Of a DNA stretch of 64,000 nucleotides, positions 1 to 64,000 are shown piece by piece; position 1 is the first letter of the stretch, and each line of letters opens with the position of its first letter. The stretch is from Flammeovirgaceae bacterium BBD 1991-12. GTDB taxonomy: Bacteria > Bacteroidota > Bacteroidia > Cytophagales > Cyclobacteriaceae. The notes under the pieces were generated by a model. The model was not told where the DNA came from. It was given only the letters and a program-made list of their open reading frames with translations, and did not search any database. Position numbers and translations under genes: made by a program. The DNA is taken from NCBI GenBank assembly GCA_001657315.1, contig LYSV01000009.1:1-64000 (forward strand), given 5' to 3'.

Positions 1-1
1 G

Positions 2-3000
2 GGGAATACGGTCACTTTCTTTTTTTATTCGGATGTAGATCTCAACAAGCGACAGCCCTACGATATTAAGGTCAATGAAAGGCCACTTCTTACCTTCCAG
101 GCCAGGGAGGATGGTACCATGGAGATCCTTGAAAACCCCGGGAAAGGGAATATAGAGTACATGCTGGTCAAAAGAGATCTCAATGGTGACGGTGTAGGGG
201 CCTTAAGGCTTACCGTCCCAAAGAGTATTGTTTCCAGCGGTACACAGGCCAAAATTTCAGTCTACGGGCATCACAAAGGAAGTAATTCCTGGTTTATGAT
301 CTTTAAGGTGCCCGATGCCATTTCACATTTGGCTATCGCCGCCGCACAGGAAGTCTCCTTTAAGATCCGTCAGTTCAACGATATGCTACTCATTGATGCT
401 CCACTCAGGCTGGCCGGTAAATCAATAAAGCTGGTGAGCGACAGGAAAAAAAGTGAGAAAGCCACTTTTAAGGTCCAGGGGGAATTGGCGAAAGCCTCCG
501 TGAAGATCGCCACACCTCAAAAGACCTTTGCCATCCATTTCGAAGGAGAAGTTTTTGAACTGGATATCGAGGACCCTTCCCGGGAGTTCAACCAGTCGGA
601 AGTGGTAGGAGAGTTTGTATATCACGTGCATTCACATGCTTCCAGCGACTGGTCCATGACGTTTAGCAGGTTTTACCGGCCGAAGCATTTTAAAACCTAT
701 TCCAACTTTTTTGATATGAAATATGCCCGCAGCAGGGTTTCTGTCATGAACTCCAGTCACCAGGACATTGCCTGGGTAGACCGGCCTGAAATATGCATCA
801 TCATGCGTGATACACTGCTGCTTACCCCCGTTTTAAAGGATGCCTTCGAGCGGGCGGACTATGGTTTTGACGTGGAAGATGCCCTCATGTTACGCGAGTA
901 CCTGGAAAGGCATCCGGATGCCACCGACAGGATAAGTGAATTGCTCAAAAGAAAGTTATTGTCCATCGGCGCTACATACAATTGCCCCTATGAAGATATG
1001 TATAGCGGTGAAGACCTCGTGCGCCAATTGTATGTAGGCAAACGATGGCTTAAAAGTACTTTTGACGGCTACGACTCAAAGGTGTACTGGAATGTGGATG
1101 TGCCCGGTAAAACCCTTCAAATGCCGCAGATATTAAAGAAGGCTGGGGTGGATTATATGGTCATTAGCCGCCATGCCAAAAGCTTCTTTCACTGGGGAAG
1201 TCCGGATGGCAGCACGGTATTCACGTATTCGCCGGGCCACTATGGTACCGATTTAATTCATCTTTCCCAGGATCGTGGAAATCAGCTGAAGTACGGCGCG
1301 GAGCAGGTCGTATGGTGGGGACAATACTCAGAGGAGAAGAATCATTACACGCCCTTGTTGTCCAGCCAGGACATGCTTCCTGCCATTGATTACTCGGGGT
1401 TTATTGATACCTGGAACGATAAGAAAAGCATCAAGGATGCCAATAGAAAAGAAAAAAAGATCTATCTGCCAAATATGGAGCTGATGACAGTGGATGAGTT
1501 CATGCCCCTCGCCGCTAAAAGTGTCGACCTGGTGGACACTATAGTGGGAGAACGTCCCAATGTATGGGTTTACATTCATGGTCCAACTCACCATACGGCA
1601 CTCACGGCCAGTAGAGAAGCTTCCAAACTACTGACCGCAGCAGAAAAATTCTCTACCGTATCCTACCTGCTAGACAAATCCAAAATGCCTTATCCCTCCG
1701 ACGCATTCGACCAGGCATGGCAAGACAAAGTATACCCTGATCATGGCTGGGGCGGACACGATGGGGATATCACGGATGGATTGTTTGAATCAAAATTTGT
1801 CAGTGCCAGGGTACAGGGGCGGCAATTGCTGGATAAGGCGCTTTCATTCCTGTCAGGCCGGGTGAATACTCAGGAAGGTGCAGGCACCCCGGTAGTGATT
1901 TTCAACAGCCTGTCATGGGAACGTACTGACCCGGTAACGGTAGAAATTAACCTGCCGCCAGGAATAGCCAAAAGCATCTCCGTGAAAGAAGCGAGTGGGA
2001 GGGAAGTGGTTTTACAGGTTTCCGACCTGGCACGTTACAGTAACGGCTACATCAGCCAAGCAAAGCTGACTTTCATAGCCGAAAAAGTACCGTCAGTGGG
2101 CTATAAAACCTTTTATGTTCATTATTCAGCCCCGGCGTCCAACTCACTTAATGACCTCGCCAAAGAAACATCCTATGAAAACTCTCACTACCGGCTCACT
2201 TTTACGGAAGGCGGACTCTCACAGGTATATGATAAAGCATTAGGGAAAGATCTGTTTGAAACAAAGGATTTCAAAACAGGAGAGATATTCACGTTGGAGT
2301 CTGTGGGGAACGGGGCAGGAGAGTTTGGTGACATTCAGCAACCTTTCATGAACGATTTTGATCAGGTAAGCATCCATGCACCCAGAGTGGAGAGGATCGA
2401 AAACGGGAGTGTCTTTACCACCTATCGCATCAAACAGCAGATACAGCATGCCATAGCCCAGCAGGATATTACGATCTACCACCAGCTCAAACGCATTCAA
2501 TTCGACCACAAACTACTCAACTGGAATGGGGAGCTCTACCGGGAGTTCCGTACTGCCTACCCGGTAAACATGGAAAATGCAACGATCACTTATGACGTGC
2601 CCTTTGGTGCTGTTCAGGTAGGGCGTGATGAAATCCATACCGCCGGTGAGCGCTACACGGCACTCTGTAAAGACGTGCACCCACGTGCCATCATGGATTG
2701 GATCTCGGCTTCCGATGAAGATATGACAGTCACGCTGAGCTCTTCGGTAGCGGCAGCGGATTGGATAGACCCCACCAAAGAGAATGACAAGGCGGTGATC
2801 CAGCACCTGCTTCTGGCCAGCCGCAAGTCCTGCCATTGGGAAGGGAACTTATATTCCCAGGAGGGGAGCCATAGCTACTCCCACATACTGACTTCTTCAG
2901 CAGCAGGAGATAAGTCGGGAAGCCTTATAGCGGAGCAGTATAACGAACCACTTTTTGTAGTATACAACCCGGAAAGATCCGCAAAAGCGGGCTTACCTGA

Positions 3001-3250
3001 TGAAGAAAGCTTTTTTACCGCACAGGGAAATGACGTGATCGTTTCTGCTATCAAAAAAGCGGAAGATTCTGATGATGTCGTGTTCCGGCTTTACAATCGG
3101 GAAGGTAAGGGTACAGATATGAACATTAAATCATGGTTTGACTATCGGCGAATGTACCAAACCAACATTATCGAAGAAGATCCGCAGGAGATAAAACAAT
3201 TGAGCCTGGGCAAATACGCTATTGAGACATTACTTTTGGAGATAAAATAA
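2..3250 (+). CDS. GH38-family alpha-mannosidase-like protein (5' end outside window)
   Basis: This is a retaining alpha-mannosidase-like enzyme that would remove alpha-mannose from glycans. The frame is open to the left edge of the window, and the residues before the first in-window ATG (119) align with the N-terminal domain of the second GH38 protein at 17607, so the gene starts outside the window. A zinc-site motif SSHQDIAW (His and Asp) lies near residue 250 of the visible part. YWNVDVPG follows with the likely nucleophile Asp, and HGPTHHTA further on. The large C-terminal beta-rich half is typical of GH38. The canonical FGHS text of class II mannosidases is absent, so substrate specificity is uncertain. 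It is followed after 59 bases by a solute-binding-like gene and probably leads the operon 1-6428. The family is sure; the linkage cleaved is not. Confidence 0.85.
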   Translation, partial: GNTVTFFFYSDVDLNKRQPYDIKVNERPLLTFQAREDGTMEILENPGKGNIEYMLVKRDLNGDGVGALRLTVPKSIVSSGTQAKISVYGHHKGSNSWFMIFKVPDAISHLAIAAAQEVSFKIRQFNDMLLIDAPLRLAGKSIKLVSDRKKSEKATFKVQGELAKASVKIATPQKTFAIHFEGEVFELDIEDPSREFNQSEVVGEFVYHVHSHASSDWSMTFSRFYRPKHFKTYSNFFDMKYARSRVSVMNSSHQDIAWVDRPEICIIMRDTLLLTPVLKDAFERADYGFDVEDALMLREYLERHPDATDRISELLKRKLLSIGATYNCPYEDMYSGEDLVRQLYVGKRWLKSTFDGYDSKVYWNVDVPGKTLQMPQILKKAGVDYMVISRHAKSFFHWGSPDGSTVFTYSPGHYGTDLIHLSQDRGNQLKYGAEQVVWWGQYSEEKNHYTPLLSSQDMLPAIDYSGFIDTWNDKKSIKDANRKEKKIYLPNMELMTVDEFMPLAAKSVDLVDTIVGERPNVWVYIHGPTHHTALTASREASKLLTAAEKFSTVSYLLDKSKMPYPSDAFDQAWQDKVYPDHGWGGHDGDITDGLFESKFVSARVQGRQLLDKALSFLSGRVNTQEGAGTPVVIFNSLSWERTDPVTVEINLPPGIAKSISVKEASGREVVLQVSDLARYSNGYISQAKLTFIAEKVPSVGYKTFYVHYSAPASNSLNDLAKETSYENSHYRLTFTEGGLSQVYDKALGKDLFETKDFKTGEIFTLESVGNGAGEFGDIQQPFMNDFDQVSIHAPRVERIENGSVFTTYRIKQQIQHAIAQQDITIYHQLKRIQFDHKLLNWNGELYREFRTAYPVNMENATITYDVPFGAVQVGRDEIHTAGERYTALCKDVHPRAIMDWISASDEDMTVTLSSSVAAADWIDPTKENDKAVIQHLLLASRKSCHWEGNLYSQEGSHSYSHILTSSAAGDKSGSLIAEQYNEPLFVVYNPERSAKAGLPDEESFFTAQGNDVIVSAIKKAEDSDDVVFRLYNREGKGTDMNIKSWFDYRRMYQTNIIEEDPQEIKQLSLGKYAIETLLLEIK

Positions 3251-3309
3251 GAGAGAGGATCAGACAGTCCACTATGTAAAAAAGGACATAACTATCAAAA
3301 ATGGCATAA

Positions 3310-4452
3310 ATGATCGAATTGAGAGGAATAGCATGGGATCACCCAAGAGGTTATGAACCATTGATCGCACTTTCCCGGCTATATTCGGAAGTGCATGCCA
3401 ATGTTCAGATAAAATGGGATGTACGTTCTCTCAAGGAGTTTGGCGATATGCCCATTGAGGATCTGATAGAACGTTACGATCTTATTACCATCGATCATCC
3501 CTACATGGGACAGGCACATGAGAATAAGCTGCTGCTTAACCTGAAACCCTATCTTTCATCCTATGTGTTGGATGTTCACAGAGAACAATCCGTAGGCCCT
3601 TGTTTCCAGGCTTATTTTTTTGATGATCATCTGTATGCGCTGCCCATTGATGCGGCGGCGTTGGTGGCTGCGTACCGTAAGGACCTGATGGAAAGGTATC
3701 AGCTCTCCCTGCCCGGGACATGGGCCGGACTTAAACGTTTTTACAATGAGATGCCTAAAGGCTATTACGTAGCGTGGCCTCTTTGTCCGACAGATCTGTG
3801 GTGTTCTTTCCTGACACTGTGTGCACAGAATAAAGGACGTGATTTTATCCGGGACTATACAGTGGATGAACAGGCCGGGATCACTGCTCTGGAGGAATTA
3901 AAATTCCATTTGCAATACCTGCACCATGATTCCATCCATTGGAACCCTGTACAGATCCTGGACCGGATGAGTCAGGAAGATGAGATCATCTACTCCCCCT
4001 GCTTATTCGGCTACTCCAACTATGCCCGTAAAGGATATGCTCCCAGGCTGGTGCATTTTTCCAATAGCCCCAAAAACCCTCAAAACGACATCTCAACCCT
4101 TCTTGGCGGGGTAGGTCTGGCAATTTCAGCCCATTGTGAAGCAATAAAAGAAGCAGTTGATTTTGTGAACTATGTTGCCCACCCTGATAACCAGGCAGGG
4201 GCCTACCTGCTGAATGCCGGGCAGCCCGGGAACCTCCACGCCTGGAAAAGTAAAGAAAGCAATATTCTTTGCAGTAACTTCTTCAGTGATACCCTGGAAA
4301 CGCTCGAAAAAGCCTATGTTCGTCCACAACATCCGGGTTGGAATAATTTTCAGGAACAGGGAGCCGATCTTTTGCACAAAGGATTGGTTAAAAATGAGTC
4401 CCCGGAAACAATGATCAAACAACTGAACGAACTATATAAATCCATACTGTAA
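3310..4452 (+). CDS. extracellular solute-binding-like protein without signal peptide
   Basis: This 380-residue protein resembles family 1 (sugar) ABC solute-binding proteins. The N-terminal half has the alternating beta/alpha pattern with a YDLITIDHPYMG segment. The middle contains LYALPIDAAALVAAYRKDLM, the typical hinge-region pattern around the ligand site. The C-terminal part has AHPDNQAGAYLLNAGQPGN, as in substrate-binding proteins. Unusually, the N terminus (MIELRGIAWDHPRGYEPLIA) begins directly in the mature domain with neither signal peptide nor lipobox, and no ABC permease or ATPase is nearby. It could be a cytoplasmic ligand-binding protein, or the start may be mis-set, although no upstream in-frame leader was seen. 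It is followed, one base after its stop, by an enoyl-CoA hydratase gene. The fold is probable; the role is unknown. Confidence 0.7.
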   Translation: MIELRGIAWDHPRGYEPLIALSRLYSEVHANVQIKWDVRSLKEFGDMPIEDLIERYDLITIDHPYMGQAHENKLLLNLKPYLSSYVLDVHREQSVGPCFQAYFFDDHLYALPIDAAALVAAYRKDLMERYQLSLPGTWAGLKRFYNEMPKGYYVAWPLCPTDLWCSFLTLCAQNKGRDFIRDYTVDEQAGITALEELKFHLQYLHHDSIHWNPVQILDRMSQEDEIIYSPCLFGYSNYARKGYAPRLVHFSNSPKNPQNDISTLLGGVGLAISAHCEAIKEAVDFVNYVAHPDNQAGAYLLNAGQPGNLHAWKSKESNILCSNFFSDTLETLEKAYVRPQHPGWNNFQEQGADLLHKGLVKNESPETMIKQLNELYKSIL

Positions 4453-4453
4453 C

Positions 4454-5227
4454 ATGACGGGTAGTTACGAGCATATTGAGATCCTTTTGAAAGATGATCT
4501 TGCCTTCCTGGTATTCAACCGCCCCGATCAACTTAATGCCATGAACAGAAAGATGATGGGGGAGATCATTAAAGGCATCGGAGAAATCAATTTAAACGAA
4601 CAGGTGAGGGTTGCTGTGATCAGGGGGAAAGGACGGGCCTTTATGGCCGGGGCAGATATCAAGGAATATGCCAGCCAGACCCCTGAAGAGTTCAGGTCAT
4701 TTCAGGAAAATGGGAAAAACCTCTACGAATCGATTGAGGGATCGGACAAGCCATGGATCGCGGCAGTAGATGGTTTCGCCCTTGGAGGTGGATGTGAGAT
4801 CGCACTGGCCTGTGATCTGATCCTTGCTTCACACCGCTCCAAAATGGGGTTGCCTGAAGTACACCTCGGCCTCATTCCCGGGGGTGGGGGCACACAGCGT
4901 TTGACCCAAAAAGTCGGGATCAACCGTGCAAAGGAAATGCTCTTTACCGGCGGGCAATATACTGCTACAGAGCTGCATGGCTGGGGAATAGTGAATCGTG
5001 TTTTCGATGATGAAAAATTTGACGGGGAAGTACAGGCTTTTGCAAAAAAACTGGCGCGCAGGTCAACACAGTCCATTGCTCAGCTGAAGCGGCTGACCCG
5101 GTTAAGTTTGACCAGTACTCCCTTCGGGGACCGTATTAACGAAGAAGCCCGCACGGTAGAAAAACTCTTCCTGACCGATGAGGCCCAACACGCGATTAAA
5201 GCATTTGCCTCAAAAACCAAAAGCTGA
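4454..5227 (+). CDS. enoyl-CoA hydratase/isomerase (crotonase) family protein
   Basis: This 257-residue crotonase-fold enzyme would hydrate or isomerise an acyl-CoA double bond in the cytosol. The oxyanion-hole motifs are clear: GKGRAFMAGADIKE near residue 60, and FALGGGCEIALACD near residue 110. The latter carries the first catalytic Glu, and the second sits in MGLPEVHLGLIPGGGGTQRL near residue 140. Both catalytic acids of classical hydratases are thus present. The gene starts one base after the solute-binding-like gene and ends four bases before a family III CoA-transferase. That arrangement recalls CaiD-CaiB pairs, so the true substrate may be a short or unusual acyl-CoA rather than a fatty acid. 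No thiolase or acyl-CoA dehydrogenase is present in the window. Confidence 0.88.
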   Translation: MTGSYEHIEILLKDDLAFLVFNRPDQLNAMNRKMMGEIIKGIGEINLNEQVRVAVIRGKGRAFMAGADIKEYASQTPEEFRSFQENGKNLYESIEGSDKPWIAAVDGFALGGGCEIALACDLILASHRSKMGLPEVHLGLIPGGGGTQRLTQKVGINRAKEMLFTGGQYTATELHGWGIVNRVFDDEKFDGEVQAFAKKLARRSTQSIAQLKRLTRLSLTSTPFGDRINEEARTVEKLFLTDEAQHAIKAFASKTKS

Positions 5228-5231
5228 ACGG

Positions 5232-6428
5232 ATGGAAAAACACGGCCCGTTAAAAGGATTGATCATTGCTGATTTTTCACAATTGGCACAGGGACCTTTT
5301 GCTACCCAAATGCTCAGCGATATGGGGGCCGAGGTGGTGAAGATCGAACCGGTAACGGGTGATTGGATGAGGCACTATTCCTATGGCAACCTTTACCCGG
5401 AAGGGGAAAGCATTTCATTTGTGAGCTTCAATCGAAATAAGCGCAGCATCGCCCTCAACCTCAAAGATCCTGAACAAAAAAAGATCGCCATCGGGATCAT
5501 TCGAAAGTCTGATATTTTGGTCGAGAACTTTCGTCCCGGAGTGATGGAGAGATTGGATCTTGGCTATGATAAAATGAAGACCATCAACCCGCGGCTCGTG
5601 TATTGCTCCAGTTCCGGTTATGGGGCTTCCGGCCCTTATCTTAAACGGCCGGGACAGGACCTGATGGCACAATCTATATCCGGTAGTGCTGCATTGAATG
5701 GAAAAAAAGGAGATATTCCAATGGCTACAGCTGTAGGCCAGGCTGATCTGCTTACCAGTTTGTTCATTGTTCAATCCGTACTGGCAGCTGTTTATTCCAG
5801 GGAAAAAACAGGGAGAGGTCAAAAGATCGAAGCCAATCTGTTGAATTCTGCCGTAGGTTTTCATGTGCAGGAAATAACAGCTTTTTTACACAAGGGAAGC
5901 AACCCTGAACGCAGTGAAAGTGGCATTCCCAACCCCTGGCTGGGGGCACCCTATGGGATCTATCATACGAAAGACGGGTACCTGTCCGTTGGGATGAACT
6001 CCGTTCGAAAACTGGCCCGGGTGATGAGTTTTGCGAAGTACGATTCAGATGAATTTGAATCCAATAACATCATGGAAAACCGGGACGGGATCAGAAGGGA
6101 TTTTGAGGAGGTTTTTCGTCAAAAGACGACCAGTGAATGGCTGGATACTTTGCTTGCAAATGATATCTGGTGCTCTCAGGTAAATACTTTTGAGGAGATG
6201 GTAGAAGATCCCCAGATCAAACACAACAACATGATCCTGGAGTACGAGCATCCTACTGTAGGAACAGTGAAAACCACCGGTTTTCCGGTTTCTTTCAGCG
6301 ATACACCGCAGCGGATTTCCAGGCCCGCGCCGCTGCTCAACGAGCATGCTGCAGAAATTCTCAAAGAGTTTTGTGAGTACGATGATCATCAGGTTAACGA
6401 CTTTTTGTTAAAAGACAGTACAGGATAA
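5232..6428 (+). CDS. CaiB/BaiF family (class III) CoA-transferase
   Basis: This 398-residue family III CoA-transferase moves CoA between carboxylic acids through an aspartyl-CoA thioester. The N terminus LKGLIIADFSQLAQGPFATQ, then DMGAEVVKIEP, FNRNKRSIALNLKDP and VENFRPGVMERLG-like text, are family hallmarks. The catalytic Asp lies in RPGQDLMAQSISG near residue 145. The start chosen is the ATG at 5232, just after the crotonase stop. An upstream in-frame ATG at 5178 would overlap the crotonase gene and add 18 non-conserved residues. It is the last gene of the first operon, followed by a 245-bp gap with a LacI-type operator. A second CoA-transferase of the same family is at 21923. The acid substrate is unknown. 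Confidence 0.9.
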   Translation: MEKHGPLKGLIIADFSQLAQGPFATQMLSDMGAEVVKIEPVTGDWMRHYSYGNLYPEGESISFVSFNRNKRSIALNLKDPEQKKIAIGIIRKSDILVENFRPGVMERLDLGYDKMKTINPRLVYCSSSGYGASGPYLKRPGQDLMAQSISGSAALNGKKGDIPMATAVGQADLLTSLFIVQSVLAAVYSREKTGRGQKIEANLLNSAVGFHVQEITAFLHKGSNPERSESGIPNPWLGAPYGIYHTKDGYLSVGMNSVRKLARVMSFAKYDSDEFESNNIMENRDGIRRDFEEVFRQKTTSEWLDTLLANDIWCSQVNTFEEMVEDPQIKHNNMILEYEHPTVGTVKTTGFPVSFSDTPQRISRPAPLLNEHAAEILKEFCEYDDHQVNDFLLKDSTG

Positions 6429-6507
6429 CCGATCCGGTATCAACACGGTCACATAACACATACCTTATAAATAGCTGATCTAATATAAAAAGAGTTTTTT
6501 GTTTTCA

Positions 6508-6525
6508 AACTAAACCGATTTAGTT
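6508..6525. promoter_or_regulatory. LacI-type operator upstream of MFS/GH130 operon
   Basis: An 18-base near-perfect palindrome, AACTAAACCGATTTAGTT, with the CG centre typical of LacI-family operators. Eight of nine half-site pairs match. It lies about 150 bases before the MFS transporter start and shares nearly all its bases with the site at 17555 upstream of the second GH38 gene. The binding protein is not encoded in the window, so the regulator family is inferred from operator style. Confidence 0.65.
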
Positions 6526-6673
6526 ATATTCGTTTAATAAACCTGTCAGATTTAATAACCACAAATTCTGACAATAGGAATACAACAGCGCGATAGAAAA
6601 AGAAGGTTGATCGGTGGTACTTTTTTCATTGGTCATCATGATCTCTTGAAGGGGTGGTTTTAGAATTCAGGAA

Positions 6674-8014
6674 ATGACTGGCACAGAATCTCAATTATTG
6701 ATGACCAGAACCGAAGATAAGCCTACCAACCCGGTTTTCTGGATCCCTACAGTATATTTTGCTATGGGCCTTCCCTTTATTGCCCTGGCACAGGCTTCAA
6801 CATTGATGTTCAAAAATATGGGGATCACAGATACGAAGATCGCTTTCTGGACATCGGCGATCATGATGCCCTGGACACTGAAACCACTCTGGAGCCCTGC
6901 ACTCGAAATGTTCCGTACCAAGAAATACTTCGTATTGGTCACGCAGATCGTTACAGGTGTGTTTTTTGCCCTCACAGCCTTTTCCTTACAGCTTCCGGAT
7001 TTCTTTGCCTATGCCATCGGCCTGTTGGCGGTAGTTGCCGTGAGTGGCTCTACCCACGACATAGCCACCGATGGCCTTTATATGGACGTGCTGGATGCAC
7101 AGGATCAGGCGAAATACATCGGGTGGCAGGGAGCGGCCTACAACCTGGCCAAGATCCTTGTAGGGGGTGCTTTCATCTACATAGCCGGACAACTGGAAGA
7201 GAAGCTCGGTATAGTACAGGCCTGGACCGTGGTGATGGGGGCTTTCGGTGCACTTATGATCGCGATCGGCTTCTACCACAGCCGTATTTTACCCACTGGA
7301 AAGACAGCCGGGGGTGTACGGACTTTCCGTGAGGGGATCGATACCCTGGTGGAGGTGCTGAAGGGGTTTTTTACAAAAAAATATGCCTGGGTATACATTG
7401 GATTTATTCTGCTGTACCGGTTTGCCGAGGGGTTTGCCATCAAAATTGTGCAACTCTTTTTTAAAGCCCCTGTTTCGGAAGGTGGCTTAGGGTTGACCAC
7501 ATCCGAAATTGGGTTGGTCTACGGCGTGTTTGGAGCAGCTGCTTTTGTGATTGGCTCATTACTGGCCGGTTATGTTATCGCCGCAAAAGGTTTGAGGAAA
7601 ACCCTGTTCATCATGTGCTGCTGTCTTAACCTTCCTTTTTTAGGGTATGCTGCATTGGCTGTTTTCCAGCCTGAAAATATTTACCTGGTAGGACTTGCGG
7701 CCGTTACCGATTACTTCGGTTATGGTTTTGGGTTCGTGGGGCTGATCCTCTTTATGATGCAGCAGGTTGCTCCGGGAAAATACAAAATGGCGCACTATGC
7801 CTTCGCTTCCGGGATCATGAACTTGGGGTTCATGTTACCCGCAATGATCAGTGGGTATTTAAGTGATTGGCTGGGGTATAAAAACTTTTTCATTTGGGTA
7901 TTGATCGCCACTGTTCCTTCACTGCTGGCGGCATGGTTTGTGCCATTTGCCCACCCCGACAATCAGGAAATACGAGAAAACAAAAATGATGGAAATAAAA
8001 AAAATCAAAGATGA
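6674..8014 (+). CDS. MFS transporter, AmpG/PAT-like, probably for a mannosyl-GlcNAc type oligosaccharide
   Basis: This 446-residue inner-membrane permease has about twelve hydrophobic segments. Early text [14 protein letters not shown] and [14 protein letters not shown] resemble the AmpG-type branch of the major facilitator superfamily, which carries sugar-peptide and sugar cargo. Its stop overlaps the start of the GH130 gene (ATGA), implying translational coupling and a shared substrate. From knowledge of Bacteroides N-glycan loci, where an MFS permease accompanies a mannosyl-GlcNAc phosphorylase, the likely cargo is a beta-mannosyl-GlcNAc disaccharide or similar. That assignment is inference. 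The gene is preceded by a LacI-type operator and begins the second transcription unit. ATG 6674 was chosen; a Met ten residues later is a possible alternative. Confidence 0.85.
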
Positions 8015-8997
8015 GTAGTCTGACAACAGCGGCCAGCCTGGTAAAAGTGCCCTGGGAGGAACGACCAGTCGGTTCTTCTCATGTCATGTGGCGGTATTCT
8101 GCCAACCCGATCATAGGCAGATACGATATACCTGCCTCCAATAGTATTTTCAACAGCGCAGTAGTGCCCTTCAGGGATGGTTTTGCGGGTGTTTTCCGTT
8201 GTGACAATAAAGCCATTCAGATGAATATTTTTGCCGGTTTCAGCGATGATGCTATCCACTGGAAAATTAATCATCAACCTATAGAAATGATCCCTGGAAA
8301 TACCCAGATGATCTCTTCGGATTACAAGTACGACCCACGGGTTACCTTTATTGAAGATCGTTACTGGATCACCTGGTGCAATGGGTTTCATGGTCCCACC
8401 ATTGGTATTGCCTACACCTTTGACTTTGAGACTTTTCTCATGTGTGAAAATGCGTTTCTCCCCTTCAATCGGAACGGGGTGCTTTTCCCTGAAAAGATCA
8501 ATGGGAAATACGCCATGCTTAGCCGCCCCAGCGATAACGGGCACACCCCTTTTGGAGATATCTTCATCAGCTATAGTCCTGATATGAAATACTGGGGGGA
8601 GCATCGCTGTGTGATGAAAGTAGCCCCTTTTGAACTGAGTGCGTGGCAAAGTACCAAAATTGGCGCCGGTTCCGTCCCTATTCGCACGGAGGAGGGCTGG
8701 CTGATATTTTATCACGGTGTGATCAATACAGCTAACGGCTTTCGCTATTCCATGGGAGCAGCATTGCTGGACCTGGAGTGCCCGGATAAGGTATTGTACC
8801 GCACTCAGCCTTATTTACTTGCCCCGGCGGAGTTATATGAGCTTACCGGGGATGTACCCAATGTAGTCTTTCCATGTGCAGCGCTCACAGATGGTGAAAA
8901 GATCGCTGTTTATTATGGAGCGGCCGACACGGTGGTGGCTGTGGCTTTTGGCTATCAGTCAGAGATCATTTCTTTTATTAAATCTAATTCTATTTAA
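8011..8997 (+). CDS. GH130 family beta-mannoside phosphorylase/hydrolase
   Basis: This 328-residue five-bladed-propeller enzyme belongs to glycoside hydrolase family 130, whose members cleave beta-mannosides, mostly by phosphorolysis to mannose-1-phosphate. Recognisable family text: RYSANPIIG near residue 28, [25 protein letters not shown] with the likely catalytic Asp near residue 110, [24 protein letters not shown] and GWLIFYHGV. There is no signal peptide, so it works in the cytosol on imported sugar. It overlaps the upstream MFS gene by four bases and is followed 31 bases later by a GlcN6P deaminase fusion. That context suggests mannosyl-GlcNAc as substrate, as established for some Bacteroides GH130 enzymes. 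Phosphorylase versus hydrolase cannot be settled by eye. Confidence 0.88.
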
Positions 8998-9028
8998 CAC
9001 AGCAAACTCAAATAAATACTTCATAATA

Positions 9029-10939
9029 ATGATCCAGACTTCCTTCAACAAGTTTGAGAAAATACCTCTGGCCATATTTCAGGATGCTACAGAAGCATCC
9101 GTCAAAACCGCGCGGGAGATTGCTTACCTGATCAGGTCTAAGGAAAAAGAAGGTAAAAAATGTGTGCTTGGGTTGGCTACAGGCTCTTCACCGAAAGGTG
9201 TTTATGCAGAGCTGATCAGGTTGCATAAAGAAGAAGCGTTGAGTTTCCAAAATGTAGTGACCTTCAATCTTGACGAGTACCATCCCATGCCACCGGATGC
9301 TTTGCAAAGCTACCACAGGTTCATGCACGAATATCTTTTCGACCACATTGACATCAGACCCGGGAATGTACATATTCCTGATGGTACCCTTCCGGCCGAA
9401 GAAGTTGCGCAGTACTGTCGGGACTATGATGACAAAATTGAGGCCATGGGCGGCCTGGACCTGCAGCTCCTGGGGATCGGGAGAACCGGGCATATTGGCT
9501 TTAATGAGCCCGGTTCATCCATAGACAGCCCCACGAGACTGATCACACTGGACCATATTACGAAAATGGATGCCGCGAGCGATTTTTTTGGCGAGGAGAA
9601 CGTACCTGTCAAAGCCATTACGATGGGGGTAGGAACCATAATGAAGGCAAAAAGGATCATCATTATGGCGTGGGGAGAAGGGAAGAGCATGATCATTAAA
9701 AGATCCGTAGAAGGGGAGGTGACCACCAACGTGCCTGCTACTTTTCTGCAACATCATTCGAATACCGCTTTTGTCATTGACAAGGCCGCCAGCGCTAAAC
9801 TTACAGGATCGTTGGAACCCTGGCTGTTCGAACCGGTGGTTTGGGATGACCGGATGATGAAAAAAGCGGTCATACTGCTTTGTGAAAAAGTAGGCAAACC
9901 GATCCTGAAACTTACGGACCGGGATTATATTGATCATGGCCTTGCGGACCTTGTCCATCAGCATGGCAAGGCCTATGATATCAATATTCATATTTTCAAT
10001 AAGATCCAGCACACCATCACGGGCTGGCCAGGCGGAAAACCCCAGGCCGATGATACCTACAGACCAGAGCGGGCTGAACCTGCACAGAAACGTGTGGTGA
10101 TCTTCAGTCCGCACCCCGATGACGATATCATTTCAATGGGAGGTACCTTCATCCGGCTGCGCGACCAGGGACATGACGTACATGTGGCCTACCAGACATC
10201 CGGGAACATTGCCGTGTTCGATGAAGATGTAGTTGATTTTGCAGAGTTCGCCAAAGATTATTCTCTTGCGTTTGAGCTCGGAAACAAAGGAAAGGCAACG
10301 AGGTTTTATGAAGATATCACGAAAGATCTTCTTCATAAAAAACCCGGTGACATTGATACAAAGGAAGTACGTTTCATTAAAGGGTTGATAAGAAAGGTAG
10401 AGGCTAAATCCACCTGCCGGTATGTGGGAATACCGGACTCCAGTGTACATCACCTCGATCTGCCCTTTTATGAAACGGGATTGGTCAAAAAGAGCCCGCC
10501 TACTGCTAAGGATATTAGGATCACCACTGATTTATTACAGAAAATCAAGCCACAGCAGATCTTTGCCGCAGGAGACCTTTCCGATCCGCACGGGACGCAC
10601 AGAGTCTGCCTGGACATTGTTTTCAGGGCCATCGAAGAGCTGAAGCAGGAAGCCTGGATGAAAGACTGCTGGATATGGCTCTATCGCGGTGCGTGGCAGG
10701 AATGGGAGATCGATCAGATAGAAATGGCAGTACCACTCAGCCCGGACGAGCTACTTAAGAAACGCAGGGGTATTTTCAAGCATCAATCCCAGAAAGACCG
10801 GCCACTGTTTCCCGGTACTGACAACAGGGAATTCTGGCAAAGGTCCGAGCAAAGAAACCGGGCCACGGCAGAGGAGTATCATAAGCTGGGCCTGGCAGAA
10901 TATGAGGCGATAGAAGCTTTTAAAAGGTATCAATTCTGA
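9029..10939 (+). CDS. nagB: glucosamine-6-phosphate deaminase fused to a PIG-L/LmbE-type deacetylase domain
   Basis: This 636-residue two-domain cytosolic enzyme has residues 1 to about 265 as NagB. The evidence there is GLATGSSPKGVYAELIRLHK, TFNLDEYHPM, LLGIGRTGHIGFNEPGSS and EVTTNVPATFLQHH. This half converts glucosamine-6-phosphate to fructose-6-phosphate and ammonia. From about residue 355 a PIG-L domain begins with VVIFSPHPDDDIISMGGT, the zinc-binding PHPDDE-like motif, and later has GDLSDPHGTHR; this family removes N-acetyl groups from sugars. The fusion could couple deacetylation and deamination of GlcNAc derivatives. The ATG at 9029 is chosen because the long upstream extension in frame overlaps the GH130 gene and is not NagB-like. 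A similar fusion is known in other Bacteroidota. Confidence 0.9.
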   Translation: MIQTSFNKFEKIPLAIFQDATEASVKTAREIAYLIRSKEKEGKKCVLGLATGSSPKGVYAELIRLHKEEALSFQNVVTFNLDEYHPMPPDALQSYHRFMHEYLFDHIDIRPGNVHIPDGTLPAEEVAQYCRDYDDKIEAMGGLDLQLLGIGRTGHIGFNEPGSSIDSPTRLITLDHITKMDAASDFFGEENVPVKAITMGVGTIMKAKRIIIMAWGEGKSMIIKRSVEGEVTTNVPATFLQHHSNTAFVIDKAASAKLTGSLEPWLFEPVVWDDRMMKKAVILLCEKVGKPILKLTDRDYIDHGLADLVHQHGKAYDINIHIFNKIQHTITGWPGGKPQADDTYRPERAEPAQKRVVIFSPHPDDDIISMGGTFIRLRDQGHDVHVAYQTSGNIAVFDEDVVDFAEFAKDYSLAFELGNKGKATRFYEDITKDLLHKKPGDIDTKEVRFIKGLIRKVEAKSTCRYVGIPDSSVHHLDLPFYETGLVKKSPPTAKDIRITTDLLQKIKPQQIFAAGDLSDPHGTHRVCLDIVFRAIEELKQEAWMKDCWIWLYRGAWQEWEIDQIEMAVPLSPDELLKKRRGIFKHQSQKDRPLFPGTDNREFWQRSEQRNRATAEEYHKLGLAEYEAIEAFKRYQF

Positions 10940-11031
10940 TGGGCCGGGATTTTACCCTGTCTCTTCTACAAAATGTACCTTGTGCAACGATATCGTATTA
11001 CCAGTGAATTAATAAATCAAATCCATAGAAA

Positions 11032-11928
11032 ATGAAACGGTATTATAAATTAAAAACCATTATTATGCTCGTGGGAGCTGCCTTGTCCTCGTCTGTTATA
11101 CAAGGGCAAACCAATATGATTTTTGGCGGTGGAGCATTGTACCATGATATAGAAGAAAATGCGGATATCATTCGATCATCCGGTTTTAACACCATCACCC
11201 TGTGGAGCATTCACATTGGCACGAATGGTGCTTTGGTCTTAAATGAATCCACGATCGTAGAAGGTGGCGAATATGTTGGAAGACCCACCTGGCCCGACGG
11301 TGTGCGGAAGCTGCTGGAAGCGCCTACCTCCGTAAACCGGATCGAATTATCCGTAGGGTCCTACGGTGTTCCTGATTGGGAAAACATAGAGGCACTGGTG
11401 AAAAGCGAAGGAACCGGCCCTGCAAGCGCTTTGTATAAAAACTTTGCCAGGGTAAGGGAGGTACTTCCTGAAATAACCGCGATCAATAACGATGATGAAA
11501 GTAATTATGATGTAGAAACTACCGTAGCTTTCTCTAAAATGCTTATTGATCTGGGGTACAAGATCACTTTTGCGCCATATAAGTTCCCGGACTTTTGGGA
11601 AAATGTCTATAATGAGCTGGAAACGTACTCCCCGGGAAGTGTGGACAAAGTGTATTTACAGTTATACGCCGGTGGCGCAAGAAATGACCCGGCAAACTGG
11701 AATACCCGGTTTGACGTCAAAGTAACGCCGGGTTTGTGGTGCTACAATGCAGAAGGATGCGCCAAAGGCGACAGTCCTGAGCGCATGGAAAAACGGCTTA
11801 GAGACTGGAACAATGCTACCGGTATAGACGGAGGGTTTATCTGGTTATTTGATGATATGCTGAGATGCACTGAAAAAGCCACGGTGCAGGAATATGCCAA
11901 TGCCATAAACAGAGCTTTTGAAAAATGA
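11032..11928 (+). CDS. secreted GH18-like TIM-barrel protein, first tandem copy
   Basis: This 298-residue exported protein has a signal peptide (MKRYYKLKTIIMLVGAALSS, then cleavage near IQGQ). The mature part looks like a glycosidase TIM barrel. It contains ENADIIRSSGFNTITLW, a strand ending in ITAINNDDESNYD with clustered Asp/Asp/Glu reminiscent of the GH18 acidic motif, and GIDGGFIWLFDDM near the end. The next gene carries an almost identical domain, so this is the first half of a tandem duplication of about 893 bases. It lacks any cell-surface sorting tail and would stop in the periplasm unless exported otherwise. It overlaps the next gene by four bases. An endo-beta-N-acetylglucosaminidase role would suit the locus but is only inference. 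Confidence 0.75.
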   Translation: MKRYYKLKTIIMLVGAALSSSVIQGQTNMIFGGGALYHDIEENADIIRSSGFNTITLWSIHIGTNGALVLNESTIVEGGEYVGRPTWPDGVRKLLEAPTSVNRIELSVGSYGVPDWENIEALVKSEGTGPASALYKNFARVREVLPEITAINNDDESNYDVETTVAFSKMLIDLGYKITFAPYKFPDFWENVYNELETYSPGSVDKVYLQLYAGGARNDPANWNTRFDVKVTPGLWCYNAEGCAKGDSPERMEKRLRDWNNATGIDGGFIWLFDDMLRCTEKATVQEYANAINRAFEK

Positions 11929-14348
11929 AACAGTATTATAGATTAAACGCGATCATTATGCTCCTGGGAGCCGCCTTCTCCTGGTCCGTTACCCTTGGAC
12001 AAAGCAATATGCTTTTTAGTGGAGGCGCATTGTACCATGATATAGAAGAAAATGCAGATATCATTCGATCATCCGGTTTTAACACCATCACCATATGGAG
12101 TGTCCATATTGGCACGAATGGCGCTTTGATCCTGAATGAATCAGGTATCGTAGATGGCGGTGAGTATATTGGAAGACCCACCTGGCCCGACGGTGTGCGG
12201 AAGCTGCTGGAAGCGCCTACCTCTGTAAACCGGATCGAATTATCCGTAGGGTCCTACGGTGTACCTGATTGGGAAAACATAGAGGCACTGGTGAAAAGCG
12301 AAGGAACCGGCCCCACCAGCACTTTGTATAAAAACTTTGCTAAGGTAAGGGAGATACTCCCGGAAATAACCGCGATCAATAACGATGATGAAAGTAATTA
12401 TGATGTAGAAACTACCGTGGCTTTCTCCAAAATGCTTATTGACCTGGGGTATAAGATCACTTTTGCGCCATACACGGTCCCGGGCTTTTGGGAAAGTGTC
12501 TATGATGAGCTGGAAGCGTACTCTCCGGGAAGCGTGGACAAGGTGTATTTACAGGTATACGCCGGTGGTGCGCTAAATAATCCGGCAAATTGGAATACCC
12601 GGTTTGGTATAAAGGTAACACCGGGCTTATGGAGCTATAATGCAGGGTGTAATCAAGGTGAAAGCCCCGAAAGTATGGAAACGCGGCTTGGAGACTGGAA
12701 CAATGCTGCCGGTATAGACGGTGGGTTTATCTGGTTGTTTGAAGACATACTGGCTTGTACTGAAAAAGCTACGGTGCAGGAGTATGCAGGAGCCATTAAC
12801 AGGGCTTTTGACATACCCGCGCCCGCACTCGGCAAAGCTTCTAACCCTGTGCCCGCAGATGGAGCCACCGGGGTGAGCGTAGATTTTGATTTAAGCTGGA
12901 CAGGAGGGAGTTACGATGCTACACATTCGGTGTATTTTGGAACCAGCTCCGGCCTGACCGATAGTGATCTGAAGGGAGAGTTTACCGCCGCTTTTTATGA
13001 TCCGGGAACTTTGGAAAACAACACAATATACTACTGGCGTATAGATGAAAAAAACAGTACGGGTGAGTTACAGGGAGATGTATGGTCATTTACAACAGAA
13101 GTAACAACACCTCTTCCCGGGGCAGCCTTGAATCCCTCGCCTGTGCACATGGCGTCTGACGGTATCCGAACGGATGCCATATTGAGCTGGGATGCCGCGC
13201 CCAATGCAGTATCGTATGATGTGCATTTCGGAAAAGAAGATCCACCACCTTTTGTTGGCAATCAATCTATGACCAGCTATGAACCAATGGATGTAGACCC
13301 TCTGACTACCTATTACTGGCAGGTAAATAGCGTGAATTCCGCTGGTAAAACCACCGGAGAAATATGGTCTTATACTACCCAGGACCCTAATATTGCGCCA
13401 CTTGCCACTATTGAAGTATCCTCGGAGTTCAGTTCTGTCTTTGGAGCCGATAAGTTGGTAGATGGGGTAGGCGGTGCAGAATGGGCATCCTTGGGGGAAC
13501 AAACACCCACGGTTAAGCTTACCTGGGCAAATGAGGTCATTATAAAGAAAATAATGTTGTATGATCGTGCTAATCCCGTTGATGAGATTTTATCCGGTGT
13601 CCTTGAATTTGGAGATGGCACTAAGATAGATGTAGGCCCCTTACCGAATAATGGTACCGGCCTGGAGGTGAATTTCCCTGAAAAAAATACTACCTCTGTT
13701 GAATTCAGAATAACAGCAGGCAAAGGATCTAACGTCGGTATGTCAGAATTTGAAGTTTTTGGGCTCGATATTATCGGTGGGTTTCCGGATAAACCTTCCG
13801 GTCTGAAACCCAATGATCAATCGGTTGATATACCGACGGATGTTACCCTTGATTGGCGTTTTACAAAAAATGCCAAATCTTTTAACGTATATCTGAGTGA
13901 GAACAATATAATTGCAGAAAATGATCTGTTGGATGAAGTGACAGCCACTCGGTTGGAGGTCTCAGGATTAAAATTCAATACAACCTATTTTTGGAGAGTG
14001 GATGCGGTAAACTTTTTAGGAGTAGCACAGAGTGATGTATTCAGTTTCACAACCGAAGAAGAAAATGTGGTAACCTCTATCGATTTCGAAGGCCTTATTG
14101 ACCAGGTCCGGATTTATCCGAATCCTACCGGGGGACTTTTAAATATTGAATTTCAAAATGATCATACGCCTGTATATTTGGTCGTATATTCCCCATTAGG
14201 TAAGAAGGTACTGGAACAACGCGGGGCAATTGCGGCCGACAACATCATTCTTGATCTAAGGGAGGTAACATCTGTGCAAAAAGGTATTTACTTCATTCGC
14301 TTTGTTCAATCCGGAAGGCAAACAAATAGAACAGTAATATTGGAATAG
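11925..14348 (+). CDS. secreted GH18-like protein with FN3-like and F5/8-type domains and T9SS sorting tail
   Basis: This 807-residue exported protein has a signal peptide at residues 1-25. Residues 26-290 are a near copy of the preceding protein's TIM-barrel domain, including INNDDESNYD and GIDGGFIWLFED. Two fibronectin-III-like repeats follow (about 300-390 and 395-480, with YYWRIDEKNS and YYWQVNSVNS). Next come a discoidin-like F5/8 type C domain (about 485-610), a third FN3-like repeat (FWRVDAVNF), and a type IX secretion C-terminal tail starting IYPNPTGGLLNIEF and ending RTVILE. The tail predicts passage through the T9SS and display at the cell surface, unlike the single-domain paralogue upstream. 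A surface glycan endo-hydrolase is likely but not proven. Confidence 0.85.
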   Translation: MKQYYRLNAIIMLLGAAFSWSVTLGQSNMLFSGGALYHDIEENADIIRSSGFNTITIWSVHIGTNGALILNESGIVDGGEYIGRPTWPDGVRKLLEAPTSVNRIELSVGSYGVPDWENIEALVKSEGTGPTSTLYKNFAKVREILPEITAINNDDESNYDVETTVAFSKMLIDLGYKITFAPYTVPGFWESVYDELEAYSPGSVDKVYLQVYAGGALNNPANWNTRFGIKVTPGLWSYNAGCNQGESPESMETRLGDWNNAAGIDGGFIWLFEDILACTEKATVQEYAGAINRAFDIPAPALGKASNPVPADGATGVSVDFDLSWTGGSYDATHSVYFGTSSGLTDSDLKGEFTAAFYDPGTLENNTIYYWRIDEKNSTGELQGDVWSFTTEVTTPLPGAALNPSPVHMASDGIRTDAILSWDAAPNAVSYDVHFGKEDPPPFVGNQSMTSYEPMDVDPLTTYYWQVNSVNSAGKTTGEIWSYTTQDPNIAPLATIEVSSEFSSVFGADKLVDGVGGAEWASLGEQTPTVKLTWANEVIIKKIMLYDRANPVDEILSGVLEFGDGTKIDVGPLPNNGTGLEVNFPEKNTTSVEFRITAGKGSNVGMSEFEVFGLDIIGGFPDKPSGLKPNDQSVDIPTDVTLDWRFTKNAKSFNVYLSENNIIAENDLLDEVTATRLEVSGLKFNTTYFWRVDAVNFLGVAQSDVFSFTTEEENVVTSIDFEGLIDQVRIYPNPTGGLLNIEFQNDHTPVYLVVYSPLGKKVLEQRGAIAADNIILDLREVTSVQKGIYFIRFVQSGRQTNRTVILE

Positions 14349-14351
14349 TAT

Positions 14352-15923
14352 ATGAAATTCAAAAAGATACATTGGTTGATATTGTTGATATGCTTTGCCT
14401 GTCAACCATCCTCCAAAGAGTCAACGGGCAAGCGGCTTCCAAGAATAGCTATTGCCGGCCTTGCCATAGAGTCAAGTACGTTCTCACCTGCCAGGACCAC
14501 CAAAGAGGCTTTTCATGCGTTTTATGGACAGGATGTTTTCAATTATTTCCCTTTCCTTCATACTGACTCGTCTGTTCGCCAACAAGCCGAATACTTCCCG
14601 GCAGTCAAGGGACATGCACTTCCCGGAGGAATGGTGACCCGGGAAACCTATGAATCACTTATGGCAGAAACACTGGAAAGGCTACGGGAAAACCTACCCT
14701 ATGACGGTCTCTTCTTTGATATCCATGGAGCCATGAGTGTAGAAGGCCTGGATGACCCCGAGGGAGATATGATCACAAGGATACGGAATGTTGTGGGGTA
14801 TGAATGCGTGATCTCCACCTGTATGGATCTGCATGGTAATGTTTCAGAAAAGCTGGCCAGGAACACGGACCTGATCACCTGCTACCGGATGGCTCCGCAT
14901 GAAGATGCATTCGAATCAAAGAGAAGAGCGTTGACCAACCTGTTACAACGCCTGGAGAGCGGCAAGGGGAAGCCGGCTTACAAGGCATGGATACCGGTTC
15001 CGATCCTGTTGCCCGGTGAAAAAACCAGCACAAGAATTGAGCCGGGTAAGAGCCTTTATGCCGGGGTGGCGCCAATTGCAGCCCAAAAAGGCATAATCGA
15101 TGCTGCCATTTGGGTGGGTTATCCATGGGCGGATGAACCGAGAAACCACGCCGTGATCATGGTGACAGGTGATGATCAGTCAAAAGTGAAAACCTCTGCA
15201 GAACGCCTCGCCAATGGTTTTTGGGAAGCCAGAAATGATTTTGAATTTGTGGCTCCTACAGAGCCTTTTGAAACAGCATTGCAAATGGCCCTGGATAGTG
15301 ATAAAAGACCGTTCATGCTCAGTGATATGGGGGATAACCCCACAGCAGGAGGAGCCGGCGATGTTACCTGGACACTCAACGAACTTTTAAAGGCAGATGA
15401 GTTCAAAAAGGAAGATGGTAAGTCACTGATTTATGCTTCCATACCTGGTCCACAGCTGGTAGAGCAGGCCTTGCAGGTAGGAATAGGGAATGAAGTAGAA
15501 GCGTACGTAGGAGCAGAGGTTGACGACCGTTATGCCGGTCCCATTCTGTTGTCCGGGAAAGTCAGTTCAATAAGACAGGGTGATAAACATGCGGAGGTTG
15601 AGGTAGTCGTACAAGTGGGGCGTATTTCGGTGATCGTCACCAAAAAACGTAAGCCCTATCACTATGAACGGGACTTTATCCAATTGGGGCTGGACCCGCG
15701 TGAAACGGATATTGTCGTAGTCAAAATAGGATACCTCGTTCCTGAACTCTATGATATGAGGGGGGATTGGGTGATGGCACTGACACCCGGTGGGGTGGAC
15801 CAGGATCTTGATAGATTGGATTACAAGCGTATAAAAAGACCTATGTTCCCTATGGATAAAAACATGGACGACGTGGATCTCAGTGTCCGATGGATCCCGG
15901 TTTCCGGTAAGGAAGTGGAATGA
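14352..15923 (+). CDS. M81 family (microcystinase/MlrC-like) lipoprotein
   Basis: This 523-residue protein matches the M81/DUF1485 family, named after MlrC of microcystin degradation, a putative metalloprotein. Typical text: IAIAGLAIESSTFSPARTT near residue 32, the acidic/His motif FFDIHGAMSVEGLDDPEGDM near residue 118, STCMDLHGNVS near residue 155, and LSDMGDNPTAGGAGDVTWTL near residue 325. Unlike most family members, it begins with a lipoprotein signal (LILLICFAC, lipid-attached Cys near residue 17). It is therefore probably anchored in the periplasm or outer membrane. It sits three bases after the surface GH18-like gene and overlaps the possible GTG start of the sugar porter. The substrate is unknown; most family members are uncharacterised. 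Confidence 0.85.
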   Translation: MKFKKIHWLILLICFACQPSSKESTGKRLPRIAIAGLAIESSTFSPARTTKEAFHAFYGQDVFNYFPFLHTDSSVRQQAEYFPAVKGHALPGGMVTRETYESLMAETLERLRENLPYDGLFFDIHGAMSVEGLDDPEGDMITRIRNVVGYECVISTCMDLHGNVSEKLARNTDLITCYRMAPHEDAFESKRRALTNLLQRLESGKGKPAYKAWIPVPILLPGEKTSTRIEPGKSLYAGVAPIAAQKGIIDAAIWVGYPWADEPRNHAVIMVTGDDQSKVKTSAERLANGFWEARNDFEFVAPTEPFETALQMALDSDKRPFMLSDMGDNPTAGGAGDVTWTLNELLKADEFKKEDGKSLIYASIPGPQLVEQALQVGIGNEVEAYVGAEVDDRYAGPILLSGKVSSIRQGDKHAEVEVVVQVGRISVIVTKKRKPYHYERDFIQLGLDPRETDIVVVKIGYLVPELYDMRGDWVMALTPGGVDQDLDRLDYKRIKRPMFPMDKNMDDVDLSVRWIPVSGKEVE

Positions 15924-17298
15924 TTTTTATGGTAGCGTAGCATTTAAAAAATTGAATAACCGACACGTTTTCAGGCTGGCCTGCATTGCCTCATTAGGTG
16001 GATTTCTTTTTGGATTTGATACCGCAGTCATATCAGGGACCACGGACCTGGTAAAAGGTCAATTCGAATTGGGGGACTTACTTCAGGGGTGGTACGTAAG
16101 TTCAGGATTGGTGGGTTGTGTACTGGGAGTAGTAGGAGTGGGTTTTTTGAGTGATAAATTTGGCCGGAAGCGATCGTTATTATTAAGTGCGACCCTGTTT
16201 AGCCTGTCAGCCATGGGGTGTACTGTGGCCATAGGGTTCATGGATCTGGTCGTCTACCGTTTTATAGGAGGGATAGGCGTAGGAGTAGCCTCGATGCTTT
16301 CACCTATGTATATTGCTGAAATAGCCCCCCAGCAGGCCAGGGGAAAGCTTACTTCCCTGTACCAGCTGGCTATCACCATAGGCATACTGGTTGCGTTTTT
16401 AACCAACGCACTCATTCAGGGCTATGCACTAAAGGCAGCAGGTTCTCAGGACTATTTTAATTTCATATTCGGAACAGAGCAATGGCGGGGAATGCTTGGT
16501 GCCGAAACAGTTCCGGCCTTGTTGTTTTTCCTTTTGCTGCTATCCATACCTGAAAGCCCGAGGTGGTTGTGGTCCAGAGGTAAAAAGGCTGAAGCCAGGA
16601 GGATCATTGAACAATACCAGGTGCAGGATTTCGATAGTGATGAGAAAAGGTCAGATAAAGCTTCCATCAATTATTTCAAGACCAAAGGGATCAAAACGGC
16701 GATCATAGCAGGAGCCGTTTTAGCCATCCTGACCCAAACCAGCGGCATCAATGCCATCATGTATTATGGTAACAGTATTTTACAAGAGGGTGGGGCAGAC
16801 TCTCAGTCCGCATTCTATGGCCAGGCCCTGGTGGGTACCATCAACTTCGCATTTACCTTTATTGCTATTTTCACCATTGATAAAATTGGCAGGAAGAAGC
16901 TGCTGCTTGTAGGTGTCACCATCATCATAGTCTCGCTACTGCTGGTGGGGTATATGTTTTATATCGATTCTTCTACAAAACTGAAGTTATTATTCATCCT
17001 AACCTTTGTAGCAAGTTTTGCTTTTTCCTATGGCCCGGTTATTTGGGTGCTCCTGTCAGAGTTGTTTCCTACCAGTATCAGGGGCAGGGCAATGTCGATA
17101 GCCGTGCTATCACTTTGGGTAGCCAATACTGCCGTGGGGCAATTCGTGCCATGGCTAAGGACCAATATCAGTGAGTCCGGCATCTTTTGGCTCTTTGCGC
17201 TATTCTGTATACCCACTTACATTGTCATGAGGTATTTACCAGAGACAAAAGGAAAAACACTGGAAGAAATAGAAAATCACTGGTTATCAAAAGATTAA
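15883..17298 (+). CDS. sugar porter family MFS transporter
   Basis: This twelve-segment inner-membrane sugar symporter belongs to the SP branch of the major facilitator superfamily. Hallmarks: GGFLFGFDTAVISGT in helix 1, SDKFGRKRS in the 2-3 loop, RFIGGIGVGVASMLSPMYIAE in helix 4, IPESPRWL after helix 6, QTSGINAIMYY in helix 7 and PETKGKTLEEIE at the C terminus. The start is ambiguous: no ATG fits. A GTG at 15883 overlaps the M81 gene by 41 bases, while a TTG at 15952 would give a protein starting just before NNRHVFRLACIAS. The later start better matches family length, but neither has a clear ribosome-binding site. It probably imports a monosaccharide such as mannose released by the locus. 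Confidence 0.88.
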   Translation: MSDGSRFPVRKWNDFYGSVAFKKLNNRHVFRLACIASLGGFLFGFDTAVISGTTDLVKGQFELGDLLQGWYVSSGLVGCVLGVVGVGFLSDKFGRKRSLLLSATLFSLSAMGCTVAIGFMDLVVYRFIGGIGVGVASMLSPMYIAEIAPQQARGKLTSLYQLAITIGILVAFLTNALIQGYALKAAGSQDYFNFIFGTEQWRGMLGAETVPALLFFLLLLSIPESPRWLWSRGKKAEARRIIEQYQVQDFDSDEKRSDKASINYFKTKGIKTAIIAGAVLAILTQTSGINAIMYYGNSILQEGGADSQSAFYGQALVGTINFAFTFIAIFTIDKIGRKKLLLVGVTIIIVSLLLVGYMFYIDSSTKLKLLFILTFVASFAFSYGPVIWVLLSELFPTSIRGRAMSIAVLSLWVANTAVGQFVPWLRTNISESGIFWLFALFCIPTYIVMRYLPETKGKTLEEIENHWLSKD

Positions 17299-17432
17299 TA
17301 CTATAGATCGCTTGAAAGGAAAAACGCAGACCTCTGTTTGAATTCACAAAACAGGCTACATCAGGATATTAGTATTCCCACTGTTTTTAATAGGTTATCT
17401 CATCCCAACTCCAGGCATTTTTTTTCAAAAAT

Positions 17433-17454
17433 ATCCTTATTTGCAAATAAGGAT
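17433..17454. promoter_or_regulatory. 22-base perfect palindrome in the gap before the second GH38 gene
   Basis: Both halves of this 22-base stretch pair without mismatch; the centre is TTATTTGCAAATAA. It lies about 135 bases after the sugar porter stop and about 100 bases before the LacI-type operator. It is followed by AAAAGC rather than a T-run, so a terminator reading is weak. A regulator-binding site is the better guess, but its protein is unknown. Confidence 0.45.
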
Positions 17455-17554
17455 AAAAGCTGGTTTTTGATCCAGTTGTCCCGAACCGGGATTTATAAAA
17501 AACACGGACTTCCCGGGTGATCGAAACTACTGGTTATTATGAGTTGATTGGATT

Positions 17555-17572
17555 TACTAAATCGATTTAGTT
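17555..17572. promoter_or_regulatory. LacI-type operator upstream of second GH38 operon
   Basis: Contains a perfect 16-base palindrome, ACTAAATCGATTTAGT, with a CG centre, ending 34 bases before the GH38 start codon. It is nearly identical to the site at 6508, so the same regulator probably controls both transcription units. The position close to the start suggests repression overlapping the promoter or early transcript. Confidence 0.7.
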
Positions 17573-17606
17573 ATCTTTAAGGCAATTAAAACATTCAGAT
17601 TTGACC

Positions 17607-20600
17607 ATGAGATTAAACACAACATTACTCTTTTTACTTGTTCTGATCGTGATCCCCAGGGCTTACAGCCAGGAAGACTATTTCTCTGGCTTTAAGCGTG
17701 CGCTGGGAGGTAAAAGTTTTACTTATCATTCACAATTCTCTTACCGCGAAAAATGTCTCCTGGCCCGTGCTCGTGCTGAGTTCGATCCCATCGAGTGGGA
17801 AACGGAAGTCATCCCTCACGGATATGCCCGCAAGTCGATATCATTCATCTGGTCCTATGGAATAGGTACCAGGTCGCCCGCCCAGAATTTTGATCTTTAT
17901 GTGAATGATCAACAGTTGCTGACATTCTCCAACCCGACTAACGGGCAGGCCATACGAAAAATAGAAGGAAAAGATGGAGCAGCATTGATTTTCAACCGGT
18001 CTATGACTGATAAAAATGGGGATGAGATGGGGGCAGCCGTGTTAACGGTCCCGGCAAAGTATTTCACCCCGGGGCAGCCCGTGGTCATCAAGGTAGATGG
18101 CGTTGATAATGGAAGCAATAGCTGGTTTATGACCTTTGAAAGGGCGCTTAAAGAAGGCCTTACCGCTCATCAGCTCAAAACGGTGACCAAAAAGGACGGA
18201 AAACTATTCCATACCATAAGGTTTGAGGTCATGCACTTAAAGAAGCCAACCAAAGCAAAGATCATGGTCGGTGATCTAAAAAAAGATGTTTCGCTGAATC
18301 ATGGATTCAATGAAGTGGATTTCCTCATACCGGTAGTCACTGCTCCTGCAACGGTCGAAGCCGAGGTGATCATGGGTAAAAAGAGAGACCGGACCAGTTT
18401 TACCATGGAACCCATCAAAGAATGGACCATCCACCTGGTGCAGCATTCCCATACCGATATCGGCTATACGCGATCTCAAACGGAGATCCTTGCAGAACAC
18501 CTGCGCTTCATTGACTATGCCCTGGACTATTGTGACCAGACGGACGACTACCCTGATGAGGCTAAATTCAGGTGGACCTGCGAGGCGGCGTGGACCGTAC
18601 GTGAGTATCTTAAAAGCCGTCCTGAAAACCAGATAGATCGGCTCTTAAGACGTATCAGGGAAGGACGTATTGAAGTTACAGGTATGTTTTTTAATTTTTC
18701 AGAGATCATTGATGAGACAGCACTGGCCATACAAACCCAAACCCTGAATCTCTTCAAGCAGCAAGGTATAGATGTCAACACGGCTATGCAAAATGACGTC
18801 AATGGCATTGGCTGGGCCATGATCGACCTGTACAATAATACAGGGGTCAGGTACCTCACTATGGGGCAGCATGGTCACCGGGCACATGTGCCTTTTGATA
18901 AACCCACCTCTTTCTGGTGGGAGTCCAATTCGGGAAACCGGTTGCTTGCCTACCGCAGCGAGCACTACATGCACGGAAATGCGCTGAGCCTCATGTCAGG
19001 GAAGATCGATCAGTTCAGGGCTAACTTGTCTCAGTACCTGGATAAATTGGAAAAAAAGGGATATCCGTATGACAAAACCGCTTTCCAGTTTTCAGGATAC
19101 CTCACGGATAACTCCCCTCCGTCCACTGCAGCTTGTGATATAGTGAAGGAATGGAATGAGAAGTATGAATGGCCTAAACTTAAAATGTCGCTGGCCAGTG
19201 AGTTTATGATCTACCTCGATCAGCATGAAAGTGAAAAGCTCCCTGTAAAAAAAGTGGCCTGGCCGGACTGGTGGACCGATGGATTTGGCTCAGCTTTCAA
19301 TGAAACGAAGGCAGCGAGGACCACTCATTCCCATATGATCGCCAACATGGGTTTGCTTTCCATGGTACGGCTAATGGGAACTGCACTACCTGCAACTATG
19401 GATAGTGACATTTTCAGTGCTTATGATGAATTGTTATTTTATGACGAACATACCTTTGGTGCGGCGGAGAGTATTGGCGATCCCCTTTCCGAAAATGCTA
19501 CCATTCAGTGGGGGCAGAAGTCTGCCTATGCCTGGACAGCCTTCAAGGAATCCAGCCTGATCCAGGAAAAAGCGCTGGGGCTTGCGCAACAAAATATTCC
19601 CAAATCAGATGTGCCCACAATAGCCGTTTTTAACACATTAAATTGGACACGCTCAGGGTTGGTCAACGTTTATATCGATCACGAAATATTACCCCTGGGT
19701 CGTGAATTCAATATAATTGATGAGCATGGAAACCCCATCAAGGCACAGCGTATATCCAGCAGGGCCGATGGTAGCTCCTGGGCACTCTGGGCGCCCGCTA
19801 TTCCCCCTATGGGCTATGCTACTTTCCGCATCATGGTGGAAGAGAAGGAAAAGCAAGCGGCCCTCCAGGCAAAAAGCGCTGGTGATCACACACTCGAAAA
19901 TCAATACTATCGCCTGGTGATCGACCCCCAAAGAGGTGTGATCACCAGCCTGTTCGACAAGGAGCTGGGAAAAGAACTACTCGATACTTCCAGTGAAATG
20001 AAACTGGGGGAGTTTATTTATGAGCAACCGAATGACCGTGGAGCTATGGAACGGCTTACAAATGATAACAGGGACACGGTATATGTGCCCATCAAAAAAA
20101 CGATCACGAAGTTGTCGGATATCGAAATTTCCGGGATAAAGGAAAAACCGCTATGGAGCAGCATGGTGATCAATGGCAAGATCGCTACATGTGCAGATCC
20201 CAGGGGGGTCACTATGGAGATCAGGCTCTATCATACCTCGAAGAAGGTAGAGCTCTCTTACAACATGGTCAAATTGCCCGTAACTTCACCCGAGGGTGTT
20301 TTTGTGGCCTTTCCATTCCGGATGAAAGACTCGGATCAGTTAGCCTTTGACGTGCAGGGGGGAACCGTTTATCCGGGCATCAACCAACTGGAAGGCACCT
20401 CGGCCGATTGGAATGTGATACAGAATTTTGCCGCTGTAAAAAATGATGAGGCACAGATCCTGTTCAGTAGCAATGATGTGCCGCTTGTACAGTTCGGAGC
20501 TATAAATACGGGGAGATTCTACTATCAGAATAAGCCCAAAAAGCCTCACATATACTCATGGGTGCTCAATAATTACTGGACTACCAATTTCAGGCCCAGC

Positions 20601-21008
20601 CAGGAGGGCGGCATGACATGGCGCTATTACCTGACCTCTTCGTCGGATATCTCTAATTCTTTTGCAACAAGATTTGGATGGGACAACAGGGTGCCTATGC
20701 TCGCGCGTGTCATTCCGGCAGGCACATCAAAAACATCCGCAGGCTCTGCATCCAGGTCGCTGATCGATATGGATCTGCCTAACCTGCTACTTGTTAATGC
20801 CAGGCCTTCCTCATCGGCCGGAGGTATTATTCTGCATTTGCGTGAAACAGAGGGGGATCATGCCATCCTGGATATTTCGCAATTGTTGGATCAGACGGGT
20901 GCCACGGAGGCTTTTGAGGTAAATGTACTGGGTGAAGAAATGCAGCAGTTAACCAAACCCACGCTTTTTGAGCACTACCAAACGCGGTTTATCCTGCTCA
21001 AAAAATAG
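17607..21008 (+). CDS. secreted GH38-family alpha-mannosidase-like protein
   Basis: This 1133-residue exported protein is homologous along its length to the partial gene at 2-3250. The signal peptide is MRLNTTLLFLLVLIVIPRAYS, then Q. A beta-sandwich N-terminal domain of about 260 residues follows. The catalytic domain begins at HLVQHSHTDIGYT (zinc His and Asp, near residue 280), with AMQNDVNGIGWAMIDLY carrying the likely nucleophile Asp near residue 395. Later beta-domains typical of GH38 complete the protein. The ATG at 17607 is preferred over an in-frame TTG two codons earlier. A LacI-type operator lies directly upstream, so this gene likely opens the third transcription unit (GH38, SDR, CoA-transferase, GH92). 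It probably works in the periplasm on mannose-rich glycans. Confidence 0.87.
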   Translation: MRLNTTLLFLLVLIVIPRAYSQEDYFSGFKRALGGKSFTYHSQFSYREKCLLARARAEFDPIEWETEVIPHGYARKSISFIWSYGIGTRSPAQNFDLYVNDQQLLTFSNPTNGQAIRKIEGKDGAALIFNRSMTDKNGDEMGAAVLTVPAKYFTPGQPVVIKVDGVDNGSNSWFMTFERALKEGLTAHQLKTVTKKDGKLFHTIRFEVMHLKKPTKAKIMVGDLKKDVSLNHGFNEVDFLIPVVTAPATVEAEVIMGKKRDRTSFTMEPIKEWTIHLVQHSHTDIGYTRSQTEILAEHLRFIDYALDYCDQTDDYPDEAKFRWTCEAAWTVREYLKSRPENQIDRLLRRIREGRIEVTGMFFNFSEIIDETALAIQTQTLNLFKQQGIDVNTAMQNDVNGIGWAMIDLYNNTGVRYLTMGQHGHRAHVPFDKPTSFWWESNSGNRLLAYRSEHYMHGNALSLMSGKIDQFRANLSQYLDKLEKKGYPYDKTAFQFSGYLTDNSPPSTAACDIVKEWNEKYEWPKLKMSLASEFMIYLDQHESEKLPVKKVAWPDWWTDGFGSAFNETKAARTTHSHMIANMGLLSMVRLMGTALPATMDSDIFSAYDELLFYDEHTFGAAESIGDPLSENATIQWGQKSAYAWTAFKESSLIQEKALGLAQQNIPKSDVPTIAVFNTLNWTRSGLVNVYIDHEILPLGREFNIIDEHGNPIKAQRISSRADGSSWALWAPAIPPMGYATFRIMVEEKEKQAALQAKSAGDHTLENQYYRLVIDPQRGVITSLFDKELGKELLDTSSEMKLGEFIYEQPNDRGAMERLTNDNRDTVYVPIKKTITKLSDIEISGIKEKPLWSSMVINGKIATCADPRGVTMEIRLYHTSKKVELSYNMVKLPVTSPEGVFVAFPFRMKDSDQLAFDVQGGTVYPGINQLEGTSADWNVIQNFAAVKNDEAQILFSSNDVPLVQFGAINTGRFYYQNKPKKPHIYSWVLNNYWTTNFRPSQEGGMTWRYYLTSSSDISNSFATRFGWDNRVPMLARVIPAGTSKTSAGSASRSLIDMDLPNLLLVNARPSSSAGGIILHLRETEGDHAILDISQLLDQTGATEAFEVNVLGEEMQQLTKPTLFEHYQTRFILLKK

Positions 21009-21139
21009 TTGCGACAAGGTCATGAATGTCCTGTATAATGGCGACCTTGGATCATGAAAACCAAACGCATGAATAACGCTGAACTTTCGGCAGGTACCAG
21101 GATAATGCCGTAGGAAGAGCAAAATGATGTGTAAAAAAT

Positions 21140-21910
21140 ATGGAAAGATTAAAAAATAAGGTGGCAATTGTAACGGGCGCAGCGGATGGTATAGGCCTGG
21201 CCATCAGCCGGTCATTTGCCATGGAAGGAGCTGCGGTAATGATGAGTGATATCAATGCGGATAAATGCGCACAGGAAGCGGCAGCGCTTGTAGCTGATGG
21301 CTATGTGGCTAAGTCTGTTTTATGCAATGTTGGCAAGACATCAGATGTTGAAACACTCGTAGAAAGTACACTTTCCAGTTTTCAACGCATTGACATCTTA
21401 GTGAACAACGCTGCTGTGGCAATATCGGCACATATTGCTGAAATGCCGGAAGAAGATTGGGACGAATTGATGAATATCAACTTAAAAAGTATTTACAGAA
21501 GCATAAAATTGGTAACACCATACATGCAACAGCAACGCTCCGGTAGTGTCATTAATATCTCATCTGTACAAGCCAGCAGAAGTTGGGACCACTGGACAGC
21601 CTATGCCGGAGCAAAAGGCGCTATAATATCTATGACCAATCAGCTCGCAGGCCAGTTTGGTGAGGATAATATACGGTTCAATACCATCTCTCCCGGTGCC
21701 ATCCTTACCCCAATGAACGAAAAAAGAATAGAAGCCGAAGGGAAGGAATTTTTGCAAAGCAGCATACACCAGGCAGCCATGAGACGCATGGGAACCCCAC
21801 AGGAGGTGGCAATGACCGCTGTCTTTTTGGCATCGGACGAAGCTTCATTTATTACGGGAGAAGACATAAGGGTAGACGGAGGACTGTGCACACTCCCCCG
21901 GTATACTTAA
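21140..21910 (+). CDS. short-chain dehydrogenase/reductase (SDR) family oxidoreductase
   Basis: This 256-residue classical SDR, NAD(P)-dependent, has the cofactor motif TGAADGIG near residue 12, NNAAVAISA near residue 90, the catalytic Ser in INISSVQASRS, and Tyr/Lys in YAGAK near residue 155. The C terminus ITGEDIRVDGGLC is typical. An Asp after the second strand (MMSDINADK) suggests NAD rather than NADP preference. It lies between the second GH38 gene and a CaiB/BaiF CoA-transferase, with only 12 bases to the latter. It may oxidise or reduce a sugar-derived or acid intermediate handled by that enzyme. The substrate cannot be deduced from the sequence. Confidence 0.9.
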   Translation: MERLKNKVAIVTGAADGIGLAISRSFAMEGAAVMMSDINADKCAQEAAALVADGYVAKSVLCNVGKTSDVETLVESTLSSFQRIDILVNNAAVAISAHIAEMPEEDWDELMNINLKSIYRSIKLVTPYMQQQRSGSVINISSVQASRSWDHWTAYAGAKGAIISMTNQLAGQFGEDNIRFNTISPGAILTPMNEKRIEAEGKEFLQSSIHQAAMRRMGTPQEVAMTAVFLASDEASFITGEDIRVDGGLCTLPRYT

Positions 21911-21922
21911 CAAAACAAGAAA

Positions 21923-23128
21923 ATGGATCAGGCATTAGAAGGAGTTAAAGTATTGGATTTCTCACAGTTGTTACAGGGGCCGTACGCTACACAAATGATG
22001 GGCGACCTGGGTGCAGATGTGATCAAAATTGAACGTATAGGGTCAGGTGATATCTACAGGGGTATGACCTTTTTTAACCAGTGGATAGCAGGTGATGAGT
22101 CACCCTGCTTCATGGCGTGGAACCGGAATAAACGTTCACTTGCAGTAGATATGAAGTCTGAACAGGGCAAGGAAATTATCTACAGGCTGGCGAAAGATGC
22201 TGATGTGATCATGGAAAACTTCCGCCCGGGAGTAATGTCAAGACTGGGATACGGCTATGAAGATATCAAAAAGATCAACCCGGGCATCATTTACTGCTCG
22301 GCCAGTGGTTGGGGAGACGATGGGCCGTACCTGTCAAGGCCTGGTCAGGATTTGCTGGTGCAGAGTGTAAGCGGAGCCATTATGACAAGCGGTAAAAAGT
22401 CAGACGGACCCGTGGCGATCGGTACGGCATTATGCGATCAGGTCAACGGGCTTAACTCTGTGTATGCGATCCTGGCGGCTTTGTATTACCGTGAAAAAAC
22501 AGGTAAAGGGCAGGAAATCAAAACCAATTTGCTATCGTCTGCCATATCCTTTCAAATGCAGGACTATTTCACGATCCAAAACCTGGGTACTGCTTTCGAA
22601 AGGCCGGAATCCAACCTGGGCCATCCTGGCAATGGTGCTCCTTTCGGTATGTACCAGACCAAAGATGGTTATTTAACCATTGCCATGAGTCCGTGGCCCA
22701 GGCTTGTTGAAGCCCTTGGCGATGACTCTCTGATGCAGTATAATGATCCCCAGGTACTCTTTGACCACCGGGACAGGATCCATAGGATCATAGAGGCCAT
22801 CACCGTCACCAGGACCACCGACGAATGGCTGGAGATCATGTTGGGGCTGGACCTTTGGGTGGCGAAAGTCAACGACCAGAAAGAGGTTGTGAATGACCCC
22901 CAGGTCATTCACAACCATACTTTTGTCGAGATCGAACATCCTAAAGCAGGTAAAATTAAAGTTACCAATATCCCTTTTACCATGAGTGAAACCCCGGGGC
23001 AGATCAAAAGGCCATCGCCTATGATCGGTGAACATGGAGAGGATATTCTGACCGAATTGGGATATGGCAAAGAAGAGATCGAAAGTTTAATTGCTGATAA
23101 TGTTATCAGCATAGAAAAACTGAAATGA
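21923..23128 (+). CDS. CaiB/BaiF family (class III) CoA-transferase, second copy
   Basis: This 401-residue paralogue of the protein at 5232 shows the same landmarks: VKVLDFSQLLQGPYATQMMG, DLGADVIKIE, WNRNKRSLAVDMKSEQGKE, MENFRPGVMSRLGYGYE and the catalytic Asp region RPGQDLLVQSVSG near residue 145. It probably transfers CoA to a small carboxylic acid. One base separates its stop from the GH92 lipoprotein start, so all genes from 17607 to 25778 may be one transcript. Two family III CoA-transferases within one glycan locus is unexpected. They may act on acids derived from sugar oxidation or on acyl decorations. Confidence 0.9.
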   Translation: MDQALEGVKVLDFSQLLQGPYATQMMGDLGADVIKIERIGSGDIYRGMTFFNQWIAGDESPCFMAWNRNKRSLAVDMKSEQGKEIIYRLAKDADVIMENFRPGVMSRLGYGYEDIKKINPGIIYCSASGWGDDGPYLSRPGQDLLVQSVSGAIMTSGKKSDGPVAIGTALCDQVNGLNSVYAILAALYYREKTGKGQEIKTNLLSSAISFQMQDYFTIQNLGTAFERPESNLGHPGNGAPFGMYQTKDGYLTIAMSPWPRLVEALGDDSLMQYNDPQVLFDHRDRIHRIIEAITVTRTTDEWLEIMLGLDLWVAKVNDQKEVVNDPQVIHNHTFVEIEHPKAGKIKVTNIPFTMSETPGQIKRPSPMIGEHGEDILTELGYGKEEIESLIADNVISIEKLK

Positions 23129-23129
23129 C

Positions 23130-25778
23130 ATGAATATCCGTGTCAAAAATCGGTTGGTAATAGTTGTTGCGATCATGATCTTTACCGGTTGTGACATCAA
23201 CAAGGAAGATGCCAGGTCATTCCCCAAAAAGGATTTGTTGGAATTTGTTGATACCCGGGTAGGAACCGCTCCCAGTATAGCCGATGTGACAGTAACTGAA
23301 ACAGAAGAGCCGTTGGGATACGTATCGCCCATTGTGGGCAATCCCTCGGCACTGACCCACTGGACACCTCAAACGGCCAAATGGACAGATCGTGTCATTA
23401 GAGTTCCGGTTCCTTATTGGTACGAGCATGAAAAAATCCAGGGATTTCGAGGCACACGATATCCAAACGGAGCGGTTGTTGGCGATTGGGGGCCGATGTG
23501 TGTGATGCCAATGACAGGTAATGTAGTAATTGATGCAGACGCCCGTGCTTCAAAATTCAGTCACGATAATGAGATCGCCAAACCACATTATTACTCGGTT
23601 ATATTAGACGATTACGGTATTAAAGCTGAATTTACCGCAGCTTCCAAAACCGGTTTTTTTCAGTTTACCTTTCCGGAATCCGGGTCATCATCCGTACTCT
23701 TCGATGGGGTGTATGTTCCCGGGTATTATAAAGTGATACCCGAAAGAAATGAAATTGAGGGTTACATGGTTATTGCAGGTCATTTCAGAAATCACTTTGT
23801 GGCAAGGTTTGATAAAAAAATTGAAACCTATGCTGTGGATATGCTGCCCAATGTGATTGGTGCTGATCTGGTTCCGGACGGGTTTAAAGCGGCGTACTAT
23901 AACAATGATAAATTGGAAGGAGAGCCTGATGTATTTGTGAACTATTCCGAATTGAATTACAATTGGTTGAAAGCACCGGCCGAAGGTGTTAAGGCTGATT
24001 TCTTTTCGGCGGTATACACCGGTACTCTTGTTGCAAGGCATACCGGAGAACATACCTTCGAATTAACCACCAAGGATGGTACCCGAATGTATATAAACGA
24101 CAAAATGGTAATTGACCAGTGGATGTACAGAGCAACAGGTACAAACACACACAAAATGAACCTTACAAAAGGGCAGAAATACGATATACGTATCGAATAT
24201 TATGACGGCTCAAGTACGACTGAGATGCAGCTCAGATGTGCAGAACCGGTGGAGTTGGATCCTGATACCGGATCTCAAATGGCGCTTCAGGGAGCCGATG
24301 GGAATGCGGTATATGTGACTTTCGCTACCAGGGATCAGGAAAAGGTAAAGATGAAGGTGGGTACTTCTCTGATTGATATAGCACAGGCACGGGCAAATAT
24401 GGAAGAAGAGTTTCCGGATTTCGACTTTAAAAAGGCGGTAGTGCAGGGTGCTGATGTCTGGGAGGAAGAGTTAAATATGATCCACGTAGAGGGTGTCGAA
24501 GATGACAAGGCTATTTTCTATACAGCCTTAACCAAATGTTTCGTAAATCCCCGCAACCTAAACGAAGGTGGCAGATACTTTAGTCCGTTTGATTTTAAGG
24601 TTCACGAAGGTGAAATGTACACGGACTTATCCATTTGGGACACATTCCGCTCTTTGCACCCGTTATGGGTGATTTTAAAACCTCAGGAAACGACTGATAT
24701 CATTAACGGTATGTTGAACACCTACCAACAAGGAGGTTGGCTGCCTAAATGGCCAAACCCATGGTATCGTAGTATTATGATGGGAACCCATGCCGATGCA
24801 GTTATTGCCGATGCTTACATAAAGGGTATTAGAGGTTTTGATGCTGAGTTGGCTTTTGAGGCAATGCTAAAAAATGCTACTGAAAAAGGGAATCGCGGAT
24901 TTTCAGGCCGGGTGGGTATTGAATACTTTAATGAAATTGGTTATGTACCTGCTGATGTTTTCGGGCTTTATGGCGAACCTGTAGCAAGAACACTTGAATT
25001 TGCCTACGATGACTATTGTATTGCTCAAATGGCGAAAGCTCTGGGCAAAGAAGATCATTATGCCGATTTTATGAAACGTTCCAGGCGATATATTAATGTG
25101 TTGGATGAAGAAACAGGCTTGGTTCGTGGAAAAAAACGAAATGGTGAGTGGCTTCCTCCATTTGATAAAAGCATTAGTGTATGGGCACAGGGAACAGATC
25201 ATGATGCAGAAGTATATTACAGGAATCATACCCTCTTGGTGCCTCATGATATTCCCGGGCTGGCAGAGTTTATGGGAGGTAATGATAAACTGGAGAGGTA
25301 CCTGGATGATTTCTTTGAAAATGACATGTATTATGTAGGAGATGAGTTTTCAATGCACGCTCCTTTTATGTATAATTCGATCGGTGCGCCATGGAAAACA
25401 CAAAAGGTTGTGCGCGGGATACTGGCAAAATATTTCTTCGATCATGCCGGCGGACTTCCAGGCAATGATGACTGTGGCCAGGTGTCATCGTGGTATGTGT
25501 TTGGCGCTATGGGTTTTTATCCGGCAAACCCTGGAGATCCGGTCTATCAAATTTGTAGTCCTGTATTTGATAAGGTGAAAATAAATGTAGGAGAAGGGAA
25601 AGTATTTACGATAATAGCCAATAGCAATTCAAAAGAGAATCTTTACATACAATCTGCCACGTTGAACGACAGATCCTACAATTTAAGCCAGATACACCAC
25701 GAAGAGATTATGAAAGGAGGGGAGCTGGTCTTTGAAATGGGCCCTGAACCCAATAAGGGCTGGGGGTTGCTAAAATGA
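23130..25778 (+). CDS. GH92 family alpha-mannosidase lipoprotein with inserted PA14 domain
   Basis: GH92 enzymes are calcium-dependent exo-alpha-mannosidases that trim mannose-rich glycans. This 882-residue protein has a lipoprotein signal (MIFTGC, Cys near residue 21). The N-terminal GH92 domain starts at LLEFVDTRVGTAPS and includes GFRGTRYPNGAVVGDWGPM. A PA14-like carbohydrate-binding insertion spans about residues 247-380 (FKAAYYNNDKLEG, TGEHTFELTTKDGTRMYIND, IRIEYYDGSSTTEMQLR). The alpha/alpha barrel follows, with DLSIWDTFRSLHPLW, GHADAV-like GTHADAVIADAY and GNDDCGQVSSWYVFGAMGFY, all strong family signatures. It is the last gene of the co-directional locus, followed by a 401-bp gap. It is likely anchored on the periplasmic or outer face. 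Confidence 0.92.
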   Translation: MNIRVKNRLVIVVAIMIFTGCDINKEDARSFPKKDLLEFVDTRVGTAPSIADVTVTETEEPLGYVSPIVGNPSALTHWTPQTAKWTDRVIRVPVPYWYEHEKIQGFRGTRYPNGAVVGDWGPMCVMPMTGNVVIDADARASKFSHDNEIAKPHYYSVILDDYGIKAEFTAASKTGFFQFTFPESGSSSVLFDGVYVPGYYKVIPERNEIEGYMVIAGHFRNHFVARFDKKIETYAVDMLPNVIGADLVPDGFKAAYYNNDKLEGEPDVFVNYSELNYNWLKAPAEGVKADFFSAVYTGTLVARHTGEHTFELTTKDGTRMYINDKMVIDQWMYRATGTNTHKMNLTKGQKYDIRIEYYDGSSTTEMQLRCAEPVELDPDTGSQMALQGADGNAVYVTFATRDQEKVKMKVGTSLIDIAQARANMEEEFPDFDFKKAVVQGADVWEEELNMIHVEGVEDDKAIFYTALTKCFVNPRNLNEGGRYFSPFDFKVHEGEMYTDLSIWDTFRSLHPLWVILKPQETTDIINGMLNTYQQGGWLPKWPNPWYRSIMMGTHADAVIADAYIKGIRGFDAELAFEAMLKNATEKGNRGFSGRVGIEYFNEIGYVPADVFGLYGEPVARTLEFAYDDYCIAQMAKALGKEDHYADFMKRSRRYINVLDEETGLVRGKKRNGEWLPPFDKSISVWAQGTDHDAEVYYRNHTLLVPHDIPGLAEFMGGNDKLERYLDDFFENDMYYVGDEFSMHAPFMYNSIGAPWKTQKVVRGILAKYFFDHAGGLPGNDDCGQVSSWYVFGAMGFYPANPGDPVYQICSPVFDKVKINVGEGKVFTIIANSNSKENLYIQSATLNDRSYNLSQIHHEEIMKGGELVFEMGPEPNKGWGLLK

Positions 25779-26179
25779 TCCGGATACGTAAACACTCACC
25801 CGACATATCACCATATTAAGAACAGGATAATTACCTTCTGATAAGATCATTGAACTTTACCGGATCAATAAGAACCTATTGATTTCAACGGCCAGGTAAG
25901 AATTCCCCTCAATACAAAGACCCGGCAACTCTGTATAGCCGGGATGCAATACAGGAATCCCGATAATTTCTGCTGACGATCTTCATTGGCGCGCCTGACC
26001 ATCCTGATATTTAGTGATAATTTCTGCTTAAATAACTGATAATATGACCTTTACAGCGTATTCTGCTGGTTTGTAGATACTTTGTATACGCCACACAAGT
26101 CATTTCCAGAAAAGTTTTTCAGAGTTTCGGATCGACAAACGGTTTGTCACTATTTCAAGACTTATTTAGATCATCAACC
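25779..26179. other. intergenic region with hairpin and short direct repeats
   Basis: No gene was found in these 401 bases. A 6-bp GC stem (CCCGGC at 25921 with GCCGGG at 25938) could end GH92 transcription but lacks a T-run. GATAATTTCTGCT occurs twice, at 25962 and 26016. A longer version of the second copy recurs at 58833. Confidence 0.5.
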
Positions 26180-26563
26180 ATGGAAAATCAAAACTCAAAG
26201 CTTACTCTTTATGAGAGGATAGGAGGTAGGGATGCCGTGAACAAGGCTGTAGAGGTCTTTTATGAAAAAGTATTGGCAGATGACCGGATCAATCACTTTT
26301 TCGATGATATCGATATGAAGATCCAGATCGAAAAACAAAAATCCTTTCTGACCTATGCGTTTAACGGACCGGTAAAGTATTCCGGAAAGGATCTGAAGAA
26401 CGCTCATAGTCACCTTGTGACCAGAGGGCTGGACGATAGTCACTTTGACGCAGTGGCAGGTCACCTTGAGAGCACGCTGATCCAGTTGGGGGTACCTCCA
26501 GACCTGATAGACGAAGTAATGACGATAGTGGGGAGTACAAAAAGTGATGTGCTCGGACATTGA
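26180..26563 (+). CDS. group I truncated haemoglobin (cytosolic)
   Basis: This 127-residue globin matches the TrHbN-type fold. It has the N-terminal LTLYERIGGRDAVNKAV, FYEKVLADDRINHFF with Phe-Tyr at the B-helix distal pocket, the proximal His in KNAHSHLVTRG, and HFDAVAGHLESTLIQLGVP in the G/H helices. It probably binds oxygen or nitric oxide in the cytosol. The ATG at 26180 is preferred, since the frame upstream opens only with a TTG at 26144 and adds non-globin residues. It lies 33 bases before a T9SS-exported protein. A lipoprotein haemoglobin relative is three genes further on, so an O2/NO-related small cluster is plausible. Confidence 0.9.
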   Translation: MENQNSKLTLYERIGGRDAVNKAVEVFYEKVLADDRINHFFDDIDMKIQIEKQKSFLTYAFNGPVKYSGKDLKNAHSHLVTRGLDDSHFDAVAGHLESTLIQLGVPPDLIDEVMTIVGSTKSDVLGH

Positions 26564-26596
26564 AAACACCTGAAAATCAACCAACACTAAATAACT

Positions 26597-28786
26597 ATGA
26601 AACGATTTATTTTAGCTTATGGAATATTGCTTACAGCAGTTCCACAAATGCTGTTTTCGCAATGGAATGAAACCGCTTCTATGCAGGGTGAGTTTGCCGG
26701 GGATCGTGCGGGTTTTGATGTCGATTTAAATGCTGACGGCACGATCATGGCCGTTGGAGCTATCTATCACAATGGAGCGAGAGGACATGTCAGAGTATTT
26801 CAATGGGATGGAATAAGCTGGAATTTACTGGGTTCTGATATAGAAGGTGATAATGCGGTCGATTTTGCCGGGTATGCGGTAAGTCTGAATGATGCAGGCG
26901 ACCTCCTGGCTGTAGGCATTCGTCATAGTAACGATAATGGAAATGAATCAGGCAAGGCACGGGTCTACCGGTACAATGGAGCAAACTGGGTGCAATTGGG
27001 AGCGGATCTGCTGGGAGATTCCACGGGGGATCACCTCGGCCATGACGTAAGCCTGAATGGCAGTGGCACGCGGTTGGCGGTAAGTGCTCCCCACTATGAC
27101 ATTGGGCTTAACATGGTCGGCGTGGTCAGGGTTTATGAATGGAACGGATTTGCATGGGTCTTGCAGGGTTCGGAGTTGCGTGGTCAGCCGGATGATCAGT
27201 TTGGTATTTCAATAGATATGGACCGGAGCGGCAACCGCCTGGCGGTCGGAGCTCCTGGTAATGGTCGTAGTACTGAGGTATTCGAGTGGATCGGTGGCGG
27301 CTGGGTTTCAATAGGTGGGGTCATATCAGGGTTGGGAAGTGCGGTTGGTTTAAATGATGAAGGGGACCGGCTGGCTGCTGGCAATCCAAATACAAGTGAT
27401 GGTATAGGAGAGGTAGGAGTGTTTCTACTGAGGGATGAAGGATGGTCCCGGTTGGGAGAATATATCTCTGCTGAAGTGGCGTCTGACCTGTTTGGCGGAG
27501 CGGTTGCACTTGACTCGTTGGGTACTACTCTGGCCGTAGGGGCGTACTTAAACGATACCAATGGTTTGGATGCGGGTGAGACAAAAGTCTTTCGTTTAGT
27601 CGGCAATACATGGGTGCAGTTGGGTGCAGACCTAAACCCGACACTGGCTGACTCCCGGTTCGGTAATGCAGTAAGCCTAAGCAATAACGGCCGTCGGCTG
27701 GCAGTAGGAGCAAACAGAAGTGACGCCAATGGCAATAATTCAGGGGAGACGTTCGTCTTCGAATGGACAGATGAGTATACAGCCATTCCCGACAATAATT
27801 TTGAGCAGGCGCTGATAGATCAGGGTATAGACTCCGAAGGCATGCTGGATGGTCAGGTACTTACTGTGGATATAGCGGGTATCAATTTTCTTAATATAAG
27901 TGTTTCAGGGATCACCGACCTGACGGGAATTGAAGACTTTGAGGCGCTGGAGACACTCATTGTCAGCAACAATGCCCTGACCATGCTGGATGTAAGTCAG
28001 AATCAAAACCTGCTGGAGCTCTACTGTGACAGCAACCTTCTTACAGAACTGGAGCTGTCAGGTAATCCCAACCTTGAAGTGGCGTGGTGTCAGTTCAACC
28101 AGATCACCAATCTTGAGCTTACAGGCGCCCTTGGCCTGAGGGAATTGTTTTGCAGGAATAATCTCCTCACGGAAATAGAGATACAGGACCTTCCCAATCT
28201 GGAGGTACTTCATATCACTGATAATGAACTGGCGCAACTGGATATAACACCGGCCATGGCGGGTGACTCCCCACTCACCGGACTGTACTGTCAGAACAAC
28301 ACCCTGACCACGCTGAATGTAGTGGCGGGAGGTCAGCTGACCACCCTTTGGTGCTTTGATAATCCGGAGCTCTCATGCATCGAGGTACAGAATGAGGCCG
28401 ATGCTACTGCCGGTGTGGGTATCTATGCCAACTGGCAGAAGGACGTGGCAGCGATCTACTCCGAAAATTGTGCAGGGCCTGCTCTGGCCCGTACAGCACA
28501 AGATGAAGATGACAACGGTGTAAACAATACGGCATCTGATCTATCTATGATCCAGGCCATTGTTTATCCAAATCCGTCAAGGGGTAAGCTATACATCAAT
28601 GCAGGGATACATCAGACTATTCTTGGTATTCGACTCAGTATGTCTGGTGGCGAAACGGTGATGGAAGAAAAGGGGCCTTTCAGGGGAGAATATGAACTGG
28701 ATATCCGGTCACAGCCACCGGGCATGTATATTATTTATGTCACTACGGAGAAGGGGGCTTTTTTCCGTAAAGTATTGATCCTGTAG
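26597..28786 (+). CDS. T9SS-exported beta-propeller plus leucine-rich repeat protein
   Basis: This 729-residue secreted protein has a signal peptide (MKRFILAYGILLTAVPQMLFSQ). About seven propeller repeats follow, each around a LNxxGxxLAVGA core (for example AVSLNDAGDLLAVG, SIDMDRSGNRLAVGAP, AVSLSNNGRRLAVGAN), spanning about residues 35-390. Then come LRR-like repeats in the common Bacteroidota style (NLLELYCDSNLLTELELSG, LRELFCRNNLLTEIEIQ), about residues 390-590. The C terminus is a Por sorting tail starting VYPNPSRGKLYINAG and ending FFRKVLIL. It should be displayed on or released from the cell surface through type IX secretion. Its ligand is unknown, and co-transcription with the upstream haemoglobin is only suggested by the 33-base spacing. 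Confidence 0.85.
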   Translation: MKRFILAYGILLTAVPQMLFSQWNETASMQGEFAGDRAGFDVDLNADGTIMAVGAIYHNGARGHVRVFQWDGISWNLLGSDIEGDNAVDFAGYAVSLNDAGDLLAVGIRHSNDNGNESGKARVYRYNGANWVQLGADLLGDSTGDHLGHDVSLNGSGTRLAVSAPHYDIGLNMVGVVRVYEWNGFAWVLQGSELRGQPDDQFGISIDMDRSGNRLAVGAPGNGRSTEVFEWIGGGWVSIGGVISGLGSAVGLNDEGDRLAAGNPNTSDGIGEVGVFLLRDEGWSRLGEYISAEVASDLFGGAVALDSLGTTLAVGAYLNDTNGLDAGETKVFRLVGNTWVQLGADLNPTLADSRFGNAVSLSNNGRRLAVGANRSDANGNNSGETFVFEWTDEYTAIPDNNFEQALIDQGIDSEGMLDGQVLTVDIAGINFLNISVSGITDLTGIEDFEALETLIVSNNALTMLDVSQNQNLLELYCDSNLLTELELSGNPNLEVAWCQFNQITNLELTGALGLRELFCRNNLLTEIEIQDLPNLEVLHITDNELAQLDITPAMAGDSPLTGLYCQNNTLTTLNVVAGGQLTTLWCFDNPELSCIEVQNEADATAGVGIYANWQKDVAAIYSENCAGPALARTAQDEDDNGVNNTASDLSMIQAIVYPNPSRGKLYINAGIHQTILGIRLSMSGGETVMEEKGPFRGEYELDIRSQPPGMYIIYVTTEKGAFFRKVLIL

Positions 28787-28841
28787 CAGGCAGGGGTGCG
28801 CAGAGCGCTATCAATCTGCACTAAACTCAACCTTAAAATTA

Positions 28842-29294
28842 ATGAGAACACGCGTAAAGAAGATAATGGCGTGGTCGTCTGTCCTGATCATCACGCCTCC
28901 TCTGGCATTGTTTTTACATGTGTACATGGTCACCTGTTTTCCGGTACAGCCTGCCGGGAACTGGCACCTGACACGGATTGAATTCAGCCAGGTACCGCTT
29001 GATTCGCTAACCGCAGCCAGCGCCCTGCAGATCATAGACCAGATACCCGGCGTGCTGAACAGTTACCTCAACCAGGAAAAAGGTACACTGGTCTACGCCA
29101 CGGCAGCCGGCAGTTACCAGTCAGAGGAAGTTTTCAACAGATTTATACAGACAGGCTCATTTGAGGCTACCCGGTATATCCCGGAGGAAGGTCCGCTGCC
29201 TTCCGAAAGTTGCCCTGTTCTGAACAAAAGATCACTGAGTTACCGGATGGGGGCATTTTTTCATGACCTTTTAAGTGAAGACAAAAACAAATAA
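28842..29294 (+). CDS. membrane-anchored small protein with HMA-like fold, metal motif absent
   Basis: This 150-residue protein has an N-terminal transmembrane anchor (about residues 9-30, WSSVLIITPPLALFLHVYMV). The soluble part has a beta-alpha-beta pattern resembling heavy-metal-associated domains: WHLTRIEFSQVPLDSLTA, ALQIIDQIPGVLNSYLNQ, TLVYATAAGSYQSEEVFNRF. The CxxC metal-binding motif of that family is missing. Two Cys remain: one at the end of the membrane segment and one near the C terminus. It is followed after 21 bases by a haemoglobin-like lipoprotein, so the two may work together at the periplasmic face. The function is not recognised, and fold assignment is by pattern only. Confidence 0.6.
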   Translation: MRTRVKKIMAWSSVLIITPPLALFLHVYMVTCFPVQPAGNWHLTRIEFSQVPLDSLTAASALQIIDQIPGVLNSYLNQEKGTLVYATAAGSYQSEEVFNRFIQTGSFEATRYIPEEGPLPSESCPVLNKRSLSYRMGAFFHDLLSEDKNK

Positions 29295-29315
29295 TTAAAT
29301 CAAATACAGCAAGCA

Positions 29316-29825
29316 ATGAAAACAATCAAAACCTACATTACATCAATAGCCATTTTTTCGATCATGGTGCTTATTCCTCTTACATATATCGGCTGTAAGA
29401 AGGATGACGATGGTGACGAGCTTTCACTATATGAAAAATTAGGGGAAAGAGCCGGTATTGAAAGCGCCGTTGAGCAGTCAATCCTTGCCATTTCCTCAGA
29501 CCCTGAATTGACTCCTTTCTTTGAAGTACTACTGGTGGATGAAGGGGGTATGGGAGCCGGCCTGGAAGCCTTAAAGGAAAATATAGCCGATTTCGTAGAT
29601 GAAAATTCAGGTGGCAATGCAACCTATGCCGGAATGAGCATGGCAGAGGCACATTCAGCCGCTAACCCCAGGATGACCAATGCCGGTGAGATCACGGATC
29701 AGGTTTACAATGCCTTCCTTGATGCCATGATCCAGGGGGCACAACAGGCAGGAATTTCAGACCAGTCTACGCTGGACGAATACCGGGACCTGCTTGACGA
29801 TAGCAGGGATGATATTGTGAACTAG
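29316..29825 (+). CDS. truncated-haemoglobin-like lipoprotein
   Basis: This 169-residue predicted lipoprotein has the signal MVLIPLTYIGC (Cys near residue 27), followed by an acidic linker KKDDDGDE. The mature part starts LSLYEKLGERAGIESAV, matching the opening of group I truncated haemoglobins. It has a His in MAEAHSAANPRMT near the expected proximal position. The EF region is more divergent than in the cytosolic globin at 26180, so haem binding is likely but not certain. The stop codon TAG lies inside the end of a 227-bp inverted-repeat element, which may have replaced the original C terminus. Exported globins of this sort are uncommon outside Bacteroidota. Confidence 0.75.
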   Translation: MKTIKTYITSIAIFSIMVLIPLTYIGCKKDDDGDELSLYEKLGERAGIESAVEQSILAISSDPELTPFFEVLLVDEGGMGAGLEALKENIADFVDENSGGNATYAGMSMAEAHSAANPRMTNAGEITDQVYNAFLDAMIQGAQQAGISDQSTLDEYRDLLDDSRDDIVN

Positions 29826-30046
29826 TGTCGTGTCAATTGTCAAATGACGTTTAAACTATTTTTTCGGTTCCGTCCTTAAAGTCCGCAATCGGCAGTAAAC
29901 AATCGGCAACCCCATATTTTACCCACTGTCCACTGGACTCCGTGAGCCCTTTGTCTGTTGCCGACTGACCGGAAGCTTGCCAATACTGCAATTAGGATTC
30001 ATCACCTTGCCCTATACGTCATTTGACAATTGACTGGATACTAGTT
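29820..30046. repeat. 227-bp element with 31-bp imperfect terminal inverted repeats (MITE-like)
   Basis: The left end (29820-29850) and the right end (30016-30046, read on the other strand) match at 28 of 31 bases. They share AACTAGT and the core GTCAATTGTCAAATGACGT. No gene is inside. The interior has two CAATCGGCA-type words on one side and GTTGCCGACTG on the other, giving further partial dyad symmetry. The left end overlaps the stop codon of the haemoglobin-like lipoprotein. A target duplication is not clear; CTAG at each end may belong to the repeat. Confidence 0.65.
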
Positions 30047-30100
30047 AAAAAAATCAAAGAATGTGAAGTGGGACAGTGATGGTTAAGTTAAGTTTGAACA

Positions 30101-30136
30101 GAGGGGTTGGTGTCATGGCCAACCTCTCTTTCTTTT
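30101..30136 (+). terminator. intrinsic terminator downstream of the lipoprotein globin
   Basis: A 10-bp stem (GAGGGGTTGG with CCAACCTCTC, one G-T mismatch) encloses an 8-base loop and is followed by TTTCTTTT. It reads on the + strand and ends just before the stop codon of the convergent regulator gene. Confidence 0.7.
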
Positions 30137-30137
30137 G

Positions 30138-31919
30138 CTACAACTTATTCAAAAAATCACTAACATCGACTTCTTCAGACAGAGACAGCTTTTTTTTCAG
30201 CCGGTACCTGCTCATTCTGGCACTCTTTGTCTCGATATTAAGTATAGAAGCAATTTCCGGGTTTGTAAGTTTTATTTTTATAAGGGAGGCCAGCCGCCTT
30301 TCTCCCATACTTAAATGTGGGAACCTGGCTGTTAGCTTCTCCTCGAAGCCGGGGTGTACGGCGCTGAAGTAGTTATTGAAATTAGCCCAGTCCTTTTCGG
30401 CGGATCTGTTGAGGTTGATAATATTCAGGAGTTTCTGACAGTTGAACTCACCCTTCTTCCTCATGTTTTTCACCTCTTCCTCCATTTGCATAAATCCATT
30501 GTTCTTATGCACCATATTTAACGTATGGCTGGTGAGCTGTTTTTGGTTGAGCTCCAGCTTTTTTTGTAGCGACCGTTGTTTTGTTATTTGCCTGTTACGG
30601 TAAAATCCGAAAACGATCATCACAAACAAAATTCCGCCTGTCAGACTTCCTGTCATGATACGCCCGTTAAGTTGATCAATGATCTGCTCCTGTTTCAGTT
30701 GATCAATTTCCCTCCGCTTTTCCAATGTTTCCAGCTCTATTCTCAGATTATTGAATTTTCGCTGGCTGGACTCACTGAATATGGAATCCCTGTACAGATA
30801 ATAAAGTCTTTGGTAATGATAGGCGGAATCATAGGCCTTTTGATCAAAGTATGCCTTACGTAAATGGAGCGACGCATCTTTCAGAGATGGTAAAAGGTTG
30901 TTTTTTTCTGCAATATGAAAGGCCTTTTGAGAATAAAGGATAACGCTGTCATAGTCATGAAGCTGTAGGTATGCATAAGCAATTCTGTTGCAGATTATTT
31001 CCTTCTGATATCTGTATTTTGATTTTTCAACCATTTTTAATATCCTGATAGACTCATTTATTCTGTCCTGCTTTATGTATATCCTGCACATATTGACGAT
31101 GGCCCGTGTGATGATCGGGGTAAGCCTCGGATTATCGGGAGGTGCTGTCTCCATATTCAGACGATAGTAAAAAAGGGCACTGTCATAGTCATTGTTTCGG
31201 TTATAGATATTGGCTATTAAATTATAGGTGCTGTGTATGCCGCGCACCAGCTTCCTTTCCTTGTCAATGGCAAGTGTGCGAAAAGCGTACTTCAGCGCCT
31301 CTTCTTTTTTGTCAGTTACATTGAACAATGTAGCGATGTTGGACATAGCCTCTGCCTGTCTTCTTATGGGTACATCATCAGAGGCCTCTGCTATTTTCTG
31401 TGAAGTAAGAAAGCGTTCCAATGCCTCGGGATAATTACCCTGTATGGAATGGATAGTCCCTATGTTGCTATTCGCTACACAGATATAACTTTTGTTGTCT
31501 ATTTTTTTAAATATTTCCAGTGCCTCTGTGAAACACTGCCTGGCTTTTTCCGGACTGTTCAGCCGGGTGAAAACGCTTCCCAGAAAATTTTTAGCAAGAC
31601 CATGCTCGAACGTCCCTTCAAAACCGGATTCTTCTGCCAATTTCAATGCTGTCAGAAGTTGTGTGGAAGACGAGTCCAGTTGATTGGAAAACAAATAACC
31701 TACCCCTTTGATCACCCGGGCACGAAGCCTGCCATAGGTATAACCGATATCCCTGCTTATGGTCAGCATTTTGTCACCTATGGCTACGGTTGAGTCCGGC
31801 TTAAGATTAATTCCATTCAGGCCGAGATCAAAGAGTTCATCCACCTCTTTTTCAGTATAGGAAAATGATAAGGAACTGTATAACAGCAACAATACGATAA
31901 GGCATGAAGATTTTTTCAT
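30138..31919 (-). CDS. TPR-repeat membrane regulator with C-terminal HTH
   Basis: This 593-residue protein is of the Bacteroidota TPR-TM-HTH type. It has a signal peptide (MKKSSCLIVLLLLYSSLSFS), then about ten tetratricopeptide-like helical repeats (for example ALEIFKKIDNKSYICVANSN, DYDSALFYYRLNMETA) in the periplasm. One membrane span follows near residue 430 (GSLTGGILFVMIVFGFY), then a basic coiled segment. A LuxR/GerE-like helix-turn-helix lies near the C terminus (LTNPEIASILNIETKSARMSRYRLKKKL). It probably senses an envelope signal and regulates transcription. It is transcribed alone on the minus strand, converging on the globin cluster. Its target is unknown. Confidence 0.85.
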   Translation of the reverse strand: MKKSSCLIVLLLLYSSLSFSYTEKEVDELFDLGLNGINLKPDSTVAIGDKMLTISRDIGYTYGRLRARVIKGVGYLFSNQLDSSSTQLLTALKLAEESGFEGTFEHGLAKNFLGSVFTRLNSPEKARQCFTEALEIFKKIDNKSYICVANSNIGTIHSIQGNYPEALERFLTSQKIAEASDDVPIRRQAEAMSNIATLFNVTDKKEEALKYAFRTLAIDKERKLVRGIHSTYNLIANIYNRNNDYDSALFYYRLNMETAPPDNPRLTPIITRAIVNMCRIYIKQDRINESIRILKMVEKSKYRYQKEIICNRIAYAYLQLHDYDSVILYSQKAFHIAEKNNLLPSLKDASLHLRKAYFDQKAYDSAYHYQRLYYLYRDSIFSESSQRKFNNLRIELETLEKRREIDQLKQEQIIDQLNGRIMTGSLTGGILFVMIVFGFYRNRQITKQRSLQKKLELNQKQLTSHTLNMVHKNNGFMQMEEEVKNMRKKGEFNCQKLLNIINLNRSAEKDWANFNNYFSAVHPGFEEKLTARFPHLSMGERRLASLIKIKLTNPEIASILNIETKSARMSRYRLKKKLSLSEEVDVSDFLNKL

Positions 31920-32096
31920 GGTTCACAGTGTTTCAGGATTTTTTAAGGTATGTAGACGTCAGGTTGATATCTACAGCTCAAAGTATTCGAGTTTAGGACC
32001 TATATACGAAATTTTTACTAAACTTTGGCGAAGTTGTAGACAGTATGTAGACGCTTTGTGAAGCTTTACAGGGAGCGGAAAGTGATTGCTTGTTTC

Positions 32097-33863
32097 TTAC
32101 TCCGTGAGTTGGAGGCGGTTCAGCCTATACTCAAGCGCTTTAAGGTCATAGAGAAAACGGGAATGTCCCGTGGATGAAAATATGTCTATATAATAGTTGA
32201 TACCTTCCATAAGGTTGTGCTGGAATTTAAGCAAGGCCTTTCTTTGCCGGTCCGGCAAGGGTTGTGGTGACTGGAGCATTTTTTTGCTTAAATGATCAAT
32301 GTACATGTCAGCCTCTTTTATAAACATGTTCGGGCGATCCTTTCGCTCTATCAGATTGGTTCTGCCATAGATGTGATCTGCCATTTTTTGCAATGATACC
32401 GTTTCAGAAAAATAAGCCATGTTGGGACCAGGGCAAACCGACACGCCCTTTCCTTCCGTTTTGGTATCGAGACCTTTCACCAGCAAGGCAGATGTCCCCA
32501 GGCCTGCGCATATACAGGATTTCACGGTAGCCTTGTCGTATTCCCTTTTGTACTCCTCCAGCGGCAGATCCGTGGAGTCCAGCTCCCGTATCTTCAACCG
32601 CTGGTATTGTCTCGAGGCCGTGCATATGGACCGGCGGGTAAACTCTTTGTTGTTGCTGGCAAATTTTCTCGGACAGGGGCTCCCTGGTCTGCCGCTGATG
32701 ATCCTCCGTGTTTTTTCTATGTCCCTGGTATTACCCCACAGTGTGTTAAACGGGACACCCAATGGAGAAGTATCACTCAGATAAAGGTCCTTTTCTCTTG
32801 CATTTCGCAGTAGCTGTTGGGTTTCGGCATCCACATTGACCACCTCCGGCACCAGAAGAAAAGGTGTGCCCCAGCCCACACTGTCGAGTTCATAATGCTC
32901 CAGCAGGAACCGGTGCTCTTCCGCGGTGCCTACACCACCCTGCACACTGAATTTTACAGGCAGGGGAGTGGCAGGGCAGGAGCGCCTTTTGGTCGTAAGC
33001 GCTTCCCCCAGCAGTTCATGAGTGGTCCGGATCAACTCCTCCCTTTTTTGTTTGAATTCTTCCAGGATAGGACCCAGCAGGTAGCCATCCGTGGCGAAGG
33101 CATGCCCACCACAATTCAAGCCTGATTCAATCCTGTATTCCGACACCCAAAGCCCTTTTTTTGCCAGGTACTTCCCCTGGATCAGGGCGGACCGGTAGTC
33201 GCTTACCTTCAGGGTGATTTTCTTTGAAAGTGTTCCGGTGTCATCCGGATAAAAATCATCAAACTCCTCCAGGTAACTATACAGTCCGGGGTTCATCCCT
33301 GCTGACAGCACCAGTGAAGATCTTAGCGTACTTTTGGCGTATCCCCTTAAGGCTGCGTGTGCGTCATTATATTCTGAAGGCAGTTGCTGCTGGCCTCTGT
33401 AATTTTCCCTGTCCAGTTTGGTCATGATGTTCACATCTATGTTTCCTATGGTCAGCGAGGTAAGGGAAAATGATTCACGGTTTTTCTGATGGCCATGGAA
33501 GTCATCGTGGACAGGTCCCTGGCCGGTGGTATCCGGAAGCATGTCACGGTATTTTCGGACTCCCGGATGGTCAGGTAGAGCGTTTTTGAGCTTTTCAAAT
33601 TTCTTTCCCGATACCATGTCCACAAGGTTGAGGTAAGCGGTGATCCTTCTGGCCCGGTAGTCACCGGCCTGATTGGAAATAGATTGAAAAGGAAGTTTCA
33701 GCTTTTTACTGTAAAATTCTCTCATTTTCTCCATCAGTACATCATCTACAAGTGATATTACAGAGGAAATGCCATAATGTGCCACCTTTAAGGGGGTGTC
33801 TATCGTATAACCGATGCCCATTACGGGAATATGGAAAGTATGCTGGTAAGCCGGGTTGTTCAT
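32097..33863 (-). CDS. Cys-rich TIM-barrel-like protein of unknown function
   Basis: I do not recognise a named family for this 588-residue protein. The start (FHIPVMGIGYTIDTPLKVAH then GISSVISLVDD) and a central FSVQGGVGTAEEHRFL with SVGWGTPFLLVPE resemble glycine-rich phosphate or flavin-binding loops. Nitronate-monooxygenase and IMPDH-like barrels have such loops. Six or more Cys sit in conserved-looking places: SGLNCGGHAF, SPCPRKFAS, RRSICTAS, VKSCICAGLG and SVCPGP. Their clustering in the C-terminal third suggests an iron-sulfur or zinc site. The N-terminal 200 residues and the last 100 helical residues look unique. It is a cytosolic protein transcribed alone on the minus strand, divergent from nadA. 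A flavoenzyme is a guess only. Confidence 0.7.
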   Translation of the reverse strand: MNNPAYQHTFHIPVMGIGYTIDTPLKVAHYGISSVISLVDDVLMEKMREFYSKKLKLPFQSISNQAGDYRARRITAYLNLVDMVSGKKFEKLKNALPDHPGVRKYRDMLPDTTGQGPVHDDFHGHQKNRESFSLTSLTIGNIDVNIMTKLDRENYRGQQQLPSEYNDAHAALRGYAKSTLRSSLVLSAGMNPGLYSYLEEFDDFYPDDTGTLSKKITLKVSDYRSALIQGKYLAKKGLWVSEYRIESGLNCGGHAFATDGYLLGPILEEFKQKREELIRTTHELLGEALTTKRRSCPATPLPVKFSVQGGVGTAEEHRFLLEHYELDSVGWGTPFLLVPEVVNVDAETQQLLRNAREKDLYLSDTSPLGVPFNTLWGNTRDIEKTRRIISGRPGSPCPRKFASNNKEFTRRSICTASRQYQRLKIRELDSTDLPLEEYKREYDKATVKSCICAGLGTSALLVKGLDTKTEGKGVSVCPGPNMAYFSETVSLQKMADHIYGRTNLIERKDRPNMFIKEADMYIDHLSKKMLQSPQPLPDRQRKALLKFQHNLMEGINYYIDIFSSTGHSRFLYDLKALEYRLNRLQLTE

Positions 33864-33982
33864 ATCGAAAAATTTAGGCGAAGTTAGACAAAAATAATAA
33901 CAGATATATAGGTCTAATTATCTGGTTTTAATATTTTTAAGTCTTATTTATCATATTTTATTTACCCTGAGTGTTTTAGGAA

Positions 33983-34921
33983 ATGGATTTACAGGATACA
34001 AGCCGCAGGATCCTTGAGCTGAAGGCAGAAAAGAATGCTACTATTCTGGCGCATTATTATCAGGAGGCGGCTATACAGGACGTAGCTGATGTTATAGGAG
34101 ATAGTCTTTATCTGGCCAGGCAGGCCACCCGTGTAAAGGAGGATATTCTCATCATGGCAGGGGTGAGTTTTATGGCTGAAACGGTAAAGATCCTGAATCC
34201 ACACAAAAAGGTGCTTTTGCCCGATACAAGTGCAGGTTGTTCCCTGGCAGATTCCTGTAGTCCGCAGGAATTCGGGAAATTCATTCAGCAGTATCCGGAT
34301 CATCTGGTAGTCAGCTATGTTAACTGCTCAGCTGAGATCAAGGCCATGAGTGACCTCGTATGTACTTCCTCCAACGCTGTAGAGGTGATCCGTTCCGTAC
34401 CGGAGGACCAGCCTGTCATTTTTGCTCCTGACCGGAACCTGGGAAGGTACCTTATCCGGCAAACCGGTCGTGATCTGCTGTTGTGGGACGGCGCCTGTAT
34501 GGTGCATGAGGCATTTTCCATTGACAAGTTGCTGGAACTTTACCGCATGTATCCGGCATCGAGGATCATAGCCCACCCGGAATCTGAAGAGCATATTTTA
34601 AAAACGGCCAGTTACGTTGGATCCACGGCAGGTATGCTCGACTATGTGAAGCGTCATGACTCCGGGCAGTTCATAGTAGCCACTGAGGCGGGTATTCTGT
34701 ATCAAATGCAAAAAGAGGTGCCCAATGCCAAACTTATCCCGGCACCTGTACAGAAGGATAACTCCTGTGCGTGTAGTGAATGTTCTCACATGAAAGTCAA
34801 TACATTGGAAAAACTGTACCTGTGCCTGAAGAATGAAACTCCTGAAATGAACATTGAAGAGGATATCAGGCAGAAAGCCCTGCTGCCCATTGTCCGTATG
34901 CTTGAGCTTTCTGAAAACTAA
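33983..34921 (+). CDS. nadA: quinolinate synthase
   Basis: NadA condenses iminoaspartate with dihydroxyacetone phosphate to quinolinate in de novo NAD synthesis, using a [4Fe-4S] cluster. This 312-residue protein shows ILAHYYQEAAIQDVADVIGDS near residue 21, GVSFMAETVKILNP, and the cluster Cys in LPDTSAGCSLADSC near residue 87. Further on are CTSSNAVEVI near residue 125, LLWDGACMVHE, and SCACSECSHMKVNT near residue 260. All three ligand regions are intact and the length is normal for the short form. It is followed 6 bases later by nadB, with which it forms an operon. nadC is not in the window. Confidence 0.96.
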   Translation: MDLQDTSRRILELKAEKNATILAHYYQEAAIQDVADVIGDSLYLARQATRVKEDILIMAGVSFMAETVKILNPHKKVLLPDTSAGCSLADSCSPQEFGKFIQQYPDHLVVSYVNCSAEIKAMSDLVCTSSNAVEVIRSVPEDQPVIFAPDRNLGRYLIRQTGRDLLLWDGACMVHEAFSIDKLLELYRMYPASRIIAHPESEEHILKTASYVGSTAGMLDYVKRHDSGQFIVATEAGILYQMQKEVPNAKLIPAPVQKDNSCACSECSHMKVNTLEKLYLCLKNETPEMNIEEDIRQKALLPIVRMLELSEN

Positions 34922-34927
34922 TGCGTT

Positions 34928-36493
34928 ATGCCTTTTACTGATTTTCTGGTGGTCGGCTCGGGCATAGCAGGATTGAGTTATGCCCTGAAAGTAGCTTCAG
35001 CCTGTCCTGACCGGAGCATTACGATCATCACCAAAGCTGACGAAAGCGAATCCAATACAAAATATGCGCAGGGAGGAATAGCGGTGGTGCAGGACCAGGG
35101 AGATTCCTTTGAAGAACATGTGCAGGACACCATAAGGGCAGGGGACGGATTGTGTGATGAAGAGGTGGTCAGATCAGTGATCGAAGAAGGACCACAACAA
35201 CTGAGAGAACTCATCAGACTCGGGGTAGAGTTCGACCGTGATACAGAGGGTGAATTCAATCTGGGGCGCGAAGGTGGTCATGGTGTTCACCGGATCATTC
35301 ATCATAAGGATATTACAGGTCTCGTCATAGAGCAAGCCCTGCTCCGGAAGGTTGCCCACGCTGAAAACATAGAGGTATGTTCACATCACTTTGCCATTGA
35401 CCTGATCACCGAGCACCATTTAGGTGACCCTGGGGTCAATACACCCTCCGGTCCGTCTTGCTATGGAGCATATGTACTCAACGAAAGGACAGACCGGATA
35501 GAAACGTGGCATGCCGGTGTAACACTGCTGGCCTCCGGAGGAGCTGGTCAGGTTTACGGGCATACCACCAACCCGCTGATCGCCACCGGAGATGGTATTG
35601 CCATGGCATACCGGGCAAAGGCAGTGATCTCCCATATGGAATTTGTCCAGTTCCACCCAACAGCGTTGTATCAGCCCAGTGTGTCACCGACTTTTCTGAT
35701 ATCCGAGGCAGTGAGAGGCTTTGGCGCAACGCTGAGAACGGGGCAGGAAGAAGAGTTCATGTACAGGTATGATCAACGTGGCGCGCTGGCCTCGAGAGAC
35801 ATTGTAGCCAGAGCCATCGATTGCGAGCTGAAACGCTCCGGGGAAGAGTGCGTATACCTTGACTGCAGGCATTTGGATATACAAAAGTTCAGGTCCGGAT
35901 TCCCTACTATTTATCAAAAGTGCAGTAGCCTGGGCATATGCATCGAAAGGGATATGATACCTGTGGTACCCGCTGCACATTACCAGTGCGGCGGTATTCA
36001 TGTGGACAATATGGGCAGGACGAGCGTCAACCGCCTTTTTGCCTGTGGGGAATGCGCACATACCGGGCTGCATGGTGCCAATCGTCTTGCTTCGAACTCA
36101 TTGCTTGAGGCGTTGGTCATGGCTGACAGATGTTATAAGGCGGGAATACAGGAAATAAAGTCTTTTGGGCAAACGGTTGACATTCCCGAGTGGAATGATA
36201 AGGGGACCACCACCGCTGAAGAATTAATTCTGATATCCCACAACAGAAGAGAATTGCAGGCTACCATGAGGGACTATGTAGGTATTGCCCGCTCTTTTGA
36301 GAGGTTAAAAAGAGCACGGCAACGTTTGGAGCTGCTTTACGGGGAAACGGAAGCCCTGTATAGGAAGAAAAGGCTTTCTCCTCAGCTATGTGAGCTTCGG
36401 AATCTTATAGCCGTCGGGTATCTGATCGTAGAGCAGTCTCTGCAAAGAAAGAAAAACAGTGGCTCGTTCTGGAATATTGACCTTGCAAGCTGA
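34928..36493 (+). CDS. nadB: L-aspartate oxidase
   Basis: NadB oxidises L-aspartate to iminoaspartate with FAD and feeds NadA. This 521-residue protein has the FAD fold at the N terminus (FLVVGSGIAGLSYALKVA), KYAQGGIAVV, the active-site region LGREGGHGVHRIIHHKDITG near residue 115, and LASGGAGQVYGHTTNP near residue 200. It also has MEFVQFHPTALY and ERDMIPVVPAAHYQCGGIHVD near residue 345, and GECAHTGLHGANRLASNSLLEA near the end of the FAD domain. A C-terminal helical domain completes it. All landmarks of the fumarate-reductase-like family are present. It is the second and last gene of the nadAB operon and converges on queD. Confidence 0.96.
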   Translation: MPFTDFLVVGSGIAGLSYALKVASACPDRSITIITKADESESNTKYAQGGIAVVQDQGDSFEEHVQDTIRAGDGLCDEEVVRSVIEEGPQQLRELIRLGVEFDRDTEGEFNLGREGGHGVHRIIHHKDITGLVIEQALLRKVAHAENIEVCSHHFAIDLITEHHLGDPGVNTPSGPSCYGAYVLNERTDRIETWHAGVTLLASGGAGQVYGHTTNPLIATGDGIAMAYRAKAVISHMEFVQFHPTALYQPSVSPTFLISEAVRGFGATLRTGQEEEFMYRYDQRGALASRDIVARAIDCELKRSGEECVYLDCRHLDIQKFRSGFPTIYQKCSSLGICIERDMIPVVPAAHYQCGGIHVDNMGRTSVNRLFACGECAHTGLHGANRLASNSLLEALVMADRCYKAGIQEIKSFGQTVDIPEWNDKGTTTAEELILISHNRRELQATMRDYVGIARSFERLKRARQRLELLYGETEALYRKKRLSPQLCELRNLIAVGYLIVEQSLQRKKNSGSFWNIDLAS

Positions 36494-36519
36494 TCTCCTG
36501 TGATTTCCGGCTTCACCCG

Positions 36520-36969
36520 TTACTCATCATTGTCGTTATGATACCACTCGGCATAGCTGGTTTGGGTTTCACGTAGCCTGAGGCTGTGAAGCGTTACCTC
36601 TTCAGGGAGTTCGGACCTTATCCGCCCTGCAAAATCAATGATCATATTTTCACAGGTAGGATTGTATGGGGTGAATACCACAGGCTGCCCCGGCATATTT
36701 TGCACACCTTCCCTCAGCTCCGATCCTTCCAGCAATACCAGCTTATGATCCAAAGGTTCTACCACTGTACGGTTAACGATCGCTTTAAGGTCTGCAAAAT
36801 CCATCACCATCCCATTTTTGGGACTCAGAGCGTCCCAAATAGGTATTCCAGTTATGGTTACTGACAGATGATAGGAGTGACCATGGATGTTTCTGCATTT
36901 TCCGTCATGCCCTTCAAGAGCATGCGCCATTTCAAAGCTAAACTCTTTTGTTACCCGCACCCTGTTCAT
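36520..36969 (-). CDS. queD: 6-carboxytetrahydropterin synthase (6-pyruvoyl-tetrahydropterin synthase family)
   Basis: This 149-residue enzyme converts dihydroneopterin triphosphate to a tetrahydropterin, usually for queuosine synthesis. Zinc ligands appear as MAHALEGHD (first His) and CRNIHGHSYHLSV (Cys followed by the His pair). The catalytic Cys is in the same stretch, the Asp-His in PLDHKLVLLEGS, and the pterin-binding Glu in NPTCENMIIDFAGRI. The ATG at 36969 (MNRVRVTKEFSFEMAHAL) is chosen, since an upstream in-frame start would add 19 residues outside the family pattern. It lies between nadB (converging) and a large secreted repeat protein (same strand). No other queuosine gene is nearby. 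Confidence 0.9.
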   Translation of the reverse strand: MNRVRVTKEFSFEMAHALEGHDGKCRNIHGHSYHLSVTITGIPIWDALSPKNGMVMDFADLKAIVNRTVVEPLDHKLVLLEGSELREGVQNMPGQPVVFTPYNPTCENMIIDFAGRIRSELPEEVTLHSLRLRETQTSYAEWYHNDNDE

Positions 36970-37058
36970 AACTTGATTCTGCAATTTTGGTAAGACATTG
37001 CCGAAAGGAATGCGAAGGTACCTCAAAAAACCTTCCTGTCAAACCGTAACAGCGGGAT

Positions 37059-40000
37059 CTACAAAACCCCTTTCAGCTCTTTCAGGGCAAGGTTCAATTC
37101 AGAAAACCGTTCCTCCGCATCCTTACCGGGCGCCTGGTCGGCACCGTTCAGCATGTTGTACAGGTAACTGACCTGATCTGTAAGCATAGGTTGGGGATAG
37201 ATATCTTCCCCGGTCTTGAGCTTTTTCAATACCCCGGTAACATTGGAAAGGCGTTCTTCTTCGACCTCATTAAGGCTGCCGGTTTTCTTTTTCATATCAA
37301 GCTTTTTGTACTCCTTGTCCAGTTCTGATTCCAGTTTCCGCACATCGCTTAGCAGCGCTATGGTCCTCATGGCGAGGTCCAGTTGATCCTTAAGCTGCTG
37401 TTCAGAAACAGTGCCTGATACTCTGGGGTCCATCAGCAAGGCAAAGGATTGTTGCAGGACCTTATCACCAACGGTGAGCCGTGCGGTATAACTCCCGGGC
37501 ATAGCCATGGGTCCGTTGCGGAATCTCCGGCTTTCCCTTTTATCCCAGGGACCGGTATACCTCATGTTCCAGTGGAACCTGTTGATGCCAGGCTTTACTT
37601 TTAATGATTTGTCTATCAGATAGATGGTTTCATTGGTAGCCATATCCGTGATCACCTTTTCCTCGATCTTTGTCTGGTTGCTGTCACTGAAAAAAGTATT
37701 GACCACATTGCCCTTATCATCAAGGATATCAAGCCGTATCGCGTTCTTAACTCCTTCAGGTAGATAATAGTCTATGATCACCGAGGGGTACGGATACCAT
37801 GGGTTGGCGTCGCCCGATCTGACCTTTGGGTAGCGGTACCTGTGCGTATCCTTTGGCCTGAACAGGACTGCTGTTTCATTCAGGCTGTTGATCTCATTCT
37901 GCCGGAGTGCGGTGATATTGTCCAGGACCCAGAATGATCGTCCCATGGTGGAAAGTACAAGATCGCCTTCATGTATCTTAATATCCGTGACCGGTGTTAC
38001 GGGCAGGTTCTGTTGAAAGGGCTTCCAACTGGCGCCGTCATCGTAGGAAATGAACATTCCGAATTCTGTGCCTGCGTAAAGCAACCCTTCCCGTTCCGGA
38101 TCCTCACGAACCACACGGGTAGGGTAGTTGTCAGGAATACCATTGGTACCTGTGGTAAGTAGCTTCCAGTCTTTGCCATAGTTCTCCGTTCGGTAAATGT
38201 AGGGCTTCCAGTCTCCCAGCTGATACCGCAGTACCGCTATATAGGCTTTGGCAGCATCATGAGGGGAAGGCTCCACAGCATCCACTCTTCCATTGGGAGC
38301 AAGTTTTGAGGGGGTCACCTTTTTCCAGGTCTGCCCATCATCTTGTGTAACATGAACCGGACCGTCGTTGGCGCCTACCCATATCACACCTTTTTTTACA
38401 GGTGATTCACGGATGGCATAGATCGTGCTGTAAAATTCCTCCCCGGTAATATCCCTGGTGATGGGGCTACCTGAGATCACCTGTTTGTCTGGTTCGAAAG
38501 CAGTTAGATCGGGAGATATGGTTTCCCATGTAACTCCTTCATCCCGGGTACGGTGAACATATTGTGAAGTATGATAGACCACATTGGGATCATGTGGTGA
38601 TACGTGAATCGGTGATACCCGCTGGAACCGGTACTTCAGGTCCTTTGGATTATGTCCGTACATATTGGACGCTCCTACATAGTAAGCCTTTTCGGTACCC
38701 GTCTTTTTATTGTAGACACCAAAGCGGCCCTTACAGTTCGCATAAACCGTATTGTGATCACCAGGTTTTGGTACGGCAGGTCCGGTCTCGCACCCACCGG
38801 TGTTCATGATCCAGCCAATGCCGGGAGCCTGTATACCGTTAGGCGCCATGCTGGGTACGGCCACAGTAGTGTAATTGTCCTGCTGTCCACCGTACAGCCA
38901 GTAGGGAAACTGGTCATCTACTTCCACTTGGTATATCTCAGCTGTTGGCTGGTTGAACTGTGTAGACCATGTTTTTCCACCGTTATGCGTGATATTGGCG
39001 CCACCGTCATTGGCCTGGATGAAGAGGTCGGTGTTGTCAGGGTTGATCCACATATCGTGGTTGTCTCCATGCGGCGGTCTCATCCGCGACCATGTCTTGC
39101 CGCCATTTACTGATTTAAAATAGCCAGTGGCCATGGCATAGACAACGTCAGGATCTTTGGGATCCACTTCGATATTGGTATAGTAAAAGGGACGCGTCCT
39201 TATGCCCTTGTCAGCGGATACCTGTTGAAATGACTTCCCCTGATCCATCGAACGGTACAGACCACCTTCCTTGCCGGGTGCTTCCACCAAGGCATATAGT
39301 ATGCGGGAATCTGCCGGACATACCGCCAGATCGATCTTACCAATAAGATCTCCAGGGAGTCCGTTGGTAAGTTTTTCCCATGAGTTGCCACTATCTACTG
39401 ATTTGTATATGCCACCTTCAGCTGCACTGCCACCACTTATAATGGTCCATGGTTTTCTTTCTGCCTTCCAGGCTGCAGCATAGATGATCTCAGGGTTTCC
39501 AGGCAGCAGCTCGATGTCCGTAAAACCTACCTTGTCGGATATAAACAGTACCTTTTTCCAGTTTTTACCTCCATCACTGGTTTTGTAAACACCACGTTCG
39601 GCATTGGGCTGAAAAGCCTGTCCGATGGCGGCTACATACACAATATTGTAGTTGTCAGGGTGCATTTCCACGGCGCCTATCTGCCCGGTTTGCCGTAATC
39701 CGGTATGCTCCCATGTTTTTCCGCCATCAATGGATTTGTACATCCCCTTGCCGGTAATAACATTGCTTCTCAAACCGTCAGACCCCGTACCCACATATAT
39801 GATATTGCCGTCATGCTGTGCCACGGAGATTGCGCCTATGGAGGGGGTTTCGAAATACCTGTCAGAGATATTGTGCCAGCTTACACCATAGTCCGTGCTC
39901 TTCCACACGCCGCCACCTGTTGCCCCAAGATAAAAGGTAGAAGGCTGTGACGCCACACCGGCTACAGCGGTAACACGGCCACCCCGGAAGGGCCCCACGT

Positions 40001-40097
40001 TCCTGTATTCAAATGCTGTCATATCCTGGGAAAAAAGCAGACTTGCAGGTCCGGTTAGCAATAGCAGTAAAATGAGTGAGCTTCGTATCATGATCAA
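37059..40097 (-). CDS. secreted Asp-box/VPS10-like beta-propeller protein
   Basis: This 1012-residue exported protein has a signal peptide (SSLILLLLLTGPASLLFS). It has at least ten Asp-box repeats of the SxDxGxxW type: STDYGVSWHN, SIDGGKTWEH, TSDGGKNWKK, SVDSGNSWEK, SVNGGKTWSR, THNGGKTWST, TRDEGVTWET, TQDDGQTWKK, TENYGKDWKL and SYDDGASWKP. These form one or two large propellers over about residues 25-720. The rest is beta-rich and then helical (residues about 900-1010, charged). The family is common in Bacteroidota and is usually labelled sortilin-like or glycosyl-hydrolase-like, without known activity. There is no T9SS tail, so a periplasmic location is most likely. Confidence 0.85.
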   Translation of the reverse strand: MIMIRSSLILLLLLTGPASLLFSQDMTAFEYRNVGPFRGGRVTAVAGVASQPSTFYLGATGGGVWKSTDYGVSWHNISDRYFETPSIGAISVAQHDGNIIYVGTGSDGLRSNVITGKGMYKSIDGGKTWEHTGLRQTGQIGAVEMHPDNYNIVYVAAIGQAFQPNAERGVYKTSDGGKNWKKVLFISDKVGFTDIELLPGNPEIIYAAAWKAERKPWTIISGGSAAEGGIYKSVDSGNSWEKLTNGLPGDLIGKIDLAVCPADSRILYALVEAPGKEGGLYRSMDQGKSFQQVSADKGIRTRPFYYTNIEVDPKDPDVVYAMATGYFKSVNGGKTWSRMRPPHGDNHDMWINPDNTDLFIQANDGGANITHNGGKTWSTQFNQPTAEIYQVEVDDQFPYWLYGGQQDNYTTVAVPSMAPNGIQAPGIGWIMNTGGCETGPAVPKPGDHNTVYANCKGRFGVYNKKTGTEKAYYVGASNMYGHNPKDLKYRFQRVSPIHVSPHDPNVVYHTSQYVHRTRDEGVTWETISPDLTAFEPDKQVISGSPITRDITGEEFYSTIYAIRESPVKKGVIWVGANDGPVHVTQDDGQTWKKVTPSKLAPNGRVDAVEPSPHDAAKAYIAVLRYQLGDWKPYIYRTENYGKDWKLLTTGTNGIPDNYPTRVVREDPEREGLLYAGTEFGMFISYDDGASWKPFQQNLPVTPVTDIKIHEGDLVLSTMGRSFWVLDNITALRQNEINSLNETAVLFRPKDTHRYRYPKVRSGDANPWYPYPSVIIDYYLPEGVKNAIRLDILDDKGNVVNTFFSDSNQTKIEEKVITDMATNETIYLIDKSLKVKPGINRFHWNMRYTGPWDKRESRRFRNGPMAMPGSYTARLTVGDKVLQQSFALLMDPRVSGTVSEQQLKDQLDLAMRTIALLSDVRKLESELDKEYKKLDMKKKTGSLNEVEEERLSNVTGVLKKLKTGEDIYPQPMLTDQVSYLYNMLNGADQAPGKDAEERFSELNLALKELKGVL

Positions 40098-40721
40098 ATT
40101 GTTAGGCTTGGATTGGCAAGATAATCTATTTTGACCAAGTTCAGGTGTAAATGTTTGATGACCGGTGCAGTTATCCTGCGCAGGTCGTTATTCCAGAATT
40201 GAGCAGTATCCATGCACCGGTTGCCGAAAACCTTTACCTGTCCGGGTCAGCCGGAGTTCCGGTCTCTTTAGATATAACACATTAAAAACATTTTTGAGGA
40301 TAGAAAACGCCCTGACGGGCTGTATGGAAGCTTTCAGGCTCATGTATACCTTTTGTCAACCTGCGTTTTTCCTTATTTCTGCTAATCACGTCGTTTATTG
40401 TATCATGCTTATCCGCTTAGGCCTGTGGATCTTCAAATAAACCTTAATTAATTAACATAATCTCCAACGTATGGTAGCACTAATGATCCGGTGGCAAGGT
40501 GCCTGATTTCAATACTATGACCACTAAGGGATGAATTGAATTTTACAAATGGCCCGGGCATAACTGCAGCCTGCATTTGTCACACCCCGGATATTCCATC
40601 CGAAAGTATTCGGAATGAAAGCGAGAGACTTGAAATGATTTTAAGTACTTCATTTTCAATGATAAAATGATAACAAGAGTTTCCCTAAAGACACCAAATA
40701 ACCAACTATACCATCCTCAAT
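40098..40721. other. 624-bp intergenic region, no convincing gene
   Basis: Nothing clearly coding was seen between the Asp-box protein and the PepSY-like gene. An open frame at 40165-40440 has no ribosome site and no protein-like composition. A stretch at 40121-40164 resembles the promoter and leader sequence at 41475-41518, as if an upstream region had been copied. Confidence 0.5.
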
Positions 40722-41237
40722 ATGAAATACATACTTACTGCTTTGTTGTTGTGCTTTACCTGTTTTGGTCATACGCAAAACCTGGCGTATCATTTTACCG
40801 AAGAAGATCTTCAGGGCGCGTGGGCGAGCGACAATAATTATGACTACCTTGACAAGGTCATAGACAATACTACCCCCGACCCGGTAATGGTGCTGGAGAA
40901 TGAGGCTGCCCGTTATGATATGGAAGAAATAGACCCCAGATATAAAAGGGTCGAGCGAAGGATCACCTTCTCCCATACCCGTGGTCGCGTTATTGCGGTT
41001 TATGATCACCAGGGGAAAATCCTTAAATCCTATGAGAAATATGTGGGGATAAGCCCTCCTCAAAAAATGGTAAGGGTCATCGCCAGAAATTACCCCGGAT
41101 GGACCATTAGTGCCAGTACTTACCGGGTTTATTATCTCCGTGACAAGGGTAAGGCACATAAAAGGTACAGGATAAGAATAACGAAGGGAAGTTCAAAAAA
41201 GAATCTCAGGCTGGATGAAGTAGGGAACATTCTGTAA
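40722..41237 (+). CDS. secreted PepSY-like (BLIP-like) small protein
   Basis: This 171-residue exported protein has a signal peptide (MKYILTALLLCFTCFGHTQN). The C-terminal half fits PepSY-like beta-lactamase-inhibitor-type repeats: GKILKSYEKYVGISPPQKMVR, then NYPGWTISASTYRVYYL, then RYRIRITKGSSKKNLRLDEVG. This is the usual order of oxidised-strand, helix with Pro-Gly, strand and Gly-hairpin. Residues 20-90 are unlike anything I recognise. Such proteins are periplasmic and of unknown function. It stands alone between two intergenic gaps. Confidence 0.65.
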   Translation: MKYILTALLLCFTCFGHTQNLAYHFTEEDLQGAWASDNNYDYLDKVIDNTTPDPVMVLENEAARYDMEEIDPRYKRVERRITFSHTRGRVIAVYDHQGKILKSYEKYVGISPPQKMVRVIARNYPGWTISASTYRVYYLRDKGKAHKRYRIRITKGSSKKNLRLDEVGNIL

Positions 41238-41455
41238 TATTTTGACCGGTAGCTTTTCATCTCTGAAATTATAAAGGATAAGTACCGGGTTTGAAGACCT
41301 CTGTACTACATTATACGCCTCAGTCCCTAGAGTCCACCACCAACGTATGCATATTCTGAACCGGCGTGAAAGACAGCTGTTGAAAACGATGATATCTCCT
41401 TGATAATCAGTAATACCCTGCTGTACTGAAGGCAACTTTGCCGGATGTACGATTG

Positions 41456-41488
41456 TTTGATCAACGGTGGCTGGATAATTTATTTTTG
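41456..41488 (+). promoter_or_regulatory. Bacteroidota-type promoter for the small conserved protein
   Basis: TTTG at 41456-41459 and TATTTTTG at 41481-41488 are separated by 21 bases. They match the -33 TTTG and -7 TAnnTTTG consensus of Bacteroidota sigma-A promoters. The start codon at 41546 follows about 57 bases downstream. Confidence 0.65.
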
Positions 41489-41545
41489 ACTAAATTCAGT
41501 GGCAATCTTTGATGACCGATTGGTAGTCCCGGAATTGTTTTGATC

Positions 41546-41797
41546 ATGGAATACAAAAAGGAATATGAAAAGGCCCTCAGAGCTGATGGATCTGGTGATT
41601 GGGATAGTGCCCATAACATTGTGCAGGATATTCCCACTCCGGAGGCAGCATGGATACATGCCTATCTGCATCGCAAGGAGGGTGATGACTGGAATGCCGG
41701 GTACTGGTACCGCAGAGCCCGGAGAAATTTTTTTGAGGGAAGCCTTGCAGAGGAATGGCAGGAGATGTGGGATGAACTGGTGAGGAAAGAGCCGTAA
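41546..41797 (+). CDS. small conserved hypothetical protein
   Basis: This 83-residue cytosolic protein is rich in Trp, Tyr and charged residues. Its landmarks are LRADGSGDWDSAHNIVQD, AAWIHAYLHRKEGDDWNAGY and WYRRARRNFFE. I recall this pattern from an uncharacterised family spread across Bacteroidota and Proteobacteria, without known function. It probably folds as two or three helices. The ATG at 41546 is preferred over a TTG two codons earlier, and a good promoter sits 57 bases upstream. It is monocistronic. Confidence 0.75.
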   Translation: MEYKKEYEKALRADGSGDWDSAHNIVQDIPTPEAAWIHAYLHRKEGDDWNAGYWYRRARRNFFEGSLAEEWQEMWDELVRKEP

Positions 41798-42023
41798 AGG
41801 GTATTGCTGGGGTTCCATTATATTTTTCCCAGGAATAAAAAAGAGAACCCTCAGGGCTCGCCAAATAATACCTGGAGAGGTTCCTGATTTGTGGAAAACT
41901 TTCCGTTAAACTCACCATCATGCGTTTCACAATTGCGTATATTGTATGGGGTCATGCCATTAATTCCTAACAGTTGGGAGATCATGAGGTGATCACAGGG
42001 GACACCGGGTGCCTGCTCAGGGA

Positions 42024-42656
42024 ATGAAAGAAACAAAAAACAATATTGCCAGAGCCGCGCTAAAGCTTTTTAACGGCAATGGATATGTAAATGTACGTCT
42101 GCAACATATCGCCGATGAAGCTTTTGTAAGTGTAGGGAATCTGGCCTACCACTTTAGCAATAAGCAGGAGATCCTTCTGTATCTGTACCATGAGATCAAA
42201 AGGCTTCAGAAAGGCCTGCTTCATGAGCTGAATATCGTTCCTCTTTTTGAGCATCTGGACCGGCATTGGTGCAATGTTTTTGAAGTGCAAATGGAATACA
42301 AATTCTTTTACATAGATACACTGGAGATATTGCGTAGCAGCCCTTCCATTCAGAAAAAACATCAGGATCATGTGAAATGGGAAATATACCAGTTGGAACA
42401 AATGCTCAGGTTCAACCTGTCCCGGGGATCGCTCTCCGGTCCGGATGCCGGTACAGGCACGGAGCGGCTGGCCTGTTTGCTGTGGATGTGCGAAAATACA
42501 TGGTACCATCAGTCCCTCATACAGGGTAGGGAGCCCACATCTGCTTTGGAGTTCAAGGAAACGCTTTGGTCGCTGATCCGCCCGTATTTCAGTGAAATTG
42601 GTCACCAGGAATATCTGCAGGTACAGGCAATGAATAAAACGGAAAACATACTGTGA
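42024..42656 (+). CDS. TetR-family regulator, first of two upstream of the hydrogenase
   Basis: This 210-residue TetR-type regulator has an N-terminal HTH (ARAALKLFNGNGYVNVRLQH, then IADEAFVSVGNLAYHFSNK). The recognition helix SVGNLAYHF is identical to that of the regulator at 43109, so both should bind the same DNA. The C-terminal ligand domain is helical and Trp/Tyr-rich. ATG 42024 is chosen; a GTG five codons upstream is possible. Its stop overlaps a GTG-started small gene by four bases. Likely targets are the four TTAGAA-type palindromes near the hydrogenase genes. The ligand is unknown; nickel, oxygen or a metabolite are all conceivable. Confidence 0.85.
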   Translation: MKETKNNIARAALKLFNGNGYVNVRLQHIADEAFVSVGNLAYHFSNKQEILLYLYHEIKRLQKGLLHELNIVPLFEHLDRHWCNVFEVQMEYKFFYIDTLEILRSSPSIQKKHQDHVKWEIYQLEQMLRFNLSRGSLSGPDAGTGTERLACLLWMCENTWYHQSLIQGREPTSALEFKETLWSLIRPYFSEIGHQEYLQVQAMNKTENIL

Positions 42657-43015
42657 ATCAAAGGACAGTTTATATTGACGCCAGGTGTTACGAAACCCTC
42701 CTGGACTTCATGAATAATCATGACAAGGACGATGCTCATGGAGAGATCATAGACCTGGACCTTTTTTATAATGATCAGTGGCTTCTGGATAGCGCAGTTA
42801 TTGATCATGTAGTGGCCAGAGAGGGGAACTGGACCATCTTTCTGGTGTTTGCCTGGGTCAAATTTCCACTGAAGCTGATATGCAGGAAGATCACCCGGTG
42901 CCACACATTGCAGAAGGCCAATCTTACTGCCCAATACATGCGCAGGTTGGCTGCCAAGGACCAAAGAGGTACACTGCGTATACAAAAAAAGGATTTTACA
43001 GAATGCCTGAACTAA
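42653..43015 (+). CDS. hypothetical protein between the two TetR genes
   Basis: I do not recognise this 120-residue protein. It begins with a GTG overlapping the stop of the preceding TetR gene (GTGA), which suggests translational coupling. There is no ATG until about 20 codons inside. The N-terminal half is acidic (NNHDKDDAHGEIIDLDLFYN). The middle has the hydrophobic segment WTIFLVFAWVKFPLKLIC, possibly a strand pair or a membrane-associating helix. The C terminus is basic with two Cys. Coupling to a regulator suggests a partner or sensor for it. It could also be an unrelated passenger. Confidence 0.55.
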   Translation: MNQRTVYIDARCYETLLDFMNNHDKDDAHGEIIDLDLFYNDQWLLDSAVIDHVVAREGNWTIFLVFAWVKFPLKLICRKITRCHTLQKANLTAQYMRRLAAKDQRGTLRIQKKDFTECLN

Positions 43016-43108
43016 TAAACCAATCAAAATGGTAACTTCGTCTGTCGTTGTACCAGCATAGCACGGGTCCTGATTGTGGATCTGTTGCAGCGGCAGCATC
43101 ATAATGTT

Positions 43109-43720
43109 ATGGCGACAAGGGAAAAGATCATAGAGGCATCTATCGAATTGTTCAACGAACAGGGATTCGCCAACGTACGGTTACAACATATTGCAGACCG
43201 CACCGGTATAAGTGTTGGCAATCTGGCCTACCACTTCAGGAACAAGGAAGCCATCATCACGGAGGCCTACCGTACCATCGGAGAAGAACTACAGAGTATA
43301 CTGTCACAATTCCGGTCCCAGCCCAACTTCCTTGACCTGGAAAATCAGCTCACCGACTTCTATTGCTTCATTGTCAGGTTCCCTTTTTACTTCATCGATA
43401 TTGTGGAGATAAAAAGAAGCCATCCTCACCTGCACCAGGAAAGACAGCAGTTTATCATGCGTATGATCATTCAGATAAGAAAACGGTTTGAATACAACGT
43501 AAACAGGGGTGTACTCAAACCTGAGCTCTTTCCCGGACACTACGATCAGGTGGCACATACCATTTGGATGGTCATCACCTTCTGGGTAACTCAATCGATC
43601 ATCCGGGAAGAAACCAATGATATCGGGTCGTTCAAATCAGTCATCTGGTCACAGATCTATCCCTTCTTCACAAGTAAGGGCATCCAGGAGTATAAAAGAC
43701 TGGTTGTCGTGCGCAGTTGA
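43109..43720 (+). CDS. TetR-family regulator, second of two upstream of the hydrogenase
   Basis: This 203-residue TetR-type regulator is paralogous to the one at 42024. HTH: EASIELFNEQGFANVRLQH, then IADRTGISVGNLAYHFRNK. The ligand domain is also related (FYFIDIVEIKRSHP versus FFYIDTLEILRSSP). The ATG at 43109 (MATREKIIEAS) is preferred over an upstream GTG at 43076. The first TTAGAA-N3-TTCTAA palindrome begins ten bases after its stop. The hydrogenase small subunit starts 155 bases downstream. It probably represses or activates the hydrogenase operon. Divergence of the C-terminal halves suggests different ligands or heterodimers. Confidence 0.87.
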   Translation: MATREKIIEASIELFNEQGFANVRLQHIADRTGISVGNLAYHFRNKEAIITEAYRTIGEELQSILSQFRSQPNFLDLENQLTDFYCFIVRFPFYFIDIVEIKRSHPHLHQERQQFIMRMIIQIRKRFEYNVNRGVLKPELFPGHYDQVAHTIWMVITFWVTQSIIREETNDIGSFKSVIWSQIYPFFTSKGIQEYKRLVVVRS

Positions 43721-43730
43721 ACCCTTTTGA

Positions 43731-43745
43731 TTAGAATCTTTCTAA
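43731..43745. promoter_or_regulatory. TTAGAA palindrome 1 upstream of hydrogenase small subunit
   Basis: TTAGAATCTTTCTAA pairs TTAGAA with TTCTAA across three bases. It is the only one of the four sites with a 3-base spacer; the others have six. It lies 10 bases after the second TetR stop. Confidence 0.6.
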
Positions 43746-43769
43746 ATTAAGCAGTGCGCACGGATTGGA

Positions 43770-43787
43770 TTAGAAAACTTTTTCTAA
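43770..43787. promoter_or_regulatory. TTAGAA palindrome 2 upstream of hydrogenase small subunit
   Basis: TTAGAA-N6-TTCTAA, 18 bases, with centre about 40 bases from palindrome 1 and about 88 bases before the hupS start. It has the same half-sites and spacing as the sites at 49395 and 49416. Probable TetR operator. Confidence 0.72.
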
Positions 43788-43875
43788 CCTGAAATAAATC
43801 TTTAACTTACCTCTACGATTGAACATCTGCAGGTGTGTACCTGTGGAGATTCCAACTTCTTAAAATACATACACT

Positions 43876-44835
43876 ATGGCGAACCTACTTTGGCTACAGG
43901 GCGGAGCCTGTAGCGGAAATACCATGTCTTTTCTGAACGCCGAAGAACCAACAGTGGTAGAACTGGTCACCGATTTCGGTATCAATATTCTCTGGCATCC
44001 TTCCATAGGCCTTGAGATAGGCCAGCAGGTCTCCGACCTGTTGAATGATATTCTGGCAGGTAAGGTGCAACTGGATATTCTTGTGTTTGAGGGCTCACTG
44101 GTACAGGGCCCCAACGGTACGGGTACTATGAACTATTTTGCAGACCGGCCTATGATCGACTGGATCAGGGAGCTTTCAGCTGTTACTCAGTACAATGTCG
44201 CTATAGGTGATTGTGCTACGTGGGGTGGAATACCGGCAGTTCCTCCCAATCCCAGTGAGTCTACAGGGATGCAGTTCCACAAAAAGGTTAAGGGCGGCTT
44301 TCTTGGTGAGAATTATGTTTCCAAAGGCGGGCTCCCTGTGATCAACATACCCGGCTGCCCGGCACATCCCGACTGGGTAACGCAAATACTGGTGGCTATC
44401 TCCACCGGCCGTATCAAAGATGTGCTGATCGATGATTATCACAGACCTAAGACATTCTTCACTGATTTCGTACAGACGGGATGTCCCAATGTCAGAAATT
44501 TCATACAAAAGGAGGATGGTGGTTTCGGAAAGCGGGGAGGGTGTTTATTCTATGAGGTTGGATGCCGCGGACCGATGACCCGTGCCAGTTGTAACAATAT
44601 TCTATGGAACCGGCATTCCAGTAAGACAAGGGCAAATCATCCCTGCCTCGGATGTACGGAACCGGGTTTCCCTCATAATGATCTCAAAAAAGGGAGTGTA
44701 TTGAAAACAATGAAATATCTGGGAGTATGGCCGAAAGAAGTTCCTGCAGGGGAGAGCAAGCTCATGTACTACTTTAAGGCAGGTGTCGGAAAGGTCAGCC
44801 CGAGCAACAAAACATTACTGGAAGCTTCAAAATAA
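43876..44835 (+). CDS. hupS: [NiFe] hydrogenase small subunit, group 2a type
   Basis: This 319-residue iron-sulfur subunit passes electrons from the NiFe site. The N terminus LLWLQGGACSGNTMSFLNAE and GINILWHPSIGLE match cyanobacterial HupS and mycobacterial Huc small subunits (group 2a) as I know them. There is no Tat signal, so the enzyme is cytosolic. Cluster Cys are seen in GGACSGN (second Cys of the usual CxxC is Asn, as in that group), IGDCATWGG, NIPGCPAHPDW, QTGCPN, GGCLFYEVGCRGPM and PCLGCTEPGFPH. The C terminus lacks a membrane anchor. The subgroup call is from motif memory; the protein class is certain. It is followed six bases later by hupL. Confidence 0.94.
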   Translation: MANLLWLQGGACSGNTMSFLNAEEPTVVELVTDFGINILWHPSIGLEIGQQVSDLLNDILAGKVQLDILVFEGSLVQGPNGTGTMNYFADRPMIDWIRELSAVTQYNVAIGDCATWGGIPAVPPNPSESTGMQFHKKVKGGFLGENYVSKGGLPVINIPGCPAHPDWVTQILVAISTGRIKDVLIDDYHRPKTFFTDFVQTGCPNVRNFIQKEDGGFGKRGGCLFYEVGCRGPMTRASCNNILWNRHSSKTRANHPCLGCTEPGFPHNDLKKGSVLKTMKYLGVWPKEVPAGESKLMYYFKAGVGKVSPSNKTLLEASK

Positions 44836-44841
44836 ATCAGC

Positions 44842-46431
44842 ATGTCAACAAAGGAACTGAACATATCACCGGTAGGACGTGTAGAGGGGGATCTTGATGT
44901 TAAAGTATTTATGGAAGGAGGGGTGGTTACCCGCGCTCATACGCAGGCTGCCATGTTCCGTGGTTTTGAAAAGATCATGGAAGGTAAAGACCCTCAGTCA
45001 GGTTTAATTGTAACACCCAGGATATGCGGTATCTGTGGTGGATCTCATCTGTATTGCGCCTCTTCAGCGCTGGACACTGCATGGGGTACGAGGCTTTCAC
45101 CCAATGCCCTTCTGCTCAGAGCTCTTGGACAGGCCACAGAAACCCTTCAAAGTATTCCCCGATGGTTCTATGCCATCTTTGCCACGGATATGGCAAACAA
45201 GAAATTTGCCAGTAAGCCTCTTTACGATGAAGTAGTAAAGCGCTTCGCTGCCTATACGGGCACGTCTTTTCAAACGGGTGTGACTGCCAGCGGGAGGCCT
45301 GTGGAGATCTACGCGCTTTTCGGTGGGCAGTGGCCGCATTCCAGCTACATGGTGCCGGGCGGTGTAATGTGTGCACCTACACTGAAGGATATTACCAGAG
45401 CGCACGCCATACTGAATCAGTTCAGGCTGGACTGGCTGGAAACAGTCTGGCTGGGGTGCTCCATAGAACGATACATGCAGGTCCGGTCATGGGATGACCT
45501 GATGGCCTGGGTGGAAGAAAACGAATCACAGCGCAACAGTGATCTCGGTCTGTTCATTCGTGCTTCCCTGGAATTTGGCATGGACAAGTTTGGCCAGGGT
45601 GTAGGTAAATACCTCGCTTTTGGAACCTACCTGCATAAGGACCGGTACAATATACCTACCATTGAAGGCCGTAACCAGGCACTCATCAGCTCCAGCGGTT
45701 TCTACGATGGTTCGGAATACCATGTTTTTGACCACAATCGTATTCAGGAGCATGTAGACCATACATGGTTTGAAGATGTGCCTCCGGCCCATCCGTGGGA
45801 TCAGCCGCTGCCCACCCCGTTACCTTCCCAGAGCCTGGAGCATACCGACTTTAATGGAAAGTACAGCTGGTCCAAAGCCCCCCGGTACATGGAAAATTCG
45901 GCGGAGGCGGGTCCTCTGGCAAGAGTAGTTATGAATGCCAACCCGGTAAACATGGATCATCAGATCAGGGATCCTTTGTTTGGTGATATTATCAAAGATC
46001 CCGGGCCAAGTGTCTTTACCCGTGCGCTGGCCCGTATGCATGAGGCGCCACGTATTTATGAATACATTGACCAGTGGCTTTCAGAGATCGACCTTGATGC
46101 AGAGTTCTACATCAAACCGGAAGAAAAGGACGGAAAAGGATTCGGAGCTACTGAGGCCGCGAGAGGAGCGCTGGCTCACTGGATAGAAATAGAGAACGGG
46201 GTCATCAAAAACTATCAGGTGGTAGCGCCTACTACGTGGAACGTAGGCCCCAACGATTCAGAAGGCAAGTCAGGGCCTATAGAAGCGGCACTTGAAGGTA
46301 CCGAAATTGAAGATCCGCAGGACCCCGTGGAGGTGGGGATGGTGGCACGGTCGTTTGATTCCTGTCTCGTATGTACCGTACATGCCCATGATCAAAAATC
46401 GGGCAGGGAGCTGGCCCGTTTCAAACTTTAA
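44842..46431 (+). CDS. hupL: [NiFe] hydrogenase large subunit, group 2a type
   Basis: This 529-residue catalytic subunit splits H2 at a Ni-Fe(CN)2CO centre. The N-terminal nickel motif is RICGICGGSH near residue 60. The C-terminal motif is DSCLVCTVHAHD near residue 509. The cleavage site after the His would release a 15-residue tail ending ARFKL, matched by the endopeptidase encoded next. The opening LNISPVGRVEGDLDV is typical of group 2a. VTASGRPVEIYALFGGQWPHSS and PVNMDHQIRDPLFGDI are further hallmarks. The protein is cytosolic and works with hupS. Both Cys pairs are intact, so an active enzyme is expected. Uptake or atmospheric H2 oxidation is the usual role of group 2a, inferred here. Confidence 0.95.
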   Translation: MSTKELNISPVGRVEGDLDVKVFMEGGVVTRAHTQAAMFRGFEKIMEGKDPQSGLIVTPRICGICGGSHLYCASSALDTAWGTRLSPNALLLRALGQATETLQSIPRWFYAIFATDMANKKFASKPLYDEVVKRFAAYTGTSFQTGVTASGRPVEIYALFGGQWPHSSYMVPGGVMCAPTLKDITRAHAILNQFRLDWLETVWLGCSIERYMQVRSWDDLMAWVEENESQRNSDLGLFIRASLEFGMDKFGQGVGKYLAFGTYLHKDRYNIPTIEGRNQALISSSGFYDGSEYHVFDHNRIQEHVDHTWFEDVPPAHPWDQPLPTPLPSQSLEHTDFNGKYSWSKAPRYMENSAEAGPLARVVMNANPVNMDHQIRDPLFGDIIKDPGPSVFTRALARMHEAPRIYEYIDQWLSEIDLDAEFYIKPEEKDGKGFGATEAARGALAHWIEIENGVIKNYQVVAPTTWNVGPNDSEGKSGPIEAALEGTEIEDPQDPVEVGMVARSFDSCLVCTVHAHDQKSGRELARFKL

Positions 46432-46485
46432 ACTGTTGGTGGAATAGAGGCAATCTAGTGTCCAGGTGGAGAGGGTATCTTTTTT

Positions 46486-46974
46486 ATGAGTATAGTGAGA
46501 ACAGCCATAATGGGTTTTGGCAACCCTGTACGTAGTGATGATGGCATCGGTATCTATGTGATCGACCAACTGAGAACGTTGGTGGCCGATATCAGGTACA
46601 TCACACTTTTTGATATGGGTACATCCGCCTTTGAGGTACTCTTCAGGCTGAGAGGTCATCAGCGTATTGTTATCGTAGATGCTGTGGTAAATTCAGGCGA
46701 AGCGCCCGGTACACTGTTCCGGGTTCCGGCAAAGGAGGTCATGAAAGCTCCGGAGGAGGATCCTATGGTCTTCTTGCATAGTTTAAAATGGGACCAGGCC
46801 CTTTCCTATGCCAAAAAGATCCTGGGTACGGAGTACCCCGATGACATTGAGGTGTACCTGATAGCAGTTGACAACACCCGTCTGGAGGTGCAGCTTTCAG
46901 ATGAGGTAAAAACGGCAGGTGACAAGGTGATCGAATACATTCTGAAAGATCTGAAACTGAATAAGTATGCCTGA
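46486..46974 (+). CDS. hupW: hydrogenase maturation endopeptidase (HyaD/HupW-like)
   Basis: This 162-residue protease trims the C-terminal tail of the large subunit after nickel insertion. The family motif IMGFGNPVRSDDGIGIYVID carries the first nickel-binding Asp. DMGTSAFEVLFRLRGHQR and VIVDAVVNSGEAPG follow, and FLHSLKWDQAL contains the His ligand near residue 95. Length and order are standard. It lies 54 bases after hupL and overlaps the next gene by eight bases. By position it is specific for this hydrogenase. Confidence 0.92.
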   Translation: MSIVRTAIMGFGNPVRSDDGIGIYVIDQLRTLVADIRYITLFDMGTSAFEVLFRLRGHQRIVIVDAVVNSGEAPGTLFRVPAKEVMKAPEEDPMVFLHSLKWDQALSYAKKILGTEYPDDIEVYLIAVDNTRLEVQLSDEVKTAGDKVIEYILKDLKLNKYA

Positions 46975-47284
46975 TGCCGTTCATCTGAGATCTTCGCATT
47001 TGATCATCGATCGTGATCTTTCAGGCCGGTTGTTTGCCGGTTCAGCGACTGTATATGTTAGTTACAAGGCAGAGCAAAACGCTATCCTTGTCTCGGCTCA
47101 TTCCAATACCTGGTTCCCGAAGTTACACGAATCCAAAGAGTGTTTACTCAAGGATAAAGATACAAATGGGACAAAAAGCGTAACCGTCCGGGAGTTTATC
47201 ATTGACCATGACCTGGAAGATACGGACAGAAGACTTCCGGTTGAAGTACACTATGACCAGCGATTTCTAAAAGTGAGTGTTTAG
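46967..47284 (+). CDS. unknown 105-residue hydrogenase-associated protein
   Basis: I do not recognise this 105-residue protein. It overlaps the endopeptidase gene by eight bases, so it belongs to the same operon. It is largely beta-stranded and polar: LIIDRDLSGRLFAGSATVYVS, then NAILVSAHSNTWFPKLHESK, SVTVREFIIDHDLEDTD and LPVEVHYDQRFLKVSV. It has one Cys only and no membrane segment. It might be a structural or assembly partner of the hydrogenase or an unrecognised electron-transfer adaptor. A weak hairpin with a short T-run follows its stop. Confidence 0.65.
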   Translation: MPDAVHLRSSHLIIDRDLSGRLFAGSATVYVSYKAEQNAILVSAHSNTWFPKLHESKECLLKDKDTNGTKSVTVREFIIDHDLEDTDRRLPVEVHYDQRFLKVSV

Positions 47285-47301
47285 TGCAGAAACCATGTTC
47301 T

Positions 47302-47325
47302 ACCGGGCAATAAACACCGGTTTTT
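47302..47325 (+). terminator. weak terminator or attenuator-like hairpin
   Basis: A 5-bp stem ACCGG/CCGGT with a 10-base loop is followed by TTTT. It lies 17 bases after the 105-residue gene and before the leader reading frame at 47409. It is too short to be sure; partial read-through would set hydrogenase against maturation gene levels. Confidence 0.4.
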
Positions 47326-47408
47326 GTTGTAAATTTAACTTGCGATCCGATAAGAAATAATCTCTCAAACATAACCCGTTCATAATGTTTTCCTTACGAA
47401 GGAGATAA

Positions 47409-47468
47409 ATGAAGTATCGCAGCCTCTGGGAAGGGGAGATAGGTCCTTTAGAAGGACATAACCAATGA
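47409..47468 (+). CDS. possible 19-residue leader peptide
   Basis: A short frame encodes MKYRSLWEGEIGPLEGHNQ. Its ATG follows GAAGGAGATAA, a textbook Shine-Dalgarno site, uncommon in Bacteroidota. The stop codon is 30 bases before the TPR protein start and 14 before that gene's own Shine-Dalgarno site. It may couple or tune translation of the TPR-hypA pair. No homologue is known to me. It may equally be a chance frame behind a ribosome-like site. Confidence 0.4.
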   Translation: MKYRSLWEGEIGPLEGHNQ

Positions 47469-47482
47469 ATGATGATCAAAGA

Positions 47483-47489
47483 AAGGAGG
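47483..47489 (+). promoter_or_regulatory. strong ribosome-binding site fixing the TPR gene start
   Basis: AAGGAGG lies nine bases before ATG 47499. It favours that start over the in-frame ATGs at 47469 and 47472, which would place the site inside the coding region. Confidence 0.75.
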
Positions 47490-47498
47490 TGTAACACT

Positions 47499-48980
47499 AT
47501 GTTTACCATTTGTACTTTTAAGAATATTAGTAAAACGGCCGGAGAAGCCCTTGAGTATCTTGGTGAAGTCATCAGATTTGATCTGCTGGAAGATACGATC
47601 CCCGGATCATCAGGGATCCCTTATCTTATCCTGGAAGAGGACACTATCCGATGGCCTCACAAATGGCATAATCAGGAGCCTCCTGTATTGTTTCCACCTA
47701 CTTCATTAAACAAAAACGCTCTAATGGCCATAGCCCTGACCAAGCTCGGGCACTATGATCTTGCTCTGAAGTACACTACCGACCCGGACCTTGAAATTAT
47801 TATCCGGTGTTTCAAGTACCTTACCGAGCGTGAGGGGCTGCCAGATCTTACATGGGGTTATGATTATTATGGCAATCACAACAGAGCGATCCTTTACCAT
47901 TATACCAGAAAGACTGATAATGGTTCATCTCCGGCAGAGTTGTATGAGATGGCGCTGGCGATGGCTCCCGATCCGGAGCTCGCCTCGTTTACGGCGCGTC
48001 ACTATGGGGTTTATTTGTTTGACCGTGGCCATGTGGAGCATGCAGAGGAACTACTGAGAAACCAAATAATGAATGAAGCCATTTCCGAAGATGCTCAGTA
48101 TACCCTTAAGTTCGACCTTGTCAGTGTGTTGGCCAAAAAGCTGGCCGTACCCTATGATCAGCAACTCATTGCTGAATTGAAAACCCTGATAGGGGAGACC
48201 CTGGAGTTTTACGAAAGCCGTGGTATGGATGTTCAGGCTGCTCTGCTACTGGCTGAGGCCTCTGAAGTGGCTAACATTGAAGAAAACTATACAGAATCAT
48301 TAGGTTACATCAACCGGGCTATAGCTACCTATCGGAGAGAGGAACTGACGGAGTTTCTTGCCAATGCATTCTTCCGAAAAGGGACATTGTTGTATACCTG
48401 GGCACAAAATGGTAACCCGCAGTTCTTTAAATCGGCGGCAGAAACCTACCAGGAGGCTCTCAAAACCTTTAAAAAGCATACCTCACCAGCCGTATTTGCA
48501 GAAATACATCATAACCTCGGTGTGATCTATGCGGAAATGCCTACAGATCCGAAACAGGAAGGTATTATGGCAGCAGTATCTGCCAGCTCCTTTAAAGAGA
48601 GCCTGGAATACTTCAGTAAAGATGGGTTTCCCTACAATTATGCCATGATCACCAACAATTATGCAAACGCATTGATGAAATATCCTGCTGCAAGGAATGG
48701 CGACAACTTTGAAAAGGCGATCTACTATTTCAAGGAATCGCTGGAAATACGAAATGCCGGAAAATATCCATTGGAGCGCGCCCATACCATATTGAATTAC
48801 CTCGAAGCATGCTGGAGGGTACATAATATAAACAGCGGAATGGAGCGTGTGCGCTACAGGGACATGGTCAGGAAGGCACTTGAAGTAAAAAAGCTCACTA
48901 CGGATACTGAATTGATCACTCAGGCAGAGGAGCACCTCAAAAAACTAAAAGAGCTGAGTAGGATTTTGACGGGCTCCTGA
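47499..48980 (+). CDS. cytosolic TPR-repeat protein of the hydrogenase operon
   Basis: This 493-residue all-helical protein has no signal peptide. Residues about 30-75 form a unique N-terminal part (EVIRFDLLEDTIPGSSG, then RWPHKWHNQEPPVLFPP). From about residue 75 onward are TPR-like helix pairs: NALMAIALTKLGHYDLALKY, ESLGYINRAIATYRREEL, AAETYQEALKTFKKHTSP and KAIYYFKESLEIRNAGKYP. It is followed three bases later by hypA. I recall TPR proteins in other group 2a hydrogenase loci but cannot check. It may chaperone the large hydrogenase complex. The function is not proven. Confidence 0.8.
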   Translation: MFTICTFKNISKTAGEALEYLGEVIRFDLLEDTIPGSSGIPYLILEEDTIRWPHKWHNQEPPVLFPPTSLNKNALMAIALTKLGHYDLALKYTTDPDLEIIIRCFKYLTEREGLPDLTWGYDYYGNHNRAILYHYTRKTDNGSSPAELYEMALAMAPDPELASFTARHYGVYLFDRGHVEHAEELLRNQIMNEAISEDAQYTLKFDLVSVLAKKLAVPYDQQLIAELKTLIGETLEFYESRGMDVQAALLLAEASEVANIEENYTESLGYINRAIATYRREELTEFLANAFFRKGTLLYTWAQNGNPQFFKSAAETYQEALKTFKKHTSPAVFAEIHHNLGVIYAEMPTDPKQEGIMAAVSASSFKESLEYFSKDGFPYNYAMITNNYANALMKYPAARNGDNFEKAIYYFKESLEIRNAGKYPLERAHTILNYLEACWRVHNINSGMERVRYRDMVRKALEVKKLTTDTELITQAEEHLKKLKELSRILTGS

Positions 48981-48983
48981 GCT

Positions 48984-49328
48984 ATGCATGAGGTATCGTT
49001 GATCCGGAATGTTTTTCGCACCCTCGAGCATGAATTTGGAGAAGAGGAACTGGGCTGTTTACAGCAGATCGATCTTAAGGTGGGGGCACTTTCCAATGTA
49101 GAACCTACGCTGATACAAAATGCCTTTGATGCTGTAACCCAGGATGAAAACAAATACACAGATGTTGCGCTCGTTATAAATGTAGTTCCCGTAAAAATAA
49201 AATGTGAGGTCTGTGGAGAGGTATCCGAAGTGCAAAATAATTTGTTCAAATGTTCAAATGGCCACCCCTCGGGAAATCTCATTCAGGGAACAGAGTTGTT
49301 AATAGAAAAAGTTCATTTTGCAGAGTAG
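48984..49328 (+). CDS. hypA: hydrogenase nickel metallochaperone HypA
   Basis: This 114-residue HypA delivers nickel to the hydrogenase precursor together with HypB. The N-terminal MHE nickel site is intact (MHEVSLIRNVFRTLE). The zinc domain starts with CEVCGE near residue 75. The second Cys pair is altered: the text reads FKCSNGHPSGN, with Gly then His where the fourth Cys is expected, so the zinc may be bound by three Cys and one His. The C-terminal QGTELLIEKVHF is typical. It closes the first hydrogenase transcription unit, and the next 153 bases hold two TTAGAA palindromes. Confidence 0.93.
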   Translation: MHEVSLIRNVFRTLEHEFGEEELGCLQQIDLKVGALSNVEPTLIQNAFDAVTQDENKYTDVALVINVVPVKIKCEVCGEVSEVQNNLFKCSNGHPSGNLIQGTELLIEKVHFAE

Positions 49329-49394
49329 GCCTTGATATGTGAGCCGGAACTGTTCGATTGTAAAAAACATGGCTGAAGTCCGATTTGCATTGTT

Positions 49395-49412
49395 TTAGAA
49401 AAAAAATTCTAA
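49395..49412. promoter_or_regulatory. TTAGAA palindrome 3 upstream of hypB
   Basis: TTAGAA-N6-TTCTAA, all A in the spacer. The centre is 21 bases, two helical turns, from palindrome 4. Probable TetR operator shared with the hupS promoter region. Confidence 0.72.
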
Positions 49413-49415
49413 TCA

Positions 49416-49433
49416 TTAGAAAAGCTTTTCTAT
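49416..49433. promoter_or_regulatory. TTAGAA palindrome 4 upstream of hypB
   Basis: TTAGAA-N6-TTCTAT contains the perfect 16-base palindrome TAGAAAAGCTTTTCTA and sits 48 bases before the hypB start. One outer base differs from the other sites. Confidence 0.72.
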
Positions 49434-49481
49434 ATTTTGCCTTTTTAGTATCTTCCTTATTCCATAACAACCTAACCATCC

Positions 49482-50201
49482 ATGTCTGTAGATAAATCAA
49501 CCAAAGCAGCACGGGGGAGTGTACAATGTGACAACTCTTCCTTTAACCTTCTCAAGGCCAACGATTTTGTGGCTGAGAATATAAGAAAGAAGATGGCTGA
49601 GCAGCGCATTATGCTCATCAACATCACTTCTTCAGCCGGCAGCGGCAAAACCACACTACTGCAGGAAACAGCAAAACGGATCAGTGATCAGGTGAAGATG
49701 AAAGTGCTGGTGGGTGATCTCGAGACTGAGCGGGATGCTGACAGAATAAAAGAGAGCGGCGTAGAGGCATTACAGATCGTGACCGGTGGTATCTGTCATC
49801 TGGAGGCCCAGATGGTGTGGCAGGCCATGGAGCAGATCGAGCTGGACGGTGTGGAGTTATTGTTCATTGAAAATGTAGGGAATCTGGTATGTCCTGCTTC
49901 CTTTGATCTGGGGGAGGATTACCGCGTAACGCTGATGGCCACTACTGAGGGGGACGACAAGCCAAAGAAATATCCCAGAATGTTCCTGACCAGTGATATG
50001 ATGCTGGTTTCAAAATCCGACCTGCTGCCATACCTGCCTTTTTCCGTTGAAGCAGTGACAAAGGATGCCAGGGACGTTAATGCTGAAATAGAAGTGATCC
50101 AGGTCTCCGGACTCACGGGAGAAGGGATGGACGCCTGGTGTGAATGGCTAATGAACAAGGTCAGGGAAAAACGGGTAGCTTCAGAGACAGCTACTATCTG
50201 A
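49482..50201 (+). CDS. hypB: hydrogenase maturation GTPase HypB
   Basis: This 239-residue GTPase drives nickel insertion into the hydrogenase large subunit. P-loop: INITSSAGSGKTTLLQET near residue 47. Next are LVGDLETERDADRI, the metal-site GGICHLEAQMV near residue 107, ENVGNLVCPASFDLGE near residue 130 and the guanine-specificity motif VSKSDLLPY. The N-terminal nickel-binding Cys motif or His stretch found in some HypB proteins is absent. Two TTAGAA palindromes precede it, so it likely heads the second transcription unit. Its 3' end overlaps the longest possible hypF frame. Confidence 0.95.
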   Translation: MSVDKSTKAARGSVQCDNSSFNLLKANDFVAENIRKKMAEQRIMLINITSSAGSGKTTLLQETAKRISDQVKMKVLVGDLETERDADRIKESGVEALQIVTGGICHLEAQMVWQAMEQIELDGVELLFIENVGNLVCPASFDLGEDYRVTLMATTEGDDKPKKYPRMFLTSDMMLVSKSDLLPYLPFSVEAVTKDARDVNAEIEVIQVSGLTGEGMDAWCEWLMNKVREKRVASETATI

Positions 50202-52510
50202 TTTTGCCGGGTTACCACATTCATATCAAAGGACGTGTTCAGGGAGTAGGCTTCCGGCCCTTTGTCTATCGCCTGGCGCAGGAAATGAATGTGGCCGGAT
50301 GGGTGAGCAACACATCCGACGGAGTACACATTGAAATTGATGCAAAGCCTGCGTTGGCACAGGCATTTTATCGGCGATGTATAGAACATCCGCCGGTTCA
50401 ATCATTGGTGACGGATCATGATATAGAGGAGATTGTCCAACAATCCTTTTCCGGATTTGAGATCAGGCAAAGTACGGAAAACGGTAGGCCGGACCTGACC
50501 ATAACCCCGGACTTTGCAATATGCGGGGACTGCATGCAGGAACTCTCCGATACGGCTGATCGCCGATTTTCCTACCCCTTCATCACCTGTACCAATTGTG
50601 GCCCACGTTATTCCATCCTCGATGGACTTCCCTATGATCGCCACCTCACCTCCATGGAGGCATTTGGTATGTGTGAACGTTGCAGGGCTGAGTATGAGGA
50701 CCCCACGGATCGCCGTTATTACTCCCAGACCAACTCGTGTTCTCAGTGTGGGATATCCCTGCTGCTGACATCGGCTGACGGCCATGAAGTGACCAATCAG
50801 GAACAGGCATTGAAGTCGGTGAATAGCGCGCTGAATGAGGGAAGAATATTGGCGGTGAAGGGAATAGGTGGATATTTATTGATGTGTGATGCAACACGAC
50901 CATCATCTGTCAGGCTGTTGAGAGAGCGCAAACATCGTCCGGAAAAACCTTTTGCTGTATTATATCCTGACAGTGCATTACTGAAGAAGGATGTTTATGT
51001 CACAGATCATCAGGCCAGGCTGTTGAACGGTCCCGTTGCGCCTATACTCATCCTGCCTCTGAAACCTGAGCTTCCTTCCGGGCTATGCCATGAACTGGTA
51101 GCACCACGGCTTTGGCATTTGGGGGTAATGCTACCCTATGCTCCCATACTGTATTTGATAGCACGGCAATTCAGGAAGCCCCTGATAGCTACCAGCGCCA
51201 ATCTTAGTGGTTCGCCCATCGTATACAGGAATGATCGGGCACATCATGAACTGTTCCGTTTTGCCGACCTGATCCTGTCACATGACCGGGAGATCTGTAT
51301 GCCACAGGATGATTCTGTGATCAAACCAACTCCCTTCAATAAAGAAACTATCATTATCCGAAGATCCAGAGGACTGGCTCCGGGTTATGAGCATTCCATG
51401 GATCTGCCGGAGCAAACGGTGCTGTCACTTGGAGCAGAGATGAAAGGAAGTTTTGGCCTCTCCACCGGCAATAACATGTACGTTTCACAATTTCTGGGTG
51501 ATCTTGAAGGTTTTGAGTCCCAGGAAACCTTCCGGCAGGCGTTGTCTCACTTTTTAAGGCTCACGAAAGCGGAACCGCAGGCTGTCCTGACGGATCTGCA
51601 CCCTGGCTATTTCACCACATCCCTTGGTGAACAACTGGCGAATGAGATGCAGATCCCTGTTCATCAGGTCCAGCATCATGAAGCACATTTTGCCGCGGTA
51701 TTGGCAGAAAACAATGTTGCAGAGACCAGTGAAGAAGTGCTGGGGGTCATCTGGGATGGCATGGGGTATGGTCACGATGGCAATATCTGGGGGGGTGAGT
51801 TTTTTACTTTCCGGAATGGAGAAATGGAAAGAACAGCACATATTGAATACTTTCCATGGATGGCTGGCAATAAGATGGCAAGAGAACCGAGACTGTCCGC
51901 CTTCTCCCTTACGCATGGCCACCCTGTACTCAAAGGTACTTTCAATAACAATGAATGGGAGTTCTACCGGAAGTTGATCGTTCATCCCGATCTGTACACT
52001 TCCAGCGTGGGCCGGCTTTTTGATGCAGTGGCAGCCTTGTTGGGCGAGCTGGAAAGATCGACCTATGAGGGACAGGCCGGACTGCTGCTGGAACAACGGG
52101 CGCTGGAGTATTTTGAACACTCTAACTGGAAAAAGCCGGAACCGTACGGTTTTGAAATATCAGGGAGCGTTGTTTCAATACGGCCTATGCTGTCGGAGAT
52201 CATCGATGACCTTGCAAAGTACACTGAACATTCAGAAATAGTCGCACGGTTCCATCAAACGTTGGTTATGATCATTGAAAAAACTGCCGAACAGGGTGGC
52301 TACGGTCACCTGGCCTTCAGTGGCGGAGTATTTCAGAATGGTGTTCTGACCGATCTGATCCGGCAGCAGTTGGGTGAAGCGTATCAGCTTTGTTTTCACA
52401 GGCAGATGCCACCCAATGATGAAAACATTGCCTTTGGACAATTGATCCACTACATAAACGGATCAACGAGGCCATCATTAAAAATGGAAGAGCATTATAT
52501 TAAATCATAA
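50144..52510 (+). CDS. hypF: carbamoyltransferase HypF
   Basis: HypF makes the cyanide ligands of the NiFe site from carbamoyl phosphate. Domains in order: acylphosphatase (HIKGRVQGVGFRPFVYRLA), two zinc fingers (CGDCMQELSD; CTNCGPRYSIL; CERCRAEYEDP; NSCSQCG), a YrdC/Sua5 domain (ILAVKGIGGYLLMCDATRP, LRERKHRPEKPFAVLYPD), and a Kae1-like domain with the His pair in QHHEAHFAAVLAEN. The ATG at 50144 overlaps hypB by 58 bases. A TTG at 50204, just after the hypB stop, would give a start close to the acylphosphatase domain and may be the true one. All catalytic landmarks are present. Confidence 0.94.
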   Translation: MANEQGQGKTGSFRDSYYLILPGYHIHIKGRVQGVGFRPFVYRLAQEMNVAGWVSNTSDGVHIEIDAKPALAQAFYRRCIEHPPVQSLVTDHDIEEIVQQSFSGFEIRQSTENGRPDLTITPDFAICGDCMQELSDTADRRFSYPFITCTNCGPRYSILDGLPYDRHLTSMEAFGMCERCRAEYEDPTDRRYYSQTNSCSQCGISLLLTSADGHEVTNQEQALKSVNSALNEGRILAVKGIGGYLLMCDATRPSSVRLLRERKHRPEKPFAVLYPDSALLKKDVYVTDHQARLLNGPVAPILILPLKPELPSGLCHELVAPRLWHLGVMLPYAPILYLIARQFRKPLIATSANLSGSPIVYRNDRAHHELFRFADLILSHDREICMPQDDSVIKPTPFNKETIIIRRSRGLAPGYEHSMDLPEQTVLSLGAEMKGSFGLSTGNNMYVSQFLGDLEGFESQETFRQALSHFLRLTKAEPQAVLTDLHPGYFTTSLGEQLANEMQIPVHQVQHHEAHFAAVLAENNVAETSEEVLGVIWDGMGYGHDGNIWGGEFFTFRNGEMERTAHIEYFPWMAGNKMAREPRLSAFSLTHGHPVLKGTFNNNEWEFYRKLIVHPDLYTSSVGRLFDAVAALLGELERSTYEGQAGLLLEQRALEYFEHSNWKKPEPYGFEISGSVVSIRPMLSEIIDDLAKYTEHSEIVARFHQTLVMIIEKTAEQGGYGHLAFSGGVFQNGVLTDLIRQQLGEAYQLCFHRQMPPNDENIAFGQLIHYINGSTRPSLKMEEHYIKS

Positions 52511-52515
52511 ATAAA

Positions 52516-52797
52516 ATGTGTTTAGCAATACCTGGCAGGATAAAGTCCATAGAATCTCAGTACGATGGACTGGTACGCATGGCAAAAGTGCAGTTTGGCG
52601 GCATTGTCAAAGAGGCCAGCCTGGAAATGGTGCCTCATGCCAAAGAAGGTGATTATGTTCTGGTACATGTGGGGGTGGCTATCAGTGTTGTGAATGAGGA
52701 AGAAGCCAGAAAGACTTTTGAATACCTGAGAGAGGCGGGGGAGCTTGACGAACTCGAGCCTTCTTCCATGGATCAAATTGAAAACAAAAGGTCATGA
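52516..52797 (+). CDS. hypC: hydrogenase assembly chaperone HypC
   Basis: This 93-residue HypC begins [14 protein letters not shown], where Cys2 binds iron and contacts HypD and the large subunit precursor. The beta-barrel text [20 protein letters not shown] and [20 protein letters not shown] is standard. The C-terminal tail ([18 protein letters not shown]) is a little longer than usual. It starts five bases after hypF and overlaps hypD by four bases. Confidence 0.95.
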
Positions 52798-53900
52798 AGT
52801 TTTTAAGTGAATACCGCGACCCTGAGCTGGTAAAGTCCTTTCTTGAAAGCATCAGGAAAACGATTACACGTCCGTGGACGATCATGGAGGTGTGTGGTGG
52901 GCAGACGCACAGCCTTGTAAAGAACGGATTGCTGAACCTGCTTCCGCATGAAATAACCATGGTCCACGGGCCCGGGTGTCCCGTGTGCGTAACACCTCTC
53001 AGCCTCATCGACAAAGCAGTACATCTTGCGCAGGACAAGAACGTGATCCTTTGCTCCTTTGGAGATATGTTGCGTGTGCCCGGTTCTGTAAAAAGCCTTC
53101 TGCAGGCGAAGGCGGAGGGTGCAGATGTGCGTATTCTGTATTCACCACTGGAGGCCGTATCTCTTGCGGAAGCCCACCCCGACCGGCAGGTGGTTTTCTT
53201 TGCCGTAGGTTTCGAGACCACCGCTCCCGCCAATGCACTGTCTGTGATCCATGCGGAGAGGAAAAAGCTGGACAACTACTCCATTCTGGCCTCCCATGTG
53301 CTGGTGCCTCCGGCAATGAAGGCCGTTTTGGACGATGAAGACAACGTAATTCAGGCATTTCTGGCGGCTGGTCATGTTTGTACCATCATGGGGATAGATG
53401 AGTATTACCCCATTGCAAATGAATATAAGGTACCTTTGGTGGTGACCGGTTTTGAGCCGGTGGATCTGCTGCAAGGTATTTTGATGGCAGTAAAACAACT
53501 GGAAGCAGGCGAATGGAAGCTGGAAAATCAGTACAGTCGTGTGGTGAAGCCCGAAGGAAATCCAGAAGCAATTAAAGTGATCAGGCAGGTGTTTGAGACC
53601 ATGGACCGTGAATGGCGAGGGATAGGTACTATCCCACAAAGTGGATATGAAGTGCGACCTGAATATGCCCGCTTTGATGCCAATCTGAAATTTGCTGTAA
53701 ACATAAAGGTTGCCGGTGAGAGTAAGGAATGTATAGCGGGACAAGTACTCAGAGGCATTAAAAAACCCCACGAATGCCCACAGTTCGGGAAGAAATGTAC
53801 TCCTTCCCATCCTCTTGGTGCGCCTATGGTATCTTCCGAGGGGGCATGTGCCGCCTATTATCATTTTTCTAACGCTGATCTGGAGGAAGAGGTACTCTAA
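52794..53900 (+). CDS. hypD: hydrogenase formation protein HypD
   Basis: This 368-residue [4Fe-4S] protein assembles the Fe(CN)2CO unit with HypC. Conserved landmarks are [20 protein letters not shown] near residue 30, [20 protein letters not shown] near residue 60, and [17 protein letters not shown] near residue 140. Also present are CGDVLRG-like [20 protein letters not shown], then [20 protein letters not shown] near the C terminus. All iron-sulfur Cys and the active CGG are present. It overlaps hypC by four bases and is followed one base later by hypE. Confidence 0.96.
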
Positions 53901-53901
53901 T

Positions 53902-54942
53902 ATGGCACTGCGACTCGACTGCCCACTCCCAAAGCTGGATTTTGATGTGATCACTCTCGGTCATGGCAGTGGCGGGCTGTTAACACGTAAGCTGCTGGAA
54001 AGTGGTGTTTTTGACCTGTTGAAAAATGATCATTTAAATGAGCAGCATGATGGAGCCTTGCTTGATCTTACAGGCAGGACAGCATTCACCACGGATAGTT
54101 TTGTGATCTCACCGATCATTTTTCCCGGAGGGAACATAGGCGAGCTGGCCGTAAATGGTACCGTCAATGACCTCGCAATGTGCGGAGCCATACCTGAATT
54201 TCTTTCCCTGAGTTTTATCATAGAGGAAGGATTACCGGTGGAAGAATTTTGGGAAGTACTGGTGGGTATAAAATATGCTGCTGGAATTGCCGGCGTACAG
54301 GTGGTCACGGGTGATACCAAGGTAGTGGAAAGAGGCAAGGGGGACAAGCTTTTCATTAATACCACCGGGCTGGGTCAGGTCCATGAGAAGGCCGACATTT
54401 CGGTAAATAACATCAGGGCGGGCGATAAGATCATTCTTAGTGGTGAAGTGGCTACTCACGGAATAGCGATCATGTCAGTGAGGCAGGGACTGGAGTTTGA
54501 AACGGATATCCAAAGTGATACCCAAAGTCTGGGTAAGGTAGTGAATGATCTGTTGGGACAATTTGGTCATGATATTCATGTTTTACGTGACCCGACAAGG
54601 GGAGGGGTAGCTACCGTTCTCAAGGAGATAGCGACGCAGTCCGGTTTAGGTATGGAGCTCGACCAGAAGAATATCCCTATCAACTCCGGCGTGGAAGGTG
54701 CCTGTGAAATGCTCGGGCTGGACCCTTTGTATGTGGCCAATGAAGGACTTTTTGTAGGCATTGTGGATCCAGTTGCAGAGGACATGATTGCCATGTTAAG
54801 AGATACTGAGGAAGGGAAAAATGCACAATGTATAGGCACCGTGACCTCCAACCATCCAGGACAGGTGGTCATGAAAAGCCCTGTTGGGGGCAAAAGAGTA
54901 CTTAACCTGCTGCCAGGTGAGCAGCTTCCTCGGATTTGCTGA
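53902..54942 (+). CDS. hypE: carbamoyl dehydratase HypE
   Basis: HypE dehydrates the carbamoyl group on its C-terminal Cys to a cyano group for HypCD. This 346-residue protein begins with the conserved ITLGHGSGGLLTRKLLES. It has TDSFVISPIIFPGGNIGELA and NGTVNDLAMCGAIPEFLSLS in the ATP-binding domain, and RDPTRGGVATVLKEIA near residue 240. It ends in the required PRIC tail with the reactive Cys. The ATG at 53902 follows the hypD stop directly. An earlier in-frame ATG at 53815 lies inside hypD and adds non-conserved residues. Confidence 0.96.
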   Translation: MALRLDCPLPKLDFDVITLGHGSGGLLTRKLLESGVFDLLKNDHLNEQHDGALLDLTGRTAFTTDSFVISPIIFPGGNIGELAVNGTVNDLAMCGAIPEFLSLSFIIEEGLPVEEFWEVLVGIKYAAGIAGVQVVTGDTKVVERGKGDKLFINTTGLGQVHEKADISVNNIRAGDKIILSGEVATHGIAIMSVRQGLEFETDIQSDTQSLGKVVNDLLGQFGHDIHVLRDPTRGGVATVLKEIATQSGLGMELDQKNIPINSGVEGACEMLGLDPLYVANEGLFVGIVDPVAEDMIAMLRDTEEGKNAQCIGTVTSNHPGQVVMKSPVGGKRVLNLLPGEQLPRIC

Positions 54943-54946
54943 TGAT

Positions 54947-56038
54947 ATGGAGGTGATTGAAAACAAAATATTGTCAGATAGTCTGGTATTCAAGGGAGCA
55001 GAAAACAATCCTTTTCTGGCACCCAGGGGAATCTGGATCACGGATAACGCACTTTTCGTGTCGGACACCGGTCAGAACCGCGTGTTCATCTGGCGTTCCT
55101 TTCCACAATCCGAATTTGCAGCACCTGATATAGTACTTGGGCAGGAGCAGGTAGCTGATACGTACCGCAATGCCGGACAGGCAGTAAATGCAGGCTCTTT
55201 ACAGTACCCTTCAGGCATATGGTCCGATGGTCAGCGAGTGATCATAGCTGATGCATGGAACCACAGAGTGCTGATCTGGAACAGTTTTCCCACAGCCAAC
55301 GGACAGCCGGCCGATGTAGTGCTGGGACAACCTGATGTTGAAAGCAACCTGCCCAATTATAAGGGTATAGGCGCCGAACCGGACGCAAGGACCCTGAACT
55401 GGCCCTATGGGGTTCATTCCGATGGGCGACAACTGTGGGTGGCAGATACAGGAAACCGGCGTGTATTGTACTTTAAGACAATTCCCACCTCCAGCTTTAC
55501 TCCGGCGGACAATGTGATTGGACAGCATAATTTTGGTGAAAAGGAATACGATGCCCAAAATGCGGTATGGCCTTATTCCGTGCGCATAGGGCCGGGGGGG
55601 CAATTGGCCGTCACCGACACCCAGTATTATCGGGTGCTGATCTGGCATGCATGGGAAAGCGCCTTTGATCGACCAGCAGATAGTATCATTGGCCAGAATG
55701 ATCTCAGCGCCAACGGGCAAAACCAGTTCCGGCTAACACCATCAGACTGTTCACTGAACTGGTGTTATGATTCTTTTTTTGAAGATGAAGGTATTTGGGT
55801 GGCAGATACCGGCAACAGCCGCCTGATATGGTTTGAAAAAGTGCCTGAAAAGAATAATATGCCCGCGGATGATCTGATCGGTCATGACGACTTTGAAACA
55901 GGTAGTGAGAACAGCACCACTGTACAAGGAACGGAAAACTCCCTTTACTGGCCTTTTTCGCTATGTGTTCATCAGCATCACATGGCCATAGCAGATACGG
56001 GTAATCACAGGATCATTCTGAAAACAAAACATACATGA
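54947..56038 (+). CDS. cytosolic NHL-repeat protein of the hydrogenase operon
   Basis: This 363-residue protein has at least six NHL repeats forming a beta-propeller: SDTGQNRVFIW, ADAWNHRVLIW, ADTGNRRVLYF, TDTQYYRVLIW, ADTGNSRLIWF and ADTGNHRIIL. Between them are regular PADxxIGQ turns (PADVVLGQPD, PADSIIGQND). There is no signal peptide, so it is cytosolic, unlike most NHL proteins. It lies four bases after hypE and overlaps the nickel-transporter gene, so it belongs to the operon. Its role is unknown. I recall NHL proteins in other group 2a hydrogenase clusters, without being able to check. It might be a scaffold or electron-path protein. Confidence 0.85.
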   Translation: MEVIENKILSDSLVFKGAENNPFLAPRGIWITDNALFVSDTGQNRVFIWRSFPQSEFAAPDIVLGQEQVADTYRNAGQAVNAGSLQYPSGIWSDGQRVIIADAWNHRVLIWNSFPTANGQPADVVLGQPDVESNLPNYKGIGAEPDARTLNWPYGVHSDGRQLWVADTGNRRVLYFKTIPTSSFTPADNVIGQHNFGEKEYDAQNAVWPYSVRIGPGGQLAVTDTQYYRVLIWHAWESAFDRPADSIIGQNDLSANGQNQFRLTPSDCSLNWCYDSFFEDEGIWVADTGNSRLIWFEKVPEKNNMPADDLIGHDDFETGSENSTTVQGTENSLYWPFSLCVHQHHMAIADTGNHRIILKTKHT

Positions 56039-56646
56039 TGACATTCCCTTTATTGTTTGCTGCTGTTATTGGTTTTAATCATGCCTTTGAGGCTGACCAT
56101 GTACTGGCAGTAGGTAACATTGTAAACAAACGTACCAGCTTCAGGCAGGCCTTACGCGATGGCCTTTTCTGGGGGCTGGGCCATACGTCCATGATCTTTG
56201 TTATAGGATGTCTCATTATTCTGGGCAAGGCTGCAATTGCCGGGTCTCATTTTGAGCTTTTTGAAGTGATCGTTGGCATTTCGCTGATCCTGCTGGGAGG
56301 TTACCGGCTGTTCCGTATGCGGGGTCATGACAGTCTTCATCATGTACATGATACAGCAAATCACCGGCTTGCCTATACCATTGGCCTCATCCATGGACTG
56401 GCAGGCAGCGGCGCGGTAGTACTGGTGGCCATGTCACAGTTGGAAAATGCCTATGAAAGTGTTCTTTACCTGATCATCTTTGGTGTGGGATCCATGCTGG
56501 GTATGATGGTAGTGGCCGGTGTTTTCAATCTGCCGTTTTCAAGAAGGATCAAGGCAACAACTTCATTTCAGATGATCCTTGTTCTCGTATCAGCGTTATT
56601 GTGCATAGGTTACGGTGGCTGGATGATCCTCCGGTATTTCATGTAA
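56035..56646 (+). CDS. nickel/cobalt transporter-like membrane protein (UreH/NiCoT-type)
   Basis: This 203-residue integral membrane protein has about six hydrophobic segments. The early motif GFNHAFEADHVLAVGNIVNK, with its His-x4-Asp-His core, is the signature of the NiCoT/UreH nickel permeases, and GLFWGLGHTSMIFVIG is the second conserved helix. A His-rich loop (GHDSLHHVHDTANHR) near residue 110 may bind metal. It overlaps the NHL gene by four bases and ends the hydrogenase operon, so nickel supply for the enzyme is the likely job. Metal specificity is inferred. Confidence 0.85.
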   Translation: MMTFPLLFAAVIGFNHAFEADHVLAVGNIVNKRTSFRQALRDGLFWGLGHTSMIFVIGCLIILGKAAIAGSHFELFEVIVGISLILLGGYRLFRMRGHDSLHHVHDTANHRLAYTIGLIHGLAGSGAVVLVAMSQLENAYESVLYLIIFGVGSMLGMMVVAGVFNLPFSRRIKATTSFQMILVLVSALLCIGYGGWMILRYFM

Positions 56647-56651
56647 GGATC

Positions 56652-57209
56652 ATGGAAAAGGTTGAGTTAAATATCGTGGCACTCGCCAATAGTGAATCGC
56701 ACCCCGGGAATTTTGCGCTTATACTGGAAGATATAAAAAGGAACCGAAGGATCCCCATCACCATCGGGCCACCGGAAGCCCGGTCCATAGCCATGGTGCT
56801 TGAAAAGATGACCTCAAAACGCCCTCAAACGCACGACCTGTTCGAGAATGTGATCTCAGAGCTGGGAGGGCAACTGGTAGAGGTTGTGATCAATGAAGTG
56901 GTAGAAGAAAAATACCATGCATTACTGATCATTGAACAGAATGGACGGCGAATAGCTGTAGATGCCCGAACGTCCGATGCCGTGGCCCTTGCGGTCAGGT
57001 GTAACTGTCCTATTTATTCGTATGAGGATATTATCAACGAAACCGGTTTTACCGTGGATCAGGAAGGATTGACCATGGAAAAGCGCGGTGCTTTTATCAA
57101 CTATCCCCTTCATGAACTGGAAGAGCTACTAGCCCGTGTACTTGCCAGGGAAGACTACGAAAGCGCTTCACGTATAAGGGATGCCATCAGCCGTAAAAAG
57201 GCAGAGTAA
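56652..57209 (+). CDS. bifunctional nuclease family (DUF151) protein with UVR-like tail
   Basis: This 185-residue protein shows the BFN/DUF151 pattern: VALANSESHPGNFALILED, RIPITIGPPEARSIAMVLEK, RPQTHDLFENVISELGG and DARTSDAVALAVRCNCPIY, over residues 1-130. A short UVR-type helix pair follows at the end (LLARVLAREDYESASRIRDA). The family is common in Bacteroidota and has reported nuclease activity in plants. The ATG at 56652 is chosen over an in-frame start inside the transporter gene. It begins five bases after the transporter stop and may be co-transcribed without being functionally related. Confidence 0.85.
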   Translation: MEKVELNIVALANSESHPGNFALILEDIKRNRRIPITIGPPEARSIAMVLEKMTSKRPQTHDLFENVISELGGQLVEVVINEVVEEKYHALLIIEQNGRRIAVDARTSDAVALAVRCNCPIYSYEDIINETGFTVDQEGLTMEKRGAFINYPLHELEELLARVLAREDYESASRIRDAISRKKAE

Positions 57210-57232
57210 GTTCAGGATTCTACGTTAAAAGC

Positions 57233-58726
57233 TTACACGACCATACCAACAAACCCGAGATTCAGCCGGTCGGAAAACTTGTTGCTGAAGGTTTTTTTGG
57301 GGTTAAATTCACGAAAGTATTTCTGCCATACCTGCAATTCCGGATAGTACTTTTCGATCACTTCCGGCTTTCCGTCCAGTATGGTATTGATCTTTCCCCA
57401 ATGCGGTATGCCATTGTGTTTGAGCATGATCTCCTGATAGCCATACAATATTTCGTCCAGTTTAGGTGTACCGGTGATAAATGGAGTATCGATATAGGCC
57501 ACCTGCCTGCCATATTCCGGAGACAGGTAGGCCGGTGACCGGTCAACAAACCGCAGGCCCATGGGTGCTGTCTGGAAAAGTCCTTTTTCCTTGTTTTCCA
57601 CCGCCTTGTCAAACATTTCCTCCAGTGCAGTGATGAAATCATTATTGTTGTCCGTCATATCAAAGGCAAACTCACTGTCATAGGCTCTGATCTTCACATA
57701 TTCGGCACCTTGATAAAGTACACGGTACCCCTTGTTTTCATACCGTTTATCCTGTAATGACCTTAGCGAGCTGTCAATCATACCAGGCAGCTTTTCGGGC
57801 TTTCGCCGGGCGATCCTGCGGAGCACCAGATAGGACAGGGGTAGTCTACCCAGAATACTGCTGATCCAGTTTCTGGTAGCGTCACCCAGCGTACGGTGTG
57901 GTCGGGTGTTCAATAGCCGGTGCCTTACTACAATGCAGGTATGGTCACCATCCTTGTTTTTATATGGGTTGACCTGGACCATTACACCGCGTATGGGTGT
58001 ACTGCCATCCTCTTCATAAAACAGGCTTCTGTCCTTTAGCCTGGGTTTGACATAACTCCAGTCATAGCACTTTTTGGTTTCCTCCAGAAAATACATATCC
58101 TCCATTTCCAGAATGAAAGAATAAATGATACCAAAACAACCGAGGCTGAGCACAGCACTGTAAAAGACCTGGTCATTCTGCACAAGTTCAACATTCGTGT
58201 CGTGGTACTGATCAGGGGAAGTGATACCGTTGGTGGGCTCAACCCTCAGGCACTTCCCGCCATGGGTAACAAGCAGGATAGAGCGCACCATGCCAGGAAA
58301 GGAAGGCAGCCCGAGACCGGTACCATGTGTGCCGGTAGAGATGGCCCCGGCAAGGGTTTGATTGTCAATACCCCCCATGTTCTTTACACAAAGGTCCAGT
58401 CGATCCATTTTCCGGTTAAATTTCTGAACAGTCATGCCTCCCTGCACATGGACAAGATTCAGTTGGCGGTACTCCGGCTTGATGCTGTTGTTGTCCAGTG
58501 GAAGGAGTGCGTTCAGTTTTTTGAGATCTACAAGATAAACCTCAGGAAGGGCTACATCGGAAAAGGAATGTCCGGAACCTACGGCTTTAATTCGCTTGTT
58601 TTCGTTTTCAGCCCGTTGTACGAGCTCCACTACATCCTGGAGGTTGCGGGGAATGCAGTAGTAAGGCATACGGCCTCCGAACTTGTGAATAGTGTTCATC
58701 CATTTTTTGTTCTTTCGTATTTTCAT
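57233..58726 (-). CDS. FAD-binding aldonolactone oxidase-like protein
   Basis: This 497-residue VAO-type flavoprotein is related to D-arabinono-1,4-lactone and L-gulonolactone oxidases. Landmarks: PRNLQDVVELVQRAENENK near residue 24, then the flavin motif IKAVGSGHSFSDVA, where the His may bind FAD covalently. Also seen are VQGGMTVQKFNRKMDRLD and GAISTGTHGTGLGLPSFPGM near residue 130. The C-terminal ALO-type domain has FVDRSPAYLSPEYGRQVAYI and PHWGKINTI near residue 450. Most such enzymes oxidise sugar lactones or sugars with O2. There is no signal peptide. It is transcribed alone, preceded by a 470-bp gap with a mobile-type repeat. Confidence 0.87.
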   Translation of the reverse strand: MKIRKNKKWMNTIHKFGGRMPYYCIPRNLQDVVELVQRAENENKRIKAVGSGHSFSDVALPEVYLVDLKKLNALLPLDNNSIKPEYRQLNLVHVQGGMTVQKFNRKMDRLDLCVKNMGGIDNQTLAGAISTGTHGTGLGLPSFPGMVRSILLVTHGGKCLRVEPTNGITSPDQYHDTNVELVQNDQVFYSAVLSLGCFGIIYSFILEMEDMYFLEETKKCYDWSYVKPRLKDRSLFYEEDGSTPIRGVMVQVNPYKNKDGDHTCIVVRHRLLNTRPHRTLGDATRNWISSILGRLPLSYLVLRRIARRKPEKLPGMIDSSLRSLQDKRYENKGYRVLYQGAEYVKIRAYDSEFAFDMTDNNNDFITALEEMFDKAVENKEKGLFQTAPMGLRFVDRSPAYLSPEYGRQVAYIDTPFITGTPKLDEILYGYQEIMLKHNGIPHWGKINTILDGKPEVIEKYYPELQVWQKYFREFNPKKTFSNKFSDRLNLGFVGMVV

Positions 58727-58832
58727 TGCAAGGGTTGGTTAGAGGAATATTGACAAAATAGTGATCTATATATTACCGTTCAAACGATTATTGGCATTTG
58801 GCGCCGGTAAACCATTCACCGGTCTGATTATT

Positions 58833-58853
58833 TTAGTGAAAATTTCTGCTGAA
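58833..58853. repeat. short dispersed repeat copy
   Basis: Twenty-one bases match 26011-26031 at 19 positions (both contain TTAGTGA, then AATTTCTGCT). A shorter copy of the core is at 25962-25974. All copies are in intergenic DNA. Confidence 0.4.
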
Positions 58854-58898
58854 GGTCACCTTTCAGGGATTACGGATCCGAAAGGTGGGGGCTTACTT

Positions 58899-59095
58899 AA
58901 CGTGAGTTTTGGGTTTAATGCCCAGATAGTCAAATGTTTAACCACAGAGAAAACAGAGGGAACCGCGGAGAGCCACAGAGATCACTCTGTATCCTCTGCG
59001 AATTCACCGCGTCCTCTGCGGTGAATAGCTGGTTTTCATTACTTTGCATTGAAATGAAGTATTTTAGGATACTTTATTAACCCAAAACTCACGTT
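58899..59095. repeat. 197-bp MITE-like element with target duplication
   Basis: AACGTGAGTTTTGGGTT at the left end is exactly inverted at the right end (59079-59095). The element is flanked by a 4-bp direct repeat, ACTT (58895-58898 and 59096-59099). The interior has CCACAGAGAAAAC, CGCGGAGAG, CACAGAG and, inverted, CTCTGCGGTGAA, giving a large hairpin of CAGAG-type words like those repeated in many genomes. There is no reading frame, so it is a non-autonomous transposon relic. It lies upstream of the lactone-oxidase-like gene. Confidence 0.8.
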
Positions 59096-59132
59096 ACTTA
59101 AAATGCACCCTGGCATTAGGTGTTGTGGAATG

Positions 59133-59173
59133 AACAAAAAAAACAGGGCCGTCTTTTTGGAAAAGACGACCCC
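59133..59173 (-). terminator. intrinsic terminator of the M57-like protease gene
   Basis: Read on the minus strand, GTCTTTT pairs with AAAAGAC inside a longer stem opened by GGGTC and closed by GGCCC. It is followed by TGTTTTTTTTG. It lies 24 bases after the stop of the gene at 59197. Confidence 0.85.
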
Positions 59174-59196
59174 TTCTGGTTTTAGGTTAACCGGTA

Positions 59197-60003
59197 TTAA
59201 TAAAGAAAGTCCAATGCTATTTGGTCATTGGCTGTAAAAGGACGGTCTCCTTCGGGATTTCCGCAGGCCAGCATCCATGAACCAGGGTCCGGTCCTGAGG
59301 GTGTGCCCGGAATAAAATTGGCTCCTACGCCGCCATCACCCTCGTTGCTGGGTGCACCTCCACAGCTGAAGCTTCGATCCATGAAGTCTGTATGGCGAAA
59401 GCCGATGCAGTGACCTATCTCATGCGCTATGGTAGTGGCAAGGCCGTTAATGTTACTTACATTGTCATAAAATTGCCGAGTGAGCAGGATCTGATTGAAT
59501 GGGTCACCGCTGGCTGTGGGGAATCCTGCGGATCCGAGGATACCAAACCAGAAATACCAGAAAGGCGAAGCCCTGAGTACCATGTCAGCGCCTGAAGATG
59601 AGGTGACCCGCTGAAAGGTAAGGTTCAGGTTTTCTGCGTTATACCTGGCTATGGCAATATCCGTAGCATCCCTGTAAAGTTGAGGCATATCCACAAATAC
59701 CGAGATGGTCCTGGGCAGCCCGGAAACCAGATTGTCCGTGTGATAATGCTCTTCGGTGGGCAGCAAAGAGCCGGGCGTCATGTTCATGATCTGATCCTGT
59801 GTGAGCAGAATATCGCCCTCCACAATGTAACCGGTTTCGATCTTTTTCACTTCAATATCCACAGTGTTGAAGCCAAGTGCGTTCAATTGATCAAGTATTC
59901 CGGGGGAAATCCCGTCCTCGGGATTGACTGACTCTTCCTGTGGTTCGCAGGACAGGAGTAAACAAGCCAAAAGGGCCATGGCCCATAAAGAAAAATGTCT
60001 CAT
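59197..60003 (-). CDS. M57-type zinc metalloprotease lipoprotein
   Basis: This 268-residue lipoprotein has the signal ALLACLLLSC and the lipid Cys near residue 19. The catalytic zinc motif is AHEIGHCIGFRHTD, an HExxHxxGxxH metzincin-type site, near residue 190. Preceding text SVFVDMPQLYRDATDIAIAR and LTFQRVTSSSGADMVL fits the dual-action M57 family described in Bacteroidota and myxobacteria. The C terminus includes SWMLACGNPEGDRPFTANDQ, with a Met after the motif as expected of a Met-turn. It probably cleaves peptides outside the cytosol. It has its own terminator downstream and no operon partner. Confidence 0.88.
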   Translation of the reverse strand: MRHFSLWAMALLACLLLSCEPQEESVNPEDGISPGILDQLNALGFNTVDIEVKKIETGYIVEGDILLTQDQIMNMTPGSLLPTEEHYHTDNLVSGLPRTISVFVDMPQLYRDATDIAIARYNAENLNLTFQRVTSSSGADMVLRASPFWYFWFGILGSAGFPTASGDPFNQILLTRQFYDNVSNINGLATTIAHEIGHCIGFRHTDFMDRSFSCGGAPSNEGDGGVGANFIPGTPSGPDPGSWMLACGNPEGDRPFTANDQIALDFLY

Positions 60004-60205
60004 GAGAAGTTGGGTTTAGGTTCAACAAGAGTTTAATGCTGAATTAAAGCATTCCTGGAGAAAAAATCCGTTCGAAAACGAACGAAACATTACATGAACC
60101 ATTTTGTCTTCAGAAAGAAGATTTTGAAGATATTTTTTTAAACAATAAGGAGAAAGTGATCTCTATTTCATAGAATTTTATTGATCCCGGACCGAGGCGG
60201 CCGCA

Positions 60206-61522
60206 CTACTCATTTGTCTTTAACATCATGCCTGCAAGGAATTTGAGCTCGATTTCAGCGAGCTTGGCAGCAAAGGCTGCATTTTGGTGGCGGAGCTCAG
60301 CATTGATCAGGTTCACCTGTGATTCCCTTAACTCGACAGCATTGGAGAGACCTATTTCATACCTTTCCTGTGCAATGTCATTGTTTTCCCTGGCTACCTG
60401 AAGGTTTTGCTGTTCAAGTTCCATCAGGCTGAGGTTGTTCGTATAGCTCAGGTAGGTTTGTTTAAGATTGGTTTCAAATGTCAGGGTCTGTTGCTGATAG
60501 GTAAGCCTTGCGGATTCGGAGTTTATTCTGGCATTCTGTATACGTCTGTTCAGGTTCAAACCGTCAAACAGGGTGATCCGTGCGGTCAGGCCATAGTTTA
60601 CATTGTCAGAGCTCCCTTCTACAGCGAAATTTGCCGGACTTTCAAAGCTTTGATGTGTATAATCTGCGAAAATACCTATGGTAGGCATTCGTTCTGATTT
60701 GGTGATCTCCTCTTCATACCGTGCTACGATCTCAGCTTTCCGGGCTGCCAGCAGCTGCGGGTTTTCCAGTTCCATTGCTGCCAGCAGTTCATCTAGGGAC
60801 AGACCTTCGTCTATTTCCAGCTGGTATTTGAGATCAAAATCTACGGAATCCCTGTTGTTGGCCATCAGCTCCAGAAGATCAAATTTGGTGATAGCCAGCA
60901 GCTCGATCTGCTGGATCATGGAGGACATGTCTGAATTGTAGTCTACCTGGGCCTGCAGGTATTCGAGTTTCGAGGCTTTGCCCAGCTCATATTTGTCCCT
61001 CGCGATTGCCAGTCGCTCTTCGGACAGTTTTACATTACTTTCAAAAAGCTTTAGCCGTTCTTTTTCCAGCGCCGCCTGGTAGAATGTGTTTGACAGATTG
61101 AAAACGAGATTTTCAACCGATGCCCGCAACTGATCTTCCGTCATCTCATCCGTTGTATGCAACTGGTCATAGAGACGGAACATCCGCAGTCCGTCAAACA
61201 AGGTCCAGTTAAGAGAAACACCATAGCTTCTTCGGGAGTTCTGAACCCCGTTATCCGATCGTTCTTCTCCGTTGTTCAGTTGCTGCTCAAAACTTGAAAG
61301 GCCAAAATTCTGATTGAACGTAGCCTCTACCAGTGGATAGAAGCCTGCATTGCCATGGGTCAGGTTATTTTCTGCTATCTGTTTGTTGTTTCGCGCCACT
61401 TTAATGTCGAAATTATTTTCCAACGCTATTCTAAGTGCATCTCCCAGGCTCAGGGTAGGCTGCGCTGAAGCCGGCAATGCAACAACGTGCATGAAGAGAA
61501 TGGTAACAAGGAAAGGTCTCAT
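60206..61522 (-). CDS. TolC-family outer membrane efflux protein
   Basis: This 438-residue outer membrane channel subunit has a signal peptide (MRPFLVTILFMHVVALPASA). Two homologous helical halves carry the usual repeats (LSLGDALRIALENNFDIKVA at the start of the mature part; LAIARDKYELGKASKLEYLQ in half one; NDIAQERYEIGLSNAVELRE in half two). Strand motifs YGVSLNWTLFDGL and YGLTARITLFDGL are at matching places. Its start overlaps the stop of the RND pump gene by four bases on the minus strand (ATGA). The two form one efflux operon, and the adaptor protein gene probably lies beyond the right edge. Confidence 0.93.
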   Translation of the reverse strand: MRPFLVTILFMHVVALPASAQPTLSLGDALRIALENNFDIKVARNNKQIAENNLTHGNAGFYPLVEATFNQNFGLSSFEQQLNNGEERSDNGVQNSRRSYGVSLNWTLFDGLRMFRLYDQLHTTDEMTEDQLRASVENLVFNLSNTFYQAALEKERLKLFESNVKLSEERLAIARDKYELGKASKLEYLQAQVDYNSDMSSMIQQIELLAITKFDLLELMANNRDSVDFDLKYQLEIDEGLSLDELLAAMELENPQLLAARKAEIVARYEEEITKSERMPTIGIFADYTHQSFESPANFAVEGSSDNVNYGLTARITLFDGLNLNRRIQNARINSESARLTYQQQTLTFETNLKQTYLSYTNNLSLMELEQQNLQVARENNDIAQERYEIGLSNAVELRESQVNLINAELRHQNAAFAAKLAEIELKFLAGMMLKTNE

Positions 61523-64000
61523 GTCCGTGCCAGTCGTTTTTGTTTACTGGTGATATAGCTGTATACAGCAGGGATAACGAATAAGGTAAGGACCGTGGCA
61601 AACAGCATTCCACCGATCACTGCTACACCCATCGATACCCGGCTTTCTGATCCTGCACCCAGCGCAAGAGCTATAGGCAGAATGCCCAGAATAGTGGAGA
61701 GGCTGGTCATAAGTATGGGGCGAAAGCGGGATTTGGCTGCCCCTACGATAGCTTCGTGGATACTCATATCCTGTGCCTTGCGTTGGTTGGCAAATTCTAC
61801 AATGAGGATACCATTCTTGGTGACCAGGCCAATCAGCATTATGATCCCGATCTGACTGAAAATGTTGATGGTCTCGCCAAAAAGATAAAGCGATATCAGC
61901 GTACCGGCCAAAGCCATTGGCACGGTGAACATGATGATCAGCGGATCACGAAAGCTTTCAAACTGTGCAGCGAGTACCAGATAGATCAATACCAGTGCAA
62001 AACCAAAGGCAAAGTAAAGATTACCGGAGCTCTGCCTGAACTCCAGGGAGCTGCCGGCCAGCGCTGTGCTGAAGGAACCGTCCAGCACCTTGCCTGCTAC
62101 GCCATCCATAGCGTCGATCCCTTCACCTAAAGAACGCCCCGGTGCCAGACTGGCGGAGATAGTGGCCGAGGCGAAACGGTTATACCGGTAAAGTTGTGGA
62201 GGTGTGCTTTTTTCATCCAGTGAGACCAGGTTGTCCATTTGAATAAGTTCGTCATCATCGTTCTGCACGTAGATGGACTTCAGGTCCAGAGGATCATCCC
62301 TGTCAGTGCGCTCTACCTGGCCAATGATCTGATATTGCTTGCCGTCTTTGATAAAATAGCCAAACCGCTGTCCACTCAGTGAGAGCTGAAGGGTCTGGGC
62401 AATGTTACGTACCGATACCCCTAGGTCACGCGCTTTGTTACGGTCGATGGCTATATTGATCTCAGGTTTGTTGAACTTCAGATCAACATTGACAAAATCA
62501 AATACTCCCGTTTTATTTGCCTCTTCAATGAAGGTAGGGATCACCTCTTTCAGCTTGTCCAGGTTGGGGGCCTGCAGGACATACTGTACGGGCAGTCGTC
62601 CGCGACGGTTGCCAATGGTCTGGGGCTGGGAAACGAACGCTCTGGCCCGGGTGTTTTGAGCTACCCTGGGCTTAATGTCATTAACGATCTGGGTCTGGCT
62701 TCTCTTTCTGTCCTCCGCATCCACAAGGTTTACCACGGCAAAGCCGGAGTTCACGCTGGACGATGCTCCAAAACCGGGAGACGTAATGGTAAGTATGCTC
62801 TTGTTCTCAGGTACTTCATCACGCACCAGCTCGAGGATCTGGTCCATGTAAAAATCCATGTAATCGAAAGTGGCACCCTCGGGGCCGGTAGCATATATCC
62901 TGAAATTGCCGCGGTCCTCCATGGGTGACATCTCCTGATCAATGTTTTTATTAAGGAAATAAATGACCACACCGGAAAGTATTACGATCAAAAAGGCCGC
63001 CCATTTGAATTTCATAAAGCCATCGAGAGTGCTACCGTATAACTGATTCAGCCATTCAAAGAAAGGTTCGGTCTTGCGGTAGATCCACTGCTTTTTCTGG
63101 CGTTTCTTCAACATGTTGGAAGACAGCATCGGCGTTAGCGTGAGTGCCACAAAGCTGGATATGATCACCGCTCCGGCTACCACCACGCCAAACTCCCGGA
63201 ACAATCTACCGGTAAGTCCCTGCAGGAAGACAATAGGGAAGAACACCGATGTAAGCGCTACGGTAGTGCTGATCACCGCAAAGAATATCTCCTTTACTCC
63301 CTTTTTGCCGGCTTCATGAGGCTCTTCTCCGTTCTCTATCTTGGTGTAGATGTTTTCAAGGACCACAATGGCATCGTCCACCACCAGCCCGATGGCCAGC
63401 ACAATTCCCAGAAGGGTGAGTACATTAATGGAAAAGTCAAACATGTACATCAGGAAAAATGAACCGATAAGGCTAATGGGTACAGTAATGATAGGGATGA
63501 AGGTCGTGCGCCAGTCCCGCAGGAAGCTGAAGATGATCAGTGCTACCAGACCGAAGGCGATGTAGATGGTCTGCTCCACTTCATCAATGGATTCGATGAT
63601 ATATTCCGTGTTGTCAAAGGATATTTCCAGCTCAATATCCGATGCGAGGTTCTTTTTGATCCCATCGAGGCGCTTATAGAATTCACGGGCAATGTCAAGA
63701 TTGTTGGAACCGGGCTGGGGCGTGACCACCGTGATCACCATAGGCACACCGTTGTTTTTTAAAATCGTTCGTTCGTTTTCCGGGAAAAACTCTGCCCGGC
63801 CTATGTCCCTGAATCTCGTTACCCCGTTTTCATCTTCCTTGATGATCAGGTCATTAAATTCCTCCGGTGTGTTCAACCGTCCAAGTGTTCTTACCGATAG
63901 CTCGGTAGTACTGCCTTCGATCCTTCCTGATGGCAGCTCCAGGTTCTGGGTGTTCACGGCATCAAAAACGTCGAGTGGCGTAACCTGATAGGCTGCCAGC
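61519..64000 (-). CDS. RND efflux pump permease subunit (5' end outside window)
   Basis: At least 826 residues of a resistance-nodulation-division inner-membrane pump are visible. The frame stays open to the right edge, with residues AYQVTPLDVFDAVNTQNLEL, the usual porter-domain text. Landmarks: LPSGRIEGSTTELSVRTLGR, GLVVDDAIVVLENIY with the proton-relay Asp pair in TM4, SVFFPIVFLQGLTGRLFREF, PMEDRGNFRI, GIDAMDG in the second porter part, GLVTKNGILIVEFANQ and SVMG-like SRVSMGVAVIGGMLFATVLT at the C terminus. It is of the HAE1-like class that exports hydrophobic compounds. Roughly 200 N-terminal residues are missing from the window. It forms an operon with the TolC gene that follows. Confidence 0.93.
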   Translation of the reverse strand, partial: LAAYQVTPLDVFDAVNTQNLELPSGRIEGSTTELSVRTLGRLNTPEEFNDLIIKEDENGVTRFRDIGRAEFFPENERTILKNNGVPMVITVVTPQPGSNNLDIAREFYKRLDGIKKNLASDIELEISFDNTEYIIESIDEVEQTIYIAFGLVALIIFSFLRDWRTTFIPIITVPISLIGSFFLMYMFDFSINVLTLLGIVLAIGLVVDDAIVVLENIYTKIENGEEPHEAGKKGVKEIFFAVISTTVALTSVFFPIVFLQGLTGRLFREFGVVVAGAVIISSFVALTLTPMLSSNMLKKRQKKQWIYRKTEPFFEWLNQLYGSTLDGFMKFKWAAFLIVILSGVVIYFLNKNIDQEMSPMEDRGNFRIYATGPEGATFDYMDFYMDQILELVRDEVPENKSILTITSPGFGASSSVNSGFAVVNLVDAEDRKRSQTQIVNDIKPRVAQNTRARAFVSQPQTIGNRRGRLPVQYVLQAPNLDKLKEVIPTFIEEANKTGVFDFVNVDLKFNKPEINIAIDRNKARDLGVSVRNIAQTLQLSLSGQRFGYFIKDGKQYQIIGQVERTDRDDPLDLKSIYVQNDDDELIQMDNLVSLDEKSTPPQLYRYNRFASATISASLAPGRSLGEGIDAMDGVAGKVLDGSFSTALAGSSLEFRQSSGNLYFAFGFALVLIYLVLAAQFESFRDPLIIMFTVPMALAGTLISLYLFGETINIFSQIGIIMLIGLVTKNGILIVEFANQRKAQDMSIHEAIVGAAKSRFRPILMTSLSTILGILPIALALGAGSESRVSMGVAVIGGMLFATVLTLFVIPAVYSYITSKQKRLART

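Follow-up and report, generated by a model that had tools for sequence, protein, structure and literature searches.

Two sister TetR regulators and a palindromic operator predicted to serve a [NiFe] hydrogenase locus in Bacteroidota

The hydrogenase locus and its palindromes

The window analysed here, i.e. the whole stretch of 64,000 nucleotides from contig LYSV01000009.1 of Flammeovirgaceae bacterium BBD 1991-12, contains a hydrogenase locus on the forward strand. It opens with two genes for TetR-type regulators, which we call TetRa (42009..42656, 215 aa) and TetRb (43076..43720, 214 aa), separated by orf120 (42653..43015), which encodes a conserved small protein. They are followed by hupS for the hydrogenase small subunit (43876..44835; recognized from the ORF translation, Pfam and NCBIfam), hupL for the large subunit (44842..46431), the maturation protease gene hupD (46486..46974), orf105, conserved in comparison with relatives (46967..47284), a gene for a conserved 503-aa protein without a Pfam match that is TPR-like by reading only (47469..48980), hypA (48984..49328) and hypB (49482..50201), the first gene of hypB-F-C-D-E; hupD, hypA and hypB were identified by family searches. 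Among PDB chains, the best sequence matches of HupL are 7uus/7utd (Hydrogenase-2, which we take to be Huc) with E about 1e-200, the next best reaching about 1e-58, and by these matches the large subunit is of group 2a (Huc) type. In a reading of the ORFs alone, genes of the HoxBC/HoxJ/HoxA type were not noticed in the locus.

A scan of the window recovered all four palindromes that an earlier note on this DNA had reported before hupS and hypB. Exact copies of TTAGAA-N6-TTCTAA lie at 43770-43787 and 49395-49412, a copy with one base changed lies at 49416-49433, and TTAGAA-N3-TTCTAA is exact at 43731-43745; the exact halves TTAGAA/TTCTAA have no further occurrence in the window at any spacing from 0 to 9, and N6 matches with two mismatches lie also at 454 and 44307, a number as expected by chance. 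The whole genome (8.59 Mb) contains two exact N6 sites, both in the hydrogenase locus (0.57 expected), and four exact copies of the N3 form, one of them in this locus. Most likely the sites at 43770, 49395 and 49416 represent one element and the N3 site at 43731 a different one, rather than four matching copies of a single element, as the note had it.

The 18-bp consensus of the N6 element is TTAGAAAAnnTTTTCTAA. Its copy in the hupS promoter, predicted TetR operator 1 (TTAGAAAACTTTTTCTAA, 43770..43787), emerges from the window, genome and locus comparisons alike. The hypB promoter holds predicted operators 2 (TTAGAAAAAAAATTCTAA, 49395..49412, 2/16 mismatches to the consensus) and 3 (TTAGAAAAGCTTTTCTAT, 49416..49433), whose starts are 21 bp apart, in agreement with the two helical turns claimed for this pair. 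By sequence reading, a weak, degenerate -7-like element follows 15 bp after operator 1 (TAACTTAC, 43803..43810, forward strand) and another 15 bp after operator 3 (TATCTTCC, 49449..49456, forward strand). Upstream of operator 1, the N3 palindrome is enclosed in a predicted Fur box, GATTAGAATCTTTCTAAAT (43729..43747), with 3/18 mismatches to ATTTAGAATnATTCTAAAT.

Operator, TetR genes and Fur-like box in related loci

For comparison, 99 hupS loci were assembled: the window, 18 loci from 17 other genomes, and 80 named loci, which lean to close relatives because the best 80 of 338 found were kept. Eight were left out before counting (six near-copies and two without a hupS start or upstream DNA), leaving 91 non-redundant loci, and an operator was called at no more than 2/16 mismatches within 200 nt of hupS. 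The operator precedes hupS in 48/48 loci with a linked TetR gene (0.35 expected from shuffles), compared with 3/43 loci without one (0.1 expected). A tblastn search for a linked TetR in all 43 of the latter loci found none; ten of them have less than 4 kb of upstream DNA, so that a TetR gene linked to hupS may have fallen beyond the contig end, and the three that carry the operator belong to the 33 with longer upstream DNA. One of these three is locus L035 of genome G109, in which a different contig carries both TetRs together with a homologue of orf120. On the other hand, L080 counts against the linkage, since it possesses operators at hupS and hypB with no TetR in its 10 kb upstream. Relatedness reduces the 91 loci to six independent contrasts over supported branches of a quickly built HupSL tree, of which 4-5 agree with the linkage, none opposes it and 1-2 are equal (sign test p 0.06-0.13); the contrasts were calculated in two variants, one of which counted the L092 site (2 mismatches, at -199) as a chance match, and the two variants gave the same result. 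The small gene between the regulators behaves likewise: an orf120 homologue lies upstream of hupS in 47/48 loci with TetR and in 1/43 without, and orf120 is thus a third gene that travels with the TetRs.

Neither is the motif scattered over genomes. In 11 genomes with the module, 19 of the 20 sites with at most one mismatch fall in hydrogenase loci (a reversed-pattern control gave 6 sites in those genomes), compared with 0/3 in eight genomes that have hupS without the module. For the looser exact pattern TTAGAA-N6-TTCTAA the counts are 17/21 in ten module genomes and 0/5 in the eight without the module; exact sites outside the locus in three module genomes (one in G259, two in G031, one in G010) count against exclusive use. 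In G115, a clade-a TetR gene is collinear with hypF-C-D-E, next to a [NiFe] hydrogenase of another kind (its best match is 5aa5, HofK/HofG); the sole operator with at most one mismatch occupies the gap between them. Judged by these sequence comparisons, the N6 operator is dedicated to hydrogenase loci in the window genome and the relatives compared, and its linkage to TetR is shown on the same comparative grounds. We regard it as very probably a control sequence common to both sister TetRs.

Could the palindromes nonetheless be chance products of AT-rich DNA, or terminator hairpins? Their gaps are indeed AT-rich (65-67%, compared with 53% for the window), but a dinucleotide model predicts merely 0.004 exact N6 sites per 64 kb, and the N6 sites are conserved, similarly placed across loci and confined as described above, which renders this explanation negligible; a chance origin was ruled out by the dinucleotide model together with the shuffles. 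More serious, albeit still quite improbable, is the view that all four palindromes are a single operator type with flexible spacing, which is suggested by their identical TTAGAA/TTCTAA half-sites. However, N3-type boxes with up to three mismatches are about equally frequent in loci with TetR (15/48, 0.1 expected) and without (17/43, 0.25 expected), although the consensus used for these counts was drawn up after inspection of the same upstream regions, and their distribution over the tree does not track that of TetR; in view of such boxes in loci devoid of TetR, a single operator type was rejected. Moreover, the N3-type consensus is longer than the palindrome and equals the 19-bp Fur box of Riemerella anatipestifer, ATTTAGAATTATTCTAAAT, promoter fragments with which were bound by the purified Fur protein in gel shifts, according to the accessible text of PMC5609570. 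Similar, better boxes stand before TonB receptors and feoAB of the same genome. Counting against this reading, the window box agrees with ATTTAGAATnATTCTAAAT at 15/18 positions and is weaker than the best boxes of the genome, and there are six PF01475 (Fur-family) matches over the cut-off, each a candidate reader. The N3 site is more likely a Fur box than a TetR site, and comparison of the loci shows the Fur-like box to be independent of the TetR module. Since the N3 site is better explained in this way, three TetR operators are predicted here instead of the four claimed earlier: the N6 sites stand and the N3 site does not.

The two regulators and the sign of control

The paralogous proteins TetRa and TetRb are 37% identical over 196 aa (E 1.3e-41); both have PF00440 (TetR_N) and PF13972 above the Pfam cut-off, and both contain the segment SVGNLAYHF, as the earlier note had stated. 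In a tree of such proteins they fall into two old clades, a and b respectively. The AF2 model of TetRb (pLDDT 93.5) is almost entirely helical, and its best fold match is the TetR-family regulator 3nnr, with 3rh2 also among the best, neither of them with a stated role. The consensus of the DNA-reading part, NVRLQ[HQ]IAD and SVGNLAYH, is common to the two clades and absent from the 19 other listed TetR_N matches of the genome. As evidence for a common site, the common helix is weaker than it looked. The sister TetRs of L213-L215, whose neighbours resemble acyl-CoA carboxylase genes on reading, contain SPGNLAYHY or SPGNLAYHF, yet the 9-18 kb stretches read there hold no operator at up to two mismatches. 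Such an operator is also absent from the stretch read for L216, whose TetR has SPGNLTYHY. For orf120, searches found nothing in Pfam at E 0.01 or among PDB sequences at E 1; NCBIfam gave a weak adenylate-kinase match in only 2/40 members (best E 0.019), and the AF2 model (pLDDT 74.8) has no fold match at E <= 0.001.

How the two regulators may share the operator can be judged from loci that possess only one of them. That TetRa and TetRb form an obligatory heterodimer on the N6 sites would be in keeping with the presence of both genes in 33 of the 48 TetR-containing loci, and the half-sites are symmetric. However, the remaining 15 have one TetR in the stretch (in L154 and L156 it spans less than 4 kb upstream), and the hupS operator is retained in all of them, in 3/3 loci with TetRa only, which belong to one lineage, and in 12/12 with TetRb only. 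Whole-genome searches found a single TetR of this kind in G181 (clade a) and in G059, G195 and G216 (clade b), all with the operator kept. Among culturable relatives, Flavilitoribacter nigricans DSM 23189 has both TetRs, and in Chitinophaga costaii A37T2 TetRb alone was found in the stretch analysed. Heterodimers, which the earlier note had entertained, are hence not needed, and their being obligatory is improbable; they may still form where both TetRs are present. A less remote, still tentative alternative is a division of labour with little exchange and separate signals, TetRb acting on the hupS operator and TetRa on the hyp operator. Among loci with hypB in the stretch (seven TetRa loci without hypB being left out), the operator precedes hypA or hypB in 23/23 that contain TetRa, compared with 1/7 that contain TetRb only (Fisher p 1.2e-5, relatedness ignored), and the lone TetRa of G115 beside hypFCDE and the age of the two clades point in the same direction. 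Thus, in the loci compared, the operator before the maturation genes is tied to TetRa more than to TetRb. Nonetheless, a strict division is opposed by the hupS operators of the TetRa-only lineage, by the identical sequences of the hup and hyp operators together with the DNA-reading consensus common to both clades, and by the TetRb-only locus L143, which has an exact operator at +8246, outside the gap rule and so uncounted; in addition, only 3-5 of eight tree-aware contrasts, drawn from the set with more than 6 kb downstream, agree with the association (none opposes it; p 0.06-0.25). We favor use of the operator by either TetR, and the idea that the N6 sites serve the TetR pair before both structural and maturation genes agrees with the comparison (48/48, 19/20 and 23/23).

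Most TetR proteins repress and some activate. TAnnTTTG begins 14-16 nt downstream of the operator in 26/51 loci, and an operator ending 14-16 bp before the -7 box fits repression. Several observations count against a uniform geometry: the other 25 loci have no consensus -7 box at this distance, both -7 elements of the window are degenerate, and in 25 hyp gaps the spacing of the -7 box to the last listed operator is variable. With T at -12, as given in the accessible text of PMC6847099, the hupS-side operator spans -45 to -28, i.e. the position expected of a -33 element, and none of the 26 loci whose -7 box stands at 14-16 nt shows TTTG in the right end of the operator. This could mean that the TetRs activate; we consider activation rather unlikely, as an operator centred near -36 fits occlusion better and repressors prevail in the family. 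The argument from the missing -33 element was downgraded, since according to the available portion of PMC6847099 this element is generally weak in Flavobacterium johnsoniae promoters anyway. Most likely, bound TetR would block polymerase, i.e. act as a repressor.

A proposed module and its relatives

The reading we prefer, to which we assign a probability of about 0.78, is that the N6 operator and TetRa-orf120-TetRb make up a module dedicated to the hydrogenase, in which TetR would repress and next to which the N3 site would be a separate Fur box. A dimer of either TetR would occupy the N6 palindromes; over about -45 to -28 of the Bacteroidota promoter it would obstruct polymerase, keeping hupSL off, and hypBFCDE via the second pair of sites, until a signal frees the operator. 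The upstream Fur box would couple the hupS promoter to iron. Binding, repression, the signal and the role of Fur as reader of the N3 site are inferred.

The arrangement resembles TetR repressors with a neighbouring operator regulon in the HTH and fold, in the regulator gene adjoining its target and in the palindrome over the promoter; it differs in that two paralogues would act on one operator, with a third conserved gene between them, and in that the target is a [NiFe] hydrogenase with its maturation genes. A paralogous TetR pair with operators in common is reportedly found in Streptomyces (ScbR/ScbR2); the likeness lies in two related TetRs able to compete for the same sites, whereas targets and signals are others. 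The HTH part matches the NCBIfam ScbR model with a score far under the cut-off. In Cupriavidus, a regulatory hydrogenase with a two-component system, HoxBC/HoxJ/HoxA, is said to work through an activator, and what it has in common with the module proposed here is a control devoted to the hydrogenase and its hyp genes. The Fur box is of the same 19-bp type as that of R. anatipestifer (PMC5609570, accessible text), but is here a predicted box before hydrogenase genes.

Group 2a hydrogenases allow aerobic bacteria to use trace H2. The expression of Huc, of the same hydrogenase group, is controlled in Mycobacterium smegmatis, where GylR acts on huc indirectly and the direct regulator is still to be identified, according to the accessible part of PMC13098282, in whose main text "TetR" does not occur. 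Among the entries listed from an open-licence library, including the accessible parts of PMC7784904 and PMC12976888, there was no TetR regulator of a Bacteroidota hydrogenase; other papers, unlisted or closed, may describe one. It is tantalizing, if speculative, to regard TetRa-orf120-TetRb as a portable sensor-switch that directly regulates the aerobic [NiFe] hydrogenases of a large part of Bacteroidota and moves between their classes (2a here, HofKG-like in G115). In this picture, orf120 would be the signal partner, the two TetRs would compete for a single operator, and Fur would contribute control by iron. The locus and its relatives supply named candidate regulators, an exact operator, a promoter geometry and natural single-regulator strains, and thereby open the question of hydrogenase regulation to testing in Bacteroidota, where Fur may also provide a link between iron and the hydrogenase.

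The hydrogenase locus and its palindromes

The locus runs in the order TetRa, orf120 (42653-43015), TetRb, hupS, hupL, hupD, orf105, a gene for a 503-aa protein, hypA, hypB, hypF, hypC, hypD, hypE (the last four named by reading the ORFs), and genes for an NHL-repeat protein and a NicT-like transporter, the latter a weak match. TetRa and TetRb, the first and second TetR-type regulators, share 37% identity and are the only PF13972 matches in the genome at E 0.001. HupL matches PDB entries 7uus and 7utd, which we take to be Huc structures, at about 1e-200, whereas no other PDB hydrogenase does better than 1e-58, so that group 2a is a fair name for the enzyme.

The four TTAGAA/TTCTAA palindromes described in the earlier note before hupS and hypB were all recovered, with a spacer of six nucleotides (N6) at 43770, 49395 and 49416 and of three (N3) at 43731. 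The window contains no other pair of exact half-sites with a spacing of 0-9, and 0.004 exact N6 sites are expected in it. A search of the whole genome (8.59 Mb) left the two exact N6 sites of the hydrogenase locus as the only ones (0.57 expected).

Operators and linked regulators across hupS loci

Among 291 genomes of the order, 18 gave a hupS match, the window's genome being one of them. We compared the best 80 of 338 named hupS loci, all from Bacteroidota except L079, labelled Rickettsiales; altogether 99 loci were considered, of which 8 were removed and 91 counted. The hydrogenase locus of L079 (Rickettsiales bacterium NP5) is Fulvivirga-like and includes both TetRs, and the record may be mis-binned or the locus transferred. 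In L041 (G161) an in-frame stop divides hupS into two open frames.

When 2 mismatches in 16 positions and a distance of no more than 200 nt are allowed, the operator TTAGAAAAnnTTTTCTAA precedes hupS in 48/48 loci that have a linked TetR (shuffled sequences would give 0.35) and in 3/43 that lack one (0.1 expected); a tblastn recheck found a linked TetR in 0/43 of the latter, 10 of which span less than 4 kb upstream. Among the three, L035 belongs to G109, in which TetRb, orf120 and TetRa lie on another contig; L080 has no TetR in 10 kb upstream; and L092 has a two-mismatch site at -199, which may be due to chance. The G109 module, ordered TetRb-orf120-TetRa (L217, 5697-8020), lies apart from the hydrogenase locus, beside a gene resembling the last gene of the window's locus (putatively BFN).

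A homolog of orf120 is found upstream of hupS in 47 of the 48 loci with a TetR and in 1 of the 43 others, and many other loci contain a diverged homolog between orf105 and the 503-aa gene. The protein has no useful family match, and its model, of middling confidence, matched no solved fold at E 0.001; as a guess, it may be a signal partner.

In the TetR tree the first genes form clade a and the second genes clade b, both well supported. The hupS operator is present in 33/33 loci with both TetRs, 3/3 with clade a only (one lineage), 12/12 with clade b only (L154 and L156, with less than 4 kb upstream, being weaker cases) and 3/43 with neither, so either clade alone accompanies the same hupS operator. 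Whole-genome searches of G181 (clade a) and of G059, G195 and G216 (clade b) each found a single TetR of this kind. The operator before hypA/hypB accompanies TetRa: among loci with hypB in the stretch it occurs in 23/23 containing TetRa, 1/7 with clade b only and 1/36 without TetR (L080), and by a cruder rule (more than 6 kb downstream) in 23/30 TetRa-containing versus 1/11 b-only loci. The b-only L143 has an exact operator at +8246, outside both counting rules. Tree-aware contrasts in the >6 kb set agree in 3-5 of 8 cases and oppose in none (p 0.06-0.25).

In a quick HupSL tree, 32 of the 43 loci without TetR form one group, with seven changes of TetR label. Six independent contrasts on supported branches gave four to five agreements between TetR and operator, none opposed and one to two without difference (sign test p 0.06-0.13, six being too few to reach 0.05). 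With so few independent contrasts, the case rests on the joint pattern of linkage, exactness, placement and dedication.

Dedication was assessed in the window's genome, G115 and nine further genomes, all 11 of which have the module or a TetRa: with at most 1 of 16 mismatches, 19 of 20 sites fall in hydrogenase loci, the exception being in G259, and a reversed-pattern control gave 6 sites. The site at 49395, with two mismatches to the consensus, falls outside the window genome's two counted sites. Eight hupS genomes without the module have 3 such sites, none in a hydrogenase locus (control 12), and six genomes with related TetRs but without hupS have 4. For the looser exact TTAGAA-N6-TTCTAA, ten module genomes have 21 sites, 17 of them in hydrogenase loci (strays: G259, G010 and two in G031), and the eight hupS genomes without the module have 5, none of them in a hydrogenase locus. 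Judged from these sequence comparisons, the N6 sites and the TetRs form a genuine regulator-operator system that is dedicated to the hydrogenase and belongs to a known kind, with TetR binding predicted.

The N3 site and promoter geometry

The view that all four palindromes constitute one operator held for the N6 sites, which behave as a dedicated operator, but not for the N3 site, which is set apart as a probable Fur box. Boxes resembling ATTTAGAATnATTCTAAAT, a consensus drawn up after inspecting the loci without TetR in which they occur, were found at a limit of 3 mismatches in 18 positions in 17/43 such loci (0.25 expected) and in 15/48 with TetR (0.1 expected), independently of the TetR label on the tree. 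Among TetR-less loci, L091, L094, L099, L101, L114, L149 and others, mostly Flavobacteriaceae, have Fur-like boxes at about -80 to -190 of hupS. An excerpt of one study gives the same consensus for the Riemerella anatipestifer Fur box and reports binding of purified Fur to target promoters there (PMC5609570). The window's genome has 22 places with up to 3 mismatches to ATTTAGAATnATTCTAAAT, versus 7 for the control. Of these, seven were read to family level and eight more as ORF lists only; among the seven, a TonB-receptor gene lies at or just after the box in four and feoA-feoB in one, and L179 and L182 have neither at the box. The window's N3 box, having 3 mismatches, is a weaker Fur candidate.

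A TAnnTTTG element starts 14-16 nt after the end of the operator nearest hupS in 26/51 loci; as an excerpt of PMC6847099 places the T of the -7 element at -12, the operator spans about -45 to -28. Both window promoters have weak -7-like elements, TAACTTAC and TATCTTCC, recognized by reading, 15 bp after the operator. Neighboring operators before hupS are 20-24 bp apart in 22 of 26 spacings, and in the hyp gaps (n=25) no single spacing from operator to -7 element predominates. The geometry suits repression through polymerase block: a TetR bound at the operator would block polymerase. It is unlikely that the TetRs activate rather than repress.

The TetR group beyond this locus

The consensus of both TetR clades contains NVRLQ[HQ]IAD and SVGNLAYH, a combination in none of the other 19 TetR_N matches listed for the window's genome. 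The shared helix SVGNLAYHF had been taken to indicate a common site; this argument is weakened, since sister TetRs elsewhere, which have the second part only, have a like helix and no operator nearby, so that the site cannot be predicted from the helix alone. Sister TetRs with SPGNLAYH[YF] in L213, L214 and L215 lie beside acyl-CoA carboxylase-like and related enzyme genes (named by reading), a hint of an acyl-CoA-type ligand for this group.

Among the matches listed, the open-license literature contained no report of a Bacteroidota hydrogenase being controlled by a TetR protein, and a Mycobacterium smegmatis study describes the direct regulator of huc as unidentified (PMC13098282). As far as the literature searched shows, the TetR-operator system is new for a hydrogenase of this type. 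In G115, where a search at 1e-60 found no hupS, a clade-a TetR (L212, 1357-11844) stands in line with hypF, hypC, hypD and hypE. Opposite these genes lies a [NiFe] hydrogenase that in the PDB matches HofK and HofG (5aa5) best, and the sole operator in that genome (at most 1 mismatch) lies in the divergent gap between the hydrogenase and the TetR-hyp genes. A hydrogenase class outside group 2a thus seems to be served by a regulator and site of the same kind.
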